Below, one piece after another: positions 1 through 64,000 of a DNA stretch of 64,000 nucleotides. Source of the stretch: Halieaceae bacterium (GTDB lineage: Bacteria > Pseudomonadota > Gammaproteobacteria > Pseudomonadales > Halieaceae); NCBI GenBank assembly GCA_902547755.1, contig CACCPA010000001.1, positions 1 to 64,000 of the forward strand, given 5' to 3'. Numbering within the stretch: position 1 is the first letter of the stretch; each line of letters begins with the position of its first letter. Below the pieces are notes generated by a model, which was given only the letters and a program-made list of their open reading frames with translations, had not been told where the DNA came from and searched no databases. The position numbers and the translations under genes were made by a program.

Positions 1-90
1 TGACCACAGGGCTGTCGGACAGGCCTTTCTTTCTGTCTAACGGACACACTCTGGGCCAACGGTTTTGAGTGAATACTGCTTAGGATTGTG

Positions 91-181
91 CCTGGAACGC
101 CCCTTCCTGTGCTGGTTTCTGATGAATCCGAAGGGGGCAACCAGGGTACCGACTAAAGATTCCCCGCGGGGGCTGTTAGTC
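91..181. other. Two consecutive strong stem-loops, unknown role
   Basis: Seen directly: CCTGG (91-95) pairs with CCAGG (141-145), and inside it GCCCCTTC (99-106) pairs with GAAGGGGGC (130-138, one bulged G), with a further apical stem around 116-131. A second hairpin pairs GACTAA (151-156) with TTAGTC (176-181) around a CCCC/GGGG core. The region lies beyond the 3' end of the minus-strand cytochrome c' gene and has no credible ORF. It could be part of a structured RNA on either strand or the end of an upstream transcript. It matches no riboswitch or RNA family I recognise. Confidence 0.4.
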
Positions 182-228
182 CGTATGCAATTTTTCACGA
201 ACCTGTGCGACATCTCTTTTGGAGTGGG

Positions 229-690
229 TCAGTCTTCCCTGAATTGTCGATGACAGGATTTGCACGATTTAGTCATCTCTTTAAACGCCTGGCCGATAGC
301 GCGGGGGTCTTCGCCTCTCGCATCGTCGATGAGTGCTTGTGCAGCGTTATCAAAGGACTGAATCGCGCCCACAAATTTATCCCATTGACGCCATATGTCG
401 TCCTTTGCCTCAGAAGGGGGTTGATTACTGTTTTCGGGGAAGAAGCCTTCCATTTCACGTGCCCACGAAACAAGGAACTCGGCTTCAGCCATGACTACCG
501 CAGTGTCACCCCGCGAGAGCGCCTGTTTTATCCGCTTGGTCGCCTTTTCGCTGGCCTCAAACTTATCCATCCGCTCTTTGACAATACCCATTGCGCCTTT
601 GTGCGCGAGCGCTGAGGAAGGTGACGAAAGGTTTACGGTGAAGGCTGCAAAAACACAAAAGGCGGTCGCTTTTAGTTTGAGTTTGGACAT
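229..690 (-). CDS. Cytochrome c' family protein, periplasmic
   Basis: This 153-residue protein has an N-terminal signal peptide (about residues 1-29, ending SSALA) and a C-terminal haem-binding C-x-x-C-H at 143-147 (CKSCH). A helical body with the haem motif near the C-terminus is the cytochrome c' pattern. These proteins bind one haem c in a four-helix bundle, often high-spin and able to bind NO or CO. The ATG at 690 is chosen over an in-frame extension to 789 because AAGGAG sits just upstream and the signal peptide begins there. It lies 76 bp downstream of the metallo-beta-lactamase gene on the same strand and may be cotranscribed with it. The exact physiological role cannot be read from the sequence. 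Confidence 0.85.
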   Translation of the reverse strand: MSKLKLKATAFCVFAAFTVNLSSPSSALAHKGAMGIVKERMDKFEASEKATKRIKQALSRGDTAVVMAEAEFLVSWAREMEGFFPENSNQPPSEAKDDIWRQWDKFVGAIQSFDNAAQALIDDARGEDPRAIGQAFKEMTKSCKSCHRQFRED

Positions 691-766
691 GTCTGCGCTC
701 CTTATCAAAACAGGATAAAGCACCGATCCGGTTACCCTCGGATCATGCTCATTAACTGGTTTTAGG

Positions 767-1780
767 CTAATTTGTGCCGTTTTCTCCATCGGCTGTGTTG
801 TTAGCCGCGATTTTTTCGAGCAATTCGTAATAGACCTTGTTAACGAAAGCCACCTCGTGAAGTCTGACCGCTTCTATGTAGCCGGCTGGGTCGAAGAAAG
901 CTTGAGGATCGTACGCCTGACCGGGCGCGTGTTTCTCATGAAATCCATAGGCACTTTTATGAGATGACACCCAAATATCGGGACTCAGTTTTCGCTGCGA
1001 CTCAAACGTCTGCTCGAAGTCTGCTGCTATGCCGTGATAGGTGGGTTTGATAGCAACGTTCACACCCTCGTTGATATAGGCCATGTTCACCACTAACACG
1101 TCAAAACTGTCGCCAGATTCGGTAATCGTCATTGCATAGGAGGCGCTTCCCTCGGTGTGTCCCGGGTGCTCCAAGACCCTCAGGCGAATATCTCCCAACT
1201 CGATGACGTCACCATCAGCAATCAGACTATCCACCGTCACGGGACGGAAGGACTCGATGCCGCCAATCAGCGGATCGCTCAACCCTCCATCCTCTAAAAA
1301 CGATTTATCAGCCTCCGTGGCAAGCAGGCGAGCACCCGATTGCTCTTTGATCAGCGCGAGGTCCGCTGTGTGGTCAAAATGCGCCTGAGTGGTCAGCAGT
1401 ATTTTGATATCAGCCATGCGCAAGCCAAGGCTTTTCAGGTTGCTCTCGATCATTGCAGCAGAGCCTTCAAGTCCTGTATTGATGAGAATGTGACCGGCGT
1501 CAGATGTAATCAGGAACGAGCTGAGATCATAGCCACCCACGTCGTAAAGGTTCCCGATAATTTGCGTGGCTGGGTAGTTCTGACTCCACGCGGGCGGCAT
1601 GGTCATATTGAAGGCATCTTCAAATGCCGCCGTATAATTCTTTTCAGCACCGATTGCCGTGATTGCGCAGAAAACCAAGCTCAAAGCGGCAGTATGTGGA
1701 AGGGCAAGCGTGCCTTGCCAATGACTTATTATGAGTCTCTTTCGCCGTGTAGTCACAGAGCGCTCCTTCTTTCGAGGCAT
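767..1780 (-). CDS. Subclass B3-like metallo-beta-lactamase fold hydrolase, secreted
   Basis: The protein has a basic N-terminus, one hydrophobic export segment (about residues 28-44) and then an MBL fold. The first metal motif reads Gln-Ala-His-Phe-Asp-His (about 132-137), followed by a His in EHPGHT (about 208) and a His in SSHKS (about 274). These match the zinc ligands of subclass B3 enzymes, with Gln in place of the usual first His, as in GOB-type enzymes. Family knowledge: B3 enzymes are periplasmic zinc hydrolases that open beta-lactam rings, but many chromosomal relatives have other substrates. The start is uncertain: ATG 1780 is chosen, a GTG at 1813 is also open, and neither has a strong ribosome-binding site. 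The cytochrome c' gene follows on the same strand. Confidence 0.75.
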   Translation of the reverse strand: MPRKKERSVTTRRKRLIISHWQGTLALPHTAALSLVFCAITAIGAEKNYTAAFEDAFNMTMPPAWSQNYPATQIIGNLYDVGGYDLSSFLITSDAGHILINTGLEGSAAMIESNLKSLGLRMADIKILLTTQAHFDHTADLALIKEQSGARLLATEADKSFLEDGGLSDPLIGGIESFRPVTVDSLIADGDVIELGDIRLRVLEHPGHTEGSASYAMTITESGDSFDVLVVNMAYINEGVNVAIKPTYHGIAADFEQTFESQRKLSPDIWVSSHKSAYGFHEKHAPGQAYDPQAFFDPAGYIEAVRLHEVAFVNKVYYELLEKIAANNTADGENGTN

Positions 1781-1847
1781 CTTCGTTCGGGGACCTGACC
1801 TCATCATAGGCACAAGCTTAGCGCCCCGTCGACTCTAGACATACTGT

Positions 1848-2195
1848 CTACAACAGCGTCAATGCGTTTTCAGGTGGTCTTCCGATGACCGCCTGAGTGG
1901 CAGAAATGATGACAGGTCTCTCGATCAGAATGGGGTTGCTCGCCATTGCGCTTATTAGCTCATCTTCAGGTGTGTCAGATGACAAATTGAGTTCTTTGAA
2001 CGTGGCCTCGCTATGTCGCATGAGATCGATCGCTGATACGCCTAACAAGTTCAATGTACGTCTGATTTCGGTCTCGGTTGGAGGCGTCTCTAAATATTTA
2101 ACCTGCCTGGGCTCAACCCCACGCTCCTCGAGTAATGCCAAGGCTGTTCGAGACTTTGAGCACCGTGGATTGTGCCAAATTGTGATTGTCGTCAT
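1848..2195 (-). CDS. arsC: ArsC-family arsenate reductase-like protein (YfgD type)
   Basis: This 115-residue thioredoxin-fold protein starts TITIWHNPRCSKSR, with the family's catalytic Cys at position 12, and keeps the distal Arg in ERPVI (about residue 93). Length and motifs match the glutaredoxin-dependent ArsC/YfgD family, cytosolic proteins that reduce arsenate or act as general redox proteins. No arsR, arsB or acr3 lies nearby, so involvement in arsenic resistance is not supported by context; it may be the housekeeping YfgD-like paralogue. The gene stands alone between the metallo-beta-lactamase and a divergent SRPBCC gene. Confidence 0.82.
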   Translation of the reverse strand: MTTITIWHNPRCSKSRTALALLEERGVEPRQVKYLETPPTETEIRRTLNLLGVSAIDLMRHSEATFKELNLSSDTPEDELISAMASNPILIERPVIISATQAVIGRPPENALTLL

Positions 2196-2384
2196 GTGCT
2201 GTCCTTAGTGGCGCGAGAATCGGGATAGATGTCGTGTATAAAACAAGTACGAAATTCGATGAAAAGGGTGCGAGCTTTGCCGCAGAAAACCAACGCATTC
2301 CTTACCCCAGAGCGCGTTGCTCCCGTTGGGTATTTTTGGGTACTGTGACAATGCAATAATTTTAACAAATCAGAGGGATGCACC

Positions 2385-2765
2385 GTGGCAGTTGTTATCG
2401 ATCGCGAATTTAAAGCCTCAGCGGAAGCGCTTTGGGAAATCTTAGGCACGCCAGATCGTGTCGACTGGGTGCCGGGTGTCACAAGCTGCACCTTTGATGG
2501 CGAGGTTCGCTCGCTCGACCTGCCGGGTGCAGGCGCAATCAAGGAGCGCATACTGAATCACGATAACGACGCTCGCATCCTGGAATATTCCTGCTTCGAG
2601 AGTCCGGGTGCGTTGGAGTGGCACCGAGCAAAAATGGAAATCACGGCCACCGATGCTGGCTGTCGTTTGCAGTGGCGGGCCCACGTGAAGCCTGACGTCA
2701 TAGAGCCCTTTATTGAGGGCAGCATGGAGGGCTGCATTGCCCGCCTTGAGGAAATGCTCCAGTAA
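2385..2765 (+). CDS. SRPBCC (START/Bet v1-like) family protein
   Basis: This 126-residue protein has the length and pattern of a polyketide cyclase/dehydrase-type SRPBCC protein: VVIDREFKASAEALWEILGTPDRVDWVPG at the start, a central beta-rich part and an amphipathic C-terminal helix. Such folds form a ligand-binding cavity; substrates vary widely and none can be assigned here. The start is a GTG at 2385 with GAGGG 8 bases upstream. A crotonase gene follows after about 80 bp on the same strand, so the two may form a unit for acyl or aromatic compound metabolism, which is inference. Confidence 0.75.
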   Translation: MAVVIDREFKASAEALWEILGTPDRVDWVPGVTSCTFDGEVRSLDLPGAGAIKERILNHDNDARILEYSCFESPGALEWHRAKMEITATDAGCRLQWRAHVKPDVIEPFIEGSMEGCIARLEEMLQ

Positions 2766-2844
2766 CCTAAACGATTAAATTTAAGGTCGATCGCCAGCGG
2801 GGCTTTTTGGCTGATTTGGTCTGAACACTCAGGAGATAACAAGA

Positions 2845-3693
2845 ATGACTTTTGAAACGATTCTTTACGATGTCGAGGACGGCATTCTGACCATTACGCT
2901 CAACCGTCCCGACCGCTTGAATGCCTTTAACAACGAAATGCGCGACGAGGTTCTCACGGCGCTGGACATGGCGGACGCGGACGATGATGTCAAAGCCATT
3001 ATTTTTACGGGCTCGGGTCGTGCGTTCTGTGCCGGTGCTGATCTGGGTGGGGGTGGCGACACCTTTAATTACAAGCCCAAAAAATCGGGTATTCCGCGAG
3101 ATGGTGGCGGCATGCTGACCTTACGGATTTTCGAGTGCCTTAAACCTGTTATCTCTGCATGCAATGGTCCGGCGGTTGGCATCGGCGCCACAATGCAGTG
3201 TGCTATGGATATCCGCCTTGCCTCCGAAAACGCGAAGTATGGTTTCGTATTTTCCAAGCGAGGCATCGTCCCGGAAGCGGCATCAAGCTGGTTCTTGCCC
3301 CGTGTTGTGGGTATCAGCACTGCGCTCGAGTGGACCTTCTCAGGTCGGGTATTCAAGGCCGATGAGGCACTAGAGCGTGGGTTTGTTAGAACGGTTTATC
3401 CTGCGGATGATCTTCTCCCCGCGGCTCGCGCACTGGCCAAAGAGTTCTGCAATGAAACCTCAGCGGTATCGGTCGCTATGGCACGTCAAATGATGTGGAA
3501 GATGCTGGGTGCTGACCATCCGATGGAAGCTCATCAAATCGACTCGCGAGGTGTCTACTTCACGGGTAAGTCAGCTGATGCGCAGGAGGGGGTTAAGTCA
3601 TTCCTTGAGAAGCGACCAGCCAACTACCCCGGTCAGGTGAGCAGTGACATGCCCGAGTTTTTCCCCTGGTGGGAAGAACGGGAGTTTAAGTAG
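2845..3693 (+). CDS. Enoyl-CoA hydratase/isomerase (crotonase) family
   Basis: This 282-residue protein has the crotonase oxyanion-hole segments SGRAFCAGADLGG (about residues 55-67) and CNGPAVGIGATM (about 106-117), and a Glu in VPEAASSW (about 144) at one of the usual catalytic positions. It acts on acyl-CoA thioesters in the cytosol, most likely hydration or isomerisation in fatty-acid or related degradation; the exact substrate is unknown. AGGAGATAAC lies just before the ATG, an excellent ribosome-binding site. It follows the SRPBCC gene on the same strand and converges on galM. Confidence 0.85.
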   Translation: MTFETILYDVEDGILTITLNRPDRLNAFNNEMRDEVLTALDMADADDDVKAIIFTGSGRAFCAGADLGGGGDTFNYKPKKSGIPRDGGGMLTLRIFECLKPVISACNGPAVGIGATMQCAMDIRLASENAKYGFVFSKRGIVPEAASSWFLPRVVGISTALEWTFSGRVFKADEALERGFVRTVYPADDLLPAARALAKEFCNETSAVSVAMARQMMWKMLGADHPMEAHQIDSRGVYFTGKSADAQEGVKSFLEKRPANYPGQVSSDMPEFFPWWEEREFK

Positions 3694-3727
3694 CTCTTAA
3701 CCCCCTAGTGCTCAGGCCAGCAGTTTT

Positions 3728-4693
3728 TCACTCTGCCGCTATTTCTTTGAATTGATAGATAGTGCGCTGCCGATAGGTAGTGCCTGGCTCAAGTATGATG
3801 CTCGGGAAATTCGGCTGGTTGGGTGCATCAGGAAAACCCTGGGCCTCAAGACAAAGACCCGATCTGGGCGCAAAGGGCGCATTCAAGCCATTGCCTGTAT
3901 ATACCTGTAGCGCAGGCTGTGTTGTGAGGACGTCGAGCTGAAGTTGTGTCGCGCGAAGCCGAAGACTCGCTGCGCGGCGAAGTTTTCCGTCGTCGGGTAG
4001 CACAAAATTATGATCAATCGCGGCATCCCCGAGGGCCCTCCAGCCAGAGTAATCAAGCGTGGAGCCTTTGAGCCGTGCAATCTCGCCCGTGGGGATGAGT
4101 CGGTCACTCACTGGCGTGTAGCGCCCCGCATTTAGTTTCAGCTCGTGCTCGTAAAGAGGGCCGCCGAGGTTGAAATAGGCGTGGTTCGCCAAATTCATGA
4201 CGGTCGTACGGTCGGTCGACGCGGCAAAATCAAACTGAAGACTCAGATCCTCCAAGAGTTCGTAACGGACCGTGATGAGTCGGTCTCCCGGGAAACCGTG
4301 GGCAAGGTGGGTTAGTGCGAGTGAGAACACGACCGAGTTGTCAGCACGAGTGGGCGACGCCTGAAACGTTTGTTGATGAAGCCCATTGATCCCGCCATGC
4401 AGTACATTCGATCGGGCAGGCTCGTTAATCTCCAATGCGTGCTTGCCGTTAGGTAGGTCGAAACAACCATCTTTCAGTCTATTTGCAACCGGACCCACGG
4501 TGGCGCCAAGGTAATAGGGGTCTGAATCGAACTCTGCGGGTGAGGAATAACTCAGTACGACGTCTGATCGTGGGTTTGCACCAAAGCCACACAATGTAAT
4601 GCCCGCAATCGTTGCGCCCTTATTGAGCAGCTGGACGGTAATCTGTCGCTCGTCGTCTGCGGTCTTGCGGAAAATGGTGTGGCTGTCGTGCAT
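3728..4693 (-). CDS. galM: Aldose 1-epimerase (mutarotase)
   Basis: This 321-residue protein shows the family motifs NVLHGGINGLHQ (about 115-126) and NLANHAYFNLGG (about 162-173), which carry His residues of the active site, plus a C-terminal LEAQGFPDAPNQPNFPS segment with the catalytic Glu. It interconverts alpha and beta anomers of hexoses. There is no signal peptide, so it acts in the cytosol. It stands alone and converges with the crotonase gene; no sugar operon is adjacent, so the physiological sugar is not indicated. Confidence 0.88.
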   Translation of the reverse strand: MHDSHTIFRKTADDERQITVQLLNKGATIAGITLCGFGANPRSDVVLSYSSPAEFDSDPYYLGATVGPVANRLKDGCFDLPNGKHALEINEPARSNVLHGGINGLHQQTFQASPTRADNSVVFSLALTHLAHGFPGDRLITVRYELLEDLSLQFDFAASTDRTTVMNLANHAYFNLGGPLYEHELKLNAGRYTPVSDRLIPTGEIARLKGSTLDYSGWRALGDAAIDHNFVLPDDGKLRRAASLRLRATQLQLDVLTTQPALQVYTGNGLNAPFAPRSGLCLEAQGFPDAPNQPNFPSIILEPGTTYRQRTIYQFKEIAAE

Positions 4694-4818
4694 AACTCAG
4701 CATAACCGATATTCGTCGACGTCTTGCGTGATGACGATCAGGACGTATGCCGATATTCTTAGCGTTTGTTAAAAGCAACGTTCAATGAAAGCTGCGTGCA
4801 GTAAACCAAGAGAACAGG

Positions 4819-5991
4819 ATGCCAACGAGCGAGCAAACCATCGTCAAACGTCTCACAGAATTGGTGGCAGCAGACTCTGTCAGCTCCCCTGATCCGTCCT
4901 GGGACAGCAGCAATCGCAGAGTGATAAACCACCTCTCTGACTATGCGGAGCGCGATGGCTGGGCCGTCGACATACATGAGCTAGAGTCGACAGCGGATGG
5001 AAAAGCGAACCTGATTGCGACCTTTGGCAACACACATAACCTAGGAGACGAGCCAGCCGGTTTAGTTCTCTCAGGTCATACGGATACTGTGCCGTTTGAT
5101 GCCGGAGGTTGGGCGTCTGACCCCCTGAAGCTCACAGAGCGGGATGGCAGGCTCTATGGTCTGGGCAGCACGGACATGAAAGGCTTTTTTGCCGTGGCGC
5201 TGGAGGCCGTATCAGCCTTTGACCCGGCTAAATTTAAAGCGCCGTTGTACTTACTTGCGACTGCCGATGAAGAGAGCACGATGAGAGGCGCTCGCTCACT
5301 GACAAAAGCACAATTACCCCTGGCAAGAGCTGCCGTTGTTGGCGAGCCTACCGATCTCCGGCCTATGCGGATGCATAAGGGCATCATGATGCAAGGCGTC
5401 ACTTTACGCGGCCAGAGCGGTCACTCGTCAGACCCTGAGTTGGGTAATAACGTCATCGAGGCTTTGCCTACGCTGTTATCTGTGCTGTCTCAGTATCGCG
5501 ATGAACTGGCTAAGACGTTTCGTTGTGAGCTGATGGCTGTTCCTGTGCCAACAATCAATTTTGGTTGCGTCCACGGTGGCGATAGTCCCAACAGGATCTG
5601 TGGGGAGCTGGATTTTAGTTTTGATGTGCGAATGCTGCCGGGTCTCGAGTACGCCGACGTAGAGCGTGATTTGAATGCCAGGCTAGTTGAGATTGCAGCG
5701 CTGCATGACATCGATATTGAGATGCGCCGTTTGGTTGAACCTGTGCCGGCCTTCGAGCAGGCTGAAGGCAGTGAGTTAGTGGTTGCCTGTGAGCATGCGT
5801 CGGGGCAGACAGCCGATGCTGTCAACTTTGCAACTGAGGCACCATTTTTAAAGTCGCTAGGACTGGAAACCATTGTCATGGGTCCTGGCTCGATAGACGT
5901 CGCTCATCAACCCAACGAGTACATGCCGCTCGATCAGATTCAGCCAGCGATCGACACCCTACGGACACTGATTAACCGATACTGCATGTAA
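4819..5991 (+). CDS. argE: Acetylornithine deacetylase, M20 family
   Basis: This 390-residue M20 metallohydrolase has H87-x-D89 in SGHTDTVPFD, the bridging Asp at about 119 (STDMKGFF), the catalytic Glu pair at about 151-152 (TADEEST) and a late His in HQPNEYM. The GHTDTVPFD context and length match ArgE, which removes acetate from N-acetylornithine in arginine synthesis. There is no signal peptide. DapE (succinyl-diaminopimelate desuccinylase) is the main alternative; the sequence reads more like ArgE. It is monocistronic here, about 125 bp from the divergent galM. Confidence 0.85.
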   Translation: MPTSEQTIVKRLTELVAADSVSSPDPSWDSSNRRVINHLSDYAERDGWAVDIHELESTADGKANLIATFGNTHNLGDEPAGLVLSGHTDTVPFDAGGWASDPLKLTERDGRLYGLGSTDMKGFFAVALEAVSAFDPAKFKAPLYLLATADEESTMRGARSLTKAQLPLARAAVVGEPTDLRPMRMHKGIMMQGVTLRGQSGHSSDPELGNNVIEALPTLLSVLSQYRDELAKTFRCELMAVPVPTINFGCVHGGDSPNRICGELDFSFDVRMLPGLEYADVERDLNARLVEIAALHDIDIEMRRLVEPVPAFEQAEGSELVVACEHASGQTADAVNFATEAPFLKSLGLETIVMGPGSIDVAHQPNEYMPLDQIQPAIDTLRTLINRYCM

Positions 5992-5997
5992 GTTTCA

Positions 5998-6048
5998 GCG
6001 TGGGGTGTAGGGCGTGTAATTGTGGGATGTGATTGTGGCCTGTGATTG
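5998..6048. repeat. Short G/T-rich imperfect repeat
   Basis: Between argE and the quinone reductase gene the plus strand is strongly G/T-biased and repeats GTG(T/G)GATTG-like units about three times (for example TGTGATTG at two places). No ORF or hairpin is associated. It may be a degenerate tandem repeat or a binding region for the downstream promoter. Confidence 0.3.
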
Positions 6049-6130
6049 ATAGCGCTGTTTGTTCGCAGGGTGCGCGTGAAGAAAAAGTCCGTTGTAAAGC
6101 ACGGCGACGAGTAGAGGTTGGAGTAAGTCG

Positions 6131-7105
6131 ATGGATACGATGAAAGCTATTCGAGTGGACGTCTGCGGCGCAGCAGAGCAGATGTCGGTCAAGGAGGTAC
6201 CGTTGCCCCAACCAGGTGCGGGAGAGGTGCGGGTTAAGCTAAAAGCCTGCGGTATTAACCTCATCGATACCTACCACCGCTCGGGGCTTTACCCACTGTC
6301 GTTGCCAACGGGCTTGGGGTGCGAGGGCGCAGGTCTGGTTGATGCGCTGGGCGAGGGCGTTGATGACCTGAACAAGGGAGACCGTGTCGGTTTTGCCATG
6401 GCCATGGGCGCTTATGCCGAGGCGATTGTTTTACCCCGCGCTGCATTAGTCAAAATCCCCGCGGGTGTCAGCGATGAGGAAGCCGCCGCGGTGCTGCTAA
6501 AAGCAATGACGGTGGATTATTTATTTAACGATACCTGTCCACTGACCGGCGGTGAGACCGTTCTCTTCCATGCAGCCGCCGGTGGCGTGGGTCTGATTGC
6601 CTGTCAATGGGCCAAACAGAAGGGCGTTAACTTAATAGGGACTGCGAGTACACAAGCAAAATGTGATCTGGCCGTGAGTCATGGCGCTGAAGCCTGTCTC
6701 TTGAGCGACGATCCTGAGCTATCCGATAAGCTTCGAGCGCATGCAACTGATGGATTTCCTGTGGTCTACGACAGTGTGGGTCGATCGACCTATCGACTGA
6801 GCCTCGGCTTGCTTGCGCCTCTGGGTACGTTCGTCAGTTTTGGTAATGCATCCGGTCCCATTGATGCCGTTGTCCCCGGGGAGCTTGCTCTGTCCGGATC
6901 GCTCTACTTTACGCGCCCAACCTTAGCTACTCACATGGCACGACTGGGGTGGATGCAGGCATCGGCGGATCGTATTTTTGGCCTCATAGAAGCGGGGCAT
7001 CTCACGGTTGATGTGAATCAGCGATACCCACTGAGCGACGTGGTTAGAGCGCATAACGACCTGGAAGGACGCCGTACGACCGGAAGTTCGGTCCTGATTC
7101 CCTGA
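6131..7105 (+). CDS. qor: Quinone oxidoreductase, zinc-independent MDR family
   Basis: This 324-residue protein has a GroES-like N-terminal domain (CGINLIDTYHRSGLYP) and a Rossmann domain with the NADPH-binding AAAGGVG at about 150-156. The structural Zn cysteines of alcohol dehydrogenases are absent, as expected for zeta-crystallin-type quinone reductases, which pass electrons from NADPH to quinones in the cytosol. ATG 6131 has GGAG at a good distance; an internal ATG at 6140 is an alternative. It is followed after about 120 bp by the 2OG-oxygenase-like gene on the same strand. Confidence 0.88.
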   Translation: MDTMKAIRVDVCGAAEQMSVKEVPLPQPGAGEVRVKLKACGINLIDTYHRSGLYPLSLPTGLGCEGAGLVDALGEGVDDLNKGDRVGFAMAMGAYAEAIVLPRAALVKIPAGVSDEEAAAVLLKAMTVDYLFNDTCPLTGGETVLFHAAAGGVGLIACQWAKQKGVNLIGTASTQAKCDLAVSHGAEACLLSDDPELSDKLRAHATDGFPVVYDSVGRSTYRLSLGLLAPLGTFVSFGNASGPIDAVVPGELALSGSLYFTRPTLATHMARLGWMQASADRIFGLIEAGHLTVDVNQRYPLSDVVRAHNDLEGRRTTGSSVLIP

Positions 7106-7228
7106 GTTGAGGTTCCTACGGCTTGCCTGCTGGGTCTCGTCTCGAGGGAAAACCACCATTGAGAATGAGTCTGATACGCGATAAAACAGGCAACGAAAAA
7201 CAAAAATAACATCTAGGAGTACACGCGT

Positions 7229-8239
7229 ATGCGAGCGAGTTACAAGGCCATGAGCCCGTTTATGTCGGCGGAAGAAGCGACAACCATGTTGCGTATTGCC
7301 GAAGAACAACGCGTGTTTCGCACCTACGCGGAAGAAGCACTTAATGACGGAATTGGAGAGTCATTACCGCAACGTTTCGATGCCGCCTTCAACTACATTC
7401 AGCACGGCATCGATGGCCTGGGTAACAATGATGACGTCAGCACAGCGGCGCAGCGTACCAATTATTTCCGAGAAACCTACGCCTATGGTGACGACATTCA
7501 GGCGCCGGGCGTCGAGGCGTTTTTCAATCATCCTGACTTGTTAGCGGTCGCTGGCGAGGTCACGGGTCGCTCACTGGTCGTTCCTGCCATCGTTTACGCC
7601 AATATCCTTACACCGGGGCAGGAATTAGCGATTCACACCGATGTTCCGGAGTTTAGAGGTGCAGATCGGAAGCGCATGCCGCAGTGGCTCCTCGTCACTA
7701 TGCTGCACTCGGGTTTGTTTGATGAATATCGCATCCCCATTGCCACCTGCGTCTCGTGGTTTGGTGCTAATCCGGGCGGCGCGTTTGCCTATTTTCCCGA
7801 GGGTCCTCAGGGGCGACGGGAATCCATGCCGGCAACGCACAACACCGCCATATTGATCGATACTGACAAGGTGTTTCACGGTGTTGAGCGGGTAGCGTCA
7901 AAGTCGTTTTTCCCCGAAATCGATAAAGGTGCAACGCTAAGCTTTGAGGGAGGTGCCGGTTGGTCGCTCGCTAAACCCGATGGTAGTGAAGTGGCGCGTT
8001 ACCAATGGGAGGATTTGCGGTACTCAATTTCGTGGAAAGCCTACTGTTTTGCCGATGAGGCAGAAAAAGTAAAGTGGGCCGATAAAACGGATGATCTGAC
8101 TCTCGATTACATTCTCGAGACATTGGAATCGGAGTTGAGAACACGTGGTGTTCTGACGGGCGCGCGGCCGGATCCAACGAGCTTTGCTCAAGCGCTGGTT
8201 AACGAGTTCATTCGGTTCCCGGCAGCGAAGGTAGCCTAG
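7229..8239 (+). CDS. Putative 2-oxoglutarate/Fe(II)-dependent oxygenase, unknown substrate
   Basis: I do not recognise a named family with certainty. The 336-residue protein contains a plausible Fe(II) facial triad: H136-x-D138 in AIHTDVPEF, H217 in KVFHGVERV, and R264-x-S266 (LRYSIS), the spacing and order of 2OG-Fe(II) oxygenases. It has no signal peptide. The start at 7229 has AGGAG about 10 bases upstream. It lies between qor and a convergent FAD oxidoreductase, both redox enzymes, but nothing indicates the substrate. Assignment to the oxygenase fold is inferred from the motif pattern alone. Confidence 0.6.
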   Translation: MRASYKAMSPFMSAEEATTMLRIAEEQRVFRTYAEEALNDGIGESLPQRFDAAFNYIQHGIDGLGNNDDVSTAAQRTNYFRETYAYGDDIQAPGVEAFFNHPDLLAVAGEVTGRSLVVPAIVYANILTPGQELAIHTDVPEFRGADRKRMPQWLLVTMLHSGLFDEYRIPIATCVSWFGANPGGAFAYFPEGPQGRRESMPATHNTAILIDTDKVFHGVERVASKSFFPEIDKGATLSFEGGAGWSLAKPDGSEVARYQWEDLRYSISWKAYCFADEAEKVKWADKTDDLTLDYILETLESELRTRGVLTGARPDPTSFAQALVNEFIRFPAAKVA

Positions 8240-8247
8240 AGTCGTCT

Positions 8248-9369
8248 TTAGTCCCGCAGCCTTTCGACGCCTCCATAAATCACCCGTTGAACAACAGTAG
8301 GGAGCAGGAGATTCTCCACGAGCCAGCGTGAGAGACGCGTTGTCTTGCCGGAGTCCTGATGCAGTGTGAGCCCGTCAGCTTGTGGTCCAACAATTGACCC
8401 CCATCGATTCGTCGGAGGAGCGTAGTGCTTATTTGCCGGTTTACCAACGGCCTTGCGTTTAATGTTGTTCACCAAAATACCGTAGGCCCAATTTCGAGCA
8501 GATGATCGCGCTGGATCGGTTGATGCCACATCACCGATGGCAAAAAGACAGTCGCTACCGACCACTTCAAGCGTATTTTTGGTTTTTACAAACCCTTCAT
8601 CATCGAGAAGGGCGTCGGGTAGGTACTGTGTATGCGGTTTGCGGTTGCCCGTAGACCATATAATGGCATCGGCCACGGCGGACTGGCCCGACTCAAACCG
8701 TATGTTTCCTGCGCTAGGCGCGGGCTCCTCGGCGATAGCTCGACGCCCGCTGAAAATCTGTACGCCCGCAGTAGTCAATTCGCGGTGGTAATATTGTCGA
8801 GCCTCGTCGTGATATCCAGGGAGCGGGAGATCCGCTGAGACATAGAGAGAGACCATTTTCTCAGGGTAGGCGCGACGAATGTTCAAGGCACAGCTAACAC
8901 CACAGGGCCCGCCTCCAACAATGGCTAGGGTATTGGCGTCGCGGATAGTCGTTGCGTCCTGCTCCAACCGTGCATCGATTTGCGCCTCTGACCGCAAGTG
9001 ATCGTCGCGCCAGAAGCCATTAGAGGTGCCTGAGGCAATGACCAGGAAGTCAAAGGGGATCAATGTTTCGTCATTGCCCTGATCAACCACTAGCACCGTT
9101 TTATTGGCGAGGTCGACGCATTCAGCTTTAGCATGGTGGATTTCAACATCCGCTAGGGCTTTGAATCGTCGCAGCGGCGTATTGTAGTAACGGTTCCACC
9201 AACTCAAATCCGCCAGTCTTTTACCGAGTTCCTGCCCGCTGACAAGATTGGGCTTGGTACTGATGCCAATGACGTTGAAATAACGGCTCAGCCGAGTAGC
9301 CACTAATACGCCAGTGTCGCCCATGCCAATAATTACAACGGTTTGAGCTTTTGTTTGACGTCGGGACAT
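8248..9369 (-). CDS. FAD-dependent NAD(P)H oxidoreductase (NDH-2/AIF-like)
   Basis: This 373-residue protein has two dinucleotide-binding motifs, IIGMGDTG near residue 13 for FAD and IVGGGPCG in the middle for NAD(P)H, plus the flavin motif FAIGDVAS near the C-terminus. The architecture is that of type II NADH dehydrogenases and AIF/FSP1-like quinone reductases. It lacks the C-x4-C pair of disulfide reductases. A short hydrophobic C-terminal stretch (LLLPTVVQRVIYGG) could touch the membrane. It converges with the 2OG-oxygenase gene with 8 bp between them. Confidence 0.78.
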   Translation of the reverse strand: MSRRQTKAQTVVIIGMGDTGVLVATRLSRYFNVIGISTKPNLVSGQELGKRLADLSWWNRYYNTPLRRFKALADVEIHHAKAECVDLANKTVLVVDQGNDETLIPFDFLVIASGTSNGFWRDDHLRSEAQIDARLEQDATTIRDANTLAIVGGGPCGVSCALNIRRAYPEKMVSLYVSADLPLPGYHDEARQYYHRELTTAGVQIFSGRRAIAEEPAPSAGNIRFESGQSAVADAIIWSTGNRKPHTQYLPDALLDDEGFVKTKNTLEVVGSDCLFAIGDVASTDPARSSARNWAYGILVNNIKRKAVGKPANKHYAPPTNRWGSIVGPQADGLTLHQDSGKTTRLSRWLVENLLLPTVVQRVIYGGVERLRD

Positions 9370-9477
9370 TCGGCGATCTCAGCAGACTTGATGTTCTTCG
9401 TTTCAGGCTTGGATTACCTGACACCTAACGGTGTACGCTCGGCAGTGTAACGAGTTCGATGATTACATGAGGTTGCC

Positions 9478-9921
9478 ATGAGCATACGAGAAGCAACACT
9501 TAACGATGTGGAAGCCATTTCACCTTTATTCGATGCATACCGAGTGTTTTACGAGCAAACGAGTGATCTGGACGGTGCGGCAAAGTGCCTAAACGAAAAT
9601 CTTTCTTGTCACCGAAGCCACGTATTCGTATTCGAGGAAGCTGACACAGTGCTCGGATTTACGCAGCTGTATCCGGCATTTTGCTCTGTTGCCATGAAGC
9701 CGTTTTTTGTTCTTTACGATTTGTATGTGGTGCCGTCAGCACGAGCAAAAGGGGTCGGTACGTCCCTGCTACGGTTCGCGCATGATTGGTCAAAAGCACA
9801 AGGCGCTTTTCGCGTGGATCTTGAGACGGCACATACTAACGTGACAGCAAAATCGGTTTATGAGGCTTTAGGTTATGAGCTCGATACCGAATTCAGGAAG
9901 TACAGCTTCGACCTTGCCTAA
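9478..9921 (+). CDS. GNAT family N-acetyltransferase
   Basis: This 147-residue protein is a single GNAT domain. The acetyl-CoA-binding motif A reads LYVVPSARAKGVGTSLL at about 81-97, followed by the usual LETAHTNVTAKSVYEALGY segment. It transfers an acetyl group from acetyl-CoA to an amine; the acceptor is unknown. GAGG precedes the ATG. It stands between a divergent FAD oxidoreductase and a secreted amidohydrolase. Confidence 0.85.
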   Translation: MSIREATLNDVEAISPLFDAYRVFYEQTSDLDGAAKCLNENLSCHRSHVFVFEEADTVLGFTQLYPAFCSVAMKPFFVLYDLYVVPSARAKGVGTSLLRFAHDWSKAQGAFRVDLETAHTNVTAKSVYEALGYELDTEFRKYSFDLA

Positions 9922-9964
9922 GGGTAAGCAAAGGCAGTAATTTTCGTCACTTAATATTCGTTAG

Positions 9965-9983
9965 GTCAGACACAAGGTCTGAC
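9965..9983. promoter_or_regulatory. Inverted repeat upstream of the amidohydrolase
   Basis: A perfect 7-bp dyad, GTCAGAC (9965-9971) and GTCTGAC (9977-9983) with a 5-base spacer, lies 48 bp before the amidohydrolase start and 43 bp after the GNAT stop. It has no T-run, so it is not an intrinsic terminator. Size and position fit an operator for a dimeric regulator. Confidence 0.4.
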
Positions 9984-10031
9984 GCAAAAAGAAACCATGT
10001 CAGGCACTCTCTCACGGACGACTTCAAACCT

Positions 10032-11684
10032 ATGATTTTGATCAGACACTTCGGTACTAAAGCCTTCGTAAACGCACTGTCGTTGATTTTATTGTCGTTT
10101 TCGCTCGGTTCTGCAGAGCGGGCTTGGACGGCCGGTGTTCAGCGAGGCGAGGAGGGGCCATCAACCCTTAAGGCGATGGGCGTTGTCATACCGCCGCCAG
10201 CGCCTGATCGCAGTGCTGATGAGGGTGAAGGGCCATTCGATCGCTTAGTCATTGAAAATGTCATGCTGGTGAACGGCTTGGGTGCTCCTCCGCGAGGTCC
10301 TGTTTCCATCGTCATAACGGGCAATAGCATTGAGAAAATCTCAGGTTACCCGCCAAAACCTCAGCCAGGTGAGCGGCGTTTAGATGGAGAGGGTATGACA
10401 GCGTTGCCCGGCTTTATTGATGCTCATGTGCACATCGCGAATCCTTACGAGGGCGTGGTGGGGCCAATTACGCCGCCCGAGTATGTGTTTAAGCTCTGGT
10501 TGGGTCATGGCATCACTACTGTGCGTGATACAGGATCCGTCATGGGTCTCGAGTGGACTGTGGGTCAGTCAGAGCGAGCGGCACGTAACGAAATTGCGGC
10601 TCCTGACATCATTCCCTACGCCATGTTTCCGGGCACCTCGCTGGCGCAATTTGAGATCAGTTCCGAGGAGGATGCTAGGGCTTGGGTTCGCGCTGTGAAG
10701 AAGCGAGGTGCAAAGGGCGTCAAGTTGCGTGGTGGAACGGCGGAAGCCTTGGCAGCGGTGTATGACGAGGCGCAGAAGCAGGGCATGGGTACAGCTAGCC
10801 ATCATGATCAAAACGGTGTGTACCACATGAATGTTTTGGATAGCGCGCGCCTCGGGCTCGATAGTATGGAGCACTGGTACGGCTTGCCAGAAGCCATGTT
10901 CACCGACCGAACCATTCAGGACTATCCAGCCGACTACAACTACTCTGACGAGCAGTGGCGATTTGGTGAGGCTGGTAACCTGTGGAAGCAGTCAGCTGAA
11001 CGCGGCAGCGAGACGTGGCAGGCAACCATCGACGAGTTGCTCGATCTTAACTTCACCCTGGTACCAACCTTTACGATCTACGAAGCCAATCGTGATGTCA
11101 TGCGTGAGCGAAATGCTGAGTGGCATGAGGACTATACGCTGCCTGCTTTGATGCGTTTCTTTGAGCCCGACCCGCGGCTTCATGGCTCCTATCACTTCGA
11201 CTGGACTACGGGCATGGAAGTCGCTTGGCGCGATAACTTTAGGCGCTGGATGAGTTTCATTAATGATTTTAAAAATGCCGGAGGTCGTGTGGCTGCAGGC
11301 TCAGACTCAGGATTTATCTACAAGCTGTTTGGCTTTGGGTACATCCGAGAGTTGGAGATGCTCCAGGAGGCAGGGTTTCATCCATTAGAAGTGGTCCAGG
11401 CAGCGACGCGCAATGGCGCGGAGCTTCTCGGAATGGAAGATGAAATTGGGTCCATTTCACCGGGTAAGCGCGCTGATATTGTCCTTGTCGAGGGTAACCC
11501 GGTGTCAAACTTTAAGCTCCTGTATGGAACCGGTCACATGAAGCTCAATCGCGATACCGGTGTTATCGAGCGGGTGGGTGGCGTTTCTTACACTGTGAAA
11601 GACGGTGTGATTTATGACGCCAAGGCCTTGCTGTCCGATGTGCGCGATATGGTGACCACAGCGCGAGCGGCCGAGGCGCCGTAA
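10032..11684 (+). CDS. Secreted amidohydrolase (imidazolonepropionase/prolidase-like)
   Basis: This 550-residue protein has an N-terminal export signal (about residues 8-30) and an amidohydrolase TIM barrel. The metal motif H-x-H is in GFIDAHVHIANP (about 134-145), further His residues are in TASHHD and SMEHWYG, and the late metal Asp is in AAGSDSGF. The C-terminal GKRADIVLVEGNP is the typical return of the small beta-sandwich domain. Related exported enzymes cleave peptides, dipeptides or cyclic amides; the substrate is not predictable. It converges with the MFS gene at 11751. Confidence 0.83.
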   Translation: MILIRHFGTKAFVNALSLILLSFSLGSAERAWTAGVQRGEEGPSTLKAMGVVIPPPAPDRSADEGEGPFDRLVIENVMLVNGLGAPPRGPVSIVITGNSIEKISGYPPKPQPGERRLDGEGMTALPGFIDAHVHIANPYEGVVGPITPPEYVFKLWLGHGITTVRDTGSVMGLEWTVGQSERAARNEIAAPDIIPYAMFPGTSLAQFEISSEEDARAWVRAVKKRGAKGVKLRGGTAEALAAVYDEAQKQGMGTASHHDQNGVYHMNVLDSARLGLDSMEHWYGLPEAMFTDRTIQDYPADYNYSDEQWRFGEAGNLWKQSAERGSETWQATIDELLDLNFTLVPTFTIYEANRDVMRERNAEWHEDYTLPALMRFFEPDPRLHGSYHFDWTTGMEVAWRDNFRRWMSFINDFKNAGGRVAAGSDSGFIYKLFGFGYIRELEMLQEAGFHPLEVVQAATRNGAELLGMEDEIGSISPGKRADIVLVEGNPVSNFKLLYGTGHMKLNRDTGVIERVGGVSYTVKDGVIYDAKALLSDVRDMVTTARAAEAP

Positions 11685-11750
11685 GACCCAACTGCCCGAG
11701 TGGTCGTTAGATAAGGCGTGTCAGAGACGACTATACCGAGCTAGCAAGTC

Positions 11751-13109
11751 CTATCGTTTGGCGAAGGTTTTCTCTTCACCTTGCAGACCTAGCTTCTCAT
11801 CGAGTAGGGCAACTTTCTCAGCAATGCGCTCTTTCAGGCCATCTCCCATGCGTCTGCGCAAAATCGAAGCTGCGACGGCACCCAGTACACCAAGTGTGGC
11901 CAGCGTGCCGAAAAGGTAACGATAGCCCTCCTGACCGGGGAAGGTGTCAGAAATGACGCCAAAAAAGAGGTAACCGAAAGAGGAGGGTGCGTATACAACG
12001 AATGAGGCGACTGCAATCACAGAGCCTGAAAAACGCGGCGGTAGCCCCATTTCTCCATACGGTGCGAAGTAGAGAGCGCGCATGAAGAAAATCATGAAAA
12101 AGAGTGGCACTAGCAATGCCATTGCAATCCAAACAAAGTCCTGCGAGTTGGGGAGGAGGGCGAGCGCTACACCCAACACCGCCACGACCACGAGGCCTGC
12201 TCGCATGCCACCCACCGCACCCCCGAATACGCGATTAGTCACAAAGCTAGCCACGAAGGCCGAACCAATCCGTCCCGCGGACGTTGAGAAAAGAGCGAAT
12301 ATCGATGCTGCTATCGCGGGTAAAGTGAAGCTCTCATTGAGATAGGTCACGTAGAAGGGAAGACTGGTGTAGGCAAAATAAATGAAGAAACCGACGAGGC
12401 CTGTCAGCCAAATTTCTGGCATCGATAGCGTCAACTTCATTCCCTCGCGAACCTCTTGCATCATCGTGCCGGATGAGTCGCTGGATTTTAAAAGAGGCTT
12501 ATCGGGTAGGGTAAACCAGCTTGTAATGCCCAGTGCCACCATGACTCCGCCGTTAATCATGAAAGCCACCTCCAAACCGAGGACGCTATATCCAAGGAGG
12601 GCATAAAGACCCAAGGTGATGGCATTTTGCAGAAACTCGATCAGGCCTCGTCCACCCTCGAGGAAACCGAAGACCTTCGATTGCTGCTCGTCGGACGTCG
12701 ATTTTCTGACTGAAGACAAAATGGCAGGCCAAAATGCGCCCTCGCAACAGATGGCCAACACCAGCAGTAGTCCCAGTAGCGCATTAAAGTCCGAGGTTTT
12801 TCCCAAGAAGAAGGTGGTAATCCCACCAATAATCATGGGTATTGCAATCAGCTTTTGCGGCGCAAATCGGTCTTGAGCCCATGAAAGGGCGACATACATG
12901 AAGTTACTTGCCAGTCCGTAAATCGATAGTAATAAACCAAACTGCGTTTTTGATACATCCCACAATTCTAGGATTTGCGGGAGTAATACTCCCTTCATTG
13001 CCAACAGCGCAAACATGAATTGCGAGCACAGTGTGATCAGTACGAAGTTAAGAAATATTCGGCGCGATGCGAAAACTGGTTGGTCAGGCAAACGGGAAGC
13101 GGGATTCAT
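11751..13109 (-). CDS. MFS transporter
   Basis: This 452-residue protein has about 12 hydrophobic segments, a cytoplasmic loop near the middle (KPLLKSSDSSGTMMQEVREG) and a charged cytosolic tail, the major facilitator layout. The N-terminal half carries an acidic/aromatic ALSWAQDRFAPQK loop in the place of motif A. The substrate is not indicated. It is divergent from a second, unrelated-looking MFS gene at 13301, with a 190 bp shared promoter region. Confidence 0.82.
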   Translation of the reverse strand: MNPASRLPDQPVFASRRIFLNFVLITLCSQFMFALLAMKGVLLPQILELWDVSKTQFGLLLSIYGLASNFMYVALSWAQDRFAPQKLIAIPMIIGGITTFFLGKTSDFNALLGLLLVLAICCEGAFWPAILSSVRKSTSDEQQSKVFGFLEGGRGLIEFLQNAITLGLYALLGYSVLGLEVAFMINGGVMVALGITSWFTLPDKPLLKSSDSSGTMMQEVREGMKLTLSMPEIWLTGLVGFFIYFAYTSLPFYVTYLNESFTLPAIAASIFALFSTSAGRIGSAFVASFVTNRVFGGAVGGMRAGLVVVAVLGVALALLPNSQDFVWIAMALLVPLFFMIFFMRALYFAPYGEMGLPPRFSGSVIAVASFVVYAPSSFGYLFFGVISDTFPGQEGYRYLFGTLATLGVLGAVAASILRRRMGDGLKERIAEKVALLDEKLGLQGEEKTFAKR

Positions 13110-13300
13110 GGCAACGTCTTACTGAGGGTTACACGCAGCACTATAACAGTCGTTCAAAGAACCGTGAGTATCTTTTGAGACGGTCAGTTTGGACTATTTG
13201 GGCTACCGGAATTTCGAGATAGTCTGGCACCGCGTTGGTGTCTTCGGTCTAGCGTGAAACGCGTGATGAAAACAATGACGAATAAAAAGGTCGCTAAACT

Positions 13301-14635
13301 TTGAATGATTCAACACAGAATGTCACAAGCCCTGCACCCCACCACTTATATTCGAATCGCTATCGGTATTATGTCCTCGCGCTGCTGACGCTGGGTTATG
13401 TGTTCAATTTTGTCGACCGCCAGGTGATGACCATTCTCATCGAGCCGATCAAGGCTGAGTTTGGTGCGACAGATACGCAGATGGGCTTCTTGTCAGGTCT
13501 CGCATTCGCGCTTTTTTACGCCACCTTGGGTATACCTGTGGCTCGTCTTGCCGACAGATGGTCAAGACGCAACGTACTGACCATATCCATGACCACGTGG
13601 AGTGCGGTCACCGCCTTATGCACAACGGCTACGGGATTTTGGCACTTGCTGCTTCTACGCATTGGCGTGGGTGTTGGCGAGGCGGGTGGTACACCACCAT
13701 CGCAATCGTTGTTTGCAGATTACTTCGCTCCGGAAAAGCGAGCCTTCGCTCAAGGCATTCTGGCCACTGCCCCGAATATTGGCATCTTGGTAGGTCTGTT
13801 CGGTGGCGCTGTAATTGCCGAAGCGTATGGCTGGCGTACCGTATTTCTGGTGTTTGGCATTCCCGGCGTGTTACTCGCTGCTCTCATTCAAATAACGGTC
13901 AAAGAGCCTCCCAAGCTCAAGCCAGCTTCAGAAGTAGTCGATCAGGGCCTGTTTAGCGCTCTCAGGCACATTGTCAGATTGCCATCGTTTATCCATATCA
14001 TGGTAGGTGTTGGCTTTACTGGCTTCGCGGGCTACGGCCTCGGTGTTTGGTCGCCGAGTTTCCTGGTGCGAGTGCACTCAATGAGCTTGGTCGATGCAGG
14101 TTTGTATCTAGGTCTCAGTGGAGTGTTTGGTGGTGGCTTGGGGACTATTTCGAGCGGACTCATGGTTGACGCGTTGGCGCGACGAGACCGGCGGTGGCAG
14201 TTGTGGGTGCCCGCCATCGGGATTTTTCTCGCGCTACCCACTCAGCTTGCATTCCTGCTCTGGCCGGTCGAGCACCGTCTAATGATCGGCTCAGTCGATC
14301 TACCCTTTGCACTGGTGTTTATGGGTTTGTCGGCCGTTTTTGCCAGCTTTTGGATAGCACCAAGTTACGCTGCGGTTCAGAACCTGGTACCTCAGCATTG
14401 GCGGACCCAAGCCTCTGCGCTCATGTTGTTAGCGATTAATCTGCTGGGGATGGGTCTCGGGCCATTGCTTGTCGGTATGCTGAGTGATGGGTTTTCAGCC
14501 TACGGTGATGATTCTATCCGCTATGCTTTATCGATAGGCGTCAGTTTAAGTGTCGTTGGAGGTATCGCCTACCTGAGTGGCAGTACGAAATACGCCAGAG
14601 CTATCGCCCAATCAGAGGAAGGTGCTGACACGTAA
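13301..14635 (+). CDS. MFS transporter, spinster-like
   Basis: This 444-residue protein has 12 predicted membrane spans. The first span contains YVFNFVDRQVMTILIEPIK, typical of spinster/4-hydroxybenzoate-type MFS proteins, followed by motif A (GIPVARLADRWSRRN). The start is a TTG at 13301 with AAGG 9 bases upstream; no other in-frame start occurs before the first membrane span. The substrate is unknown. It shares a divergent promoter region with the MFS gene at 11751. Confidence 0.83.
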   Translation: MNDSTQNVTSPAPHHLYSNRYRYYVLALLTLGYVFNFVDRQVMTILIEPIKAEFGATDTQMGFLSGLAFALFYATLGIPVARLADRWSRRNVLTISMTTWSAVTALCTTATGFWHLLLLRIGVGVGEAGGTPPSQSLFADYFAPEKRAFAQGILATAPNIGILVGLFGGAVIAEAYGWRTVFLVFGIPGVLLAALIQITVKEPPKLKPASEVVDQGLFSALRHIVRLPSFIHIMVGVGFTGFAGYGLGVWSPSFLVRVHSMSLVDAGLYLGLSGVFGGGLGTISSGLMVDALARRDRRWQLWVPAIGIFLALPTQLAFLLWPVEHRLMIGSVDLPFALVFMGLSAVFASFWIAPSYAAVQNLVPQHWRTQASALMLLAINLLGMGLGPLLVGMLSDGFSAYGDDSIRYALSIGVSLSVVGGIAYLSGSTKYARAIAQSEEGADT

Positions 14636-14776
14636 GGCCTTTTAAGCGCGCTGCTAGGTGAGCGTGCAGTGAGGTTTTTTCTAAATACTATCCCGATACC
14701 GAGTGCGGCTGGGGGTAGTTAGTATTGTGGTTCGGCGATCGCATACGCAGGACCGGCAGGGCTAAGGGGGATAACG

Positions 14777-14920
14777 ATGAAGTTCTTTGACTGGCATTAA
14801 AGACAGACGGAATGGTGGCTGGACAGACTGGGAATTACACCCTATGCCGCGCTTTGGTTCGCATACTTAAAAGGAGTGGTGACGACGCTTCTCGTGCTGC
14901 GGTTGCTAGGCTATTTTTAG
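14777..14920 (+). pseudogene. 47-codon small membrane protein gene interrupted by TAA at codon 8
   Basis: Behind an excellent ribosome-binding site (AAGGGGG, 6 bases before ATG) the frame reads MKFFDWH, then a TAA at 14798-14800, then continues without a break as RQTEWWLDRLGITPYAALW and a hydrophobic tail ending LLGYF before TAG. The downstream part is clearly protein-like: Trp/Tyr-rich amphipathic start and one C-terminal membrane helix. Without the TAA this would be a normal tiny membrane protein. It could be a one-base nonsense mutation (AAA, CAA or GAA to TAA), a sequencing error, or true readthrough. The protein is not known to me. The convergent neighbour at 14996 shows the same kind of defect. 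Confidence 0.55.
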
Positions 14921-14957
14921 CGGGAAAGTGAGGGTGTAGAAGGAGGCGTGAGGGAGT

Positions 14958-14985
14958 AAAAACACGCCCGGACAGGGCCCGGGCG
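14958..14985 (-). terminator. Intrinsic terminator for the minus-strand small gene
   Basis: CGCCCGG (14965-14971) pairs with CCGGGCG (14979-14985), and on the minus strand the stem is followed by five U residues (AAAAA at 14958-14962 on the plus strand). It sits 10 bp after the stop of the interrupted gene 14996-15328. Confidence 0.75.
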
Positions 14986-14995
14986 CACAGCGAGG

Positions 14996-15328
14996 TTACT
15001 CGCCTGAGGCCATAACCGAGTCTTTAACAGCAAGCAGGAAGTTCGCTACCACCATTCCAGCAATCATTACCGCGATATTGTCGATAATGCTGTTCAACGG
15101 TGCACCAATGGCTGGAATAGCATCCAGTTGGTTGGCCACTGTTGGCATTGCAACTGCCGCGACGGTGTAGGCCATACGACCTGCCATGTCTGCAGTTGGG
15201 TTCATGGAACCGCTGACCAATCCTAAAACGACTAGGATCAGGGCGGACTAGGCAGCAAGCTGACCGACAAATACGGCGGCAATCGCAACCACTACACCAA
15301 CGGCTGTTAAGATTTGGTTAACGTTCAT
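14996..15328 (-). pseudogene. 110-residue membrane protein gene interrupted by TAG at codon 27
   Basis: The ATG at 15326-15328 has AAGGAT at the right distance. The frame reads MNVNQILTAVGVVVAIAAVF...GQLAA, hits TAG at 15248-15250, and then runs on for 83 residues (SALILVVLGLVSG..., ending VMASGE) to a stop at 14996. Three hydrophobic segments are visible: about 5-24, 28-42 and 80-97. Codon 27 falls between two hydrophobic stretches, so a coding triplet there would make one intact small membrane protein. An internal ATG at 15218-15220 could only start a truncated 74-residue form without a Shine-Dalgarno. The function is unknown. It has its own terminator downstream and a nested inverted repeat upstream. 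Confidence 0.6.
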
Positions 15329-15341
15329 AGTCTTATCCTTA

Positions 15342-15438
15342 TTGTTACCAAGTTTGTCACTGTGCTCACCCTGCCCCATATCCGATGGAGTTGTTGTTAT
15401 CGGAAGCTACAAGGAAGACAGTGATCCCAAGGTAACAA
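15342..15438. promoter_or_regulatory. Nested inverted repeats (possible structured leader)
   Basis: Three arm pairs nest symmetrically: TTGTTACC (15342-15349) with GGTAACAA (15431-15438), TCACTG (15357-15362) with CAGTGA (15419-15424), and TCCGAT (about 15381-15386) with ATCGGA (about 15399-15404). The block starts 13 bp upstream of the start codon of the interrupted minus-strand gene at 15328. It could be a 5' leader RNA fold or a large cruciform operator. Confidence 0.5.
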
Positions 15439-15500
15439 CAGAAATGACTAAATTGGGTATTTCATCGCCACAAAAGTTCGTTTTATCGTAATTTTTACGT

Positions 15501-15689
15501 TTATCGCCGGCGCGCCTTCCAGGTTCCGCCGTACTGATAATGGCTACCAGATCCCTGCTTAAACGCCGTGAGACACGCTTCACACCTAAACAGCCAGTTC
15601 GTACTGCTCTGACTTCTACTGCGATACAAAACGGGGAAGGTGGCCTGACAGTCTGCGCACTGTTTTTCTCGTTTTGATCTTGTTGTCAT
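15501..15689 (-). CDS. Small zinc-ribbon protein
   Basis: This 62-residue basic protein has two C-x-x-C pairs, CADC at about 11-14 and CEAC at about 36-39, with a Trp/Phe between them, which is a classic zinc ribbon. The C-terminal tail is basic (WKARRR). ATG 15689 is chosen; a GTG extension to 15734 is open but neither start has a strong ribosome-binding site. It is divergent from lipA. No specific function is known; such ribbons bind nucleic acid or act as small adaptors. Confidence 0.55.
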   Translation of the reverse strand: MTTRSKREKQCADCQATFPVLYRSRSQSSTNWLFRCEACLTAFKQGSGSHYQYGGTWKARRR

Positions 15690-15783
15690 AGATGCTTGAG
15701 GTCGGTTCGGGTTCGGGACTTTCGATGATGTCACCTAGTGATTTCACGGGGTCTTGAAGCGGTTCATGGTGTAAACTATTTGT

Positions 15784-15798
15784 GACTACGCTGTAGTC
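15784..15798. promoter_or_regulatory. Inverted repeat upstream of lipA
   Basis: GACTAC (15784-15789) and GTAGTC (15793-15798) form a perfect dyad around GCT, 39 bp before the lipA start codon and between lipA and the divergent zinc-ribbon gene. It may be an operator or part of the promoter. Confidence 0.3.
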
Positions 15799-15837
15799 GC
15801 CGATATGTATCGTTTGAGCTATGAGAAAGGCAAACAG

Positions 15838-16839
15838 ATGAACGACAAAGTAAAAGCTGATCTCATCCCTACCGTCACCGTTTTCAGTGGCGAAAAGTTC
15901 GTAACGCCTGCGGGTGTTCACGCGATAAAGGATGGCATTAAAACTGCTAAAGAAACGGCACCACGGTTGAAGAAGCCCGATTTTTTGCGAATGCGCGTCC
16001 GGCATTCTCCAAAATACGAATCGGTCAAAGACATCGTCAATCAGCACAGACTGGCTACCGTTTGCGAAGAAGCAAAGTGTCCCAATATCAGCGAATGCTG
16101 GTCAGCGGGAACGGCGACCATCATGCTCATGGGCGATGTCTGCACGCGTGCCTGCCGATTTTGCTCTGTGAATACGGGTAACCCGCGCGGATGGTTAGAT
16201 CTTGAAGAGCCTGTGAACACGGCAAAGGCAGTTCAACTCATGGGGCTCGCCTACGTTGTGCTTACGTCAGTCAATCGCGATGATCTGGCCGATGGCGGCG
16301 CCGGGCATTATGCCGAGACCGTGCGTGAGGTGAAAAAGCTCAATCCGCACACAGGTGTTGAAGCCCTTACCCCTGACTTTTTAGGTTTTGAGTCCTCCAT
16401 CGATGTCCTTCTAGAGTCTGGTCTCGATGTGTTTGCACAAAATGTTGAGACAGTAAAACGTCTCACACACCCGGTTCGCGATCCGCGTGCAGGCTATGAG
16501 CAAACGCTGAATGTATTGAAGTATGCGGCTGAACAATCCAACGTCATCACAAAGACCTCGCTGATGTTGGGGCTGGGCGAGACGGATGATGAATTGCTCG
16601 ACTGCATGGATGACATGCGTGAGGCTGATGTTGACGTCCTAACTCTTGGGCAGTATTTGCAACCTACATCGAACCACCTTCCGGTGGAGCGCTTCGTGAC
16701 GCCCGATGAGTTTGAGCGCTATCGCGAGTGGGGCTTAGAAAAAGGCTTCAAAGAAGTGGTATCAGGCGTCTTTGTGCGATCGAGTTATCGTGCGGAGCGA
16801 GTTCTCGAATTTAACAACGTTGGTTTACAGGAAGGCTAG
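15838..16839 (+). CDS. lipA: Lipoyl synthase
   Basis: This 333-residue radical SAM enzyme has both iron-sulfur motifs of LipA: the auxiliary cluster C76-x4-C81-x5-C87 ([12 protein letters not shown]) and the SAM cluster C102-x3-C106-x2-C109 (CTRACRFC). It also has the C-terminal RSSYRAE segment that supplies a ligand to the auxiliary cluster. It inserts two sulfurs into protein-bound octanoyl groups. ATG 15838 is preferred over 15805 because AAAGG precedes it. lipB, its usual partner, is not in the window; nadK follows about 180 bp downstream. Confidence 0.96.
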
Positions 16840-16848
16840 GGGGCTCGC

Positions 16849-16989
16849 GTGACCAAGCGCAAGCTGCTATCGGAGGCCACGCTGTGGCAGGCCTTGAGTG
16901 ATCGATCTCAAAGAATCAGATCGACACTTTTGGCGTATCATGAAGTGGCACACTCAATGCGCCGTTTGCTGGTGCAAGTTGAGTCGTAA
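16849..16989 (+). CDS. Possible 46-residue protein between lipA and nadK
   Basis: A GTG at 16849 begins an uninterrupted 46-codon frame ending at TAA 16987-16989. The product is basic and helical (TKRKLLSEATLWQALSDRSQ...). The start lies 9 bp after the lipA stop, with GGGGG nearby. It fills most of the lipA-nadK gap on the same strand, which supports a real small gene in the transcript, but no family is recognised and the GTG start is only suggestive. Confidence 0.35.
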   Translation: MTKRKLLSEATLWQALSDRSQRIRSTLLAYHEVAHSMRRLLVQVES

Positions 16990-17017
16990 TAGAGCTGGCT
17001 GAGAGAGACACGGAACA

Positions 17018-17902
17018 GTGACTGAATTCAAACGCGTGGGGTTATTGGGTCGTCGTGAGCACCCTGGGGTAGCACACGTTGTAGCCGAGTTGTTAGATCT
17101 GCTCGATAGCCGCGGCATTGATGTGGTCCTCGAGGATCGTCTCGCGACCTTGGCTCACTTTGAAACGCGAGCGATGCAGCCTCGCGATGCAATTGGCGCA
17201 AATGTCGACCTGGCCGTCGTAATAGGCGGCGATGGGAGTTTGCTGAGTGCAGCTCGTACGCTGGTTCGACACGACTGCCCGGTGATTGGTATCAACCGTG
17301 GCAGGCTTGGTTTTTTGACCGACGTCAGCCCAGATGATGAGCTCGTCTCTCACGTCACCAGTGTGCTGGATGGAAACTACTCGACTGATAAGCGTTTCCT
17401 GTTAGATGTAGAGGTCTATAGTGACGGCGTACAGACGGGGCAGGCCGAGGCGCTGAACGATGTGGTCGTAAACTCGGGTACTTCAGCACAGATGATTGAA
17501 TTTCAGCTACAGGTTGATGATGAGTTTGTCTACCGAATGAACGCTGACGGTTTGATTATTGCCACTCCAACAGGCTCGACCGCATACTCCATGTCGGCTG
17601 GCGGCCCCATCATGAATCCAAAGCTCGATGCGGTTGCCTTGGTACCCATGTTTCCGCATTCACTCACCAGTCGGCCCATGGTAGTGCACGGGGAAAGTGA
17701 AATTCGAATCGACACGCTTGAGCGCAATAAGAACAACCCACTGGTGACCTGCGACGGACAGGTATCGCTGACCCTGAAGCCGGGTGATTCGGTCCTTGTG
17801 CGCAAGAAGTCCAGGGCGCTACGTTTGCTCCACCCGCCGGGGTACAGTTTTTACGCCAGTTGTCGAGATAAACTCAGATGGTCTGATGCACTCACGTCCT
17901 GA
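17018..17902 (+). CDS. nadK: NAD kinase
   Basis: This 294-residue protein has the NAD kinase signature GGDG at 70-73 (VVIGGDGSLLSAAR), the NDVVVNSG motif and the glycine-rich ATPTGSTAYSMSAGGP region. It phosphorylates NAD to NADP in the cytosol. The start codon is a GTG at 17018. Its 3' end overlaps the start of the rhomboid gene by 17 bp, so the two are probably translated from one transcript. Confidence 0.95.
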   Translation: MTEFKRVGLLGRREHPGVAHVVAELLDLLDSRGIDVVLEDRLATLAHFETRAMQPRDAIGANVDLAVVIGGDGSLLSAARTLVRHDCPVIGINRGRLGFLTDVSPDDELVSHVTSVLDGNYSTDKRFLLDVEVYSDGVQTGQAEALNDVVVNSGTSAQMIEFQLQVDDEFVYRMNADGLIIATPTGSTAYSMSAGGPIMNPKLDAVALVPMFPHSLTSRPMVVHGESEIRIDTLERNKNNPLVTCDGQVSLTLKPGDSVLVRKKSRALRLLHPPGYSFYASCRDKLRWSDALTS

Positions 17903-18518
17903 CATAACAACGCAGTGGCGTCAGGCACCGGTAACTATCTCGATTCTCGCCATTTCTGCAGTGGTTTTCGCGCTGATGAGCCTCTTTGGCGACGCCATTA
18001 TCCTGGATTGGCTGGCGTTCAATAAAGTCCAATTCAATGGACGTCGTTTTGAGCTGGTGAGCCCGGGTAGTGAGTATTGGCGGTACGTTACACCAGCACT
18101 CATTCACTTCGGCTTGATTCACATTCTGTTTAACGGGCTTTGGATTTGGGAGTTCGGTAGTCGACTCGAGCTGAGGCTAGGTTCGATTTTTACGCTCAAT
18201 TTATTTCTTGCAGGTTCCATTGGCGGTAACTTGCTACAGAGCTGGTGGAGCGGTCCGTCAATTTTCGGCGGCCTTTCGGGCGTCGTTTATGCCTACATGG
18301 GGTGCCTTTGGGTGATGTGGCGATTGCGACCCGGGTTGGTGCCGATTGATATGCCTGCGGTCTTCACCTTCATGTGGATTTGGCTGTTCATCGGTTTCAC
18401 TGGAATTCTAAGAATACTAGGGTTGGGCTCCATTGCGAATGGTGCCCACCTGGGCGGTTTAGTGGTGGGTATCGTGACGGGTGTCATTATCACCCGACTA
18501 TTTCCAAAGCGAGGCTGA
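17886..18518 (+). CDS. Rhomboid family intramembrane serine protease
   Basis: This 210-residue membrane protein has about six hydrophobic segments, the rhomboid loop HFGLIHILFN, the catalytic GLSG with Ser at 131 and the catalytic His at 188 (GAHLGG). It cleaves membrane helices of partner proteins within the inner membrane; the substrate is unknown. ATG 17886 is chosen because it lies just before MHSRPDITTQ and removes a non-membrane extension that overlaps nadK heavily. It overlaps nadK by 17 bp and is followed by the YeaC-like gene. Confidence 0.87.
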   Translation: MHSRPDITTQWRQAPVTISILAISAVVFALMSLFGDAIILDWLAFNKVQFNGRRFELVSPGSEYWRYVTPALIHFGLIHILFNGLWIWEFGSRLELRLGSIFTLNLFLAGSIGGNLLQSWWSGPSIFGGLSGVVYAYMGCLWVMWRLRPGLVPIDMPAVFTFMWIWLFIGFTGILRILGLGSIANGAHLGGLVVGIVTGVIITRLFPKRG

Positions 18519-18522
18519 TACG

Positions 18523-18774
18523 TTGTCCAAGAATTATGAAGAAGCGATAAAGGCCATGCCGGCCGAGCTATACCAGCGGATGGTTGATGCGCTATCCGTG
18601 GGGAAGTGGCCAGATGGCCGAGAGTTGACGGATGCGCAACGCGAGCAAACGATGGATGCAGTCATACTGTGGGGTAAATTGCACTTACCTGAGAATCAGC
18701 GTATTGGCTTTATTGATAAGGGGTCAAAAGCGGGCAGTAGCTGTGACGACCCCGTACCCTTAAAGTGGCAGTGA
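18523..18774 (+). CDS. yeaC: DUF1315 (YeaC-like) family protein
   Basis: This small protein reads AIKAMPAELYQRMVDALSVGKWPDGRELTDAQRE...VILWGKLHLPENQR, which matches E. coli YeaC in the YQR...GKWPDG...LT.AQ.E...W block. The function is unknown. The start is most likely TTG 18523, with GCGAGG upstream, just after the rhomboid stop. A GTG at 18481 and the internal ATG of AMPAEL are alternatives. It is followed by DUF2797 and pepN. Confidence 0.75.
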   Translation: MSKNYEEAIKAMPAELYQRMVDALSVGKWPDGRELTDAQREQTMDAVILWGKLHLPENQRIGFIDKGSKAGSSCDDPVPLKWQ

Positions 18775-18790
18775 GGAGTGGTAAACCTGC

Positions 18791-19615
18791 ATGGCAGTTA
18801 GTGGAAATTTACGGAAAATGGTCACCGAACTCTCGAGTGACGTGCAGTACCATCTTCCTATTGGTGATGAAAGAGTTCACTTGAACCCCTTGATAGGCAG
18901 CCATCTGACGGTGTCTTTTACCGGCGTGATTAACTGTATTGAATGCGACCGTAAGTCGAATAAGAGCTTCAGTCAGGGATACTGTTTTCCCTGCTTCAGG
19001 CGTCTCGCTGCCTGCGATAGCTGCATTGTGAGTCCAGAGAAGTGTCACTACGATGCGGGCACCTGTCGAGAGCCCGATTGGGCACAGTCGCACTGCTTCG
19101 TTGACCACATTGTCTACCTGGCTAATACGTCAGGTGTGAAGGTGGGCATTACGCGTCATTCTCAGGTACCAACACGCTGGATGGACCAAGGTGCGACACA
19201 AGCACAACCCATAGCTCGCGTTCAGCATCGTCAGCTGTCAGGCTTGCTGGAAACCGCACTTGCAAAGCATGTGAAGGATAAAACCGCCTGGCAAACCATG
19301 CTGAAAGGTAATGGTGAAGCCGTCTCACTTGAGGAGAAACGCCAGGAGCTCATGAGTCTTTGTGAGGGCGATATTCAGGCATTGCAGGACCGGTTTGGTC
19401 TGCAGGCACTGCAACTGCTCGAAGATGAGCCGACGGTCAGTATCAACTATCCAGTGGTCGAATTTCCCACTAAAGTCAGCGCGCATAATTTTGATAAGAA
19501 TCCGCTGGTTGAGGGTAAGTTGATGGGCATTAAAGGACAGTATTTATTGCTCGATACGGGCGTGTTGAATATCCGTAAATTTGGCGGTTACCACATTGAA
19601 CTGGAGACAAGGTGA
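18791..19615 (+). CDS. DUF2797 family protein
   Basis: This 274-residue cytosolic protein has a Cys-rich N-terminal part (CIEC, CFPC, CDSC and CHYDAGTC, about residues 49-97), likely one or two zinc sites, and then a GIY-YIG-like core (YLANTSGVKVGITRH...RWMDQGA). Both features are typical of DUF2797 proteins, whose biochemical role is not established. The stop overlaps the pepN start (TGATG), so translation is probably coupled. Confidence 0.8.
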   Translation: MAVSGNLRKMVTELSSDVQYHLPIGDERVHLNPLIGSHLTVSFTGVINCIECDRKSNKSFSQGYCFPCFRRLAACDSCIVSPEKCHYDAGTCREPDWAQSHCFVDHIVYLANTSGVKVGITRHSQVPTRWMDQGATQAQPIARVQHRQLSGLLETALAKHVKDKTAWQTMLKGNGEAVSLEEKRQELMSLCEGDIQALQDRFGLQALQLLEDEPTVSINYPVVEFPTKVSAHNFDKNPLVEGKLMGIKGQYLLLDTGVLNIRKFGGYHIELETR

Positions 19616-22221
19616 TGATGCGAGAGGGCGCACCTAAAACCATTTATCGGAAGGACTATACAGAGCCTGATTTCCTAATCAGTGATGTGGAACTTGCCTT
19701 CGAGATTGCAGACGGCAATACGCGAGTCACGAGCTCACTTCGCATCCAACGCAATGGTTCGCACAAGAGACCTTTAGTCCTCGATGGCGAGGGTCTCGGA
19801 CTGATTCGTGTTTCAGTTGACGGCGGTAAGCTCGACGAGGGCGCCTTCAAATATGTCGGCGGAAAACTCACCATTGATGCTGTACCTGATGACTTCGCAT
19901 TTGGTGCTGTGGTTGATATCCAGCCAGAGACCAACACCTCACTCGAGGGCCTCTACCGCTCCCGCACTATGTATTGCACCCAGTGTGAGGCAGAGGGATA
20001 CCGAAAGATCACTTTTGGTATTGATCGCCCGGATGTTTTATCAACCTACACCGTGACCCTGTCAGCGGATAAGGCTAGCTGTCCAGTCCTTCTGAGCAAC
20101 GGTAATGAGGTGTCTCGAACCGACTTGGCTGACGGGCGCCACCAGGTCGTTTGGCACGACCCTCATCCCAAGCCAAGTTATCTATTTGCCATTGTTGCCG
20201 GCGATCTTGAGCTCGTCTCTGATACCTTCACCACGCAATCAGGGAAAGTGGTAGACCTGCGTATTTGGGTTGAGGCCAAGGACATTGGCTACTGTGATCA
20301 TGCAATGGAAACGCTGAAAGCATCCATGCGTTGGGACGAAGAGCGTTACGGACTTGAGTACGACCTAGACCTCTTCAATATTGTTGCCGTAGATGACTTC
20401 AACATGGGGGCGATGGAGAACAAGAGTCTGAATATCTTCAATACCTCCTGTGTATTGGCGCACCCCGACATCACAACTGACCTTGGTTATCAGCGCGTTG
20501 AGTCGGTGGTCGCTCACGAGTATTTTCATAATTATTCCGGGAACCGCGTGACCTGCCGCGACTGGTTTCAGCTCAGTCTCAAGGAAGGCTTCACCGTATT
20601 CAGGGATGCCGAGTTCTCTGCTGACATGAATTCGCGCGGTGTGAAGCGAATTGAAGATGTCTCGTTCCTGCAAACACACCAGTTTGCTGAGGATTCGGGC
20701 CCCATGGCACATCCGGTCCGGCCCGATTCGTTTATCGAAATTTCCAACTTCTACACGATGACCGTGTACGAGAAGGGCGCCGAAGTTGTCAGGATGCTCA
20801 ACACCTTATTGGGCGATGAAGCGTTTTACGCAGGCGCCAAACTCTATTTCGATCGATTCGACGGCATGGCGGTGACCTGTGATGACTTTGTCGATGCCAT
20901 GCAGGAAGCCTCGGGTAAGGACCTCAGTCAGTTCCGGCGATGGTATGAGCAGGCCGGCACGCCGGTGGTTTCGATTGAGAAAGCATTTGATGAGACCTCA
21001 GGCAGACTCGACCTAACCTTCACGCAGGCAAACCCACCGACGCCGGGTCAAGATGACAAGCCACCACTGCATATTCCGTTGACGTTGGCGTTGATGGAGA
21101 ACGGTCAGCATGCGGACATGGGAAATGGCGCATCGTCTCGCGTGATGGAGTTGAAAGAGTCGACACAGACGTTCTCGTTTGAGGGTTTCAGTAGCGAACC
21201 CGTTATCTCAGCGTTGCGCGGATTTTCTGCGCCTGTTCGACTGAAGATGAAGCAATCCCAAGACAATTTAATTGCCTTGATGGGCGCTGATAACGATCCG
21301 TTTGTAAAGTGGGATGCGTCTCAGCGCTTGGCATACGCCGCAATCGATAGAGGCGCTAAAGCCTTAGAGCGAGACTACGTAGACGCATTGAAGCAGGTAC
21401 TGTCCAGCGACATCGAGGACGCGATGAAGGCGCAGTTGCTCAGCCTGCCTACAGAGGCGTCGCTGGCCGATAGGGCTGCGCAAACAGGACTCGTTAACGT
21501 TCATGATATCCACGATGCCAAAACCAATGTGGCGGCTGCTGTAGGACACGCGTTGTCGAATGAGCTCGAAGCAATTGTGATATCGAGTCTCGCTGTGACG
21601 GACACCTACCAGCCAAGTGCTGAGCAGATTGGACGACGTTCACTGTTACATACCGCGTTGTCCTTATTGGTGGAGGGTGATCCCAAGTGGCTGATAACGG
21701 CGAGAAACATGTACTACGCGGCGACCAATTTGTCTGATCGTCTCTGCGCTGCGCGTTTGGTCGTTCACCAAGGTGACGATGTGCATCGAGCCGAGGTGCT
21801 GGAACACTTCTTTGACCACTGGCAGTCCGAGAACCTCGTGGTCAATCAATGGTTTGTGATGCAGGCGACTCGGCCCTTGGCTGATTGCGTGTCAGACGTG
21901 ATCGCCTTGACAGATCATGCAGCCTTTGACTGGCGTAATCCGAATAAGGTTCGCTCGCTTGTCAGTGCCTTTGCGGGCGCCAATCCAACCGCATTCCATG
22001 CGCTGGACGGTGGAGGTTATCGCCTCCTAGGCGATGCTGTACGCCGCCTTCAGTCTGATAATCCGCAAATTGCGGCGCGTATGCTGGCGCCGATGACACG
22101 TTGGCGTCGATATGATCACGGGCAAGCGGTTATGCGAGGCGAACTGGAGTCTATTGCTGCCTTAGACGGGCTGTCGCAGGACGTTTACGAGGTGGTTAAC
22201 CGGTCGCTCAGCGACAGTTAG
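19615..22221 (+). CDS. pepN: Aminopeptidase N, M1 family
   Basis: This 868-residue cytosolic metallopeptidase has the exopeptidase motif GAMEN at about 265-269 and the zinc motif H301-E-x-x-H305 with the third ligand Glu in LKEGF (about 324). The C-terminal DUF3458-type ARM-repeat domain completes the bacterial PepN length. It releases N-terminal residues in peptide turnover. The ATG at 19615 overlaps the DUF2797 stop; a second ATG follows directly. Confidence 0.96.
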   Translation: MMREGAPKTIYRKDYTEPDFLISDVELAFEIADGNTRVTSSLRIQRNGSHKRPLVLDGEGLGLIRVSVDGGKLDEGAFKYVGGKLTIDAVPDDFAFGAVVDIQPETNTSLEGLYRSRTMYCTQCEAEGYRKITFGIDRPDVLSTYTVTLSADKASCPVLLSNGNEVSRTDLADGRHQVVWHDPHPKPSYLFAIVAGDLELVSDTFTTQSGKVVDLRIWVEAKDIGYCDHAMETLKASMRWDEERYGLEYDLDLFNIVAVDDFNMGAMENKSLNIFNTSCVLAHPDITTDLGYQRVESVVAHEYFHNYSGNRVTCRDWFQLSLKEGFTVFRDAEFSADMNSRGVKRIEDVSFLQTHQFAEDSGPMAHPVRPDSFIEISNFYTMTVYEKGAEVVRMLNTLLGDEAFYAGAKLYFDRFDGMAVTCDDFVDAMQEASGKDLSQFRRWYEQAGTPVVSIEKAFDETSGRLDLTFTQANPPTPGQDDKPPLHIPLTLALMENGQHADMGNGASSRVMELKESTQTFSFEGFSSEPVISALRGFSAPVRLKMKQSQDNLIALMGADNDPFVKWDASQRLAYAAIDRGAKALERDYVDALKQVLSSDIEDAMKAQLLSLPTEASLADRAAQTGLVNVHDIHDAKTNVAAAVGHALSNELEAIVISSLAVTDTYQPSAEQIGRRSLLHTALSLLVEGDPKWLITARNMYYAATNLSDRLCAARLVVHQGDDVHRAEVLEHFFDHWQSENLVVNQWFVMQATRPLADCVSDVIALTDHAAFDWRNPNKVRSLVSAFAGANPTAFHALDGGGYRLLGDAVRRLQSDNPQIAARMLAPMTRWRRYDHGQAVMRGELESIAALDGLSQDVYEVVNRSLSDS

Positions 22222-22295
22222 CACGTCTCACTGACATCTCTTAACACCTCGGCCCGACGACGGTCGAGGTGAGTACGCAATCGCTCACAACCATT

Positions 22296-23945
22296 TTACG
22301 CAGTGGGATAGAGGGATCGGTAATCGGTCTGGTCGGTAGTCCCAAATTTGGGCTCATCTCTGACCGCCCTATACAGCGCGGCACCGCGAGTCCAGGCTTC
22401 ATCGCTTTGACTGTAAATCGCCGCTTCCAGCGTGCTGACCTCATCAGCCAACGCCGACTCGCAGAGCCCTCTGAGTTGGTCCAGAGTTCTCACGGGCTGC
22501 TGGTAGTGCAGCGCTGCCCAACGGAGGAGCAGTTGTCGCGTTGCTGGCGCATCGTTCTGGCTCGTACTGGCTTTCATGGCCGTCAACAGCGGCCGCAAGG
22601 TTTCCTCGGTATGGTCGATGGCGACATCACTCGCGTTGCGGTCACGTGAGCGCCATAGCATGTAGGCAAATAGCAGCGCCAGAAGCCAGCCAAGACCCGC
22701 CACGGCGTTGAGCCAAACCGGTGTTGCTGTTGTCGTTTGCGTCTCAGCTGCAATGGCAGTGGGCTGGACTGGGCTTTGGACCACGGGGCTACCCACTGAA
22801 ATGGTCGTCGAAGGCAGGATGGCAAACTGGAGTGAATCGGTTTCAGTGTTCCACCACGGGACCCTCACCTCGGGCAGTGTCCAAGAGCCACTGCCGCTGG
22901 CCACAAGCGCCTCGCTACGCGTTCGCTGTCCAAGAAACCCCTCTGTCCGCTCGATCTGGTCGCTGGATTCTTGGTCTGGATAAAGGCGAATCCCGGTGAT
23001 CTTGCCGCTATCTGACATACTCGTAATCGATGGTAATTGGCTGCTCAACAAACCCTCTGCAGCCAAGGTCAATGTCCGGGTGGTCGAATCGCCAATCTCC
23101 ATTGACTCGGGTGGTGTTGACCAGGACTGTGCCAGTTCGAGCGAGGCCGCTGGAAGCCAAACGTCACCGGGAAAGTCCTCAGGTACTGGCTTCACGTTAA
23201 TAGCAATCGCGTCCTCTGACAGTCTAAACCGCTTACCTAAGCGCGCGCCCAGGAGTGATCGCCCCGGTAATACCTCGCGCGCCGTCAGAGACAAGGAAGG
23301 TATTTCGAGGGTTCCTCGCTGTTGCGGATAGATGGCGTAGCGGAGTTGGGTCACACGCCACAGACGACCGTTGATTTGGCGCTGAAAGTTTCGGCGAGTG
23401 AGCTCTTCGACGATGGCGCCACTGAGTTCGAGCTGAGTGACCTCAGCACCATCGAGGTTGATGGCTTGCTCGATAGTGACGGTCAAAACCATCTGCTCCT
23501 GTATGTAGACGTCGCGCTTGTCGATCTCGAGAGAGAAACGAACCGAATCATCTCCGCCGGTACTGACCGTTTGCGGATTCACGGTAATCGCAATCGGCGT
23601 TGTGCGGTTTCCCCCGGTGCTGAGTGAGGGGATGGAGAGAATACCATCGCGCAGGGGCAGGAGATCTAATGACAGGGTGCGAGTGGTCGAGCGCGCCCCA
23701 TTGATGAACGATGTATTGGTTGAGCTACTGCTACTCAAGATTTCCCAATCAAATTGGAGCGCGGCGAGATCGAGTTGATCGAGTCGCTCGCTGGCATCAC
23801 CGGTAATCGTGAGTCGCAAAGATTCGCCCATGCCGATGGTCTCGCGATCAACGTCAGAGCGTATTTCCGCTAACGAGATGGCAGAAAAGAACATCAAGCT
23901 CAGAAAGGTTAAAGCTCGCATCACGCTACCAGCGAACGTCTTCAT
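22296..23945 (-). CDS. batD: BatD-like protein of the MoxR/Bat system
   Basis: This 549-residue protein has a signal peptide (FLSLMFFSAISLA, ending near residue 26), repeated beta-sandwich domains of the BatD type, and one membrane helix near residues 437-455 (GLGWLLALLFAYMLW) before a cytosolic C-terminal domain. It is probably anchored in the inner membrane with most of the chain in the periplasm. ATG 23945 is supported by GGAGAAG. It overlaps the BatB gene by 20 bp and is the last gene of the operon. Family knowledge links Bat proteins to stress and envelope maintenance; the mechanism is unclear. Confidence 0.85.
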   Translation of the reverse strand: MKTFAGSVMRALTFLSLMFFSAISLAEIRSDVDRETIGMGESLRLTITGDASERLDQLDLAALQFDWEILSSSSSTNTSFINGARSTTRTLSLDLLPLRDGILSIPSLSTGGNRTTPIAITVNPQTVSTGGDDSVRFSLEIDKRDVYIQEQMVLTVTIEQAINLDGAEVTQLELSGAIVEELTRRNFQRQINGRLWRVTQLRYAIYPQQRGTLEIPSLSLTAREVLPGRSLLGARLGKRFRLSEDAIAINVKPVPEDFPGDVWLPAASLELAQSWSTPPESMEIGDSTTRTLTLAAEGLLSSQLPSITSMSDSGKITGIRLYPDQESSDQIERTEGFLGQRTRSEALVASGSGSWTLPEVRVPWWNTETDSLQFAILPSTTISVGSPVVQSPVQPTAIAAETQTTTATPVWLNAVAGLGWLLALLFAYMLWRSRDRNASDVAIDHTEETLRPLLTAMKASTSQNDAPATRQLLLRWAALHYQQPVRTLDQLRGLCESALADEVSTLEAAIYSQSDEAWTRGAALYRAVRDEPKFGTTDQTDYRSLYPTA

Positions 23946-25686
23946 CGGGTTCTTCTCCGTTTCGTAGGCGTTGAATCGTTTGATATCTAAATTTTCGGCG
24001 CAGTAGGCCGCCGGGATCATCGGGAACACGTCGTAGCCACTGCTCGAGAGCTTGCTGTTCTTCTAGCGCCTCGTTGAACCGCGCCAGCTGTTCCTCTGTT
24101 GCCTGCTCTAGCTCAGATGGGTTCATATCCTCGCTCATCTCACCGTCGGCGCTTGGCTGTGATTCCTGGTCACTGGGCTGTTGGTCGGAAGGGTCTGAAC
24201 TACCTTCCTGAGACTCGCTGCTGCTGTCCTGGTCCTGTTGAGAGGAATCGCTTTCAGAGTCCTGTGACTCACCCTCTTGATCCGATTGATCGCTATTGCT
24301 GTCCTGATCGTTACCTTGTTGTTCCTGCTGTTGCTGTTCGAGTAACGACTTCACTAGCTCTCGATTGTCGATAGCGTCTTGCCGGTCGGGTTCCGCTTCA
24401 AGTGACCTGTCGTAACTGTCGATAGCGCCTTGAAAGTCACCGGATAGGGCAAGCGCGTTACCTCGGTTGTAAAGCGCATCGGCCGAATCGAGTTTTCCGA
24501 ACTCGGCTGATGAGGAGCTAAAGTCACCAGCCTCGTAGTGTGCAGTGCCTCGCCAGTCTGGCGCCTCAAAGAGTGTTACCGCAAGCGCCGCATCGCCCTC
24601 CGCCAGTGCCTTCGCCCCCTTTTGATCGGCTGTGGACCAGAAGTTTTCCAAGGTGTTGGCGTTACTGGGTGCCGCATCAGTCATCAGAACCGCGACGAGC
24701 AGGGCGCTGAGTGCCCCGCGTCGAAACAAGGGCAGCATGAATAGGGCTGCTGCGATAGCGAGCCAGTAGCCAAGATCAATCCAGGTGTCGGTTTTACGTT
24801 CCAGTGAATCATCACTGGTAATGCTCGATTGAGCACCTGACAAAAGAGACTGAATATCGCTGTTATCAACAGATACATCGGTGCGCCGCGCACCAAGAGC
24901 TGTAGCAATCCGTTGAATTTCTTGTCGATCCACGGCTGGAATGACGATTTGGTCATTGTCATCGCGCAGAAAACCGCCATCAGGCAGAGGGATCGGAGCA
25001 CCGGTGTCGGTTCCCATGACCAGAATACCCAAGTTAGCTCCCACGGAGCCCAGCAAACCCTCCACGCGAGACGGTTCAAACTTAGGTAAACCGTCGGTAA
25101 TCAATAGCACGCTACCGTTAGTCAGGCCTGAGGTTTCCAGTAATCCCGAGGCAAGCGCGATGGCTTCAGTCGCGTTGGAACCCTGTAACGGCATGATGTC
25201 GGGTGCAAGAGCGCTCAGTAGGTTTTCAATCGTGCGGGTATCGTCGGTCAGTGGTGTGACCACATGCGCATCGCCGGCAAACACCACCATGCCTGTGACG
25301 CCCTCAGTGCGTGCATCCAGAATATCCATTACTTTCTGTCGCGCGCGACGGATGCGACTTGGCTGTGTATCGGTCGCCCACATCGATCGGCTGAGGTCGA
25401 GCACAATGACCAATGCGTCCGATTTTTCAAATACGGGCAGTTCAGCCCGTTCCAACGAGGGACCGGAGGCGCCGATTAATAGAAGGGGTAGGGTGAGCCA
25501 CCACAACTGACGTAATCGACTGCTGCCGCCACCTTCTGTCGTGATGAGGTGCGGCAGCAAGTTAGGGTCGATCGCTTTGGCCCAGTCACCCCCTTGGACC
25601 TGTTTACGCCAGGCAAGCAACAGCAATGGGATAATCACGGGCAGCAGCCACAGCAGTTCGGGGCGAATGAAATGCAAATCCATCAT
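23926..25686 (-). CDS. batB: BatB/BatC fusion: VWA domain plus TPR protein
   Basis: This 586-residue protein starts with two membrane segments, then a von Willebrand A domain with the MIDAS motif D97-x-S99-x-S101 (VLDLSRSMW). A third membrane helix follows, then a TPR region (about 380-435, ALYNRGNALALSGDFQGAIDSYDRSLEAEP). Next comes a low-complexity Gln/Asp/Ser/Glu stretch of roughly 95 residues and a short charged C-terminus (WLRRVPDDPGGLLRRKF). In many bacteria the VWA (BatB) and TPR (BatC) parts are separate genes. The ATG overlaps the BatA stop (ATGA), and the 3' end overlaps batD. Confidence 0.86.
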   Translation of the reverse strand: MMDLHFIRPELLWLLPVIIPLLLLAWRKQVQGGDWAKAIDPNLLPHLITTEGGGSSRLRQLWWLTLPLLLIGASGPSLERAELPVFEKSDALVIVLDLSRSMWATDTQPSRIRRARQKVMDILDARTEGVTGMVVFAGDAHVVTPLTDDTRTIENLLSALAPDIMPLQGSNATEAIALASGLLETSGLTNGSVLLITDGLPKFEPSRVEGLLGSVGANLGILVMGTDTGAPIPLPDGGFLRDDNDQIVIPAVDRQEIQRIATALGARRTDVSVDNSDIQSLLSGAQSSITSDDSLERKTDTWIDLGYWLAIAAALFMLPLFRRGALSALLVAVLMTDAAPSNANTLENFWSTADQKGAKALAEGDAALAVTLFEAPDWRGTAHYEAGDFSSSSAEFGKLDSADALYNRGNALALSGDFQGAIDSYDRSLEAEPDRQDAIDNRELVKSLLEQQQQEQQGNDQDSNSDQSDQEGESQDSESDSSQQDQDSSSESQEGSSDPSDQQPSDQESQPSADGEMSEDMNPSELEQATEEQLARFNEALEEQQALEQWLRRVPDDPGGLLRRKFRYQTIQRLRNGEEPDEDVRW

Positions 25687-26675
25687 GCGTTCACCGCCTG
25701 ACGGGATCTCGATAAGCCGGGAATGAGTCCGCCGGTAAGCAGTACAAGGCTGCCAATGGCTAATGCGCCCAACATGGCCCAATAGCCTAGGGACCGACGC
25801 GGTCTGAACGTGCTGGCATCCTGTTCGACGGGCTCTAACTGGTCAATGATGCCGTAGATGGCCTGTAACTCTCGCGGGTCGCGGGCACGGAAGTACTCGC
25901 CACCTGTCGCCTCAGCGATGGCGCGAAGTAAGGCTTCATCGACTTCACCGCCGCGAGCGCTGGTGGTCCCCAAGTTACGGCTGATGCCGATGGTATACAC
26001 CTTGACGTTTTGTTGCGCTGCGAGCGCCGCAGCCTCCATGGGATCGACGCTACTTGCAGTGTCTTGACCGTCCGTCAGTAGAATTAACACGCGTGAGGCG
26101 GCAGGTCGATCCCGAAGTCGCTTGATGGCAAGACCCAGAGAATCACCGATAGCCGTGTCTTCACCCGCAAAGCCCAGCTGAGCCTCGCGGATAAACTGTG
26201 TCACGGTTGTAGTATCAAAGGTGAGTGGTGCCTGTACGTACGCTTTGGAGCCAAACAGGATGAGTCCCACACGATCACCCACGCGACGATCGGTGAAGTC
26301 CGAGGCTATTGCTTTAACCGCCTCAACACGAGAAATCGTGCGATTGCCTACCTGCATGTCCCGAATTTGCATGCTTCCCGAGAGATCAAGACTAAGCATC
26401 AAATCCCGACCTGTATTAGGTAGTTCGATGGGCTCACCTACCCACTGCGGGCGTGCAATGGCCACTACGACCAGCACCCAGGCTAAAAACAGGCCTAATA
26501 CACGTACGGAGCTCACGCTTGAGGCAAGCCGTCCCTGACTTTCGAGCCGCTGCCAGCGCGCACTAAAGGGCGCTCGGATGGCGGCGCCTAGTGACTCGGA
26601 GGCCGGTGGTAACAAGCGCACTAATAGGGGCATCACAATCAGTACGAAGGCCCAGGGCCATAGAAAATCAAGCAC
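25683..26675 (-). CDS. batA: BatA-like VWA-domain membrane protein
   Basis: This 330-residue protein has an N-terminal helix, a second membrane span at about 60-75, a VWA domain with MIDAS D97-x-S99-x-S101 (SLDLSGSMQ) and a C-terminal membrane helix. That is the BatA layout, with the VWA domain facing the periplasm. It overlaps DUF4381 upstream by 8 bp and the BatB fusion downstream by 4 bp, indicating coupled translation. Confidence 0.88.
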   Translation of the reverse strand: MLDFLWPWAFVLIVMPLLVRLLPPASESLGAAIRAPFSARWQRLESQGRLASSVSSVRVLGLFLAWVLVVVAIARPQWVGEPIELPNTGRDLMLSLDLSGSMQIRDMQVGNRTISRVEAVKAIASDFTDRRVGDRVGLILFGSKAYVQAPLTFDTTTVTQFIREAQLGFAGEDTAIGDSLGLAIKRLRDRPAASRVLILLTDGQDTASSVDPMEAAALAAQQNVKVYTIGISRNLGTTSARGGEVDEALLRAIAEATGGEYFRARDPRELQAIYGIIDQLEPVEQDASTFRPRRSLGYWAMLGALAIGSLVLLTGGLIPGLSRSRQAVNA

Positions 26676-27123
26676 GTGGCACCTCGTGGTGTTTCACCCA
26701 GAGCATCGCATCGCGCCAGTCCAATGCGCTCAATGATCCGGGGTTGGGTGCGTGCGCACGCGATAGGACATCTAATGCATCACTGCTCAGCTTGGAGCAT
26801 GAGTCGCGAAGGAAGTTCGGCCAGGATTCGTCGGATAAGCTCGCTACCGATATCGCTTCGTACGCGTTCAGTGCAGTGGCCTTCAGTGCACCGCTTAGGG
26901 CGTGCACATCGGAGTTCGCCTCCTGCAGTTCAGCAAGCCACTTTAGCGCTTCGCGCCGGTAGGTGTTTCGCTGATAGCGCTTTAGCCACTGAAAGCACAG
27001 GAAGCCCAAGGCGATAACAAGGAGACCCATCACCACCCACCAAACCGGCGCGAGCGGCCAGAACCCAATGGGGTCCGGTGTTCTCAGAGGGGCGAGTTGC
27101 TGTATGAGGTCTTCGGGCTTCAT
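26668..27123 (-). CDS. DUF4381 domain protein
   Basis: This 151-residue protein has a short N-terminal part, one membrane helix (VVMGLLVIALGFLCFQWL, about 29-46) and a soluble helical domain. It is the DUF4381 component found in gammaproteobacterial MoxR-Bat operons. The gene overlaps DUF58 upstream by 4 bp and batA downstream by 8 bp. The function is unknown beyond membership of the operon. Confidence 0.85.
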   Translation of the reverse strand: MKPEDLIQQLAPLRTPDPIGFWPLAPVWWVVMGLLVIALGFLCFQWLKRYQRNTYRREALKWLAELQEANSDVHALSGALKATALNAYEAISVASLSDESWPNFLRDSCSKLSSDALDVLSRAHAPNPGSLSALDWRDAMLWVKHHEVPRA

Positions 27124-28049
27124 CGCTTCGGGAAAACCTGTTGCAACAGTTCGTTGGGGTTCTCGTCGGTATCGACGGTAACCAGCGGTACTTGGTAGCG
27201 GCGGAGGTAGTCGATCACGTCTTGTTGGGAGCGTTCGAAATCTACCTGGTACCGCTGACGGATCGCCTGTTGCGAGGTATCCATTTTAATCTGGCGACTC
27301 CCATCCGAAATCGCGTAGCGTCCAGCCGGTGGCAGGGTTGCATCGAGTGGGTCCGTTACCTTGAAGCATACGACCTGGCGGTGCCCCACAATATCGCGCA
27401 ATGTCTTTTCAACATTTGGCTCGGACAGGAAATCGCTGAAATCACTGATTAGCATCAGTCTGGCGCCGGGTCGCGATAGATTTTTTAACTGATTCAGAGC
27501 GGTAGACCACGAGATGGCGGGATTCTGGCGGTTAGCCGCAGCATCGGGGGAGGGCGCAGACTCCATTTGGCGGAGCAGTCGCAGGACCGAACGCTTTGAG
27601 CGCTGCGGTTTAATTTCGAAAATGCCGGCATCGGTCATGGCAATGCCACCGACGCGCTCACCCGCCTCCAAGCCGGCCCAGGCCAGCACGGACGCTACGT
27701 GTGAGGCGAGAACGGATTTAAAACAGTTCTTTGAGCCAAACCACATGGGAGACCTAAGATCGACCATCAATACGATGGGTTGCTCACGATCCTCCTGAAA
27801 CAGTTTGGTGTGAGGGTCGCCAGAGCGAGCAGTCACCCGCCAATCGATGGTTCGAATATCGTCGCCAGGTGCATATAGCCGCACTTCCTCAAAGTCGACG
27901 CCTCTGCCTCGCTGACGAATGCGTCGCCGGCCCGCAAGGAGCGCCAGTGCCTTTGACTGAGCGTTAATGTTAATCATTCGGGCCACATGACGCCCCTCGA
28001 TTAACCGCTCAGCCAATACTTGGTGGCCTTTTGGCAGGAAGTCTGTCAT
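27120..28049 (-). CDS. DUF58 domain protein
   Basis: This 309-residue cytosolic protein contains the DUF58 signature VRLYAPGDDIRTIDWRVTAR (about 57-76), followed by a degenerate VWA-like domain (LMVDLRSPMWFG). It is always encoded next to MoxR ATPases and is thought to be a partner or substrate of the chaperone. It lies 9 bp after moxR and overlaps the DUF4381 gene by 4 bp. Confidence 0.9.
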   Translation of the reverse strand: MTDFLPKGHQVLAERLIEGRHVARMININAQSKALALLAGRRRIRQRGRGVDFEEVRLYAPGDDIRTIDWRVTARSGDPHTKLFQEDREQPIVLMVDLRSPMWFGSKNCFKSVLASHVASVLAWAGLEAGERVGGIAMTDAGIFEIKPQRSKRSVLRLLRQMESAPSPDAAANRQNPAISWSTALNQLKNLSRPGARLMLISDFSDFLSEPNVEKTLRDIVGHRQVVCFKVTDPLDATLPPAGRYAISDGSRQIKMDTSQQAIRQRYQVDFERSQQDVIDYLRRYQVPLVTVDTDENPNELLQQVFPKR

Positions 28050-28058
28050 GCGGCAGTC

Positions 28059-29015
28059 TTAAGCCACAGGAACGAGGTCTAACAACTTATCAATAACGTC
28101 ATCAGCCGTAACGCCGGCTATTTCGCCGTCATAACTGACAACCAGTCGATGCCGTAACACGTCGTAGGCCATGGCTTTCACATCGTCAGGGCTGACAAAG
28201 TCTTTGCCGAGCAACCACGCATGCGCTCTAGCGCAGCGATCAAGACCGATGGTGGCCCGCGGTGATGCACCGTACTCAATCCAGCTAGCGAGTTCCTCGC
28301 TGTAAGCCACAGGCTGGCGTGTCGCCATAATGAGTTGAACAATGTACTCCTCAACTGCATCGGACATGTGAAGCTTCAGCACTTCTTCACGTGCCGAGAA
28401 AATGACAGCCTCTGACACTTCGGGTTGGTCCATTTGCTCGCCTGAGGAGGCCTCGCGTCTGGCTAGTTTGAGAATGTCGCGCTCAGCCGCCGAGTTGGGG
28501 TAATCCACTTTGACATGCATTAGAAAACGATCGAGCTGCGCCTCGGGTAGGGGATAAGTACCTTCTTGCTCAATGGGGTTTTGCGTGGCCATCACCAGGA
28601 ACAGTGCCGGGAGTGGATAGGTTGTCCCGCCAACACTGACCTGACGCTCCGCCATGGCTTCAAGGAGTGCCGACTGAACTTTCGCAGGCGCACGGTTGAT
28701 TTCATCGGCCAGAATCAGGTTGTGAAAGATAGGACCTGCCTGAAATTCGAACGTGCCTAACTGAGGTCGGAAAACATCGGTACCGGTGATATCGCCGGGT
28801 AGCAGATCAGGGGTGAACTGTACTCTGTGAAAATCACCCTCAACGCCCTCGGCCATCATTTTAATGGCGCGGGTTTTAGCGAGACCCGGGGCACCCTCAA
28901 CCAAGAGATGACCATCGGCAAGAATGGCAATGAGGAGTTTTATAACGAGATCAGCCTGGCCAATAATTTGCTGACTCAGCCAGGTTTCAAGACCGGCGAT
29001 TGCAGTGTGGTTCAT
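28059..29015 (-). CDS. moxR: MoxR-family AAA+ ATPase
   Basis: This 318-residue protein has Walker A GAPGLAKT at 41-48, Walker B ILADEINRAP, sensor 1 ATQNPIEQEGTYPLPEAQLDRF and the C-terminal lid domain. MoxR ATPases act as chaperones for VWA-domain proteins, which fits the VWA genes downstream. It is the first gene of the six-gene operon, and the roughly 255 bp upstream likely hold the promoter. Confidence 0.93.
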   Translation of the reverse strand: MNHTAIAGLETWLSQQIIGQADLVIKLLIAILADGHLLVEGAPGLAKTRAIKMMAEGVEGDFHRVQFTPDLLPGDITGTDVFRPQLGTFEFQAGPIFHNLILADEINRAPAKVQSALLEAMAERQVSVGGTTYPLPALFLVMATQNPIEQEGTYPLPEAQLDRFLMHVKVDYPNSAAERDILKLARREASSGEQMDQPEVSEAVIFSAREEVLKLHMSDAVEEYIVQLIMATRQPVAYSEELASWIEYGASPRATIGLDRCARAHAWLLGKDFVSPDDVKAMAYDVLRHRLVVSYDGEIAGVTADDVIDKLLDLVPVA

Positions 29016-29270
29016 GAATCAATTACCTACAGCGATGTCACCCAATGACATGGGGTTTTGTTGAGACAAACTCAAGCGTTCTAAGTTTCAATCAACAGCG
29101 AATTTCAAAGATTATCGGTTAAATTCGTTGTTCACGTCGACAAAGATCAGTTTGAGTTTTTTTTAGCGTCTGCGATGGTCCTTGCAAACGCCTCGCGGCG
29201 CAACATCACGTTAGCTATTCGCCGCCGAACTATGAGGTTGAGTAGGCACCAACTTTTCGTGCCGCGATGC
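29016..29270. other. Intergenic region upstream of moxR
   Basis: No gene is seen. It separates olsF and moxR on the same strand. Next to the olsF stop the minus strand can pair TAGGCA with TGCCTA (about 29242-29272), a possible but U-poor terminator. The moxR-bat promoter should lie in the AT-rich part around 29040-29165. Confidence 0.4.
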
Positions 29271-31007
29271 CTAGTTAATAGGCCGGTGCTGCCACTCTTC
29301 GCCCAGGTAGCGTCTCTTTTTCTTAGGGAGTAACTGGGTCAGATCAGCAATGACAAAGGCATCCACACAATCGCCAAATGCGGGATCCACATTAAAGGCA
29401 GAGAACGACACTCCGTCCATACTGGTGGCTTGCGAGTAATGCTTAAAGAGTAGGGGAATGCTTAGGTCCTGAGCCTTAAGCATTGCTTGCAGTGTCGTGA
29501 GATCGGTTTGAGAATCTTCGCCCGGCATTTCGTTCATCAGCTGCTTTTTCAATGACTCGGAAACATCAAAAGGCGTCCTGGGAGTTACCTCAACAGACAG
29601 TCGATTCACATGGGTTTGGTAAAAATGTGCAATGCGCGCAATGGCCTCGTTTCCGTAGCGAGATGAGATAGAGGCAGAACCAAAGAGATACCGAATGTGC
29701 GGGTGTGCCCGCACATAAGCTCCAATACCGCACCAGAGGTAGTCCAGTGCATACCGGTTTTGATATTGGGGCTGAACGAAGCTTCGACCCAACTCAAGCC
29801 CATGCTGAAAGTATGAACACATCGTTGGAGCAAAATGAAACAGCGAATGCGTGTACAAGCCCTTCAAACCCGCTCGCTCCATGAGCTTTCGTGCATCTCC
29901 GAGTCGATACGCGCCGACAATTTCTCGGTCCTCGTAGCTCCAGATGAATAGGTGATGATAGTGCGCATCGAATTCATCGGTGTCACGCTCGTATCCCGAC
30001 CCCTCGCCGATCGGACGGAAAGTGGCTTCTCGCAGACGCCCAATCTCCCGGACGATCGCGGGCGACTGCGTTTTTGTAGTCAGAAACAGTGCCTTGCCGT
30101 CCAGGGTCGTTCCAAGCGACTGACACCGCTTCAGATCTTCTTCTAGGCTTTCGCGTGATTCCGGATCAGCAATGGGGTGAGGATGTGACGAGGGCAGGTC
30201 GCAGGCTTCGGGTAAGGAATAAACCTGTGTTTTTATGTCGTCTGCAATGAGCTCAGTCGGTTCTTCACTCTCGGTCAAGACGGGGTATGAAATGGGGCTT
30301 CCCACATTTGCAGAAATACGAGCATTACGGTGCTTGAACATTTCGCGAACGAGCCACGCCGTCGAGAGGGGTTTTACTAGGAGACTCAAGCCATAAAAAA
30401 AGCGAGAGTTCTTGCCTTGAATCAAGACCGGCACGATGGTTGCCCGGTAGCGGAGGGCGAGACGTACAAAGCTACTGTTCCATTGCCCATCTTGAATACC
30501 CGAAAGACGCCATCGGGAGACTTCACCCGCGGGGAACATAATGATGGCGCCGCCGCTCGCAAGGTGTGACTGAATGGCGCGAAGTTGCTGTCGAGACGTC
30601 TTGTTGTTCATGTTGTCGACGGGCAGGGCAAAGGGTTGAAGCCGTTCTATGTGCATCAGCAGTTCATTAACCACAATTTTGGCATCAGGTCGGATTGAAA
30701 GAACGGCATCTAGCAAGCCGATGCCATCGAGTGATCCCAGGGGGTGATTGGCAACAATGATGACTTGACCCTGCACTGGAATGCGTGACAGCTCGGCCTG
30801 ATGAATCTCAAGTTTAAAATTAAAAAACCTCAGCACGGCCGCCGGAAAAGGCTGCCCCTCTGACTCGGGATGCGTCCGCTCGAACTGCTCAAAGATTTTT
30901 TGACCCAATACGAACCCTAAAAGCGACCCTAGCAGGCTCGCAGACATTGGCCATTTCGAGGTAAATGCGGGTTGGTAATGTTTCAAGATGTGTTGGAAGT
31001 CCAACAT
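29271..31007 (-). CDS. olsF: Bifunctional ornithine-lipid acyltransferase OlsF-like
   Basis: This 578-residue protein fuses two acyltransferase modules. The N-terminal half is PlsC-like, with NHPLGSLD (His 88, Asp 94) and a downstream FPAGEVSR block. The C-terminal half (about 290-520) is an OlsB/hemolysin-type GNAT domain (REATFRPIGEGSGYERDTDEFDAHYHHL...GAYRLG). This is the order in OlsF, where the C-terminal part makes lyso-ornithine lipid from ornithine and acyl-ACP and the N-terminal part adds the second acyl chain. The product would be a phosphate-free membrane lipid. A Pit phosphate transporter gene lies directly upstream, which fits a phosphate-linked context. Confidence 0.82.
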   Translation of the reverse strand: MLDFQHILKHYQPAFTSKWPMSASLLGSLLGFVLGQKIFEQFERTHPESEGQPFPAAVLRFFNFKLEIHQAELSRIPVQGQVIIVANHPLGSLDGIGLLDAVLSIRPDAKIVVNELLMHIERLQPFALPVDNMNNKTSRQQLRAIQSHLASGGAIIMFPAGEVSRWRLSGIQDGQWNSSFVRLALRYRATIVPVLIQGKNSRFFYGLSLLVKPLSTAWLVREMFKHRNARISANVGSPISYPVLTESEEPTELIADDIKTQVYSLPEACDLPSSHPHPIADPESRESLEEDLKRCQSLGTTLDGKALFLTTKTQSPAIVREIGRLREATFRPIGEGSGYERDTDEFDAHYHHLFIWSYEDREIVGAYRLGDARKLMERAGLKGLYTHSLFHFAPTMCSYFQHGLELGRSFVQPQYQNRYALDYLWCGIGAYVRAHPHIRYLFGSASISSRYGNEAIARIAHFYQTHVNRLSVEVTPRTPFDVSESLKKQLMNEMPGEDSQTDLTTLQAMLKAQDLSIPLLFKHYSQATSMDGVSFSAFNVDPAFGDCVDAFVIADLTQLLPKKKRRYLGEEWQHRPIN

Positions 31008-31067
31008 AAAAACCTACCCGAAGCGCTCGCTTAATAGGCACCCTTCATACTGGATGCCCTCCATGAA

Positions 31068-32345
31068 TCAAGCGCCGAACATAAATGATAAGAGGTAGAA
31101 GAAGACAATCGCCAAGCCAGCGCCCGCGGGCAACGTGACCAACCAGGAGGCAAAAATCTTCCCTATTGTTGGAAGAGAGACGGCCTCAACCCCTCTCGCT
31201 AAACCGACACCCAGTACAGCGCCCACGAGCGTATGGGTAGTTGATATGGGTAAGCCAGTGGCAGAGGCCAGTACAACGGTAGACGCGGCGGCAAGCTCTG
31301 CGGCGAATCCTCGGCTCGGTGTCAGTTCGGTAATCTTTTGCCCAATGGTCTGAATGACACGCCAACCATAGGTGGCCAGTCCGATAACAATGCCAACAGC
31401 ACCAATACCCAGTACCCACCACGGCATAATCGCTTCCGCGCCGATCACACCACCTGATTGAACCGTACTCACTACTGCCGCAACCGGACCTACAGCGTTG
31501 GCTACGTCATTGGAGCCGTGGGCGAAGGCCATACCACAGGCTGTGAAGATCATGAGAATGCCGAACACGCGTTCAATATTTGCGTCGCTGTTAAGATCAC
31601 CCGAAGGCGTAATTTTGCCCAGAATCAGGGCGCCGAGTGCTGCGACGATGAGGCCGATGACCGCTGAGATCACCATTGCGTCAGCAAATGCAGAGCCCAT
31701 ACCCAACGTGAGATCAAGGCCAATATGTTTCAGGCCCTTGAGGAGGGTCACCATGCTGATCATAAACCCCACCATCCACATGTAGACGGGGACATAGCGA
31801 CGCGCACGCTCAAAGGTATTATCGTGGTCAAAGATTAACTTTTTGACTGAGATAAACAGGAGGAAAGCCAGTGTGCCTGCCAGCACAGGGGAGACCACCC
31901 AGCTGCCGGCAATCTCACCAACCTTGCCCCAGTCGACGGCGTCGACCGAGATGCCGACGGCCGCGAAGCCGACGATACCACCGACAATTGAATGCGTTGT
32001 TGACACAGGCCAGCCCCCAATGCTGGCGATCAGCAGCCAGGTCGCTGCCGCTAGTAGGGCTGAAAGCATGCCGAATACCAGCAGTTCGGGAGAGTCCGAA
32101 AGCATTGCAGGGTCAATGATGCCCTTGCGTATAGTGGCCGTGACTTCACCTCCAGCCAGATAAGCACCCGCGAACTCAAAGATGGCGGCGATAATGATTG
32201 CCTGTTTTAGCGTGAGCGCTCTGGAGCCAACCGAAGTCCCCATCGCATTGGCCACGTCGTTTGCACCGATACCCCAGGCCATAAACAGACCGAAGACGCA
32301 GGCAAGCGCTAAAAATAAAAAGCCGTTTGACGCGATAATTTCCAT
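31068..32345 (-). CDS. pit: Inorganic phosphate transporter, Pit family
   Basis: This 425-residue membrane protein has the two internally repeated Pit motifs, GANDVANAMGTSVGS near residue 26 and GSNDVANAVGPVA in the second half, with about 10-11 hydrophobic segments. It imports metal-phosphate complexes by ion symport. ATG 32345 is chosen over 32423 because AGGAG precedes it and the first membrane helix begins there. The usual DUF47 regulator gene is missing; instead a 35-codon ORF lies 62 bp upstream on the same strand. Confidence 0.93.
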   Translation of the reverse strand: MEIIASNGFLFLALACVFGLFMAWGIGANDVANAMGTSVGSRALTLKQAIIIAAIFEFAGAYLAGGEVTATIRKGIIDPAMLSDSPELLVFGMLSALLAAATWLLIASIGGWPVSTTHSIVGGIVGFAAVGISVDAVDWGKVGEIAGSWVVSPVLAGTLAFLLFISVKKLIFDHDNTFERARRYVPVYMWMVGFMISMVTLLKGLKHIGLDLTLGMGSAFADAMVISAVIGLIVAALGALILGKITPSGDLNSDANIERVFGILMIFTACGMAFAHGSNDVANAVGPVAAVVSTVQSGGVIGAEAIMPWWVLGIGAVGIVIGLATYGWRVIQTIGQKITELTPSRGFAAELAAASTVVLASATGLPISTTHTLVGAVLGVGLARGVEAVSLPTIGKIFASWLVTLPAGAGLAIVFFYLLSFMFGA

Positions 32346-32407
32346 TCGAGACGCTCCTGCGGGCGACAGAATATTTCTAGTTAATGTCGGATTTTTGACC
32401 GAAAGGT

Positions 32408-32515
32408 TTAAGCTGTGTGACAAACCAGATGAGCAAGCATCGCGTCAATAACAGAGACGGGTGTGTTGCCTACCACAGTACTTACGACGTTAGTCTTTGG
32501 TGGTTGCCCAGTCAT
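32408..32515 (-). CDS. Possible 35-residue leader or small protein upstream of pit
   Basis: The ATG at 32513-32515 has GTAGGAG at ideal spacing, one of the best ribosome-binding sites in the window. The frame runs 35 codons (MTGQPPKTNVVSTVVGNTPV..., ending LVCHTA) to TAA at 32408-32410. It lies on the same strand as pit, 62 bp before its start codon. No family is recognised. It could be a translated leader affecting pit or an independent small protein. Confidence 0.45.
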   Translation of the reverse strand: MTGQPPKTNVVSTVVGNTPVSVIDAMLAHLVCHTA

Positions 32516-32675
32516 GTCAACTCCTACGATCGATAAAAGGTCCACGCGTCATTTCCAGGGTTATTCGCCTGCGACTGCGAACCGTGGTGACATTCATTAA
32601 TCGCCGCATTCGGTGTGACGAGGTGTAAGCGCGGTTTAGCTTTGCGGCGTATTGGTCGATCGTGAGTTCAAGTCT

Positions 32676-33491
32676 TTATCGGGAAAACTCATCGGTTGCG
32701 TCGACGAAAATCATGTCTTTCACTGAAGTCGGGTGGGACATTCCTTTGTATAAGCGGATTTCACCATCGTTGAGTTCGATCAGGGCAGAGCAATTCTCGA
32801 CCCAGTCACCATCATTCAAATAGCGAACGCCATCGACTTCACGGATGGTGGGGTAGTGAAGGTGTCCGCAGATGATGCCGTCAAAACCTTTGTCCTTGGC
32901 CATTGCAATGGCCGCGCGTTGGTAGGCATCTATCGCTTCTTCTGCTTTAGCAGAGTTTCGCTTGATCCACTTTGCCAGAGACCAGTAGGGCAATCCCAAA
33001 CGCTCGCGGAACTGATCCGTTTTAGTGTTGCTCCACATCATCACTTCATAGGCGATGTCCCCGACAATGCGGTTTACTCTGGAGAAGCGGACTGCGTAGT
33101 CCAACTCATCGCCATGCGTTACTAGCATTCTTTTTCCGTCGACGGTCTCGTGCACGCAGGTACGGTGCACCGCGATTTTTCCAAGGTTGTTTTTAACCAT
33201 GCTGCGAAAGGCGAAATCATGATTGCCAGGGATATAGATAACACTCGAGCGTTTTCTGCGCGCCAGCTTCATGAAGCGGCTGATGACCCTATTGTGAGCT
33301 GTTGGCCAGTGCACCTTTCGCTTCATAGCCAACAGGTCGACAATATCGCCTACGAGGTACAGCTGCTCAAATTCGATTCGATCAAGAAATTCCAGTAATT
33401 GTTTTGCCTTGCAGTACTTACTGCCGAGGTGTACGTCCGAGATCCAAATGGTGCGGCATTTCAAAACGTCATTAGGCTTGACCTCTAACAT
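32676..33491 (-). CDS. LpxH-like metallophosphoesterase
   Basis: This 271-residue protein has the calcineurin-type metal motifs in order: D19-x-H21 (ISDVHLGS), GD at about 48-49 (LVGDIVDL), GNHD at 89-92, HGDE in VTHGDELD, and GHLH in CGHLHYP. It matches the broad family annotated as UDP-2,3-diacylglucosamine diphosphatase, which acts in lipid A synthesis on the cytosolic side of the membrane. These longer relatives may have another phosphoester substrate. AGGAG precedes the ATG. Confidence 0.8.
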   Translation of the reverse strand: MLEVKPNDVLKCRTIWISDVHLGSKYCKAKQLLEFLDRIEFEQLYLVGDIVDLLAMKRKVHWPTAHNRVISRFMKLARRKRSSVIYIPGNHDFAFRSMVKNNLGKIAVHRTCVHETVDGKRMLVTHGDELDYAVRFSRVNRIVGDIAYEVMMWSNTKTDQFRERLGLPYWSLAKWIKRNSAKAEEAIDAYQRAAIAMAKDKGFDGIICGHLHYPTIREVDGVRYLNDGDWVENCSALIELNDGEIRLYKGMSHPTSVKDMIFVDATDEFSR

Positions 33492-33603
33492 GTATCAATC
33501 TCCTGCAGAGGGCGCTCTTTACTCACTCTTCACCCTGGAAACTCAAAATCGTTCGTCGCTTAAGAACAGCACTGACACCTCGATCAAGCATTAAAGGAGG
33601 TAA

Positions 33604-33672
33604 GTGTTAAAGAATTATGTAGCTGGGACAGGGATAGGTGCTGCTGGTTTGGATTTATTCGCATGCGACTAA
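33604..33672 (+). CDS. Possible 22-codon peptide behind a strong Shine-Dalgarno
   Basis: AAAGGAGG (33593-33600) is followed 3 bases later by GTG and an open frame of 22 codons encoding MLKNYVAGTGIGAAGLDLFA(CD). The spacing is short for the full motif. No ORF of normal length uses this site. It lies in the 430 bp gap between the LpxH-like gene and the TonB receptor gene, on the receptor strand. Evidence is limited to the ribosome-binding site. Confidence 0.25.
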   Translation: MLKNYVAGTGIGAAGLDLFACD

Positions 33673-33920
33673 GTAGTGCGTCGGAGTTCTTTTCACCACT
33701 AAATCTGGTGGACTAAACGTTTTTTTATTTTTTTTAAAATTTTGCTTTTTAGCGCGGCTAATGAAAACAATGACTTATGGACGCTAGCTAACGTCAGTTT
33801 TTACCTGCCTGCCCAATGTCATCATTTTGTAATTTTTCGGCAAGCCGTCTGTAACCTTAGATTTTTAATGTGCCGGCATGACGAGCTCGTGTATCGCGGG
33901 TGTTTGGTTATGAGGCTGCA
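33673..33920. other. AT-rich region upstream of the TonB receptor
   Basis: No gene is supported. A small hairpin (CACCA/TGGTG, about 33691-33708) is followed by a long T-rich run at 33720-33750, then sequence leading to the receptor gene. It probably holds the receptor promoter, and the T-run could be a weak terminator for anything transcribed from 33604. Confidence 0.35.
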
Positions 33921-36900
33921 ATGAAACTAGTTCCGAGCGCGTTAGCAAGAATCGTTTTTTTCCTCTGTTTTTGTGCGGGCTCTGCCGCACAGGCCGACAA
34001 CGAGCTTGTCGTCTATGTATTCTCAAACGGTGCTCCAGTAGCAGGTGTTGATGTAACGGTCGATGGTGAGGTCATCGGGAGCACTCGATCGGATGGTTCG
34101 GTTACCGGTGATCTGTCTTCTGGCGGGCACGCAATCTCGGTGGAAAGTTTGTCGGGCGAAACAGGCGTTGTTCGTTTCGCTTCAAATTCAGGCCAGCTGG
34201 CGGACGTCATTTTCGATCTCGGGAGTGGAGATACCCTCGTCGAGGTGCATAGTGTCACAGAGGCTGCCGTCGATCGGCGCGACGCGAAGCAAGGCACGCT
34301 CGCAGTACGTGTCATCCGGGACGGGCAGCCGCAGGCGGGCATAATTGTAAACGTATCGGGAGAGGGCGTTGCGGCTACTGGTGCGGATGGCATTATTCAA
34401 AAGACGGTTCCACGAGGGTTGTACACTATCTCCGCGGAAGGCGTGGCACGAAGCGAAAGAGCAGTAGCGGGCACGACACGAGCTGTCACTCTGGTGCTTG
34501 AAAGCCAGCAGACCAGCATGGAGGCACCGTCGCTTCAACTGGAAGAGGTCTTTGTAACCGGCACATTCGACCCATCGGGTTTTGAGATTAGCGAGCGCGA
34601 CACGACGGGCGTTGTTGACACCATCGGTGTTGAGTTGCTGTCGCGATATTCCGATGCAGACGTTGCCTCGTCGGTAGTGCGTGTGCCCGGAATATCGGTG
34701 CAGGACAATAAGTACATATTCATTAGAGGTTTGGGTGGGCGGTATGTGGCGGCCACACTAAACAATTCAACGATGCCGTCGACGAATCCGTCGAAGCGCA
34801 CAGTCCCACTGGACTTATTCCCCTCGAGCTTTGTAAGTCAGCTAGACATCAAGAAAACATTTTTGCCGTTTATGCCGGGAGAGTCTACCGGTGGCAACCT
34901 GGTCATTAATACGAAGACATTTCCCGACGAACCCGTGCGAAATATTTCGTTCGGAACAGGCTTTGTCAATGGCATTACGTCGACTCAAGTCGCGACAGAT
35001 CCTTTGAGTGGTGAGTTCGACGCTATTGGTTGGGATGACGGCACCCGAGAGAGAGATGTGGGCGTATTCGCGATTTCCCGGGCTCTCGGTTTGGGGACGG
35101 TCACTGATTCAAACGGTAACAGCTACGAAATCAGTGGGCTGGTTGAGGGTGAGCTACGACGTGCTGGAGCGGTGCTCATAAAGGATGGTTTCGATATTGA
35201 TACGGCTAAAGCTCAGCCAAACGCTAGCCTTGGACTTGAGTATGGTGACTTGTTTTATGTTGGAGATGCCGAGCTTGGTTTTTATGCGGCTGCGAATTAT
35301 TCCAACGAGTGGAGTCAGCGCGAGAACGGGCGTCGTTACAGCTACACCCCAACCGGCGAGCGGCAGGATGATCTGCATTATGAGCAAGCATCGAACAACG
35401 TCATCGCGAGTGGGCTGCTCTCCCTTGGTCTGAATATCGGAGATAGCACATTTGAGTGGAATACTCTGTTGTCTAGGGACACGAGCTCGCAGGTAGAGCG
35501 ATCGGCTGGGCAGGGCGGTGATGAATTCGAAGCCTTATATCTCCAAACGATCCAGTGGACAGAACGTACCTTCGCGTCGACGCAGCTTGCCGGGTCTCAC
35601 TTCCTCAATGACGACGGCAGTATTTTCGGTGAGTGGCAGATTACGGCGAGTAGTGCGTACCGATACGCGCCCGACAGACGTGATTTTGTGATGGCGTCGT
35701 CTCGCGATGCCGTGAACGCGACCGACATCGATGCTTTCCGAAGCGAGTTTGACTTCGGTACGACGAACGACCAGCAAAGCGTCGAGTTGCGCAACTTCTT
35801 TATTGAGCCTGGCGCCATCATTCGCCGCTACGATGACCTTCTTGATACCAATTTAGATGTGTCCTTTGATGTGGCAGTGGATGCGCTAGATGACGGCTAC
35901 CATTTTTCCAACTTCCGCTTCGGGGCCTCAGGAATCGTTCGTGATCGGGACTCTGATAGCGAAAGTTATGGTTTTAATATTAATCAGGCCCGATCTGAGC
36001 TGCTATTCACAGATAATCTCCTCGTTTCCGACGTGATTTACGTCTGCGGTGATGGACCGGGCACACGGTCATGTCAGCCCTCGGTTGATGCTGATGGCAG
36101 CACGGTCCCTCCTTCGGGCGGCATCACTAACAGTCGCAACACCGGCTTTGTTTTTCAGGACAAAACGCTCGCGTCTGACAGTTACGAGGCGGAATTAACC
36201 TACAACAGTGCTTATTTCATGTATGACCATGCGTTTGGATCGACCTGGCAGGTCGTTGCCGGTGGCCGTTACGAAGAGTATGAGCAGATTACCGATACGT
36301 TCTCTCTCTCCGGGGCGCAGCTTCCTGTGCAGTCGATCATCGAGAAAGACAGTTTCCTGCCTAGTTTGAGCATAAATTGGTTTTTCTCGGACAATCAGCA
36401 GCTAAGGTTTGCTGCATCACAGACAGTTGCAAGACCGGATTTTAAAGAAGCGGCGAATGCGACGTTTTATGACAATGAGTTCAACTTCCGGGTCTTGGGT
36501 AACCCATTCCTTGAAGTGTCGACCATTACGAACGCCGACGTGCGTTGGGAGTGGTATGGAGATAACGATCAGGACAACCTTTCTGTGGCGCTTTTTTATA
36601 AGGACATGGAAAAGCCGATTGAGCGTGTCGTGCAGCTTGCGTCCGGTACCGCAGGCAACTCCCGAACCTTCCGGAACGCAGATAGTGGTGAGTTAGCCGG
36701 GATCGAGCTTGAGGGGAAGAAAGAGTTCGTACTCGATGAAGGTTTCTCAAAGACGTTATTTGTCAGCTTCAACGTGGCTGCTATTGAGTCGGAAGTAGCT
36801 CTGTCTTCAGGCAGGGTGCGGGAGCTTCAGGGACAACCAGAGTACACAGCAAACCTCATACTAGGGTATGACGACATCGTCTCTGGTCAGCAGCTGACAC

Positions 36901-37145
36901 TACTCCTTAACCAAAGCGGTAAATCCATAGCCGATGTAGGCCTGTTTGGGGCGCCAGACATCATTTTTGAGCCACGGTTGGAGGCGAATCTCGTCTACAA
37001 GATAGACCTCTCAGAGGATCTGTCTGTTAAGGCCAAGCTGGACAATTTTTTGAACGCTGAAGTTGAGTACACGCAGGGCGGTCAGCCTTATCAGCTTTAC
37101 GACAAGGGCACTAAGTTTTCAGTTTCTGTGGACTGGGATCTGTAA
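33921..37145 (+). CDS. TonB-dependent outer-membrane receptor with N-terminal peptidase-regulatory-like domains
   Basis: This 1,074-residue protein has a signal peptide (ending SAAQA near 24) and two carboxypeptidase-regulatory-like beta-sandwich repeats (about 27-90 and 118-190). A plug domain follows (LGGRYVAATLNNSTMPSTNP..., LDIKKTFLPFMPGESTGG), then a 22-strand-type barrel with a final aromatic-ended strand (FSVSVDWDL). It imports a ligand across the outer membrane using TonB energy; the ligand is unknown. ATG 33921 follows GAGG and starts the signal peptide. A duplicated-domain lipoprotein gene follows after 52 bp and is probably cotranscribed. Confidence 0.9.
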   Translation: MKLVPSALARIVFFLCFCAGSAAQADNELVVYVFSNGAPVAGVDVTVDGEVIGSTRSDGSVTGDLSSGGHAISVESLSGETGVVRFASNSGQLADVIFDLGSGDTLVEVHSVTEAAVDRRDAKQGTLAVRVIRDGQPQAGIIVNVSGEGVAATGADGIIQKTVPRGLYTISAEGVARSERAVAGTTRAVTLVLESQQTSMEAPSLQLEEVFVTGTFDPSGFEISERDTTGVVDTIGVELLSRYSDADVASSVVRVPGISVQDNKYIFIRGLGGRYVAATLNNSTMPSTNPSKRTVPLDLFPSSFVSQLDIKKTFLPFMPGESTGGNLVINTKTFPDEPVRNISFGTGFVNGITSTQVATDPLSGEFDAIGWDDGTRERDVGVFAISRALGLGTVTDSNGNSYEISGLVEGELRRAGAVLIKDGFDIDTAKAQPNASLGLEYGDLFYVGDAELGFYAAANYSNEWSQRENGRRYSYTPTGERQDDLHYEQASNNVIASGLLSLGLNIGDSTFEWNTLLSRDTSSQVERSAGQGGDEFEALYLQTIQWTERTFASTQLAGSHFLNDDGSIFGEWQITASSAYRYAPDRRDFVMASSRDAVNATDIDAFRSEFDFGTTNDQQSVELRNFFIEPGAIIRRYDDLLDTNLDVSFDVAVDALDDGYHFSNFRFGASGIVRDRDSDSESYGFNINQARSELLFTDNLLVSDVIYVCGDGPGTRSCQPSVDADGSTVPPSGGITNSRNTGFVFQDKTLASDSYEAELTYNSAYFMYDHAFGSTWQVVAGGRYEEYEQITDTFSLSGAQLPVQSIIEKDSFLPSLSINWFFSDNQQLRFAASQTVARPDFKEAANATFYDNEFNFRVLGNPFLEVSTITNADVRWEWYGDNDQDNLSVALFYKDMEKPIERVVQLASGTAGNSRTFRNADSGELAGIELEGKKEFVLDEGFSKTLFVSFNVAAIESEVALSSGRVRELQGQPEYTANLILGYDDIVSGQQLTLLLNQSGKSIADVGLFGAPDIIFEPRLEANLVYKIDLSEDLSVKAKLDNFLNAEVEYTQGGQPYQLYDKGTKFSVSVDWDL

Positions 37146-37197
37146 TGAGCAACAACCAAGTCCTAATGGACTTTTTTCCAAAAGGGAGAACATCTCA

Positions 37198-40002
37198 ATG
37201 AACAAGCAGCTAGTAATGGCACTCTTAGCCTCAGGGGCCATGGTCGGCCTCAGCGGGTGTAGTGATGGTGATGAGGCAACGATCATTATTGACGCGCCCA
37301 CAACTGACAACAGTCAGAGTAATAGTGGTAACACCACAAATAACCCCCAGCCCGCTCCGGAGCCCGAGCCTGAGCCCGAACCTGAGCCGGATGCTGAATG
37401 TCCAACAGGGACCAGTGAGAATGCAGACGGGATGTGTGTGCTTCCAAGCACTGTATCCACAGATCTCACGCTTGATGCGAGTTTTGATTACCTGATGGAA
37501 GGCCGCGTAACGGTTGGTAATGGTAATGGCAACATTCTGGCTGACGGAACGCTTGAAGGTGGCGATGCTGTGCAAAATGTAACGCTCACGATTCCTGCGG
37601 GCACGAACATTTACGGCAAAACTGGCACATTCGCCAACCTGCTCATTACTCGTGGTTCCAGGATCATGGCGATGGGTACGGCGGAAGACCCGATCATTAT
37701 GTCTTCTGACGACGCCGGTTACGAGGGCGCTGGTGAGTGGGGCGGCTTAATCATGCACGGTTACGGCCTGCATAATACCTGTACCGGCGCTGACGTTTGT
37801 AACGTTGATGCAGAGGGTGAGTCAGGTAAGGCAGGCGGATTCGTTCGCGACGATAACAGCGGCACCCTGCAATACGTTGTAGTTGCTGAGGGCGGATACG
37901 AATTCGCGCCCGATAACGAGATCAACGGTATTTCGCTCGTTGGTGTTGGATCAGGTACGACTATGGAGTACATCCAGGTAGAGGGTAACTCCGATGATGG
38001 TATTGAGTTCTACGGTGGTGACGTAAACCTCAAGTACGGTGTGTTTACTAACAACCTTGACGACTCTGTTGATTGGGATGAGGGCTACCAAGGTAACCTC
38101 CAGCACATCATCGTCAAGCAATCCAATGCGGGCGGTGGTGAAGCCTTCGAAATGGATACGCAGGGCGCTGCTGAGCCACTGTCCAAGCCAACCGTTGCTA
38201 ACCTAACCATTGTGGCTAGCAAGAAAGCGGATGATGCATCTTACGTGATGCGCTTCAAGAAAGGGTCGGGCGGTTTCTTCCATAACGTCGCGGTCACTAC
38301 AGCCGATGACAGCCTGACGACTTTTGATACCTGCGCTGAAATTGAGGGCGGAGACTCTCAAGGAATCGTTGGTTCTGCTCTGGTGTTCAACAATTGGCTT
38401 TATGACTGTGCCAACGCGGCAGGCGATAACGGTACGCTGGCAAGTTTTGCTGGTCTGAGTGGTACGGCGGGCAATCCTGACCTTGACAACAACTTCGCAG
38501 CGCAAGCCGCCGCAGCGGTTACTGCTGAGGCGCTAGATTGGACCGCTATAAATGCAGCTTATTCGGAGTCAGTCGCGGATGCGGATTATCTTGATTCCAC
38601 ACGTTACATCGGCGCGGTTAATCCTCTGTCGTCAAGCCTCCCTTGGTGGGCTGGTTGGACCATCGAGGGTTCGTTGGGCACCGCTCCTTCAGCACCTGAA
38701 GCAACTTGCCCAGCAGGTGCTCCGGCTAATGCCGATGGTCTGTGTGTACTGCCGTCAACGATTGGTGCCGACATGACCCTGAACGGTGGTGTCGATTACC
38801 TGATGGAAGGCCGGGTAACCGTAGGTAACGGTAACGGTAATATTCGTGCTGACGGAAAGCTCGAAAGTGGATCTGACGTTCAGAACGTCATTCTCACCAT
38901 TGAGCCCGGTGTGAAGGTCTATGGTAAGTCAGGAACCTTCGCGAATCTGTTGATCACTCGTGGTTCGAAGATCATGGCCGAGGGCACAGCAACTGCGCCA
39001 ATTATCTTCTCATCTGACGACGAAGGTTACGATGGTGCAGGTGAGTGGGGTGGTTTGATCATCCACGGTTATGGCTTGCACAACACTTGTACTGGTGCTG
39101 ACGTCTGTAACGTCGATTCCGAGGGTGAATCAGGTCGCGCTGGTGGCTTCGTACGCGACGACAACAGTGGTGTCCTCCGCTATGTCGTGGTTGCTGAAGG
39201 TGGCTATGAGTTCGCCCCCGACAACGAGATCAACGGTATCTCGCTGGTGGGTGTCGGTTCAGGAACGACCATGGAATACATCCAGGTCGAAGGTAACTCT
39301 GACGACGGAATCGAATTCTATGGCGGTGATGTTAACGTCAAGTACGGCGTCTTCACCAATAACCTAGATGATTCTGTCGACTGGGATGAAGGCTACCAGG
39401 GCAACCTGCAGTACATCATCGTGAAGCAGTCTAACGCCGGTGGTGGTGAGGCCTTCGAGATGGATACGCAAGGTGCTGCTGAGCCACTGTCTAAGCCTAC
39501 CGTCGCTAACCTGACAGTTGTGGCGAGTAAGAAGGCAGATGATGCGGCGTATGTCATGCGCTTCAAGAAAGGTTCTGCCGGTTTCTTCCACAATGTAGTG
39601 GTTGCGATTGCAGACGATAGTGCGACAACCTTCACGCACTGTGCAGAAATAGAAGGCGCAGACTCGCAGGGTGAAGTCGGAAATGCCTTGTACTTCAACA
39701 ACTGGGTCTACGATTGTGCAAACGCGAGCGACGCACAGGGTCTTCTGGTTCAGGATGGCTTTGATGCTTCAGCGGGCACCATCAACGCTGTAGCGGTTGA
39801 GGCAAATCTTGGTCAGTTTTACGAGTCTCTCTCGGCAGAAGCGTCTGGTCTCGATCCGCTGGACTGGACAGCGATCAATGGATCACTCCCAGAGTCAGTG
39901 GCTGACGACACTTACCTTGACTCCACTGACTTCGCTGGTGCGGTAGATCCTGATCAGAGCAACTTGTGGTGGGCAGGCTGGACAATTCCAGGTTCACTCT
40001 GA
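37198..40002 (+). CDS. Lipoprotein with two tandem beta-helix-like domains, receptor partner
   Basis: This 934-residue protein has a lipoprotein signal peptide with lipobox LSGC (lipidated Cys 21), a low-complexity linker with five Pro-Glu repeats (about 52-65) and two domains of about 430 residues. Both begin CP.G...NADG.CVLPST, carry DYLMEGRVTVGNGNGNI and end WWAGWTI.GSL. The Gly/Asp/Asn-rich pattern suggests a right-handed beta-helix that may bind calcium. It is probably anchored at the outer membrane, and its position 52 bp after the TonB receptor suggests it captures the receptor ligand, as surface lipoproteins do in other systems. ATG 37198 has GGGAGAA. No named family is recognised. 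Confidence 0.8.
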   Translation: MNKQLVMALLASGAMVGLSGCSDGDEATIIIDAPTTDNSQSNSGNTTNNPQPAPEPEPEPEPEPDAECPTGTSENADGMCVLPSTVSTDLTLDASFDYLMEGRVTVGNGNGNILADGTLEGGDAVQNVTLTIPAGTNIYGKTGTFANLLITRGSRIMAMGTAEDPIIMSSDDAGYEGAGEWGGLIMHGYGLHNTCTGADVCNVDAEGESGKAGGFVRDDNSGTLQYVVVAEGGYEFAPDNEINGISLVGVGSGTTMEYIQVEGNSDDGIEFYGGDVNLKYGVFTNNLDDSVDWDEGYQGNLQHIIVKQSNAGGGEAFEMDTQGAAEPLSKPTVANLTIVASKKADDASYVMRFKKGSGGFFHNVAVTTADDSLTTFDTCAEIEGGDSQGIVGSALVFNNWLYDCANAAGDNGTLASFAGLSGTAGNPDLDNNFAAQAAAAVTAEALDWTAINAAYSESVADADYLDSTRYIGAVNPLSSSLPWWAGWTIEGSLGTAPSAPEATCPAGAPANADGLCVLPSTIGADMTLNGGVDYLMEGRVTVGNGNGNIRADGKLESGSDVQNVILTIEPGVKVYGKSGTFANLLITRGSKIMAEGTATAPIIFSSDDEGYDGAGEWGGLIIHGYGLHNTCTGADVCNVDSEGESGRAGGFVRDDNSGVLRYVVVAEGGYEFAPDNEINGISLVGVGSGTTMEYIQVEGNSDDGIEFYGGDVNVKYGVFTNNLDDSVDWDEGYQGNLQYIIVKQSNAGGGEAFEMDTQGAAEPLSKPTVANLTVVASKKADDAAYVMRFKKGSAGFFHNVVVAIADDSATTFTHCAEIEGADSQGEVGNALYFNNWVYDCANASDAQGLLVQDGFDASAGTINAVAVEANLGQFYESLSAEASGLDPLDWTAINGSLPESVADDTYLDSTDFAGAVDPDQSNLWWAGWTIPGSL
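37399..38679 (+). repeat. Internal domain repeat 1 of the lipoprotein
   Basis: The first copy of the roughly 430-residue domain, from CPTGTSENADG to WWAGWTIEGSL. It aligns with 38707-39999 over its whole length. A core of about 130 residues (from GGYEFAPDNEINGISL to VASKKADDA) is nearly identical in protein but differs at many third codon positions. Confidence 0.9.
38707..39999 (+). repeat. Internal domain repeat 2 of the lipoprotein
   Basis: The second copy, from CPAGAPANADG to WWAGWTIPGSL. Protein identity to copy 1 is high while synonymous sites differ widely, which indicates an old duplication with both copies under purifying selection and argues against an assembly artefact. Confidence 0.9.
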
Positions 40003-40026
40003 TTCGCGAGATAAGTTGTACACACG

Positions 40027-40052
40027 AAAGCGACCTTCGGGTCGCTTTTTTT
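40027..40052 (+). terminator. Intrinsic terminator of the receptor-lipoprotein unit
   Basis: AAAGCGACC (40027-40035) pairs with GGTCGCTTT (40040-40048) around a TTCG tetraloop, followed by Ts to 40052. It lies 25 bp after the lipoprotein stop. Confidence 0.92.
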
Positions 40053-40308
40053 ATGACTCGCGTTTATTCGCGATGAGATTTTGATGCGCTATCAGGGGTG
40101 ATGTTGTTCTCCGCCTAAACAGGCCAAAAATCACACAGATCGCTAAGTGATTGTTTTTCACGCCGATAAAACACGTGTGAATTTTGCATATTACACTTTT
40201 ATTTCACTCAATCTTCATTTACGTTACACAAACTACCGAGTGTAGTTGCGGAAAAATCCGCTAAACGCTGTGAAGCGATAGCACGCCGTGAGGCGTAAGG
40301 AGATAACG
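40053..40308. other. AT-rich promoter region of the small secreted protein
   Basis: No gene is seen. The region has a short hairpin (CTCGCG...CGCGATGAG, about 40057-40078) and AT-rich sequence at 40140-40240 that suits a promoter for the gene at 40309. Confidence 0.4.
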
Positions 40309-40659
40309 ATGAAAGCTAAGAAGCTACTAATAGGCCTCTGCATGTTAGGGGGCATCTATACCTCAGCGGCAACAGCCGAGGTAATTCAGGATTGCGTGTT
40401 GACTGGCGAAGTGGTCAGTGTCAGCCAAGTGGAAGACACAATGCGCGTCAAATTTTATGATCTGGAACACGGCGAACTCGCTAATTGCACGATGAAGCGT
40501 CGAGCCAAGCGCGGCCGCATAGCAGCGAACATGACCACATCGGGTCTCGAGATCCCGCGCGGTTCAAAGGTGACTTACGCCTTTCAACAAACGCGTTCCG
40601 AGTCCAAGTGGCAGCTGCTCGAGGTTCAGCGGCCTGTCCTGTTAAGCTCAAAACTCTGA
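40309..40659 (+). CDS. Small secreted protein of unknown function
   Basis: This 116-residue protein has a clear signal peptide (KKLLIGLCMLGGIYTSAATA, cleavage near 23) and a mature part of about 93 residues with two Cys (QDCVLTG and ELANCTMKRRAK), a likely disulfide, and a basic patch KRRAKRGR. TAAGGAG precedes the ATG at a good distance. It is monocistronic with its own terminator. I do not recognise the family. Confidence 0.75.
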   Translation: MKAKKLLIGLCMLGGIYTSAATAEVIQDCVLTGEVVSVSQVEDTMRVKFYDLEHGELANCTMKRRAKRGRIAANMTTSGLEIPRGSKVTYAFQQTRSESKWQLLEVQRPVLLSSKL

Positions 40660-40688
40660 TCTAAGCACCACATCAAAATCACAGTAAA

Positions 40689-40722
40689 CGCTCCGGGTTC
40701 TGTGAACCCGGAGCGGGTTTTT
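40689..40722 (+). terminator. Intrinsic terminator
   Basis: A perfect 12-bp stem, CGCTCCGGGTTC (40689-40700) with GAACCCGGAGCG (40704-40715), and a TGT loop, then GG and five Ts. It ends the transcript of the small secreted protein. Confidence 0.93.
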
Positions 40723-40741
40723 GTGCCTAACTCGTAGTGCA

Positions 40742-40770
40742 AAAGTTCCTAAAGCGCGGCGAAAGTTCCT
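40742..40770. promoter_or_regulatory. Direct repeat ahead of the small-RNA candidate
   Basis: AAAGTTCCT occurs at 40742-40750 and again at 40762-40770, exactly 20 bp apart, about two helical turns. This spacing is typical of tandem regulator sites on one face of the DNA. No gene is within reach except the structured region that follows. Confidence 0.4.
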
Positions 40771-40784
40771 GAGCCTTATGTGCA

Positions 40785-40905
40785 AATAGAGGCTACAAAC
40801 GAGCGAAAAGCTCATTGTTTAGCACGCCTTGGCGGGTTTCATGCTAGCCAAATTACTCTCTCAAAAGGTTTCCCCGATGCTCTGCATGGCGGCGACCTTT
40901 TTTTT
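40785..40905 (+). ncRNA. Candidate small RNA 1
   Basis: Three hairpins follow one another: ACAA..GAGC/GCTC..TTGT (about 40796-40824), TAGCA-CGCC/GGCG..TGCTA (about 40822-40854) and a terminator hairpin AAAAGGT (40863-40869)/ACCTTTT (40895-40901) with an inner ATGC/GCAT stem, ending in eight Ts at 40898-40905. There is no convincing ORF. The 5' end is a guess. The structure and terminator are seen; the RNA itself is inference. Confidence 0.45.
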
Positions 40906-40939
40906 GTTCACCTTTTCACATGTCACTATACAAATTGGT

Positions 40940-41048
40940 GATCCACCTTTTCTGAGGGTTCGTACCAATCGCAACCTGATTGGTTTCCAAGCCATCTTCC
41001 CCCAGATGGTTTTATGATTCCCCGGTCGTTTCGACCGGGGTTTTTTTT
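40940..41048 (+). ncRNA. Candidate small RNA 2 ending in a strong terminator
   Basis: Hairpins ACCAATC (40964-40970)/GATTGGT (40978-40984) and CCATCT (40992-40997)/AGATGG (41004-41009, then TTTT) are followed by the terminator CCCCGGTCG (41020-41028)/CGACCGGGG (41032-41040) and eight Ts. A terminator this strong needs a transcript, yet no upstream gene is left after the terminator at 40905. The 5' end is unknown. Confidence 0.45.
41020..41048 (+). terminator. Strong intrinsic terminator without an obvious gene
   Basis: A perfect 9-bp GC-rich stem with a TTT loop and eight Ts, ending 22 bp before the DUF3833 lipoprotein start codon, so it also insulates that gene from upstream transcription. 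Confidence 0.92.
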
Positions 41049-41070
41049 GTCTGCTGTTTGGAGCGCCGCT

Positions 41071-41622
41071 ATGCGACACCTTATTGCCGTCCTCGTTACC
41101 CTCGGACTGACCGCCTGTTCTAGCGTTTCGGTCGACGATTATAGTGATCGCCAGCCTACGTTCTCACCAGAGACATTCTTTGCCGGTGCGTTAAGGGCCC
41201 ATGGTGTCGTCAAGGACTACAAGGGTTCTGCCAGTCGGTCCTTTGTTGCCGATATCACCGCTTGCTGGCGAAACGGCGTTGGGACCTTGGATGAGCGCTT
41301 CATTTTTGATGATGGTGAAAAACAAACACGTATTTGGACCTTGAGTCAGACAGAGGAGGGCCGTTATGAGGCCACGGCGGGCGATGTTAACGGTGTAGGA
41401 CAGGCGTCTGTATCCGGGAACACGATGTTCCTCGATTACGTTTTAACCATTCAGTTGTCGGATGGGAGCATTGATGTCGCAGTAGATGACCGTATGTATC
41501 TAGTGAGTGAGAATGTATTGATCAACGAATCAACGTTGAAGAAGTTCGGATTGCCTGTTGGCGGGATCCTACTGACCATCATACGTCATCCTCAGGAGTC
41601 GGTTGTATGTCCAGCCGAGTAA
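41071..41622 (+). CDS. DUF3833 family lipoprotein
   Basis: This 183-residue protein has a lipoprotein signal (LVTLGLTACSS, Cys at 16) and the DUF3833 body: FFAGALRAHGVVKDYKGSASRSF, DERFIFDDGEKQTRIW and the C-terminal DRMYLVSENVLINESTLKKFG. The family is common near fatty-acid and cyclopropane/flavin gene sets, but none is adjacent here. ATG 41071 follows GGAG. It overlaps the DUF3429 gene by 16 bp. Confidence 0.85.
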   Translation: MRHLIAVLVTLGLTACSSVSVDDYSDRQPTFSPETFFAGALRAHGVVKDYKGSASRSFVADITACWRNGVGTLDERFIFDDGEKQTRIWTLSQTEEGRYEATAGDVNGVGQASVSGNTMFLDYVLTIQLSDGSIDVAVDDRMYLVSENVLINESTLKKFGLPVGGILLTIIRHPQESVVCPAE

Positions 41623-42041
41623 CGACGCAGCTACTTGGCTATTCGGGGCTGTTGCCCTTTTTCGGCTTTTGCATTGGTTTTAGCGTCATGGAGGATTGGC
41701 CGAGATCGCTCTCGATTCAGGGCTTCGTTATCTATTCACTGGCAATTTTTGCCTTCCTGGCGGGCGCCCTGTGGGGGCAGGCGCAGCGTGTAGAAAGTGC
41801 GTCCTCGGTAAGCACTCTTGTCATTAGCAATGGCTTGGTACTATTCGGTGTCGCATCCATCCTCACTGCTCAAGCCATGATGGCGTCAGTGTTTCTGATG
41901 CTCGGTTATATTGCGCTTCTGTGGTACGAGGTAAGGATCTCTGATTTGGAGGTTTGGTACCGCCGCATGCGGGTTCGATTGACCACAGGCGTGGTCATTG
42001 CGCATCTCCTGTTTATCGCACTACACATCACCGGCGCATAA
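41607..42041 (+). CDS. DUF3429 family membrane protein
   Basis: This 144-residue protein has five hydrophobic segments and the DUF3429 features GYSGLLPFFGF and FLAGALWG. Function unknown. It overlaps the DUF3833 gene and is followed by tsaB about 70 bp downstream. Confidence 0.8.
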   Translation: MSSRVTTQLLGYSGLLPFFGFCIGFSVMEDWPRSLSIQGFVIYSLAIFAFLAGALWGQAQRVESASSVSTLVISNGLVLFGVASILTAQAMMASVFLMLGYIALLWYEVRISDLEVWYRRMRVRLTTGVVIAHLLFIALHITGA

Positions 42042-42111
42042 GCGTTATTTATCGCATTTGCGATGCCCTATGCACTGCGAACTGGCGCTCAGTGTGCGAT
42101 GATTGCGCGCC

Positions 42112-42840
42112 ATGGGTACGACATCTCATCACGCTTCAGTCTTAGCTATCGATACGGCAACCAATTTGTGCTCTATCGCGCTTGTTAACGATTCCGATAT
42201 CAAAGAGATCCAGCGCGATTTACCTCGCGCGCACAACCAACATATTTTGTCGATGATCGATGAGCTCTTAGAAGGACAATCGCTGTCAGACGCGGTGTCT
42301 GTTATCGCCTGCGGCGTGGGTCCAGGCTCGTTTACGGGAATACGAGTTGCTGTCGGCGTTGCTCAGGGGCTCGGCTGGTCGCTCGATCTCCCAATTTATC
42401 CCTTCTGCTCGCTTGAAGCGCAGGCGAGAGCGACCACGCATGCCGCAGGCGATTTTGTCCTCAGTATCATTGATGCACAGATTGGGCAGGTTTACTGGGC
42501 CTGGTTTGCATCCGATGGGACGACGCTTCGCCAACTGACGGAGCCTGCGGTATCGAAGGTGGCTGACCTGACTGGGCCATCGGGTGAGGCTTTGGATGCA
42601 ATGGAAGCCACCAGCGTAGTTATTGCTGGCGACGCCGCGGAGCTCATTACGAAGGAATATAGCGATAGGACTTTTACTCGCGTGGACTCAGAGGCTCGCC
42701 CAAGGCCTTCGCTCGCCGCACTTCATCTCCTTGATGTGCCCGATAACTCATTGTTAACCCAGGCCCATCTACTGGAGCCACGTTACGTGCAGCAAGACAT
42801 TGGTTGGAAGAAGTTGTCGGAGCAGGGGAAACGCCACTGA
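42112..42840 (+). CDS. tsaB: tRNA threonylcarbamoyladenosine biosynthesis protein TsaB
   Basis: This 242-residue protein has the ASKHA-fold signatures LAIDTATNLCSIAL (about 10-23), the LPRAHNQHILSMIDELL helix and GVGPGSFTGIRVAVGVAQGL. TsaB works with TsaC, TsaD and TsaE to make t6A37 on ANN-decoding tRNAs. ATG 42112 fits the family N-terminus; a TTG at 42103 is also open. Its stop overlaps the uppP start (TGATG). Confidence 0.93.
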   Translation: MGTTSHHASVLAIDTATNLCSIALVNDSDIKEIQRDLPRAHNQHILSMIDELLEGQSLSDAVSVIACGVGPGSFTGIRVAVGVAQGLGWSLDLPIYPFCSLEAQARATTHAAGDFVLSIIDAQIGQVYWAWFASDGTTLRQLTEPAVSKVADLTGPSGEALDAMEATSVVIAGDAAELITKEYSDRTFTRVDSEARPRPSLAALHLLDVPDNSLLTQAHLLEPRYVQQDIGWKKLSEQGKRH

Positions 42841-43643
42841 TGGATGGTCTTCAGGCACTCTTTCTAGCATTGATTCAGGGGCTAACTGAGTTTCTGCCGG
42901 TCTCAAGCTCAGCGCACCTTATTCTGCCGTCACAGCTCTTGGGCTGGCCTGATCAAGGGTTGGCATTTGATGTGGCAGTTCACGCCGGCACCTTAGTGGC
43001 TGTCATGGTCTATTACCGTGAGTCGTTAACCTCGCTGGTGATGGGCGTTTTGGGCTCCGGGGATAACGTCAGCTTGCGGCGTCGAGAAGTCTCGGCGCTC
43101 CTGATTGCTACCTTGCCTGCGGTCGTCATCGGTATCGCTTTCTCGGATGCCATCGATCAGTACTTGAGAGGAATCGGAGTCATAGCCACTACCACCTTAC
43201 TGTTCGGCTTGCTCCTGGGTGTCTCCTATTCGTATCGTGCCGCAGGAGCCGATGAACAGCCGATCAGCCGGCTCGATCATGCGCTAGTCATTGGCCTGGC
43301 ACAGGCGCTTGCATTAATCCCCGGCACGTCACGCTCTGGCGTGACGATTACGGCATCCTTGTTTCTGGGCTACAACCTCGCGACATCGGCACGTTTTTCG
43401 TTTCTGATGTCCATTCCTGTTATCGCGGGCGCGTTACTGCTCATGTTGGTCAAAGAGTTTGAGCTTTTCTTCAGCTCGGCCAATTTGACCCTGACGTTGA
43501 TTGCCATGCTGGTAGCTGCTGTCAGCGCCTACGCAACCATAGCGTTCTTCGTTGGACTGGTTACTCGCGTCGGGATGATGCCGTTTGTGATATACCGTGT
43601 GCTCTTGGCTTTGATCCTGTTTTCTATCTTGGTGTTTGTATGA
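42840..43643 (+). CDS. uppP: Undecaprenyl-diphosphatase
   Basis: This 267-residue membrane protein has the two BacA/UppP signatures, QGLTEFLPVSSSAHL near the N-terminus and PGTSRSGVT in the second half, and about eight hydrophobic segments. It dephosphorylates undecaprenyl diphosphate to recycle the cell-wall lipid carrier. The ATG overlaps the tsaB stop, and its own end overlaps the M18 aminopeptidase start by 4 bp. Confidence 0.95.
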   Translation: MDGLQALFLALIQGLTEFLPVSSSAHLILPSQLLGWPDQGLAFDVAVHAGTLVAVMVYYRESLTSLVMGVLGSGDNVSLRRREVSALLIATLPAVVIGIAFSDAIDQYLRGIGVIATTTLLFGLLLGVSYSYRAAGADEQPISRLDHALVIGLAQALALIPGTSRSGVTITASLFLGYNLATSARFSFLMSIPVIAGALLLMLVKEFELFFSSANLTLTLIAMLVAAVSAYATIAFFVGLVTRVGMMPFVIYRVLLALILFSILVFV

Positions 43644-44929
43644 CAAAAGACAGTGTAAATACTGATTTATTGAGTTTCTTGACGGATGCGACCACGCCTT
43701 TCCATGCGGTGGGTGTGATGGCAGAGCGACTTCTCGCCGCCGGTTTCGCGCTTTGGAGTGATGCAAGTAGAGAGCCGATAGTGGCGGGCGGCAAGTACTT
43801 CACAGTTCGCAATGATTCCAGTTTGATTGCGTTCACAGCAGGCAAAGATCTATCCCAAGGACTGCGGCTAGTGGGCGCCCATACCGACAGTCCCAATCTA
43901 TCGGTTCGCCCGAATCCGTCCGTGAATCGCTTCGGCTGCAACCTCCTCGCCGTCGACGTCTACGGAGGGGCATTGTTGAACCCGTGGTTCGACCGTGATC
44001 TCTCAATGGCCGGAAAAGTGTCTTTTGAGACGGGCACGGGAGAGCTGGTCTCTCGACTGATCGATTTCAAGGCGCCTATCGCCGTGATTCCATCGCTGGC
44101 GATTCATCTGGACCGGGATGCCAATAAAGGTCGCACGGTGAATCCTCAAACCGACATGTTGCCGCTGGTGTCGCTGAGCTCAGGTGATGGTAATTTTGAT
44201 ATTCATGCCATGCTGACGGCGCAAATTGCCGCAGAATACCCGGACCTCGACATCAAAAAGATTCTCGACTGGGAGCTGTCACTTTATGACACGCAGGCAC
44301 CAGGATTTGTTGGCTTAAACAATGACTTCATCGCATCCGCGCGTCTCGATAATTTGCTGAGTTGCTTTGGTGGTTTGCAGGCCATAATTAACGGTGTCGA
44401 CAGTGGTGAGTGGAACCTCTTTGTGGCCAATGATCATGAGGAAGTCGGCAGTGCTTCAGCCGTTGGTGCGCAGGGCCCCATGCTGAACGATGTGCTGCGA
44501 GCTATTGCTCCAGATCCCGTTGATGATCGCGCGCTACGCCAAGCGAGTTGGATGCTGTCCGTCGACAACGCACATGCTATTCATCCCAATTACCCCACGA
44601 AACACGACGAGCTTCATGCACCGTTACTCGGCAGTGGTCCGGTTATCAAGATCAACCGCAATCAGCGTTATGCGACCTCGGGTGAGGGGGCGGCTCGAGT
44701 TCGGTTACTGGCGGAGCGAGCGGGTGTTTCCGTTCAGTCTTTTGTCGTACGAGCGGATATGGGTTGCGGCAGCACGATTGGTCCTATTACGGCGACCGAA
44801 ACAGGTATTCCCACAACCGATATTGGCGTTCCCACGCTCGGCATGCACTCTATTCGTGAGCTTGCAGCCGCTGACGATCCAGCAAAGCTGGTGGATCTGC
44901 TGTCCGCCTTTTACAATCGCGTGGCTTGA
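43640..44929 (+). CDS. apeB: M18 family aminopeptidase
   Basis: This 429-residue cytosolic peptidase has the M18 zinc ligands in GAHTDSPNL (about 79-87), NDHEEVGS (about 258-265) and the late AVPT.. region ([12 protein letters not shown]). It removes N-terminal, often acidic, residues from peptides. The start overlaps the uppP stop by 4 bp, and trpS follows after 17 bp. Confidence 0.93.
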
Positions 44930-44946
44930 TTTCGGGGGAGAGCGTT

Positions 44947-45954
44947 ATGGCACGTCATCGTGTCCTCACAGGTATAACAACAACGGGAACACCGCATCTC
45001 GGTAATTACGTGGGTGCGATTCGACCGGCCATTGAGTCGTCAAAGCAGGATGACGTCGATGCTTACCTGTTTCTCGCTGACTACCACGCGTTAATCAAAT
45101 CTCAAGACCCTGATCTTGTGGCTCAGTCGAGCCGCGAAATTGCTGCTACCTGGCTTGCCTTGGGTCTCGACCCCAATCAGACGCACTTTTATCGCCAGTC
45201 AGACATACCTGAGATAACGGAGCTGTCCTGGATTCTGACCTGTAACGCAGCCAAAGGCTTAATGAACAGAGCCCATGCCTACAAAGCGGCGGTACAGGGG
45301 AATGAAGAAGCAGGAGAGGATCCTGACTACGCCATAACGATGGGACTCTTTTCCTATCCGATCCTGATGGCGGCCGATATTCTCATCTTTAATGCGCACG
45401 ACGTGCCTGTCGGGCGTGATCAGATTCAGCATGTCGAGATGGCCCGAGACATCGCTGCGCGCTTCAATCATCACTACGGCGAGACGTTTGTGATACCCAA
45501 AGCCGTTGTGGACGACGATGTAGCAGTGCTGCAAGGACTTGATGGGCGCAAGATGAGCAAGAGCTACGGCAACACCATTCCCTTGTTTGGTACGCCAAAG
45601 CAGTTGCAGAAGGCGATTAACAAAATCAAGACGAACTTACTCGAGCCCGGTGAGCCCAAGGACCCAGCTACGTCCGCTGTGTTTCAGATCTGGTGCGCCT
45701 TTGCGGATGAAGCGGAGCGTCAGGAAATGCGAGTCGCTTTTGAATCGGGTCTCGCTTGGGGTGAGGCGAAAAAGCGGCTGTTTGAACGGGTCAATGACGA
45801 GATTGCGCCCGCGCGCGATGAGTACGACCGGCTAATGGCTAACCCCGGCGACGTGGAGACTATCCTTCGCGAGGGCGCAGAGCGCGTTCGTCCTGAAAGT
45901 GTGGCTCGTCTCGATAAAGTGAGAAGAGCCGTTGGCTTGAGACCGTTTGCCTAA
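44947..45954 (+). CDS. trpS: Tryptophanyl-tRNA synthetase
   Basis: This 335-residue class I synthetase has the HIGH-like [10 protein letters not shown] near the N-terminus and KMSKS at 202-206. It charges tRNA-Trp. ATG 44947 is chosen because GGGGGAG precedes it and the frame then begins [13 protein letters not shown] as in other TrpS proteins. It is the last gene of the 41071-45954 block. Confidence 0.96.
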
Positions 45955-45995
45955 ACGCCAGTGCCTAGGCCATTTTACTTAAAACAAGTAGCTGG

Positions 45996-46484
45996 TCAGG
46001 GCGCTTTTTCGATCTGAATCTCAACATCGACGGACGTCGGCTCATCAGTGCTACCCATTGCGCCTCTGATGGCCGCTCGTAATTCCTCGGGCGACGGTTT
46101 TCTACCTTCAGCTCGGGCTTTTTCCACGATGGCCTTTACGGCGTCACCAAGGTCACTCTTCGATTCACCATCAACGTGAACCTCGACAAGGGTGACGTCT
46201 CCGGTTGCGTCACGGTCGTCCGCAAGCACGATGATTTCCATCTCCTCGCTCATCTCAACGACGTCATCGCCATTTTTCTGAATCCAGATCTTCTTATGAG
46301 GACCCATATCTGAGGCACCTGGTCCTCCAATTCGCATCTCTTTGCGAATCATGGGCATGGAGCCCATATCATATGCCTCAATCATCATGGCTGGGTGGGG
46401 ATGTCGTGGCGTAATCACATCGTCCAGTAAAATAGCGCCACCAATCAAAAGCCCTACAACAGGGGCCGGACCGTATTGATTCAT
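45996..46484 (-). CDS. Hypothetical protein with N-terminal hydrophobic segment
   Basis: This 162-residue protein has a short hydrophobic stretch near the N-terminus (PVVGLLIGGAILL, about 8-20), then a Met/His/Pro-rich section (TPRHPHPAMMIEAYDMGSMPMIRKEM) and an acidic, charged C-terminal half. The composition suggests a membrane-tethered or exported protein, with possible metal binding by the Met/His-rich part. I do not recognise the family. It converges with trpS and lies beside a TonB-receptor relic. Confidence 0.5.
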   Translation of the reverse strand: MNQYGPAPVVGLLIGGAILLDDVITPRHPHPAMMIEAYDMGSMPMIRKEMRIGGPGASDMGPHKKIWIQKNGDDVVEMSEEMEIIVLADDRDATGDVTLVEVHVDGESKSDLGDAVKAIVEKARAEGRKPSPEELRAAIRGAMGSTDEPTSVDVEIQIEKAP

Positions 46485-46510
46485 GCTGAGTTCCGTTAAG
46501 TCTCTCGTTC

Positions 46511-46687
46511 TTATAGTGCGTAGTAGAGACCGATCATGGCGCTCCGCGGCTCACCGACGAAATACCGGTAGATGCCGAAGCCATAATCAGCGCGCTCAGC
46601 ATACCCCTCATCCAGCAGGTTTGTGAATGTCAGTGTGGCCTTTAATTGCTCAGAGACGAACCAGCTGTCACGACTAAGACTAGTTGT
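46511..46687 (-). pseudogene. 3' relic of a TonB-dependent receptor gene
   Basis: Reading the minus strand, 59 codons after an in-frame TAA (46688-46690) end in a typical TonB-receptor C-terminus: LKATLTFTNLLDEGYAERAD, then GIYRYFVGEPRSAMIGLYYAL and TAA. The last barrel strands and the terminal aromatic strand are recognisable, but there is no start codon, plug or barrel upstream. This is a deletion remnant, on the same strand as the PQQ cluster and 140 bp beyond pqqC. Confidence 0.8.
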
Positions 46688-46827
46688 TTAGCTAGAGAGG
46701 GGGCCCATGGAGCCTCACTCAGGCGTCATTGGCTAGTTTTAACCAGTGTCAATATGCTTATTGCGGAGCATTTGCTTAGGTACATGAGTGTTCGCTTAAA
46801 CTCTAAAGGCTCAAGCTAGCCTGTTCG

Positions 46828-47541
46828 CTAGCCACAAGAGTGGAAGGGTGGTTCTCGGTGTGTGTAAGCTAACTGCATCGCGTCGAGCATCGTCCAGAGC
46901 ACGTCAAGTTTGAATTGAAGGATGCCTAGTGCGTGTTCTTGTTGCTCCCGGGTCTCAAAGTGCTCCAACGTAATATTTAGACCATGTTGTACATCGCGAC
47001 GAGCTTCCGAGAGCCGCTTCCGAAAATATTGGTAACCCGCAGCTTCAATCCATGGGTAATGGGTTGGCCAAGAGTGCAGCCGGGACTGATGAATTTCGGG
47101 GGCAAACAGTTCAGTAAGAGACGAGCAAGCTGCCTCTTGCCACGTAGCGCGTCGAGCAAAGTTCAAATAGGCGTCGCAGGCAAACCGCACGCCCGGCAGT
47201 ACGAATTCATGCGATATAATTTGAGCACGTGACATACCTACCGCTTCCCCTAACCTCAGCCAAGCTTCAATGCCTCCGTCTTCCCCATCTACGCCATCAT
47301 GGTCAAGGATACGCTGTACCCATTCCCGGCGTACATCGCGATCCGTGCAGTTCGACATGATGGCCGCGTCTTTGTTGGGGATCGTTACCTGATAATAAAA
47401 CCGATTCGCTACCCAACCTTGAATTTGTTCGCGACTACAGTTGCCCCGATTCATCGCCACGTGAAACGGATGATGTATGTGATAGTACTTTCCTTTTTCA
47501 CGCAGCTTCTGCTCAAAATCTTTTTTACTCCAGGCACTCAT
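46828..47541 (-). CDS. pqqC: Pyrroloquinoline-quinone synthase PqqC
   Basis: This 237-residue protein has the PqqC hallmarks: [33 protein letters not shown] near the N-terminus, [23 protein letters not shown] and the [15 protein letters not shown] region. It carries out the last ring closure and oxidation steps to PQQ in the cytosol. It is the last gene of the cluster, 9 bp after pqqE, whereas in the common pqqABCDE order it precedes pqqD. Confidence 0.95.
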
Positions 47542-47550
47542 GATGACTCT

Positions 47551-48720
47551 CTACGATTGATCCTGATTGAATTGTTCCGCATTTTTCATATTGCGAAACA
47601 AAAGTGGAACTGGCTCACTAGAGTCGAATTCCCCGCTCGCTCGATCAGTTATTTTGGTTACTCTGTCGTGAAATGGAGAGAGACTGCATACGGGATCAGC
47701 ATTTGCGGCGTCTCCCGTGAGCATCAGTGCTTGGCAGCGACACCCTCCTAGATCGATCATCCTTTCAGGACAGCTGGCGCAGGGTTCGACCATCCAATTT
47801 GTCCCGCGGTATTTGTTAAAAAGATCAGAGGATCGCCATATGTCACTCAACTTGTGCTGCTTTACGTTGGGGAAGTCCAGACCAGGAATCACTTTTGCCG
47901 CGTGACAGGGCAGCACGTGTCCTTCGGGTGTGACGGTTATAAAGGTGGTTGCCCATCCATTGCTGCACTTTTTTGGACGATCGTCGTAGTAATCTGGCGC
48001 CACAAAAAATACGTCCATGTTTCCCTTATGACGGCTACGGAATTCATTGGTAACCCTCTCGGCGTCCTCCACTTGCTTCCTGCTGGGTAATAAACCTTGC
48101 TGATTGTGTTTTGCCCATCCGTAGTATTGTGTGTTCGCCAACTCAACGAACTCTGCTCCGAGCAATTCAGCAGTCTCTAGAAATTCGCCGACTTGGTGTA
48201 TGTTCTGGCGGTGCAACACAAAATTTAGACCGAGAGGTATTTCTTGGTGGATCACTTCACTCGTCATTTCCATCTTGTGACGGAAACTGTCGGTTCCTCC
48301 AAATTTCTTGTTGGACTCCTGATTACTGCCCTGGAAAGATATTTGAATGTGATTCAGGCCAGCTGCCTTAAATGCGGCGATCTTCGCAGCATCCAAGCCA
48401 ATAGCCGATGTGATTAGGTTGGTGTAGAAACCAAGATTCGTAGCCTCCTGAATTAACACTGCTAAATCAGGTCGAACCAAAGGCTCTCCCCCGGAAAACC
48501 CGAGCTGAACTGCGCCCAGTGCACGCGCCTGACCAAGAACATCGATCCACTGTTCAGTGGTCAATTCTTGTTTTCTATTTGCAGATATTTGAAGAGGATT
48601 GGAACAGTACGGACACTGCACCGGACACGCGTAGGTCAGCTCTGCGAGCAGCCACATTGGGATTAAGTTGTGGTTGTCCTCATCCCTAAGCTGGGGTGAT
48701 CCACTCTTGTTCTCGGGCAT
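47551..48720 (-). CDS. pqqE: PqqA peptide cyclase PqqE (radical SAM)
   Basis: This 389-residue radical SAM-SPASM enzyme has C32-x3-C36-x2-C39 (CPVQCPYC) for the SAM cluster and the C-terminal SPASM cysteines (LPCHAAK, EPCASCPE, GGCRCQA). It joins the Glu and Tyr side chains of PqqA, delivered by PqqD. Its start lies inside pqqD (35 bp overlap), so translation of the two is coupled. Confidence 0.96.
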   Translation of the reverse strand: MPENKSGSPQLRDEDNHNLIPMWLLAELTYACPVQCPYCSNPLQISANRKQELTTEQWIDVLGQARALGAVQLGFSGGEPLVRPDLAVLIQEATNLGFYTNLITSAIGLDAAKIAAFKAAGLNHIQISFQGSNQESNKKFGGTDSFRHKMEMTSEVIHQEIPLGLNFVLHRQNIHQVGEFLETAELLGAEFVELANTQYYGWAKHNQQGLLPSRKQVEDAERVTNEFRSRHKGNMDVFFVAPDYYDDRPKKCSNGWATTFITVTPEGHVLPCHAAKVIPGLDFPNVKQHKLSDIWRSSDLFNKYRGTNWMVEPCASCPERMIDLGGCRCQALMLTGDAANADPVCSLSPFHDRVTKITDRASGEFDSSEPVPLLFRNMKNAEQFNQDQS

Positions 48721-48967
48721 CGCTTAAAAATTCCCTTACATCGTCCTCTAATCCCTCAACTCCAGGAAACATTTTTTCCAGTGCCGACAGTAGAGTTGCG
48801 AGTGTCGTCGGTTGTTGGCACAGCCGCAAAATTTCGGCCGCGCTATCGCTAAGTTTAACCAAGCCCTCGGGAAAGAGCAGTACATGGCACTGCTGTGCCG
48901 TTTCCCATTGAAATCGGTACTGGGGGTTAATGGCAAACGAGTCGATGTCTAAATTTAAGCTGCTCAT
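48686..48967 (-). CDS. pqqD: PQQ biosynthesis peptide chaperone PqqD
   Basis: This 93-residue protein matches PqqD: PQYRFQWETAQQCHVLLFPEGLVKLSDSAAEIL followed by a winged-helix-like rest. It binds the PqqA peptide and presents it to PqqE. It lies between pqqB and pqqE and overlaps pqqE by 35 bp. Confidence 0.93.
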   Translation of the reverse strand: MSSLNLDIDSFAINPQYRFQWETAQQCHVLLFPEGLVKLSDSAAEILRLCQQPTTLATLLSALEKMFPGVEGLEDDVREFLSDAREQEWITPA

Positions 48968-49012
48968 AGTGAGGTCATCGATGTTATTTGAATTCGGACA
49001 AAGAAAATCGCT

Positions 49013-49927
49013 TTAGAGTTCCAATTCCATACCGTCAAATGATACTTCAACGCCCTCTTCAAGCACTCGTCTTCGTTGGGCGGAATCCTCGTTCAAGATA
49101 GGGTTTGTATTATTGATGTGGATGAGGATCTTGCGAGGCTTAACCATTGGTCTCAAAACATCTAGCATGCCACCGTCTCCCGATTGAGGCAGATGTCCCA
49201 TGTCAGCAGCCTTCTTTTTTCCAAGGCCAACGATTCGCATTTCATCTTCCTCCCAGAAGGTACCATCGACCAATAGGCAATCCACTTCACTCATCAACAG
49301 ACGCGTTTCGTCAGTAATGTCGCCTAATCCAGGCGCGTAGAACAAGGTTTTACCACTGATGTCATCAGTAATTTTTACACCGATGTTATCGCCAATGTGG
49401 GCGTTGTTCCTATGGGGGGAGTAGGGCGGCGCTTTTCCTGTTACGGGAATTGCCGTGAAAGAGAGATTCTCAATACCGGTTATCCTGAAGTTATTGCCAT
49501 CCAGCGGTATTGCATGACGATTAATTCCCCCATTCCAATGGGTGAGTATTTTGAAAAGTGGAAATCCCGAACTGAGGTCCTCGTAAACCATGTCAGTACA
49601 ATACACTTCGTGCGGGCAGCCCTCGCGAAGCATCAACAAACCAGTGGTGTGATCGATTTGACTGTCCATGAAGATAATGGCCTTTATGGCTGTATCGCGG
49701 GTGGCTCGCGCGGGCTGTAATTCTGGGAACGCCGCCAATTGTGCCAGCAGGTCAGGGGATGTGTTGAACAAGACCCAATCTACCGCATTCGAGCTGACCG
49801 CTATTGAGGATTGCGTGCGAGCCGTTGCTTTAATGCGGCCCGTGCGAAAACCATGACAATTTGGACAATTACAATTCCACTGGGGAAACCCCCCACCAGC
49901 GGCGGAGCCTAGAATTCTAATATGCAT
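49013..49927 (-). CDS. pqqB: PQQ biosynthesis protein PqqB (MBL fold)
   Basis: This 304-residue protein begins [20 protein letters not shown] and has the PqqB features [34 protein letters not shown] and [10 protein letters not shown]. It belongs to the metallo-beta-lactamase fold and is thought to hydroxylate the cross-linked Tyr/Glu intermediate. It is the second gene of the cluster, behind an attenuator-like hairpin. Confidence 0.95.
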
Positions 49928-49975
49928 AGTTAACTGAACTTCAATTGATTAAGTACAGCTGGTGCAGGTAGCGCC

Positions 49976-50003
49976 AAAAAAAAACGCCAGACTTGATCTG
50001 GCG
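49976..50003 (-). terminator. Terminator-like attenuator between pqqA and pqqB
   Basis: On the minus strand CGCCAGA and TCTGGCG (plus-strand arms 49985-49991 and 49997-50003) form a 7-bp stem directly followed by nine U residues (AAAAAAAAA at 49976-49984). It lies 84 bp after the pqqA stop and 49 bp before the pqqB start. Partial termination here would give excess pqqA transcript over the enzyme genes, as reported for PQQ operons in other bacteria. Confidence 0.85.
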
Positions 50004-50086
50004 CTATCTTTTATTTGGGTCCGAGGCCCCGCAACACATCACGCGGGCGACTGACGGACTTGCTCGATCAGCTATCCGTTATTAAA

Positions 50087-50158
50087 TCAGACAGCCTTGA
50101 AGTACATTGTGACTTCAAAACCAAGACGAATCTTTTGATAACTAGGCTTAGTCCACAT
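50087..50158 (-). CDS. pqqA: PQQ precursor peptide PqqA
   Basis: The 23-residue product is MWTKPSYQKIRLGFEVTMYF followed by KAV. It has the conserved Glu 15 and Tyr 19 (E-x3-Y) that PqqE cross-links to build PQQ. GAGAGGAC precedes the ATG at 50156-50158. It heads the pqqA-B-D-E-C cluster. Confidence 0.96.
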   Translation of the reverse strand: MWTKPSYQKIRLGFEVTMYFKAV

Positions 50159-50340
50159 ACGAGTCCTCTCCCTCCATAGATAATGACACTTTGGTCCTTA
50201 CTGCTGACCCATAGTAGCAAGGTTTTTCGGTAAATGGCTAGTGTCTCCTGGGATATCCGCACATACAGCGAAAGCTGCGTATGCTCCATCACACTGCTGA
50301 AGAGAAACCTGACGCAGCCGTCTGGTCAAAGTGACCTGTC
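50159..50340. other. Divergent pqqA/purC intergenic region
   Basis: No gene is seen. It should contain the promoters of pqqA (minus) and purC (plus). No clear sigma-70 pair is visible to me. Confidence 0.4.
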
Positions 50341-50367
50341 TGTCGGACAATTGGGTATTGTCCGACA
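50341..50367 (+). promoter_or_regulatory. Perfect 11-bp hairpin directly before purC
   Basis: TGTCGGACAAT (50341-50351) and ATTGTCCGACA (50357-50367) form a perfect dyad with a 5-base loop, ending 5 bases before the purC ATG. It occupies the place of the ribosome-binding site and no Shine-Dalgarno lies between it and the start. It could be an operator or an RNA hairpin that controls purC translation. Confidence 0.65.
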
Positions 50368-50372
50368 TCCAA

Positions 50373-51479
50373 ATGACTGGTGTGCTCGTGCGCGTTCTCG
50401 CAAAAAATGATGACCTCCCCATTCGCACTGATCAGCCAGTGCACTCAGGGAAGGTGCGGTCTGTTTATTGGCTTACCTCTGCGGACAGTCAGCGGTTAAT
50501 CCGCGCCCGTGACTATGATGTTCCCGAGACAGCTGAATTGGCGGTCATGATTATTAGTGATCGCTTGTCTGCGTTCGAATGTATGTGGCGCGCCGAGGAT
50601 GGTTTGGACGGAGTACCCGGTAAGGGCGCCGCTCTCAACGCCATTTCTGGTCACTGGTTTGAGTTGTTCAGGCGACGCGGCTTGGCCCGTAGCCATATCC
50701 TGGAGACGCCACACCCCCTAGTGTGGATCGTCCAGCGCGCAAAGCCTGTTTTCATTGAAGCAATCGCGCGCCAGTACATCACGGGCTCAATGTGGCGTGC
50801 GTACGAGCAGGGCGAGCGGCATTTTTGCGGCATTGAGTTGCCCGATGGTTTAGCGCGAGATCAGCGACTCGACCAGCTGCTAATAACGCCCTCTACCAAA
50901 GGCGTCATGAAGGGTATTCCGGGTGTGCCCGCCATCGACGATGTGAATGTGAGTCAGGAGACGTTGCGGGCGCACTGGGAAGCCTTCAAATTCAACCAAC
51001 CGTCCGATGTAGACCACTATGCTTCTCTGCTAACGGCAGGGTTTGAACGGATTTCTGGTGCTCTACTGCCGCATGACCAGATTTTTGTCGATACGAAATT
51101 TGAGTTTGGTTACGCCAAAAATCGTGATGGCGTCAACGAGCTGATCTATATGGATGAGGTGGGTACGCCCGACTCTTCTCGCATTTGGGACGCGTCTGCC
51201 TATAAAACGGGACAAGTCGTCGAAAACAGTAAAGAGGGATTTCGTCAGGCATTACTGAGTTTCGCTCCCGACCCCGATGTACTTATTAATAAGAATCGCA
51301 TGGATGAACGCTATCGCTTCGCCAGCGACACCGTGTTACCCGCGCGAATGATGCTCGATGTATCCAAAACCTATGTTGACTTGGCCGAGACGATTACCGG
51401 TGCACCGCTCGCACTATCTGACAGTCCCAGAGACGATATTATTTCGGTCTTGAACACGACATTTGCTCTTATTAACTAG
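50373..51479 (+). CDS. purC: SAICAR synthetase (long form)
   Basis: This 368-residue protein has the PurC features [23 protein letters not shown] near the N-terminus, the [15 protein letters not shown] segment, [13 protein letters not shown], and [14 protein letters not shown]. It joins aspartate to CAIR in purine synthesis. The length matches the long PurC of Vibrio and Shewanella types. ATG 50373 is chosen because the family N-terminus aligns there; an upstream GTG at 50331 would place the hairpin inside the coding region. Confidence 0.92.
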
Positions 51480-51524
51480 GCAATAAACTGACACTTAACT
51501 GATCGCTCGTCGGAGGACTCGCAC

Positions 51525-51935
51525 ATGACACCTGTCGCAGAACTTACCCATTCCCTATCAGTGGCAGGACAGATTCAGCCCGAGGACGTCCAGGCGCTTG
51601 CCGAGCACGGCTATCAGGTCATTATTTGTAATCGCCCTGATAATGAGGAGCCGAACCAACCCTCCATGGATGCCATAGCTGCGGCCTGTGAGCTCGCAGG
51701 TATTCAGTTTGTTCGTTACCCAGTCGACGCGATGTCATTCCCGGGCGATGACCTCGACGCTATGGATGAAGCGATGAACGGGGATGAAAAGGTACTGGCT
51801 TTTTGCCGATCGGGCGCTCGATCGACCAATCTTTGGGTTGCGACGCTTGCCGGTGACGAGAGACTCGCTGCTGCCGAACGAGCCCAGCAATTTGGCTTCC
51901 CACTAACCTTTGTTATGCAGCTGGGCTTCTCTTGA
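51525..51935 (+). CDS. TIGR01244/DUF442 family sulfur transferase or phosphatase-like protein
   Basis: This 136-residue protein has the NRPDNEE segment and an active-site loop CRSGARS (Cys 94, Arg 99) near the C-terminus, as in the small domain also fused to beta-lactamase-like hydrolases (Blh). The C-x4-R loop resembles rhodaneses and related phosphatases. It probably handles sulfide or persulfide, which is inference from the family. GGAGGA precedes the ATG. Its 3' end overlaps the convergent gene at 51913 by 23 bp. Confidence 0.78.
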   Translation: MTPVAELTHSLSVAGQIQPEDVQALAEHGYQVIICNRPDNEEPNQPSMDAIAAACELAGIQFVRYPVDAMSFPGDDLDAMDEAMNGDEKVLAFCRSGARSTNLWVATLAGDERLAAAERAQQFGFPLTFVMQLGFS

Positions 51936-52527
51936 TCTGCCCTTGATCAATCGTCGCGCGCAATGCCATCAAGGCTCGATCGGCCGCTTGTTTAAGTGAC
52001 GGCTCCTCGGAGAATTCCTCGTGTGCGGGCGGGAAATGCTCCGGGTGATAAGCCTCCGCGATAACCGCATAAGGTACTTGAAGACCACCTTGCTGCGCGA
52101 ATAAGGCGTAGACCTTGGTGTACAGCGGTGCTCCTAACCGCACAGAGCCATGGGTAAGACTCACAAATTCATCGCCGGCTGCGGTTTCCGTTTTGATGAG
52201 TAGCTTTTTATTAATAGTGAAACCGGCGGAACGTAGCGTTGCGCCAATGCTGCCACCAGCCCTGATCAACCGGTGTGCCTCTACAAGCGCAGGATCCATG
52301 GGTAAGACGAACTCGGTGACTGCAAGGGTTCGGCAAATTTTGGCGTCGCCACTGAGGCTGTAGAGGTTAGCAACCCGGGTGGACTCACTCTGGCTGACGA
52401 CTCCTATACCATAGCTGCCGAAAGTTGCTTTGATGGCGTCGCTGTTCAATGTGGGTGTGACCTCCGCCCAACTCAAATTTGCCAAGATAGCAAGAATGAA
52501 GCCCAATAGCTTAATGTGCAAATGCAT
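51913..52527 (-). CDS. Secreted protein of unknown function
   Basis: This 204-residue protein has a signal peptide (KLLGFILAILANLSWA, cleavage near 21) and a mature domain without a recognised motif; it contains one Cys (KICRTLAV) and a His/Glu-rich stretch (YHPEHFPPAHEEFSEEP). It is probably periplasmic. It overlaps the 3' end of the DUF442 gene by 23 bp in convergent orientation and is divergent from the M20 hydrolase gene. Confidence 0.65.
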   Translation of the reverse strand: MHLHIKLLGFILAILANLSWAEVTPTLNSDAIKATFGSYGIGVVSQSESTRVANLYSLSGDAKICRTLAVTEFVLPMDPALVEAHRLIRAGGSIGATLRSAGFTINKKLLIKTETAAGDEFVSLTHGSVRLGAPLYTKVYALFAQQGGLQVPYAVIAEAYHPEHFPPAHEEFSEEPSLKQAADRALMALRATIDQGQIKRSPAA

Positions 52528-52607
52528 ACGTGTCTCAAAGGATGATTGGATGCCAAATTTAAGGCAGGATGTTCCCTACCAAACAGTATACGCAGGATAA
52601 ATCGCAG

Positions 52608-53942
52608 ATGAAAAACCTCAAGACTTTTGCCGCGCTTGTTGCACTCATGGGTTATTTGATTGGTGCGCCTAGCGCTTCGGCCGGATCACTCTCGGATGAC
52701 GTGCAGTCGCTTTACGACGATCAGTTGAAAGACCTTTTTGTGCATTTCCATGAGAACCCTGAACTGTCATTCAAGGAAGACAAAACAGCCAAGCGGCTGG
52801 GGGACGAGTTAGAGGCGTTGGGGTACACCGTACACCGTGGTATTGGTGGGACCGGTTTGATCGCGCTGATGGAGAATGGTCCCGGTCCTACCGTAATGTT
52901 CCGCGCTGATATGGATGGCTTACCCGTTCAAGAGAAATCGGGTCTGTCCTACGCATCTAAAGCCAAACAGCTTGACTGGGATGGAAACGAGGTTTTCGTG
53001 ATGCACGCCTGCGGGCACGACGTACACATCACCAGTCTCGTTGGTACAGCAAAGCTAATGGCCGATCGAAAAGATCAATGGTCAGGTACGCTGATGTTGC
53101 TGGGGCAACCTGCGGAAGAGCGGGTGGCGGGAGCCCGAGTCATGATGGAAGACGGCTTGTGGGATCGATTCGTTAAGCCCGATTTTGCCATGGCGTTTCA
53201 TGTGACCAGTGCCTTGCCAACGGGATCACTATCAGCACCCGAGACGTCGGCTTACTCTGGGGCTGATACCGTCGATATTCTAATCAAGGGCGTCGGCGCC
53301 CACGGTGCAAGTCCACACACGGGTGTTGATCCGATTGTCTTGGGGTCACAGATTGTCATGAGTCTGCAGACAGTCGTCAGCCGAAATCTTGCGCCGCGAC
53401 GCCCCGGTGTGATCACTGTTGGTTCCTTCCACAGCGGGACCAAGCACAACATCATTTCCGATGCGGCCAAGCTTCAGATTACGGTTCGAAGCGAAAGTCC
53501 CGAGGATCGTCAGGTTCTATTGGACGGCATCAAGCGAGTCGCGATCAACATGGGGCGTGTTGCAGGTCTTCCAGATGACATGTTGCCCGAAGTGATCGTC
53601 TATGAGGGCGAGGGTGTGCCACCGACAATTAACGATACGGCATTCACGCGTGAGATTCGCAGTGGTTGGAACGAGTATTTCGGACCCTCTATTTTCAATG
53701 ACGGTGAAAGAATGGGTATGGGTGCCGAAGACTTTGGTTTCTTCACGACAGACCCCTATATTCCGAGCCTTTATTTCGCGGTAGGTGGTACACCACCCGA
53801 AGCCTTCGAGGCAGCTGCAAATGGGGGCGCGCCTATCCCTTCACATCACTCACCGCTGTTTAAAATCGAACCTGAGGGCTCTGTCACCTTGGGTGTAGAG
53901 GCCTCGGTGAGTGCGTTGCTCGACGTTATGGCACCGCGATGA
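52608..53942 (+). CDS. Exported M20-family amidohydrolase (hippurate hydrolase-like)
   Basis: This 444-residue protein has a signal peptide (ending PSASA near 25) and an M20D layout: HFHENPELSFKE, FRADMDGLP, HACGHDVH, a Glu in GQPAEERVAGA and a late His in PSHHSPLF. Related enzymes deacylate N-acyl amino acids such as hippurate or indole-acetyl conjugates; export to the periplasm suggests use of external compounds. ATG 52608 follows AGGA and starts the signal peptide. It overlaps the cytochrome b561 gene by 4 bp. Confidence 0.87.
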   Translation: MKNLKTFAALVALMGYLIGAPSASAGSLSDDVQSLYDDQLKDLFVHFHENPELSFKEDKTAKRLGDELEALGYTVHRGIGGTGLIALMENGPGPTVMFRADMDGLPVQEKSGLSYASKAKQLDWDGNEVFVMHACGHDVHITSLVGTAKLMADRKDQWSGTLMLLGQPAEERVAGARVMMEDGLWDRFVKPDFAMAFHVTSALPTGSLSAPETSAYSGADTVDILIKGVGAHGASPHTGVDPIVLGSQIVMSLQTVVSRNLAPRRPGVITVGSFHSGTKHNIISDAAKLQITVRSESPEDRQVLLDGIKRVAINMGRVAGLPDDMLPEVIVYEGEGVPPTINDTAFTREIRSGWNEYFGPSIFNDGERMGMGAEDFGFFTTDPYIPSLYFAVGGTPPEAFEAAANGGAPIPSHHSPLFKIEPEGSVTLGVEASVSALLDVMAPR

Positions 53943-54589
53943 CCGCTCATCCCGTTTGGGACGTACCCAGTCGATTCATCCACTGGTGCTTTCCTGTTGG
54001 CATCGGGCTCATGTGGTGGACAGGTGAGACCGGGCGCATGGAGCTGCATAGCTACGTAGCCTACGTGCTACTGACGCTGGTAACTACTCGCATAGCACTG
54101 GGTTTCGTTGGCAGCTACCACAGCCGTTTTCACAACTTTGTTGTGAGCCCTGCTGGTGTAGTCGCTTACCTGCGAGGGGGCGGGCAGTTTGTCGGACATA
54201 ACCCATTGGGAGCGCTGTCAACACTCACGCTGTTGCTGTTGATATTGGCGCAGGGCATATCAGGGCTGTTTAGTATCGATGATGTGTCTTTTGATGGCCC
54301 GCTGGCTTATACCTTCGATGGTCAATTCATTGACTTGGCAACAGAGTGGCACGACACCAACTGGAGCATTCTTCAACTCCTGATTTCTATGCATCTCGCT
54401 GCGATTGCTTGGTATCAGTGGCGGAAGCGCCAGCCAATGGTGCAGACCATGTGGCGAGGTCAATCTGCTGATCGTGCCAGCGAGCACGCACCTGTTCACC
54501 CGGGTCGAGCTGTTGGAGTTGGGGCTGTCGTCGCTGTTTGTCTATGGCTTGCGATTATCTGGGCGCCGGAGGCACCCAGTTACTATTGA
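53939..54589 (+). CDS. Cytochrome b561-type di-haem membrane protein
   Basis: This 216-residue protein has four membrane segments with His residues at the expected haem positions: PSRFIHW (about 14), MELHSYVAYV (about 38), and a late SMHLAAIAWYQW (about 147). It belongs to the cytochrome b561/NiFe-hydrogenase cytochrome b superfamily and would carry electrons in the inner membrane. It overlaps the M20 hydrolase gene by 4 bp and converges with a cytochrome c' gene, a frequent partner for b561-type cytochromes. Confidence 0.85.
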   Translation: MTAHPVWDVPSRFIHWCFPVGIGLMWWTGETGRMELHSYVAYVLLTLVTTRIALGFVGSYHSRFHNFVVSPAGVVAYLRGGGQFVGHNPLGALSTLTLLLLILAQGISGLFSIDDVSFDGPLAYTFDGQFIDLATEWHDTNWSILQLLISMHLAAIAWYQWRKRQPMVQTMWRGQSADRASEHAPVHPGRAVGVGAVVAVCLWLAIIWAPEAPSYY

Positions 54590-54715
54590 GCACTAAACGT
54601 ATCTTTGGATCGACCTTTGCATTGGTTAGCTCTAGCTGACTCGAGTGGTCTTTTGGAGGGCGAGAAAACGCCGACTCAGATCAACCACTGATTCCGACAG
54701 ATATCAGTTCGAGCT

Positions 54716-55189
54716 TTAGTAAAGGTAGCCGCGGCTCTTGTAGTTGTCATGACAGGCCTTACACGTGCCACCTGTCTGCTTGAACTGCTCGATCGTTGCA
54801 GCTTTATCACCGGCGTTAGCAGCCTCTGCGAGAGCTGTAGCTTCACTGCGGAAGTTCGCCAGTTTTTGTGCGAAGTCGTCGGGATTCTCCCAAATCGCCG
54901 GTTTGGCACGGGTCTTTCCTTCTTCACTTCCTGGCGCAAAGCCTCGCTCGACCGATACTTTTGACACGGACGCAAGATCGTCAGCCCATGCGGCAAACTG
55001 CGCATCGTTCCACGCAATCTTGCCTTTAACCATGTCGCCCATGGGCCCGAAGGTCATACCCACAAGGGCAAAGAAGGACTGCCGTAATGATTGCAGCGGC
55101 TCGGTTCGTTCAATGTGAGCGACCGCGGGTATGGTGACCACGGCAGCAAGCGATGCAGCAATGAGAGACTTACGACTAAATTTTGGCAT
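54716..55189 (-). CDS. Cytochrome c' family protein, periplasmic
   Basis: This 157-residue protein has a signal peptide (KSLIAASLAAVVTIPAVA, cleavage near 24), a helical body and C143-x-x-C146-H147 (CKACH) near the C-terminus, the same positions as in the cytochrome c' at 229-690. It is a haem c protein of the cytochrome c'/c-556 type. AGGAG precedes the ATG. The convergent cytochrome b561 gene lies 126 bp away. Confidence 0.88.
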   Translation of the reverse strand: MPKFSRKSLIAASLAAVVTIPAVAHIERTEPLQSLRQSFFALVGMTFGPMGDMVKGKIAWNDAQFAAWADDLASVSKVSVERGFAPGSEEGKTRAKPAIWENPDDFAQKLANFRSEATALAEAANAGDKAATIEQFKQTGGTCKACHDNYKSRGYLY

Positions 55190-55407
55190 GACAAATACTC
55201 CTAAGATGGTACCGGGTGCCCATGGCGAACGCCCTGTCTGTTGGATACAGTACGTCGTGCGAGCGCGGCTAGATGCGTATCCTAGTCTTGGTGTTTGTTG
55301 GTTCGCAAGATGAGCGCCAATAACGAGCCATTAAACCAGCGCTAACACTAGTAATCGTTACGTTAAACTCAGACGGCCAACGCCTTTCATAATCAGGACA
55401 AGACGCA

Positions 55408-56718
55408 ATGACCCTTAACCTTGATGCGTATTGGATGCCCTACACGGGTAACCGTCAGTTCAAGCGCGATCCTCGCATCATCCAGAGTGCGCAGGGTGTT
55501 TGGTTTACTGATTCGGATGGGCGTAAAGTGCTAGACGGTCACTCAGGCCTTTGGACAACAGGCCTCGGGCATGCGCGACCGGAGATTACAGAGGCAGTCA
55601 GTCGGCAGATGGCAGAGCTCGATTTTTGCCCGCCGTTCCAGTTTGGTCATCCCAAAGCCTTTGAGCTTGCGACAAAAGTTGCGGATTTGATGCCCGGTGA
55701 CTTGAATCACGTGTTCTTCACCAACTCGGGATCGGAATCTGCCGACACCTCCCTGAAGATGGCGAGAGCCTACTGGCAGCTCAAGGGAGAAACTCGGAAG
55801 ACACGCTTTATCGGGCGCGAAAAGGGGTACCACGGCGTCAATTACGGGGGGGTGGCCGTGGGCGGTATCCCGGCCAATAAAAAGCTGTTTGGCGAGGTGC
55901 TGGAAGCCGACCATTTATCGCACACGATGTTGCCAGAGAACGCCTTCACGCGCGGTATGCCAAATCATGGTGCTCATCTGGCGGATGAATTAGAGGCGGT
56001 GGTAGAGCGCTACGGTGCCGACACCATTGCGGCCGTCATCGTCGAACCCATGGGTGGATCAGCCGGCGTCTTGCCTCCGCCCCACGGGTACTTGCAGCGC
56101 CTGCGAACGCTCTGCGATAACCACAATGTGTTACTTATTTTTGATGAGGTTATTACCGGCTTCGGTCGCTGCGGTGCCATGACCGGTGCCGACGCCTTTG
56201 GCGTGACACCCGATATTTTAAATGTGGCCAAGCAGTTAACGAATGGCGCTGTTCCCATGGGGGCTGTTATCGCCTCAAGCGAAGTCCACGAGACCTTTAT
56301 GGCGAACGCAGGACCTGATTACGTGCTTGAATTTGCGCACGGCTATACCTACTCAGCACACCCGGTTGCCTGTGCTGCAGGTTTGGCAGCACTCGATGTC
56401 CTAGTTGAAGAAGACTTGCCGCAGCGAGTGGCAGCAGAAGCACCTTATTTCGAGTCTCTCTTGCATGATCAGTTAAGGGACAAGCCATTCGTTACCGATG
56501 TTCGAAATTATGGTTTTGCCGGAGCGATCACATTGGAGGCCATAGGCGATGAGCCGCTTCGTCGACCTTTCGAGGTGGCTATGGAGATGTGGGAGCGCGG
56601 TGTTCTCGTCCGATACGGTGGCGATACGATCCAGATGGCGCCTCATTTTGTGATGGAGCGCGAACAAATGGATCAGTTGGTAGGAACGCTCGCTGATTGT
56701 CTATCCAAATTAAATTGA
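55408..56718 (+). CDS. Class III omega-amino acid:pyruvate aminotransferase
   Basis: This 436-residue PLP enzyme has the class III pattern: SGSESADTSLKMAR (about 107-120), FDEVITGFGR with Asp 246, and the PLP Lys 275 in NVAKQLTNG. The N-terminal WMPYTGNRQFKRDPR is typical of beta-alanine/omega-amino acid:pyruvate transaminases. It moves an amino group from beta-alanine or other omega-amino acids to pyruvate. It is followed by phzF about 105 bp downstream. Confidence 0.9.
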   Translation: MTLNLDAYWMPYTGNRQFKRDPRIIQSAQGVWFTDSDGRKVLDGHSGLWTTGLGHARPEITEAVSRQMAELDFCPPFQFGHPKAFELATKVADLMPGDLNHVFFTNSGSESADTSLKMARAYWQLKGETRKTRFIGREKGYHGVNYGGVAVGGIPANKKLFGEVLEADHLSHTMLPENAFTRGMPNHGAHLADELEAVVERYGADTIAAVIVEPMGGSAGVLPPPHGYLQRLRTLCDNHNVLLIFDEVITGFGRCGAMTGADAFGVTPDILNVAKQLTNGAVPMGAVIASSEVHETFMANAGPDYVLEFAHGYTYSAHPVACAAGLAALDVLVEEDLPQRVAAEAPYFESLLHDQLRDKPFVTDVRNYGFAGAITLEAIGDEPLRRPFEVAMEMWERGVLVRYGGDTIQMAPHFVMEREQMDQLVGTLADCLSKLN

Positions 56719-56823
56719 ATCTAAGCGGTAGCTTTCGGAAACTCAGAGTGTCGTGACTTTTATTTCTTTGTTTCTCGTTAATGACTTTAACGACACACCT
56801 TCTCTTGGAGTTAATCATCCGCA

Positions 56824-57630
56824 ATGAGTGCCTCGGTATACATCATTAATGCGTTCACTGTAGCGCTGTTCGGTGGCAATCCTGCGGCCGTGGTGCCGGT
56901 TGAATCAGCCATGAGTGATGAGTTAATGCAGTCAATCGCTGCGCAACACAACCTGAGTGAAACAGCTTTTGCGGAATGCCTAGGTCCTGACCGATTCAAC
57001 TTACGATGGTTTACACCCCAAAAAGAGGTCCCTCTGTGCGGACACGCGACGCTCGCAACGGCCTATGCGCTCGATTATAGAGGCGATTGGCAGGGCGAGA
57101 CGCTGACCTTTGAGACCGCATCGGGTGAGATCTATGTAAAGCGCTCGGATGACGGGTTGAGTATTGAGTTCCCGTCAGTTCCCATGACTGAAATTGAAAA
57201 GGTGGCGGCGGTTGAGCAAGCGCTCGGCGTCAGTGTCATCTCGATGCATCAGCCCGAGGAGGGAGCATGGCAAATGGTCTGCGAACTCGGTAGTCAAGCC
57301 GAGGTCGAGGCGTGTATTCCCAATTATGTGGCTCTGGCCGATGCCACAACACTGGGTGTTGCCATTACCGCCCGAGGCGTTAGTACTGACTTTGTATCTC
57401 GTTTCTTTATCCCGCAGTTGGGTATCAATGAGGATCCAGTGACGGGGTCGGCGCACTGTCAGCTCACCCCTCACTGGGCGGCGAAGCTGGGCAAAAATGA
57501 GCTCACGGCGCGACAGCTATCGCTTCGCGGCGGTGACCTAAAATGTGAGCTCAAGGGTGATCGCGTGCAACTCTCGGGGAACTGCAGGCTGTTTGCCGAG
57601 GGGGTGTTGCACCTGCCCTCGGCTGAGTAA
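56824..57630 (+). CDS. PhzF family isomerase-like protein
   Basis: This 268-residue protein has the PhzF features NAFTVALFGGNPAAVVP at the N-terminus, the catalytic Glu 46 in NLSETAFA, LRWFTPQKEVPLCGHAT and EDPVTGSAHC in the second half. The fold is that of diaminopimelate epimerase. No phenazine genes are present, so it is a metabolic isomerase of unknown substrate. It converges with the DUF885 gene, separated by 1 bp. Confidence 0.88.
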   Translation: MSASVYIINAFTVALFGGNPAAVVPVESAMSDELMQSIAAQHNLSETAFAECLGPDRFNLRWFTPQKEVPLCGHATLATAYALDYRGDWQGETLTFETASGEIYVKRSDDGLSIEFPSVPMTEIEKVAAVEQALGVSVISMHQPEEGAWQMVCELGSQAEVEACIPNYVALADATTLGVAITARGVSTDFVSRFFIPQLGINEDPVTGSAHCQLTPHWAAKLGKNELTARQLSLRGGDLKCELKGDRVQLSGNCRLFAEGVLHLPSAE

Positions 57631-57631
57631 G

Positions 57632-59392
57632 TCAGAGCTTCGCTTTTTCAGCTGTAATCCATTGATTCATGCGGGTTTCGAGCGCATCAAGTGGAATCGC
57701 ACCTGCTCCCAATAGCTCATCATGAAAGGCACGAATATCGAATCGGTCACCTAATTCGTCCTCGGCTCTGGCGCGGAGCTCTAACATTTTGAGCTGCCCA
57801 ATTTTGTAGGCGAGGGCCTGACCAGGCCAGCCAATGTAGCGATCGATCTCATTGATAATGTCGGCCTCGGTTTTCGCCGCATTGTCCTTGAAATAGTCGA
57901 TGGCTTCTTGGCGCGACCAGCCGAAATAGTGGATACCGGTATCGACAACCAGCCGTACCGCCCGCCACATGTCATAAATCAGCTGTCCGTAGCGAGAGTA
58001 GGGGTCTTTATAGAGCCCCATATCATATCCCAAGCGCTCGGAGTACAGCCCCCATCCCTCAATGAAGGCCGTGACACTGCTGTTGCGACGGAACTCAGGT
58101 AGCCCTTCAATTTCCTGCGCTAAGGCTATTTGGAGGTGGTGTCCGGGCACGCTCTCATGCACTGATAACACCTCCATTTCATACTTCGGTCGAACCTCGG
58201 GTTTGTAGAGATTCACGTAGTACCAACCGGGACGGCTTCCATCGAGGGCGGGCCGCATGTAAAAAGCGGTTGTCGTATCCGGGGCAAGCTCTGGTGCGAT
58301 TGGCCGCACCCCGTAAGGCATACGCGGCAGCTTCCCGAATAGCTTTACCAGTTCAGGGTCGAGGCGTTTGGAAACCGCCTGATAACCCTCGAGTAATTCT
58401 TCGGCTGTCTCGTAATAGAACTGTGGATCGGTGCGCAGGAAGTCATTGAATGCGTTGATATCGCCGTCAAACCCCACTTCTTCGATGACCGCTTCCATCT
58501 CGCCACGGATGCGCGCCACCTCTGAGAGGCCAATGTTGTGTATCTCCTCAGGGGTCATGTCGGTTGTGGTGAAATGTCGCGCCAACATCGCATACACCGC
58601 TTTGCCACCGGGGAGGGTGCCAATACCTGGACGTGCTCGTGTCTTTGGCAGGTATTCTTCCTCGATGAAGCGTTTGAACTCCACGTAAGCCGGAGTAAGC
58701 TGTTCAGTAATGATGACGCGCGCAGAGGATTTAAGGTCAGCAGCGGTCTCAGCACTGATCGATGCAGGCATGGTCTCAAAGACGCCCCAAAATGGACTGT
58801 CCTCTGGATTATCCACGATGAGCGCGCCAAGCTGGTTGGGTACACGCTCAATGATAATGCGCGCTTGTGTCCGTTCGCGGTCAACGCCGGCCTGTAATAA
58901 GGCCTGGTACTGCGCGAGTTGAACCGGGAGGTTCCCGAGGCGGGCGAGCCAGTCGACATAGTCGGTCTCTGTCGCCATTGGCAGACGCTCTACCATGGTG
59001 TAGCGGTGTTGTGGCCCACTTCGCATGTTCAGTGCAATCAAGTGAAGACCACTTTCATACGACTCCACCTCTTCTTGCAGCGATGTTTTGAGCATTCGCT
59101 GATTGAGTTGCGCTGTTTCACTCAAGGACGCGGGGTCAATGCGATCAAGGTCATCAATAAATGCCTTGGTGTCCTCATTGCGACGCTCGAGTACCTCAGC
59201 ACTCAGGTCGGTCCAGCTTTGATTACCCGACATGTCACCGTATTCGCGACGGTACTCCGGGTATTGCTCCAATACCCAGTCCCAATGATTGCTAATAACG
59301 GCGTCGAGAGACTCGTCCGAGGCGAGTGCTGTACCCGTGTTTAACACAAAAAAAGCCGGCAAAACGAGCCGGCTTATTACACTCATTCTCAT
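57632..59392 (-). CDS. Exported DUF885 family putative metallopeptidase
   Basis: This 586-residue protein has a signal peptide (SRLVLPAFFVLNTGTALA, cleavage near 25) and the DUF885 body with HESVPGHH at about 412-419, a zinc-peptidase-like motif, followed by TAFIEGWGLYSERLG. It is probably a periplasmic peptidase. ATG 59392 follows AGGAAT; a second ATG at 59386 is possible. Codons 6-15 overlap a terminator-like hairpin. It follows the acyl-CoA dehydrogenase gene by 19 bp. Confidence 0.86.
   Translation of the reverse strand: MRMSVISRLVLPAFFVLNTGTALASDESLDAVISNHWDWVLEQYPEYRREYGDMSGNQSWTDLSAEVLERRNEDTKAFIDDLDRIDPASLSETAQLNQRMLKTSLQEEVESYESGLHLIALNMRSGPQHRYTMVERLPMATETDYVDWLARLGNLPVQLAQYQALLQAGVDRERTQARIIIERVPNQLGALIVDNPEDSPFWGVFETMPASISAETAADLKSSARVIITEQLTPAYVEFKRFIEEEYLPKTRARPGIGTLPGGKAVYAMLARHFTTTDMTPEEIHNIGLSEVARIRGEMEAVIEEVGFDGDINAFNDFLRTDPQFYYETAEELLEGYQAVSKRLDPELVKLFGKLPRMPYGVRPIAPELAPDTTTAFYMRPALDGSRPGWYYVNLYKPEVRPKYEMEVLSVHESVPGHHLQIALAQEIEGLPEFRRNSSVTAFIEGWGLYSERLGYDMGLYKDPYSRYGQLIYDMWRAVRLVVDTGIHYFGWSRQEAIDYFKDNAAKTEADIINEIDRYIGWPGQALAYKIGQLKMLELRARAEDELGDRFDIRAFHDELLGAGAIPLDALETRMNQWITAEKAKL
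59348..59375 (-). terminator. Terminator-like hairpin inside the DUF885 signal-peptide coding region
   Basis: On the minus strand AAGCCGGC and GCCGGCTT (plus-strand arms 59353-59360 and 59368-59375) form an 8-bp stem with a 7-base loop followed by a run of seven Us (A-run 59348-59354). It lies 17 bases inside the DUF885 gene and 37 bp after the acyl-CoA dehydrogenase stop. It has all the features of an intrinsic terminator or attenuator. Confidence 0.75.
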
Positions 59393-59411
59393 AAAACTAT
59401 TCCTGTTCGCT

Positions 59412-60563
59412 TTATTCGCGACCCAAAATGGATCGAGCCACCAGTTCGCGCATGATTTCCGAGGTACCACCGTAGATTGTCTGAATACGAGCATCGACAT
59501 AAAAACGGGAAATGGGATATTCCGTGGTATAGCCGTAGCCACCAAAAAGCTGCAGGCATTGATCGGCAACGTCGCATTGCATCTCGCAGCTTGCTAGCTT
59601 CAACATCGCTGCCTCTTCGGTTGTCAGTTCGTCGGTCGCATACTTGTTCGCGCACTGCTCGTAGAAGGCACGATTCACCGCTACTTGGGTTTTCACGTCA
59701 GCAAGCTTAAATCGCGTATTCTGGAACTGACCTACCTTCTGACCAAAGGCCTCGCGCTCTTTGACGTACTCGATGGTGATATCCAACGCACCTTCAGAGG
59801 CCGCAACGGCTTGGGCAGCAATGCCTAGGCGCTCACGGGGCAGTTCATCCATCAGGATAGCGAAGCCTTTGTTGACCTCACCCAGTAAGGCATCGGCGGG
59901 TAGGCGCACATCAGTGAAGAACAACAACGCCGTATCCGATGTGTGCTGGCCAATCTTCTCAATTTTCTTCGACTTTTCGAAGCCTGGCGCATGCGCATCG
60001 ACCAGGAACAGCGATGTTCCTTTGGCGCCTTTGCCAGGATCAGTTATCGCTGCGACGATTACGAGATCGGCATGAATGCCGTTTGTGATGAAGATCTTCG
60101 AGCCGTTGAGTACCCACTCATCGCCGTCTCGAACAGCGTTGGTTCGAATTCCCTGAACGTTTGAACCTGCACCCGGCTCGGTCATGGCAAGTGCACCAAC
60201 GACCTGACCGGTCACCATGCGTGGGAGCCAATGCGCTTTCTGAGCCTCTGTACCGTGTCGACTGAGGTAGGGCGCAATGATGTTTGAGTGAATGCCGTAG
60301 CCCGATGCGAAGCCACCAAAGCCCATTCGGGATAGTTCCTCGATCATAGCGAGTGTTACGTGGGGCGTCGTACCTGCACCGCCATACACCTCGTCGACAT
60401 CGGGGCACAATAGGCCAGCTTGTCCGAGCGTATTCCAAAGCTCGCGAGGCACCATGTGATTGTGTTCCCACTCCTCGTAGTAGGGCGAAATTTCCTTTTC
60501 AAAGGCACGGCGTGCCATATCGCGAAAGAGTGTGAGTTCGTCTAAGTCTACTGCTTGATTCAC
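59412..60563 (-). CDS. Acyl-CoA dehydrogenase
   Basis: This 383-residue flavoenzyme has the family signatures ALAMTEPGAGSNVQGI (about 122-137), the QLFGGYGYTTEYP segment and the C-terminal IYGGTSEIMRELVAR. It introduces a trans-2 double bond into an acyl-CoA. Chain-length preference cannot be read. It is divergent from the PhyH dioxygenase gene and is followed closely by DUF885. Confidence 0.93.
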   Translation of the reverse strand: MNQAVDLDELTLFRDMARRAFEKEISPYYEEWEHNHMVPRELWNTLGQAGLLCPDVDEVYGGAGTTPHVTLAMIEELSRMGFGGFASGYGIHSNIIAPYLSRHGTEAQKAHWLPRMVTGQVVGALAMTEPGAGSNVQGIRTNAVRDGDEWVLNGSKIFITNGIHADLVIVAAITDPGKGAKGTSLFLVDAHAPGFEKSKKIEKIGQHTSDTALLFFTDVRLPADALLGEVNKGFAILMDELPRERLGIAAQAVAASEGALDITIEYVKEREAFGQKVGQFQNTRFKLADVKTQVAVNRAFYEQCANKYATDELTTEEAAMLKLASCEMQCDVADQCLQLFGGYGYTTEYPISRFYVDARIQTIYGGTSEIMRELVARSILGRE

Positions 60564-60638
60564 TTTTGAAGCCTCAGTATGTTCGTTTGGTGCAATTATG
60601 AATCAAACCTTGTTCCGGCACCAACTCGAGAAGCCTCC

Positions 60639-61517
60639 ATGGATGATAGCTATTCCCCCGAAACCTCTGCTGTGCACGTGGTGTCCGTAACGCCCTGGTT
60701 GTCGGCAGACAAATTTGAAGCCGCATTGATCGATATTCACGATCGCGGCTATGCGATTATTGAAGACGTACTGTCACCAAGCGATTGTGATGACTATCGT
60801 CACATTCTTGAGCAATTCATGGCGGTATCGCCAACAGGGCGAAATGTATTTGAAGGCACGAGCAGTCACAGACTTTACGCACTGCTGGCAAAATCTGACC
60901 GTTTCGCGGATATGGTCGAGCATCCTTTGGCGATAGCGTTTGCGGAGCACTTCCTAGGAGAGACTTGCTTACTCTCAGCCTGTTTGTCGATTAATTTGCA
61001 TCCCGGAGAGACGGTTCAGCCTTGGCATACCGATGACGGCCACATTTCCGTGCCTCAACCTCATGGCGTGTTTGGTATTTCCGTATTCTGGGCACTTGAT
61101 GACACTACTGACATGAACGGAGCGACCGAGGTTCTGCCCTTCAGTCATCGATGGGATACACCCGATATGGCGGGTCGCCTGCAAGACGAGCACTTTGGGC
61201 AGCGTGAGGATTTAGCTGATTCTGCGGCGGGTGACATCAAGTGTGTAAAGGCGACCATGAAAGCCGGCTCTGTGATGATCATGCGCAGTGATGTGTGGCA
61301 TCGCGGCGGCGCCAATCAGACCGACACCGATCGCTTAATTGTCACTCCACAATATTGTGCTGGCTGGGCGCGTCCGCTGGAGACGATGCTGCTAGCCGTG
61401 CCGCCGGAGGCTGTGGCGCGCTTACCGAGCAGAACACAGGCGCTTCTGGGCTATTCCATACACACACCTTTTATGGGTTATGTGGATGGGATGCATCCGA
61501 GTCGCGTTCTGCAGTAG
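60639..61517 (+). CDS. Phytanoyl-CoA dioxygenase (PhyH) family protein
   Basis: This 292-residue protein has the Fe(II) triad of PhyH enzymes: H130-x-D132 in WHTDDGH and H221 in VWHRGGANQT, with RLIVTPQY downstream supplying the 2-oxoglutarate Arg. It hydroxylates an unknown substrate using 2-oxoglutarate and O2. ATG 60639 removes a non-conserved extension that starts at 60579. It is followed 54 bp later by the aldehyde dehydrogenase. Confidence 0.85.
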   Translation: MDDSYSPETSAVHVVSVTPWLSADKFEAALIDIHDRGYAIIEDVLSPSDCDDYRHILEQFMAVSPTGRNVFEGTSSHRLYALLAKSDRFADMVEHPLAIAFAEHFLGETCLLSACLSINLHPGETVQPWHTDDGHISVPQPHGVFGISVFWALDDTTDMNGATEVLPFSHRWDTPDMAGRLQDEHFGQREDLADSAAGDIKCVKATMKAGSVMIMRSDVWHRGGANQTDTDRLIVTPQYCAGWARPLETMLLAVPPEAVARLPSRTQALLGYSIHTPFMGYVDGMHPSRVLQ

Positions 61518-61571
61518 AGTTGGGTTATTAATTAGATAATACGAAGTCGTTTCACTTACTGGAGAAAAACA

Positions 61572-63002
61572 ATGCGTGATTATACTAAGTTCTACATCAA
61601 TGGCGCCTGGGTGGCGCCGTCTGGAAGCGATACCTTAGCGGTCGAGAATCCTGCGACGCTCGAGCAGTGCGCCACCATTGCCATTGGTAATGAGGCTGAT
61701 GTCGACACTGCGGTCGCAGCAGCGAAAGCCGCTTTTGAGACCTTTAGCCAGACATCGGTGGAGGAGCGCGCCGCACTGCTGGATAAAATTGGAGAGATCT
61801 ACATGTCGCGCATTGGCGAGATTGCTGAGGCTATTCGTGAAGAAATGGGTGCGCCAATCTCTCTGGCGTCGACAGCGCAGGCATACGCAGGCCTCGCTCA
61901 CATTACGGAAGCGGCAAAGATCCTCCGAAACTTCTCCTTCTCGGAGGACCTTGGTGCGCACCGCGTGGTCAAGGAACCCATCGGCGTCTGTGGCCTGATT
62001 ACGCCGTGGAACTGGCCCATGAACCAGGTCACCTGCAAGGTGGCTCCAGCACTGGCAGTAGGTTGCACGATGGTGCTCAAGCCCAGCGAAGTAGCACCGC
62101 TGTCATCGTATATCTTCACCGAGATCATGCATGAGGCAGGAGTTCCAGCAGGGGTCTACAATATGGTCAATGGCGACGGACCCGGGGTGGGAACAGCGCT
62201 TTCTAAGCACCCTGATGTCGACATGATGTCGTTTACCGGATCAACACGCGCAGGCTCGCTGGTGGCACAGAATGCAGCGCCGACGGTTAAGCGAGTCACT
62301 CAGGAGCTTGGGGGTAAGTCACCCAATATTATTCTCGATGATGCCGATCTTGACGCGGCGGTGACGGGTGGTGTGCTCCACATGTACAACAATACCGGAC
62401 AGTCCTGTAACGCGCCTTCGCGTATGTTGGTGCCACGTAGCCGATTGGCCGAGGCCGAGCAAATCGCAGCAGCAGTGTCAGAGACCATCGTAGTTGGAGA
62501 CACGGCGAGCCAGGAGACGAACATGGGCCCCGTGGTTTCCAAAGTACAGTGGGACAAGATTCAGGGCCTCATCCAGAAAGGCATCGATGAGGGTGCGAAA
62601 CTGGTGTGTGGTGGTACGGGTCTCCCCGATGGTGTAGATGCCGGACATTATGTTAGGCCGACGGTCTTCTCAGAAGCTAACAACGACATGACCATCTCCC
62701 GCGAAGAGATCTTTGGACCGGTTCTGACCATGATTCCTTATGATTCAGAGGAAGAGGCCATTCGCATCGCTAACGACACGCCGTACGGCCTCGCAGGTTA
62801 TGTCCAGAGTGGCGACATGGATCACGCCCGATCAGTGGCGTCTCGGATCCGTGCTGGCAATATCCATATTAACGGTGCGAGTGGAGGCCCTGATATTCCC
62901 TTTGGTGGCTACAAGCAGTCCGGTAATGGCCGAGAGTGGGGAGCACATGGCTTCACAGATTACCTCGAGATCAAGGCGATCGAAGGCTACGACGCCGCAT
63001 AA
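61572..63002 (+). CDS. Aldehyde dehydrogenase, NAD(P)+-dependent
   Basis: This 476-residue enzyme has the catalytic Glu 245 (QELGGKSPN) and Cys 279 (GQSCNAPSRM) and the NAD-binding FTGSTRAG. It oxidises an aldehyde to the acid. The order PhyH, aldehyde dehydrogenase, glpK on one strand suggests a shared transcript, with AGGAG-like GGAG before the ATG. The substrate is not indicated. Confidence 0.93.
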   Translation: MRDYTKFYINGAWVAPSGSDTLAVENPATLEQCATIAIGNEADVDTAVAAAKAAFETFSQTSVEERAALLDKIGEIYMSRIGEIAEAIREEMGAPISLASTAQAYAGLAHITEAAKILRNFSFSEDLGAHRVVKEPIGVCGLITPWNWPMNQVTCKVAPALAVGCTMVLKPSEVAPLSSYIFTEIMHEAGVPAGVYNMVNGDGPGVGTALSKHPDVDMMSFTGSTRAGSLVAQNAAPTVKRVTQELGGKSPNIILDDADLDAAVTGGVLHMYNNTGQSCNAPSRMLVPRSRLAEAEQIAAAVSETIVVGDTASQETNMGPVVSKVQWDKIQGLIQKGIDEGAKLVCGGTGLPDGVDAGHYVRPTVFSEANNDMTISREEIFGPVLTMIPYDSEEEAIRIANDTPYGLAGYVQSGDMDHARSVASRIRAGNIHINGASGGPDIPFGGYKQSGNGREWGAHGFTDYLEIKAIEGYDAA

Positions 63003-63035
63003 GAGCAAAACAGCAATGGTAGGGAGTGCGTGGTG

Positions 63036-64000
63036 TGACTGACCTCATTTTAGCGATTGATCAGGGCACCACGGGCTCAACCATTGCGCTGATGGACATC
63101 GATGGCAGGTTGCTGACTTCGGTGAATCATGAGTTGCCGCAGATATTCCCGCAGCCAGGATGGGTTGAGCACGACCCTGAGAGCATCTGGCAGTCCGTAT
63201 TAAAAGGCGTAACCGCCATTTTTTCCGATAGGGAATACGCGGTTTCTCAGTTGGCTGCGATTGGCATCACCAATCAGCGAGAGACGGCGGTACTGTGGGA
63301 TTGTCAGACGGGAGAGGCGGTACATAACGCCATCGTCTGGCAGTGCCGGCGAACCACCGATGTCTGCGAAGCTTTAAAATCCGCGGGTCACGAAGCACTC
63401 ATCAAGTCCAAAAGTGGACTTGTGCTCGATCCTTACTTCTCCGCGACTAAGTTCAAGTGGTTACTGGATAACGCGCCAACCGCCAACGCGCTTTTGGCCG
63501 AGGGCCGTCTGCTAGCCGGCACTATCGACACCTATCTCATGTGGCGTCTCAGCAACGGTAAAGTGCATAAAACCGATGTATCGAATGCCTCGCGTACCTC
63601 GTTGATGTCACTTGAAACCCTAGATTGGGACGCGGAGTTACTCGATATCTTCGGTGTGCCGCGTGACATTCTCCCGGAAATTTGCCCTTCCAGCGGCCGT
63701 TTTGCCGTGACGGCTGGTGTTCCGGGTTTGCCTGATGGGTTACCTGTGTCTGGCGTCGCTGGAGATCAGCAGTCCGCCTTATTCGGACAGGCCTGCTTTG
63801 AGCCCGGCGATGCGAAATGCACCTTCGGTACAGGATCCTTCATCCTAATGAACGCGGGCACTAGCCCCATCGCTTCTGATACGGGTCTACTAAGCACCGT
63901 GGCCTGGCAACTCGAGGGGCAGGATGCGGTTTATGCGCTAGAGGGCGGTGCCTTTGTTTGCGGGGCTGCAGTGCAGTGGCTGAGGGATCAATTGGGTATC
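63036..64000 (+). CDS. glpK: Glycerol kinase, 5' part
   Basis: The frame starts at GTG 63036 with GGGAG upstream and is still open at the window edge after 321 codons. It shows the FGGY-kinase features AIDQGTTGSTIAL, NQRETAVLWD, the GlpK-type WQCRRT, GVAGDQQSALFGQ and GTGSFILMNAG. It phosphorylates glycerol to glycerol 3-phosphate. It lies 33 bp after the aldehyde dehydrogenase gene. The C-terminal third lies outside the window. Confidence 0.94.

Follow-up and report, generated by a model that had tools for sequence, protein, structure and literature searches.

Private in-frame stop codons in two convergent small membrane-protein genes of a Halieaceae genome

The described systems closest to the locus reported here are bacterial nonsense pseudogenes and the recoding of stop codons (selenocysteine, pyrrolysine, suppressor tRNA). 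With nonsense pseudogenes the locus shares single in-frame stops, intact orthologues, missense changes at conserved residues, and neighbouring deletions in relatives. It differs from them in that the case would be unusually young, that separate point changes affect two adjacent convergent genes, and that it is known from an assembled consensus alone. With recoding it shares protein-like sequence that continues in frame behind the stop. The papers listed in a search on OM60/NOR5 pseudogenes do not concern this subject, and a search for literature on Luminiphilus small membrane proteins found nothing.

Two convergent genes with in-frame stops

The source genome (G000) is a 2.09-Mb assembly of a Halieaceae bacterium in 53 contigs, 72% complete, and the window, that is, the whole stretch of DNA analysed, is the first 64 kb of its contig 1. 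Relatives found at 14 loci carry the names Halieaceae (9), Luminiphilus (3), Alteromonadaceae (1), and Gammaproteobacteria (1), which fits the OM60/NOR5 placement guessed in an earlier, sequence-only reading. The gene order around the locus is MFS_a (-), MFS_b (+), gene 1 (+), gene 2 (-), a small Cys-rich ORF (-), lipA (+), and nadK (+). Its features are as follows.

13301..14635, + strand: MFS_b transporter gene, directly upstream of gene 1; an open reading frame here, with a TTG start
14777..14920, + strand: gene 1, a 47-codon gene for a single-helix-like membrane protein; TAA at codon 8 (14798-14800); private missense changes at codons 20 and 42
14962..14988, - strand: terminator-like hairpin and T run just behind gene 2; fold -19.5 kcal/mol, z -2.86
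14996..15328, - strand: gene 2, a 110-codon gene for a hydrophobic membrane protein (probably four-helix, from a low-confidence model); TAG at codon 27 (15250-15248); private missense change at codon 41
15501..15734, - strand: variable small Cys-rich ORF between gene 2 and lipA

The sequence-only reading had reported a TAA at codon 8 of a 47-codon gene starting at 14777 and a TAG at codon 27 of a 110-codon gene at 14996-15328, and both positions are exact. The two genes do face each other, with both stops inside one 552-base locus, and ribosome-binding-like stretches (AAGGGGG, AAGGA) are present ahead of the starts. Behind the TAA the frame of gene 1 is open again up to a TAG at 14918-14920 (47 codons plus stop); behind the TAG that of gene 2 is open again up to a stop at 14998-14996 (110 codons plus stop). 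The claim that protein-like sequence continues beyond both stops also stands, this sequence being still highly similar to that of relatives.

Relatives of both genes were sought in 58 genomes, one of them the source genome itself. Gene 1 has matches at 14 places in 13 other genomes, and gene 2 has matches in 12 other genomes (E 1e-57 to 5e-37), all of the same genus. An internal stop is absent from 12 of the 14 gene 1 matches. The stop flagged in G024 is the natural end of the protein, and the only true internal stop, in the single-contig genome G030, is a late and independent TAA at codon 37 (L050, 7958-7820, - strand). None of the 12 gene 2 matches contains an internal stop. Because intact relatives exist, the two frames are, judged by homology, real genes and not chance. 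Neither gene has a match over the curated cut-offs of Pfam and NCBIfam.

Alignment places a sense codon at each stop position. At codon 8, the 15 aligned homologues of gene 1 (G030, G020, and one of two matches in G006 being left out) have Arg (9), Gln (5), or Lys (1); at codon 27, the 18 aligned homologues of gene 2 (without the partial locus L042) have Tyr (14), His (2), Met (1), or Gln (1). Thus, for both genes there are intact orthologues with a sense codon at the position of the stop, as in nonsense pseudogenes, and on this comparison both stops are private to the source genome.

Possible decoding of the stops and truncated products

The similarity of the post-stop sequence to relatives would be expected if the stops were read through or decoded as amino acids by a suppressor tRNA, by recoding, or by programmed readthrough. 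Other features of the genome differ from those of a recoding system. The stops are TAA and TAG and are not conserved among orthologues, and both codons are in normal use as terminators: among the 43 window genes whose 3' end is common to a homologue, 17 end in TGA, 13 in TAG, and 13 in TAA. Both release factors, prfA and prfB, are encoded (one match each over the cut-off). ARAGORN, run on 28 tRNA places and a tRNA-Sec in search of a suppressor tRNA, returned neither a TTA nor a CTA anticodon, an observation that is weak in a 72%-complete assembly where tRNA-Lys and tRNA-Asp are likewise unseen. On the basis of stop usage, release factors, tRNA anticodons, and the non-conserved stops, recoding or suppression was rejected; readthrough in any form is hardly plausible, and the finding has no bearing on recoding. 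The tRNA-Sec gene (anticodon tca; L113, G000:C25:11407-11496) indicates that TGA may encode selenocysteine, which does not bear on TAA or TAG.

It is likewise extremely improbable that shortened products are functional, either as a 26-residue N-terminal peptide or through restarted translation of gene 2. A 74-codon frame does exist in gene 2 from a TTG at 15220, but such an architecture occurs in no homologue, gene 1 would retain just 7 residues, and private missense changes have hit invariant residues in the remaining parts. On the favoured reading, described below, ribosomes would start normally on both genes and stop after 7 codons in gene 1 and 26 in gene 2, so that no working protein would be made.

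Possible sequence error and probable recent inactivation

The stops could also be consensus errors or assembled minority variants, the genes being intact in the population. The state of the assembly (53 contigs, 72% complete) is in keeping with this, as is the finding that only two changes in gene 2 are private and that both are damaging. In the longer genes of the window, the branch leading to G000 carries 227 missense, 555 synonymous, and 0 stop changes, and that leading to the relative G035 carries 196 missense, 554 synonymous, and 2 stop changes, both stops lying ahead of the point where the gene at 42804-43643 probably begins. The slight excess of missense changes on the G000 branch (227 versus 196) could accommodate some tens of errors at random sites.

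A survey of the ORFs of relatives (at least 60 codons and at least 75% identity, or 70% for G019) for interruption in the window covered it thinly at 33.5-40 kb and extended to 54.6 kb, leaving 54.6-64 kb outside. It flagged 18 ORFs, comprising 6 of the 49 covered ORFs of G035, 8 of 44 of G016, and 4 of 39 of G019. Genes 1 or 2 account for three of the 18. Another 13 are explained by an over-extended start, a different 3' end, or an overlapping or antisense frame (one judged by position alone). The remaining 2 are short ORFs at 40842-40651 and 50009-50227. Together, the branch counts and the survey do not support an assembly that is riddled with errors genome-wide; a local error may still have occurred. 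One of the cases with a different 3' end is the 578-codon gene at 29271-31007, which stops about 20 codons earlier than its counterparts in G016 and G019. On the G000 branch this gene is high in private missense changes (33 missense versus 30 synonymous).

Measured against the 12,629 codons of the 43 other window genes, the chance that both of two random stops fall in the gene 1/gene 2 pair is 1.5e-4, and the chance that a second random stop falls in gene 2 is about 0.9%, both values being post hoc. Against error, then, is the placement of both stops in a single locus that is itself damaged in other genomes. Private changes do not peak over gene 2: the bin at 15100-15300 has 2, although the highest bin, 14700-14900, has 12. 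Moreover, neither gene contains a frameshift. A lack of intact homologues or the presence of random frameshifts had been named beforehand as speaking against the original claim; what was found is intact homologues and two genes free of frameshifts. Error or a minority variant is thus rather unlikely, though far from negligible.

The private changes, that is, those specific to G000 and counted where all five other rows of the alignment agree, are informative about timing. In gene 1 they comprise 2 synonymous, 2 missense, and 1 nonsense; in gene 2, 0 synonymous, 1 missense, and 1 nonsense; G035 and G016 have 0 such changes in either gene. Codon 42 of gene 1, one of the missense sites, encodes a residue that is invariant in 15 of 15 homologues; for the missense site in gene 2, codon 41, the figure is 18 of 18. 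The flanking genes have a pairwise synonymous divergence of 0.16-0.22, and about half of this, 0.08-0.10, was taken as the divergence of the branch. On that basis, about 11-14 private changes are expected in gene 1 and about 27-33 in gene 2 if both had evolved neutrally since the split from G035. The 5 and 2 seen are well under this expectation, even though an invariant residue has changed in each gene. Consequently, constraint on gene 1 may have been lifted first, leaving it free over a portion of the branch, and the release of gene 2 would be very recent.

The reading that fits these results best, and is probably correct, is that two accessory small membrane-protein genes have very recently become loss-of-function alleles, or young pseudogenes. 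Of the three options in the sequence-only reading (the locus decaying as a unit, readthrough, sequence error), decay is now the best supported, because two stops lie in a 552-base locus, invariant residues are damaged, and the locus is independently broken in relatives; readthrough is not supported; and error has kept some standing, with no clear window-wide excess. One point against young pseudogenes is the strong conservation of gene 2 among its carriers, set out below. Another is that gene 2 is otherwise pristine, its start, ribosome-binding site, terminator, and synonymous sites all being kept. Its inactivation would therefore have to be extremely young, and would look the same as an error or a minority variant. 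We infer that both stops are present in the organism and not in the consensus alone.

As to why young pseudogenes would arise here, the most likely account is that the loss is an ordinary event, a dispensable stretch of the genome starting to decay. That the paired stops are adaptive knockouts is quite improbable; loss of gene 2, a constrained and probably highly expressed Halieaceae gene, would then have been selected in some populations, for example because it is the target of a phage or a competitor. If the stops are real, they would show gene loss very soon after its onset in a marine bacterium whose genome is small; otherwise the finding is routine.

A labile locus and the character of gene 2

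Comparison with relatives indicates that the stretch between the MFS transporter pair and lipA is labile, given a deletion in G017, a frameshift in AG-891-G07, and the late stop in gene 1 of G030. In G017 (L083, G017:C85, near contig position 5280), one deletion begins at codon 38 of MFS_b, ends near window position 15480, and removes most of MFS_b along with genes 1 and 2; the junction has a short shared motif, TTTTrTCG. In the assembly AG-891-G07 (L032), MFS_b is frameshifted by one base and a stop interrupts the Cys-rich ORF; genes 1 and 2 are intact there. In G019, gene 1 is present and the stretch compared around it has no match to gene 2 or MFS_b; in G018 (L041), gene 2 is present with no gene 1 at that locus. 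The start of MFS_b is TTG in the source genome versus GTG in four relatives. The Cys-rich ORF at 15501-15734 has variable ends and weak, sub-threshold zinc-ribbon-like matches.

The suggestion that the two products form one membrane system has fared unevenly. Of 36 genomes of the same genus, 7 have both genes, 6 have only gene 1, 5 have only gene 2, and 18 have neither (Fisher p 0.07, with no correction for kinship or incompleteness). In favour of the suggestion, the close form of gene 1 occurs with gene 2 in 6 of the 36, more often than expected (the corresponding counts being 6, 1, 6, and 23; p 0.003, likewise uncorrected). Against it, genes 1 and 2 lie far apart on one contig in the single-contig genomes G005 and G030, and each gene also occurs without the other.

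The single match in a PDB sequence search (E 0.96) is meaningless, and no relative of gene 2 was confirmed on viral contigs, so a phage origin of the gene is not backed. A promoter scan found 0 versus 0.9 expected. The AlphaFold model of gene 2 is all-helical, with four helices, at low confidence (mean pLDDT 53.8), a quality insufficient for searching by fold.

The conservation of gene 2 is more telling. Its synonymous divergence between G000 and G035 is 0.012 versus 0.16-0.22 in four neighbouring genes, and between G035 and L031 it is 0.40, where the two MFS genes reach 1.06 and 1.76. The leader is conserved as well (stretch 14996-15400 of the window), and the arms of the hairpin behind the gene still pair in G016 despite a change on both sides. 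The few synonymous changes, the conserved leader, and the terminator-like hairpin together suggest a well-expressed single gene. Gene 2 is strongly conserved wherever it is present among the genomes compared and hence is important to most of its carriers, and it looks like a member of an undescribed conserved family of membrane proteins.
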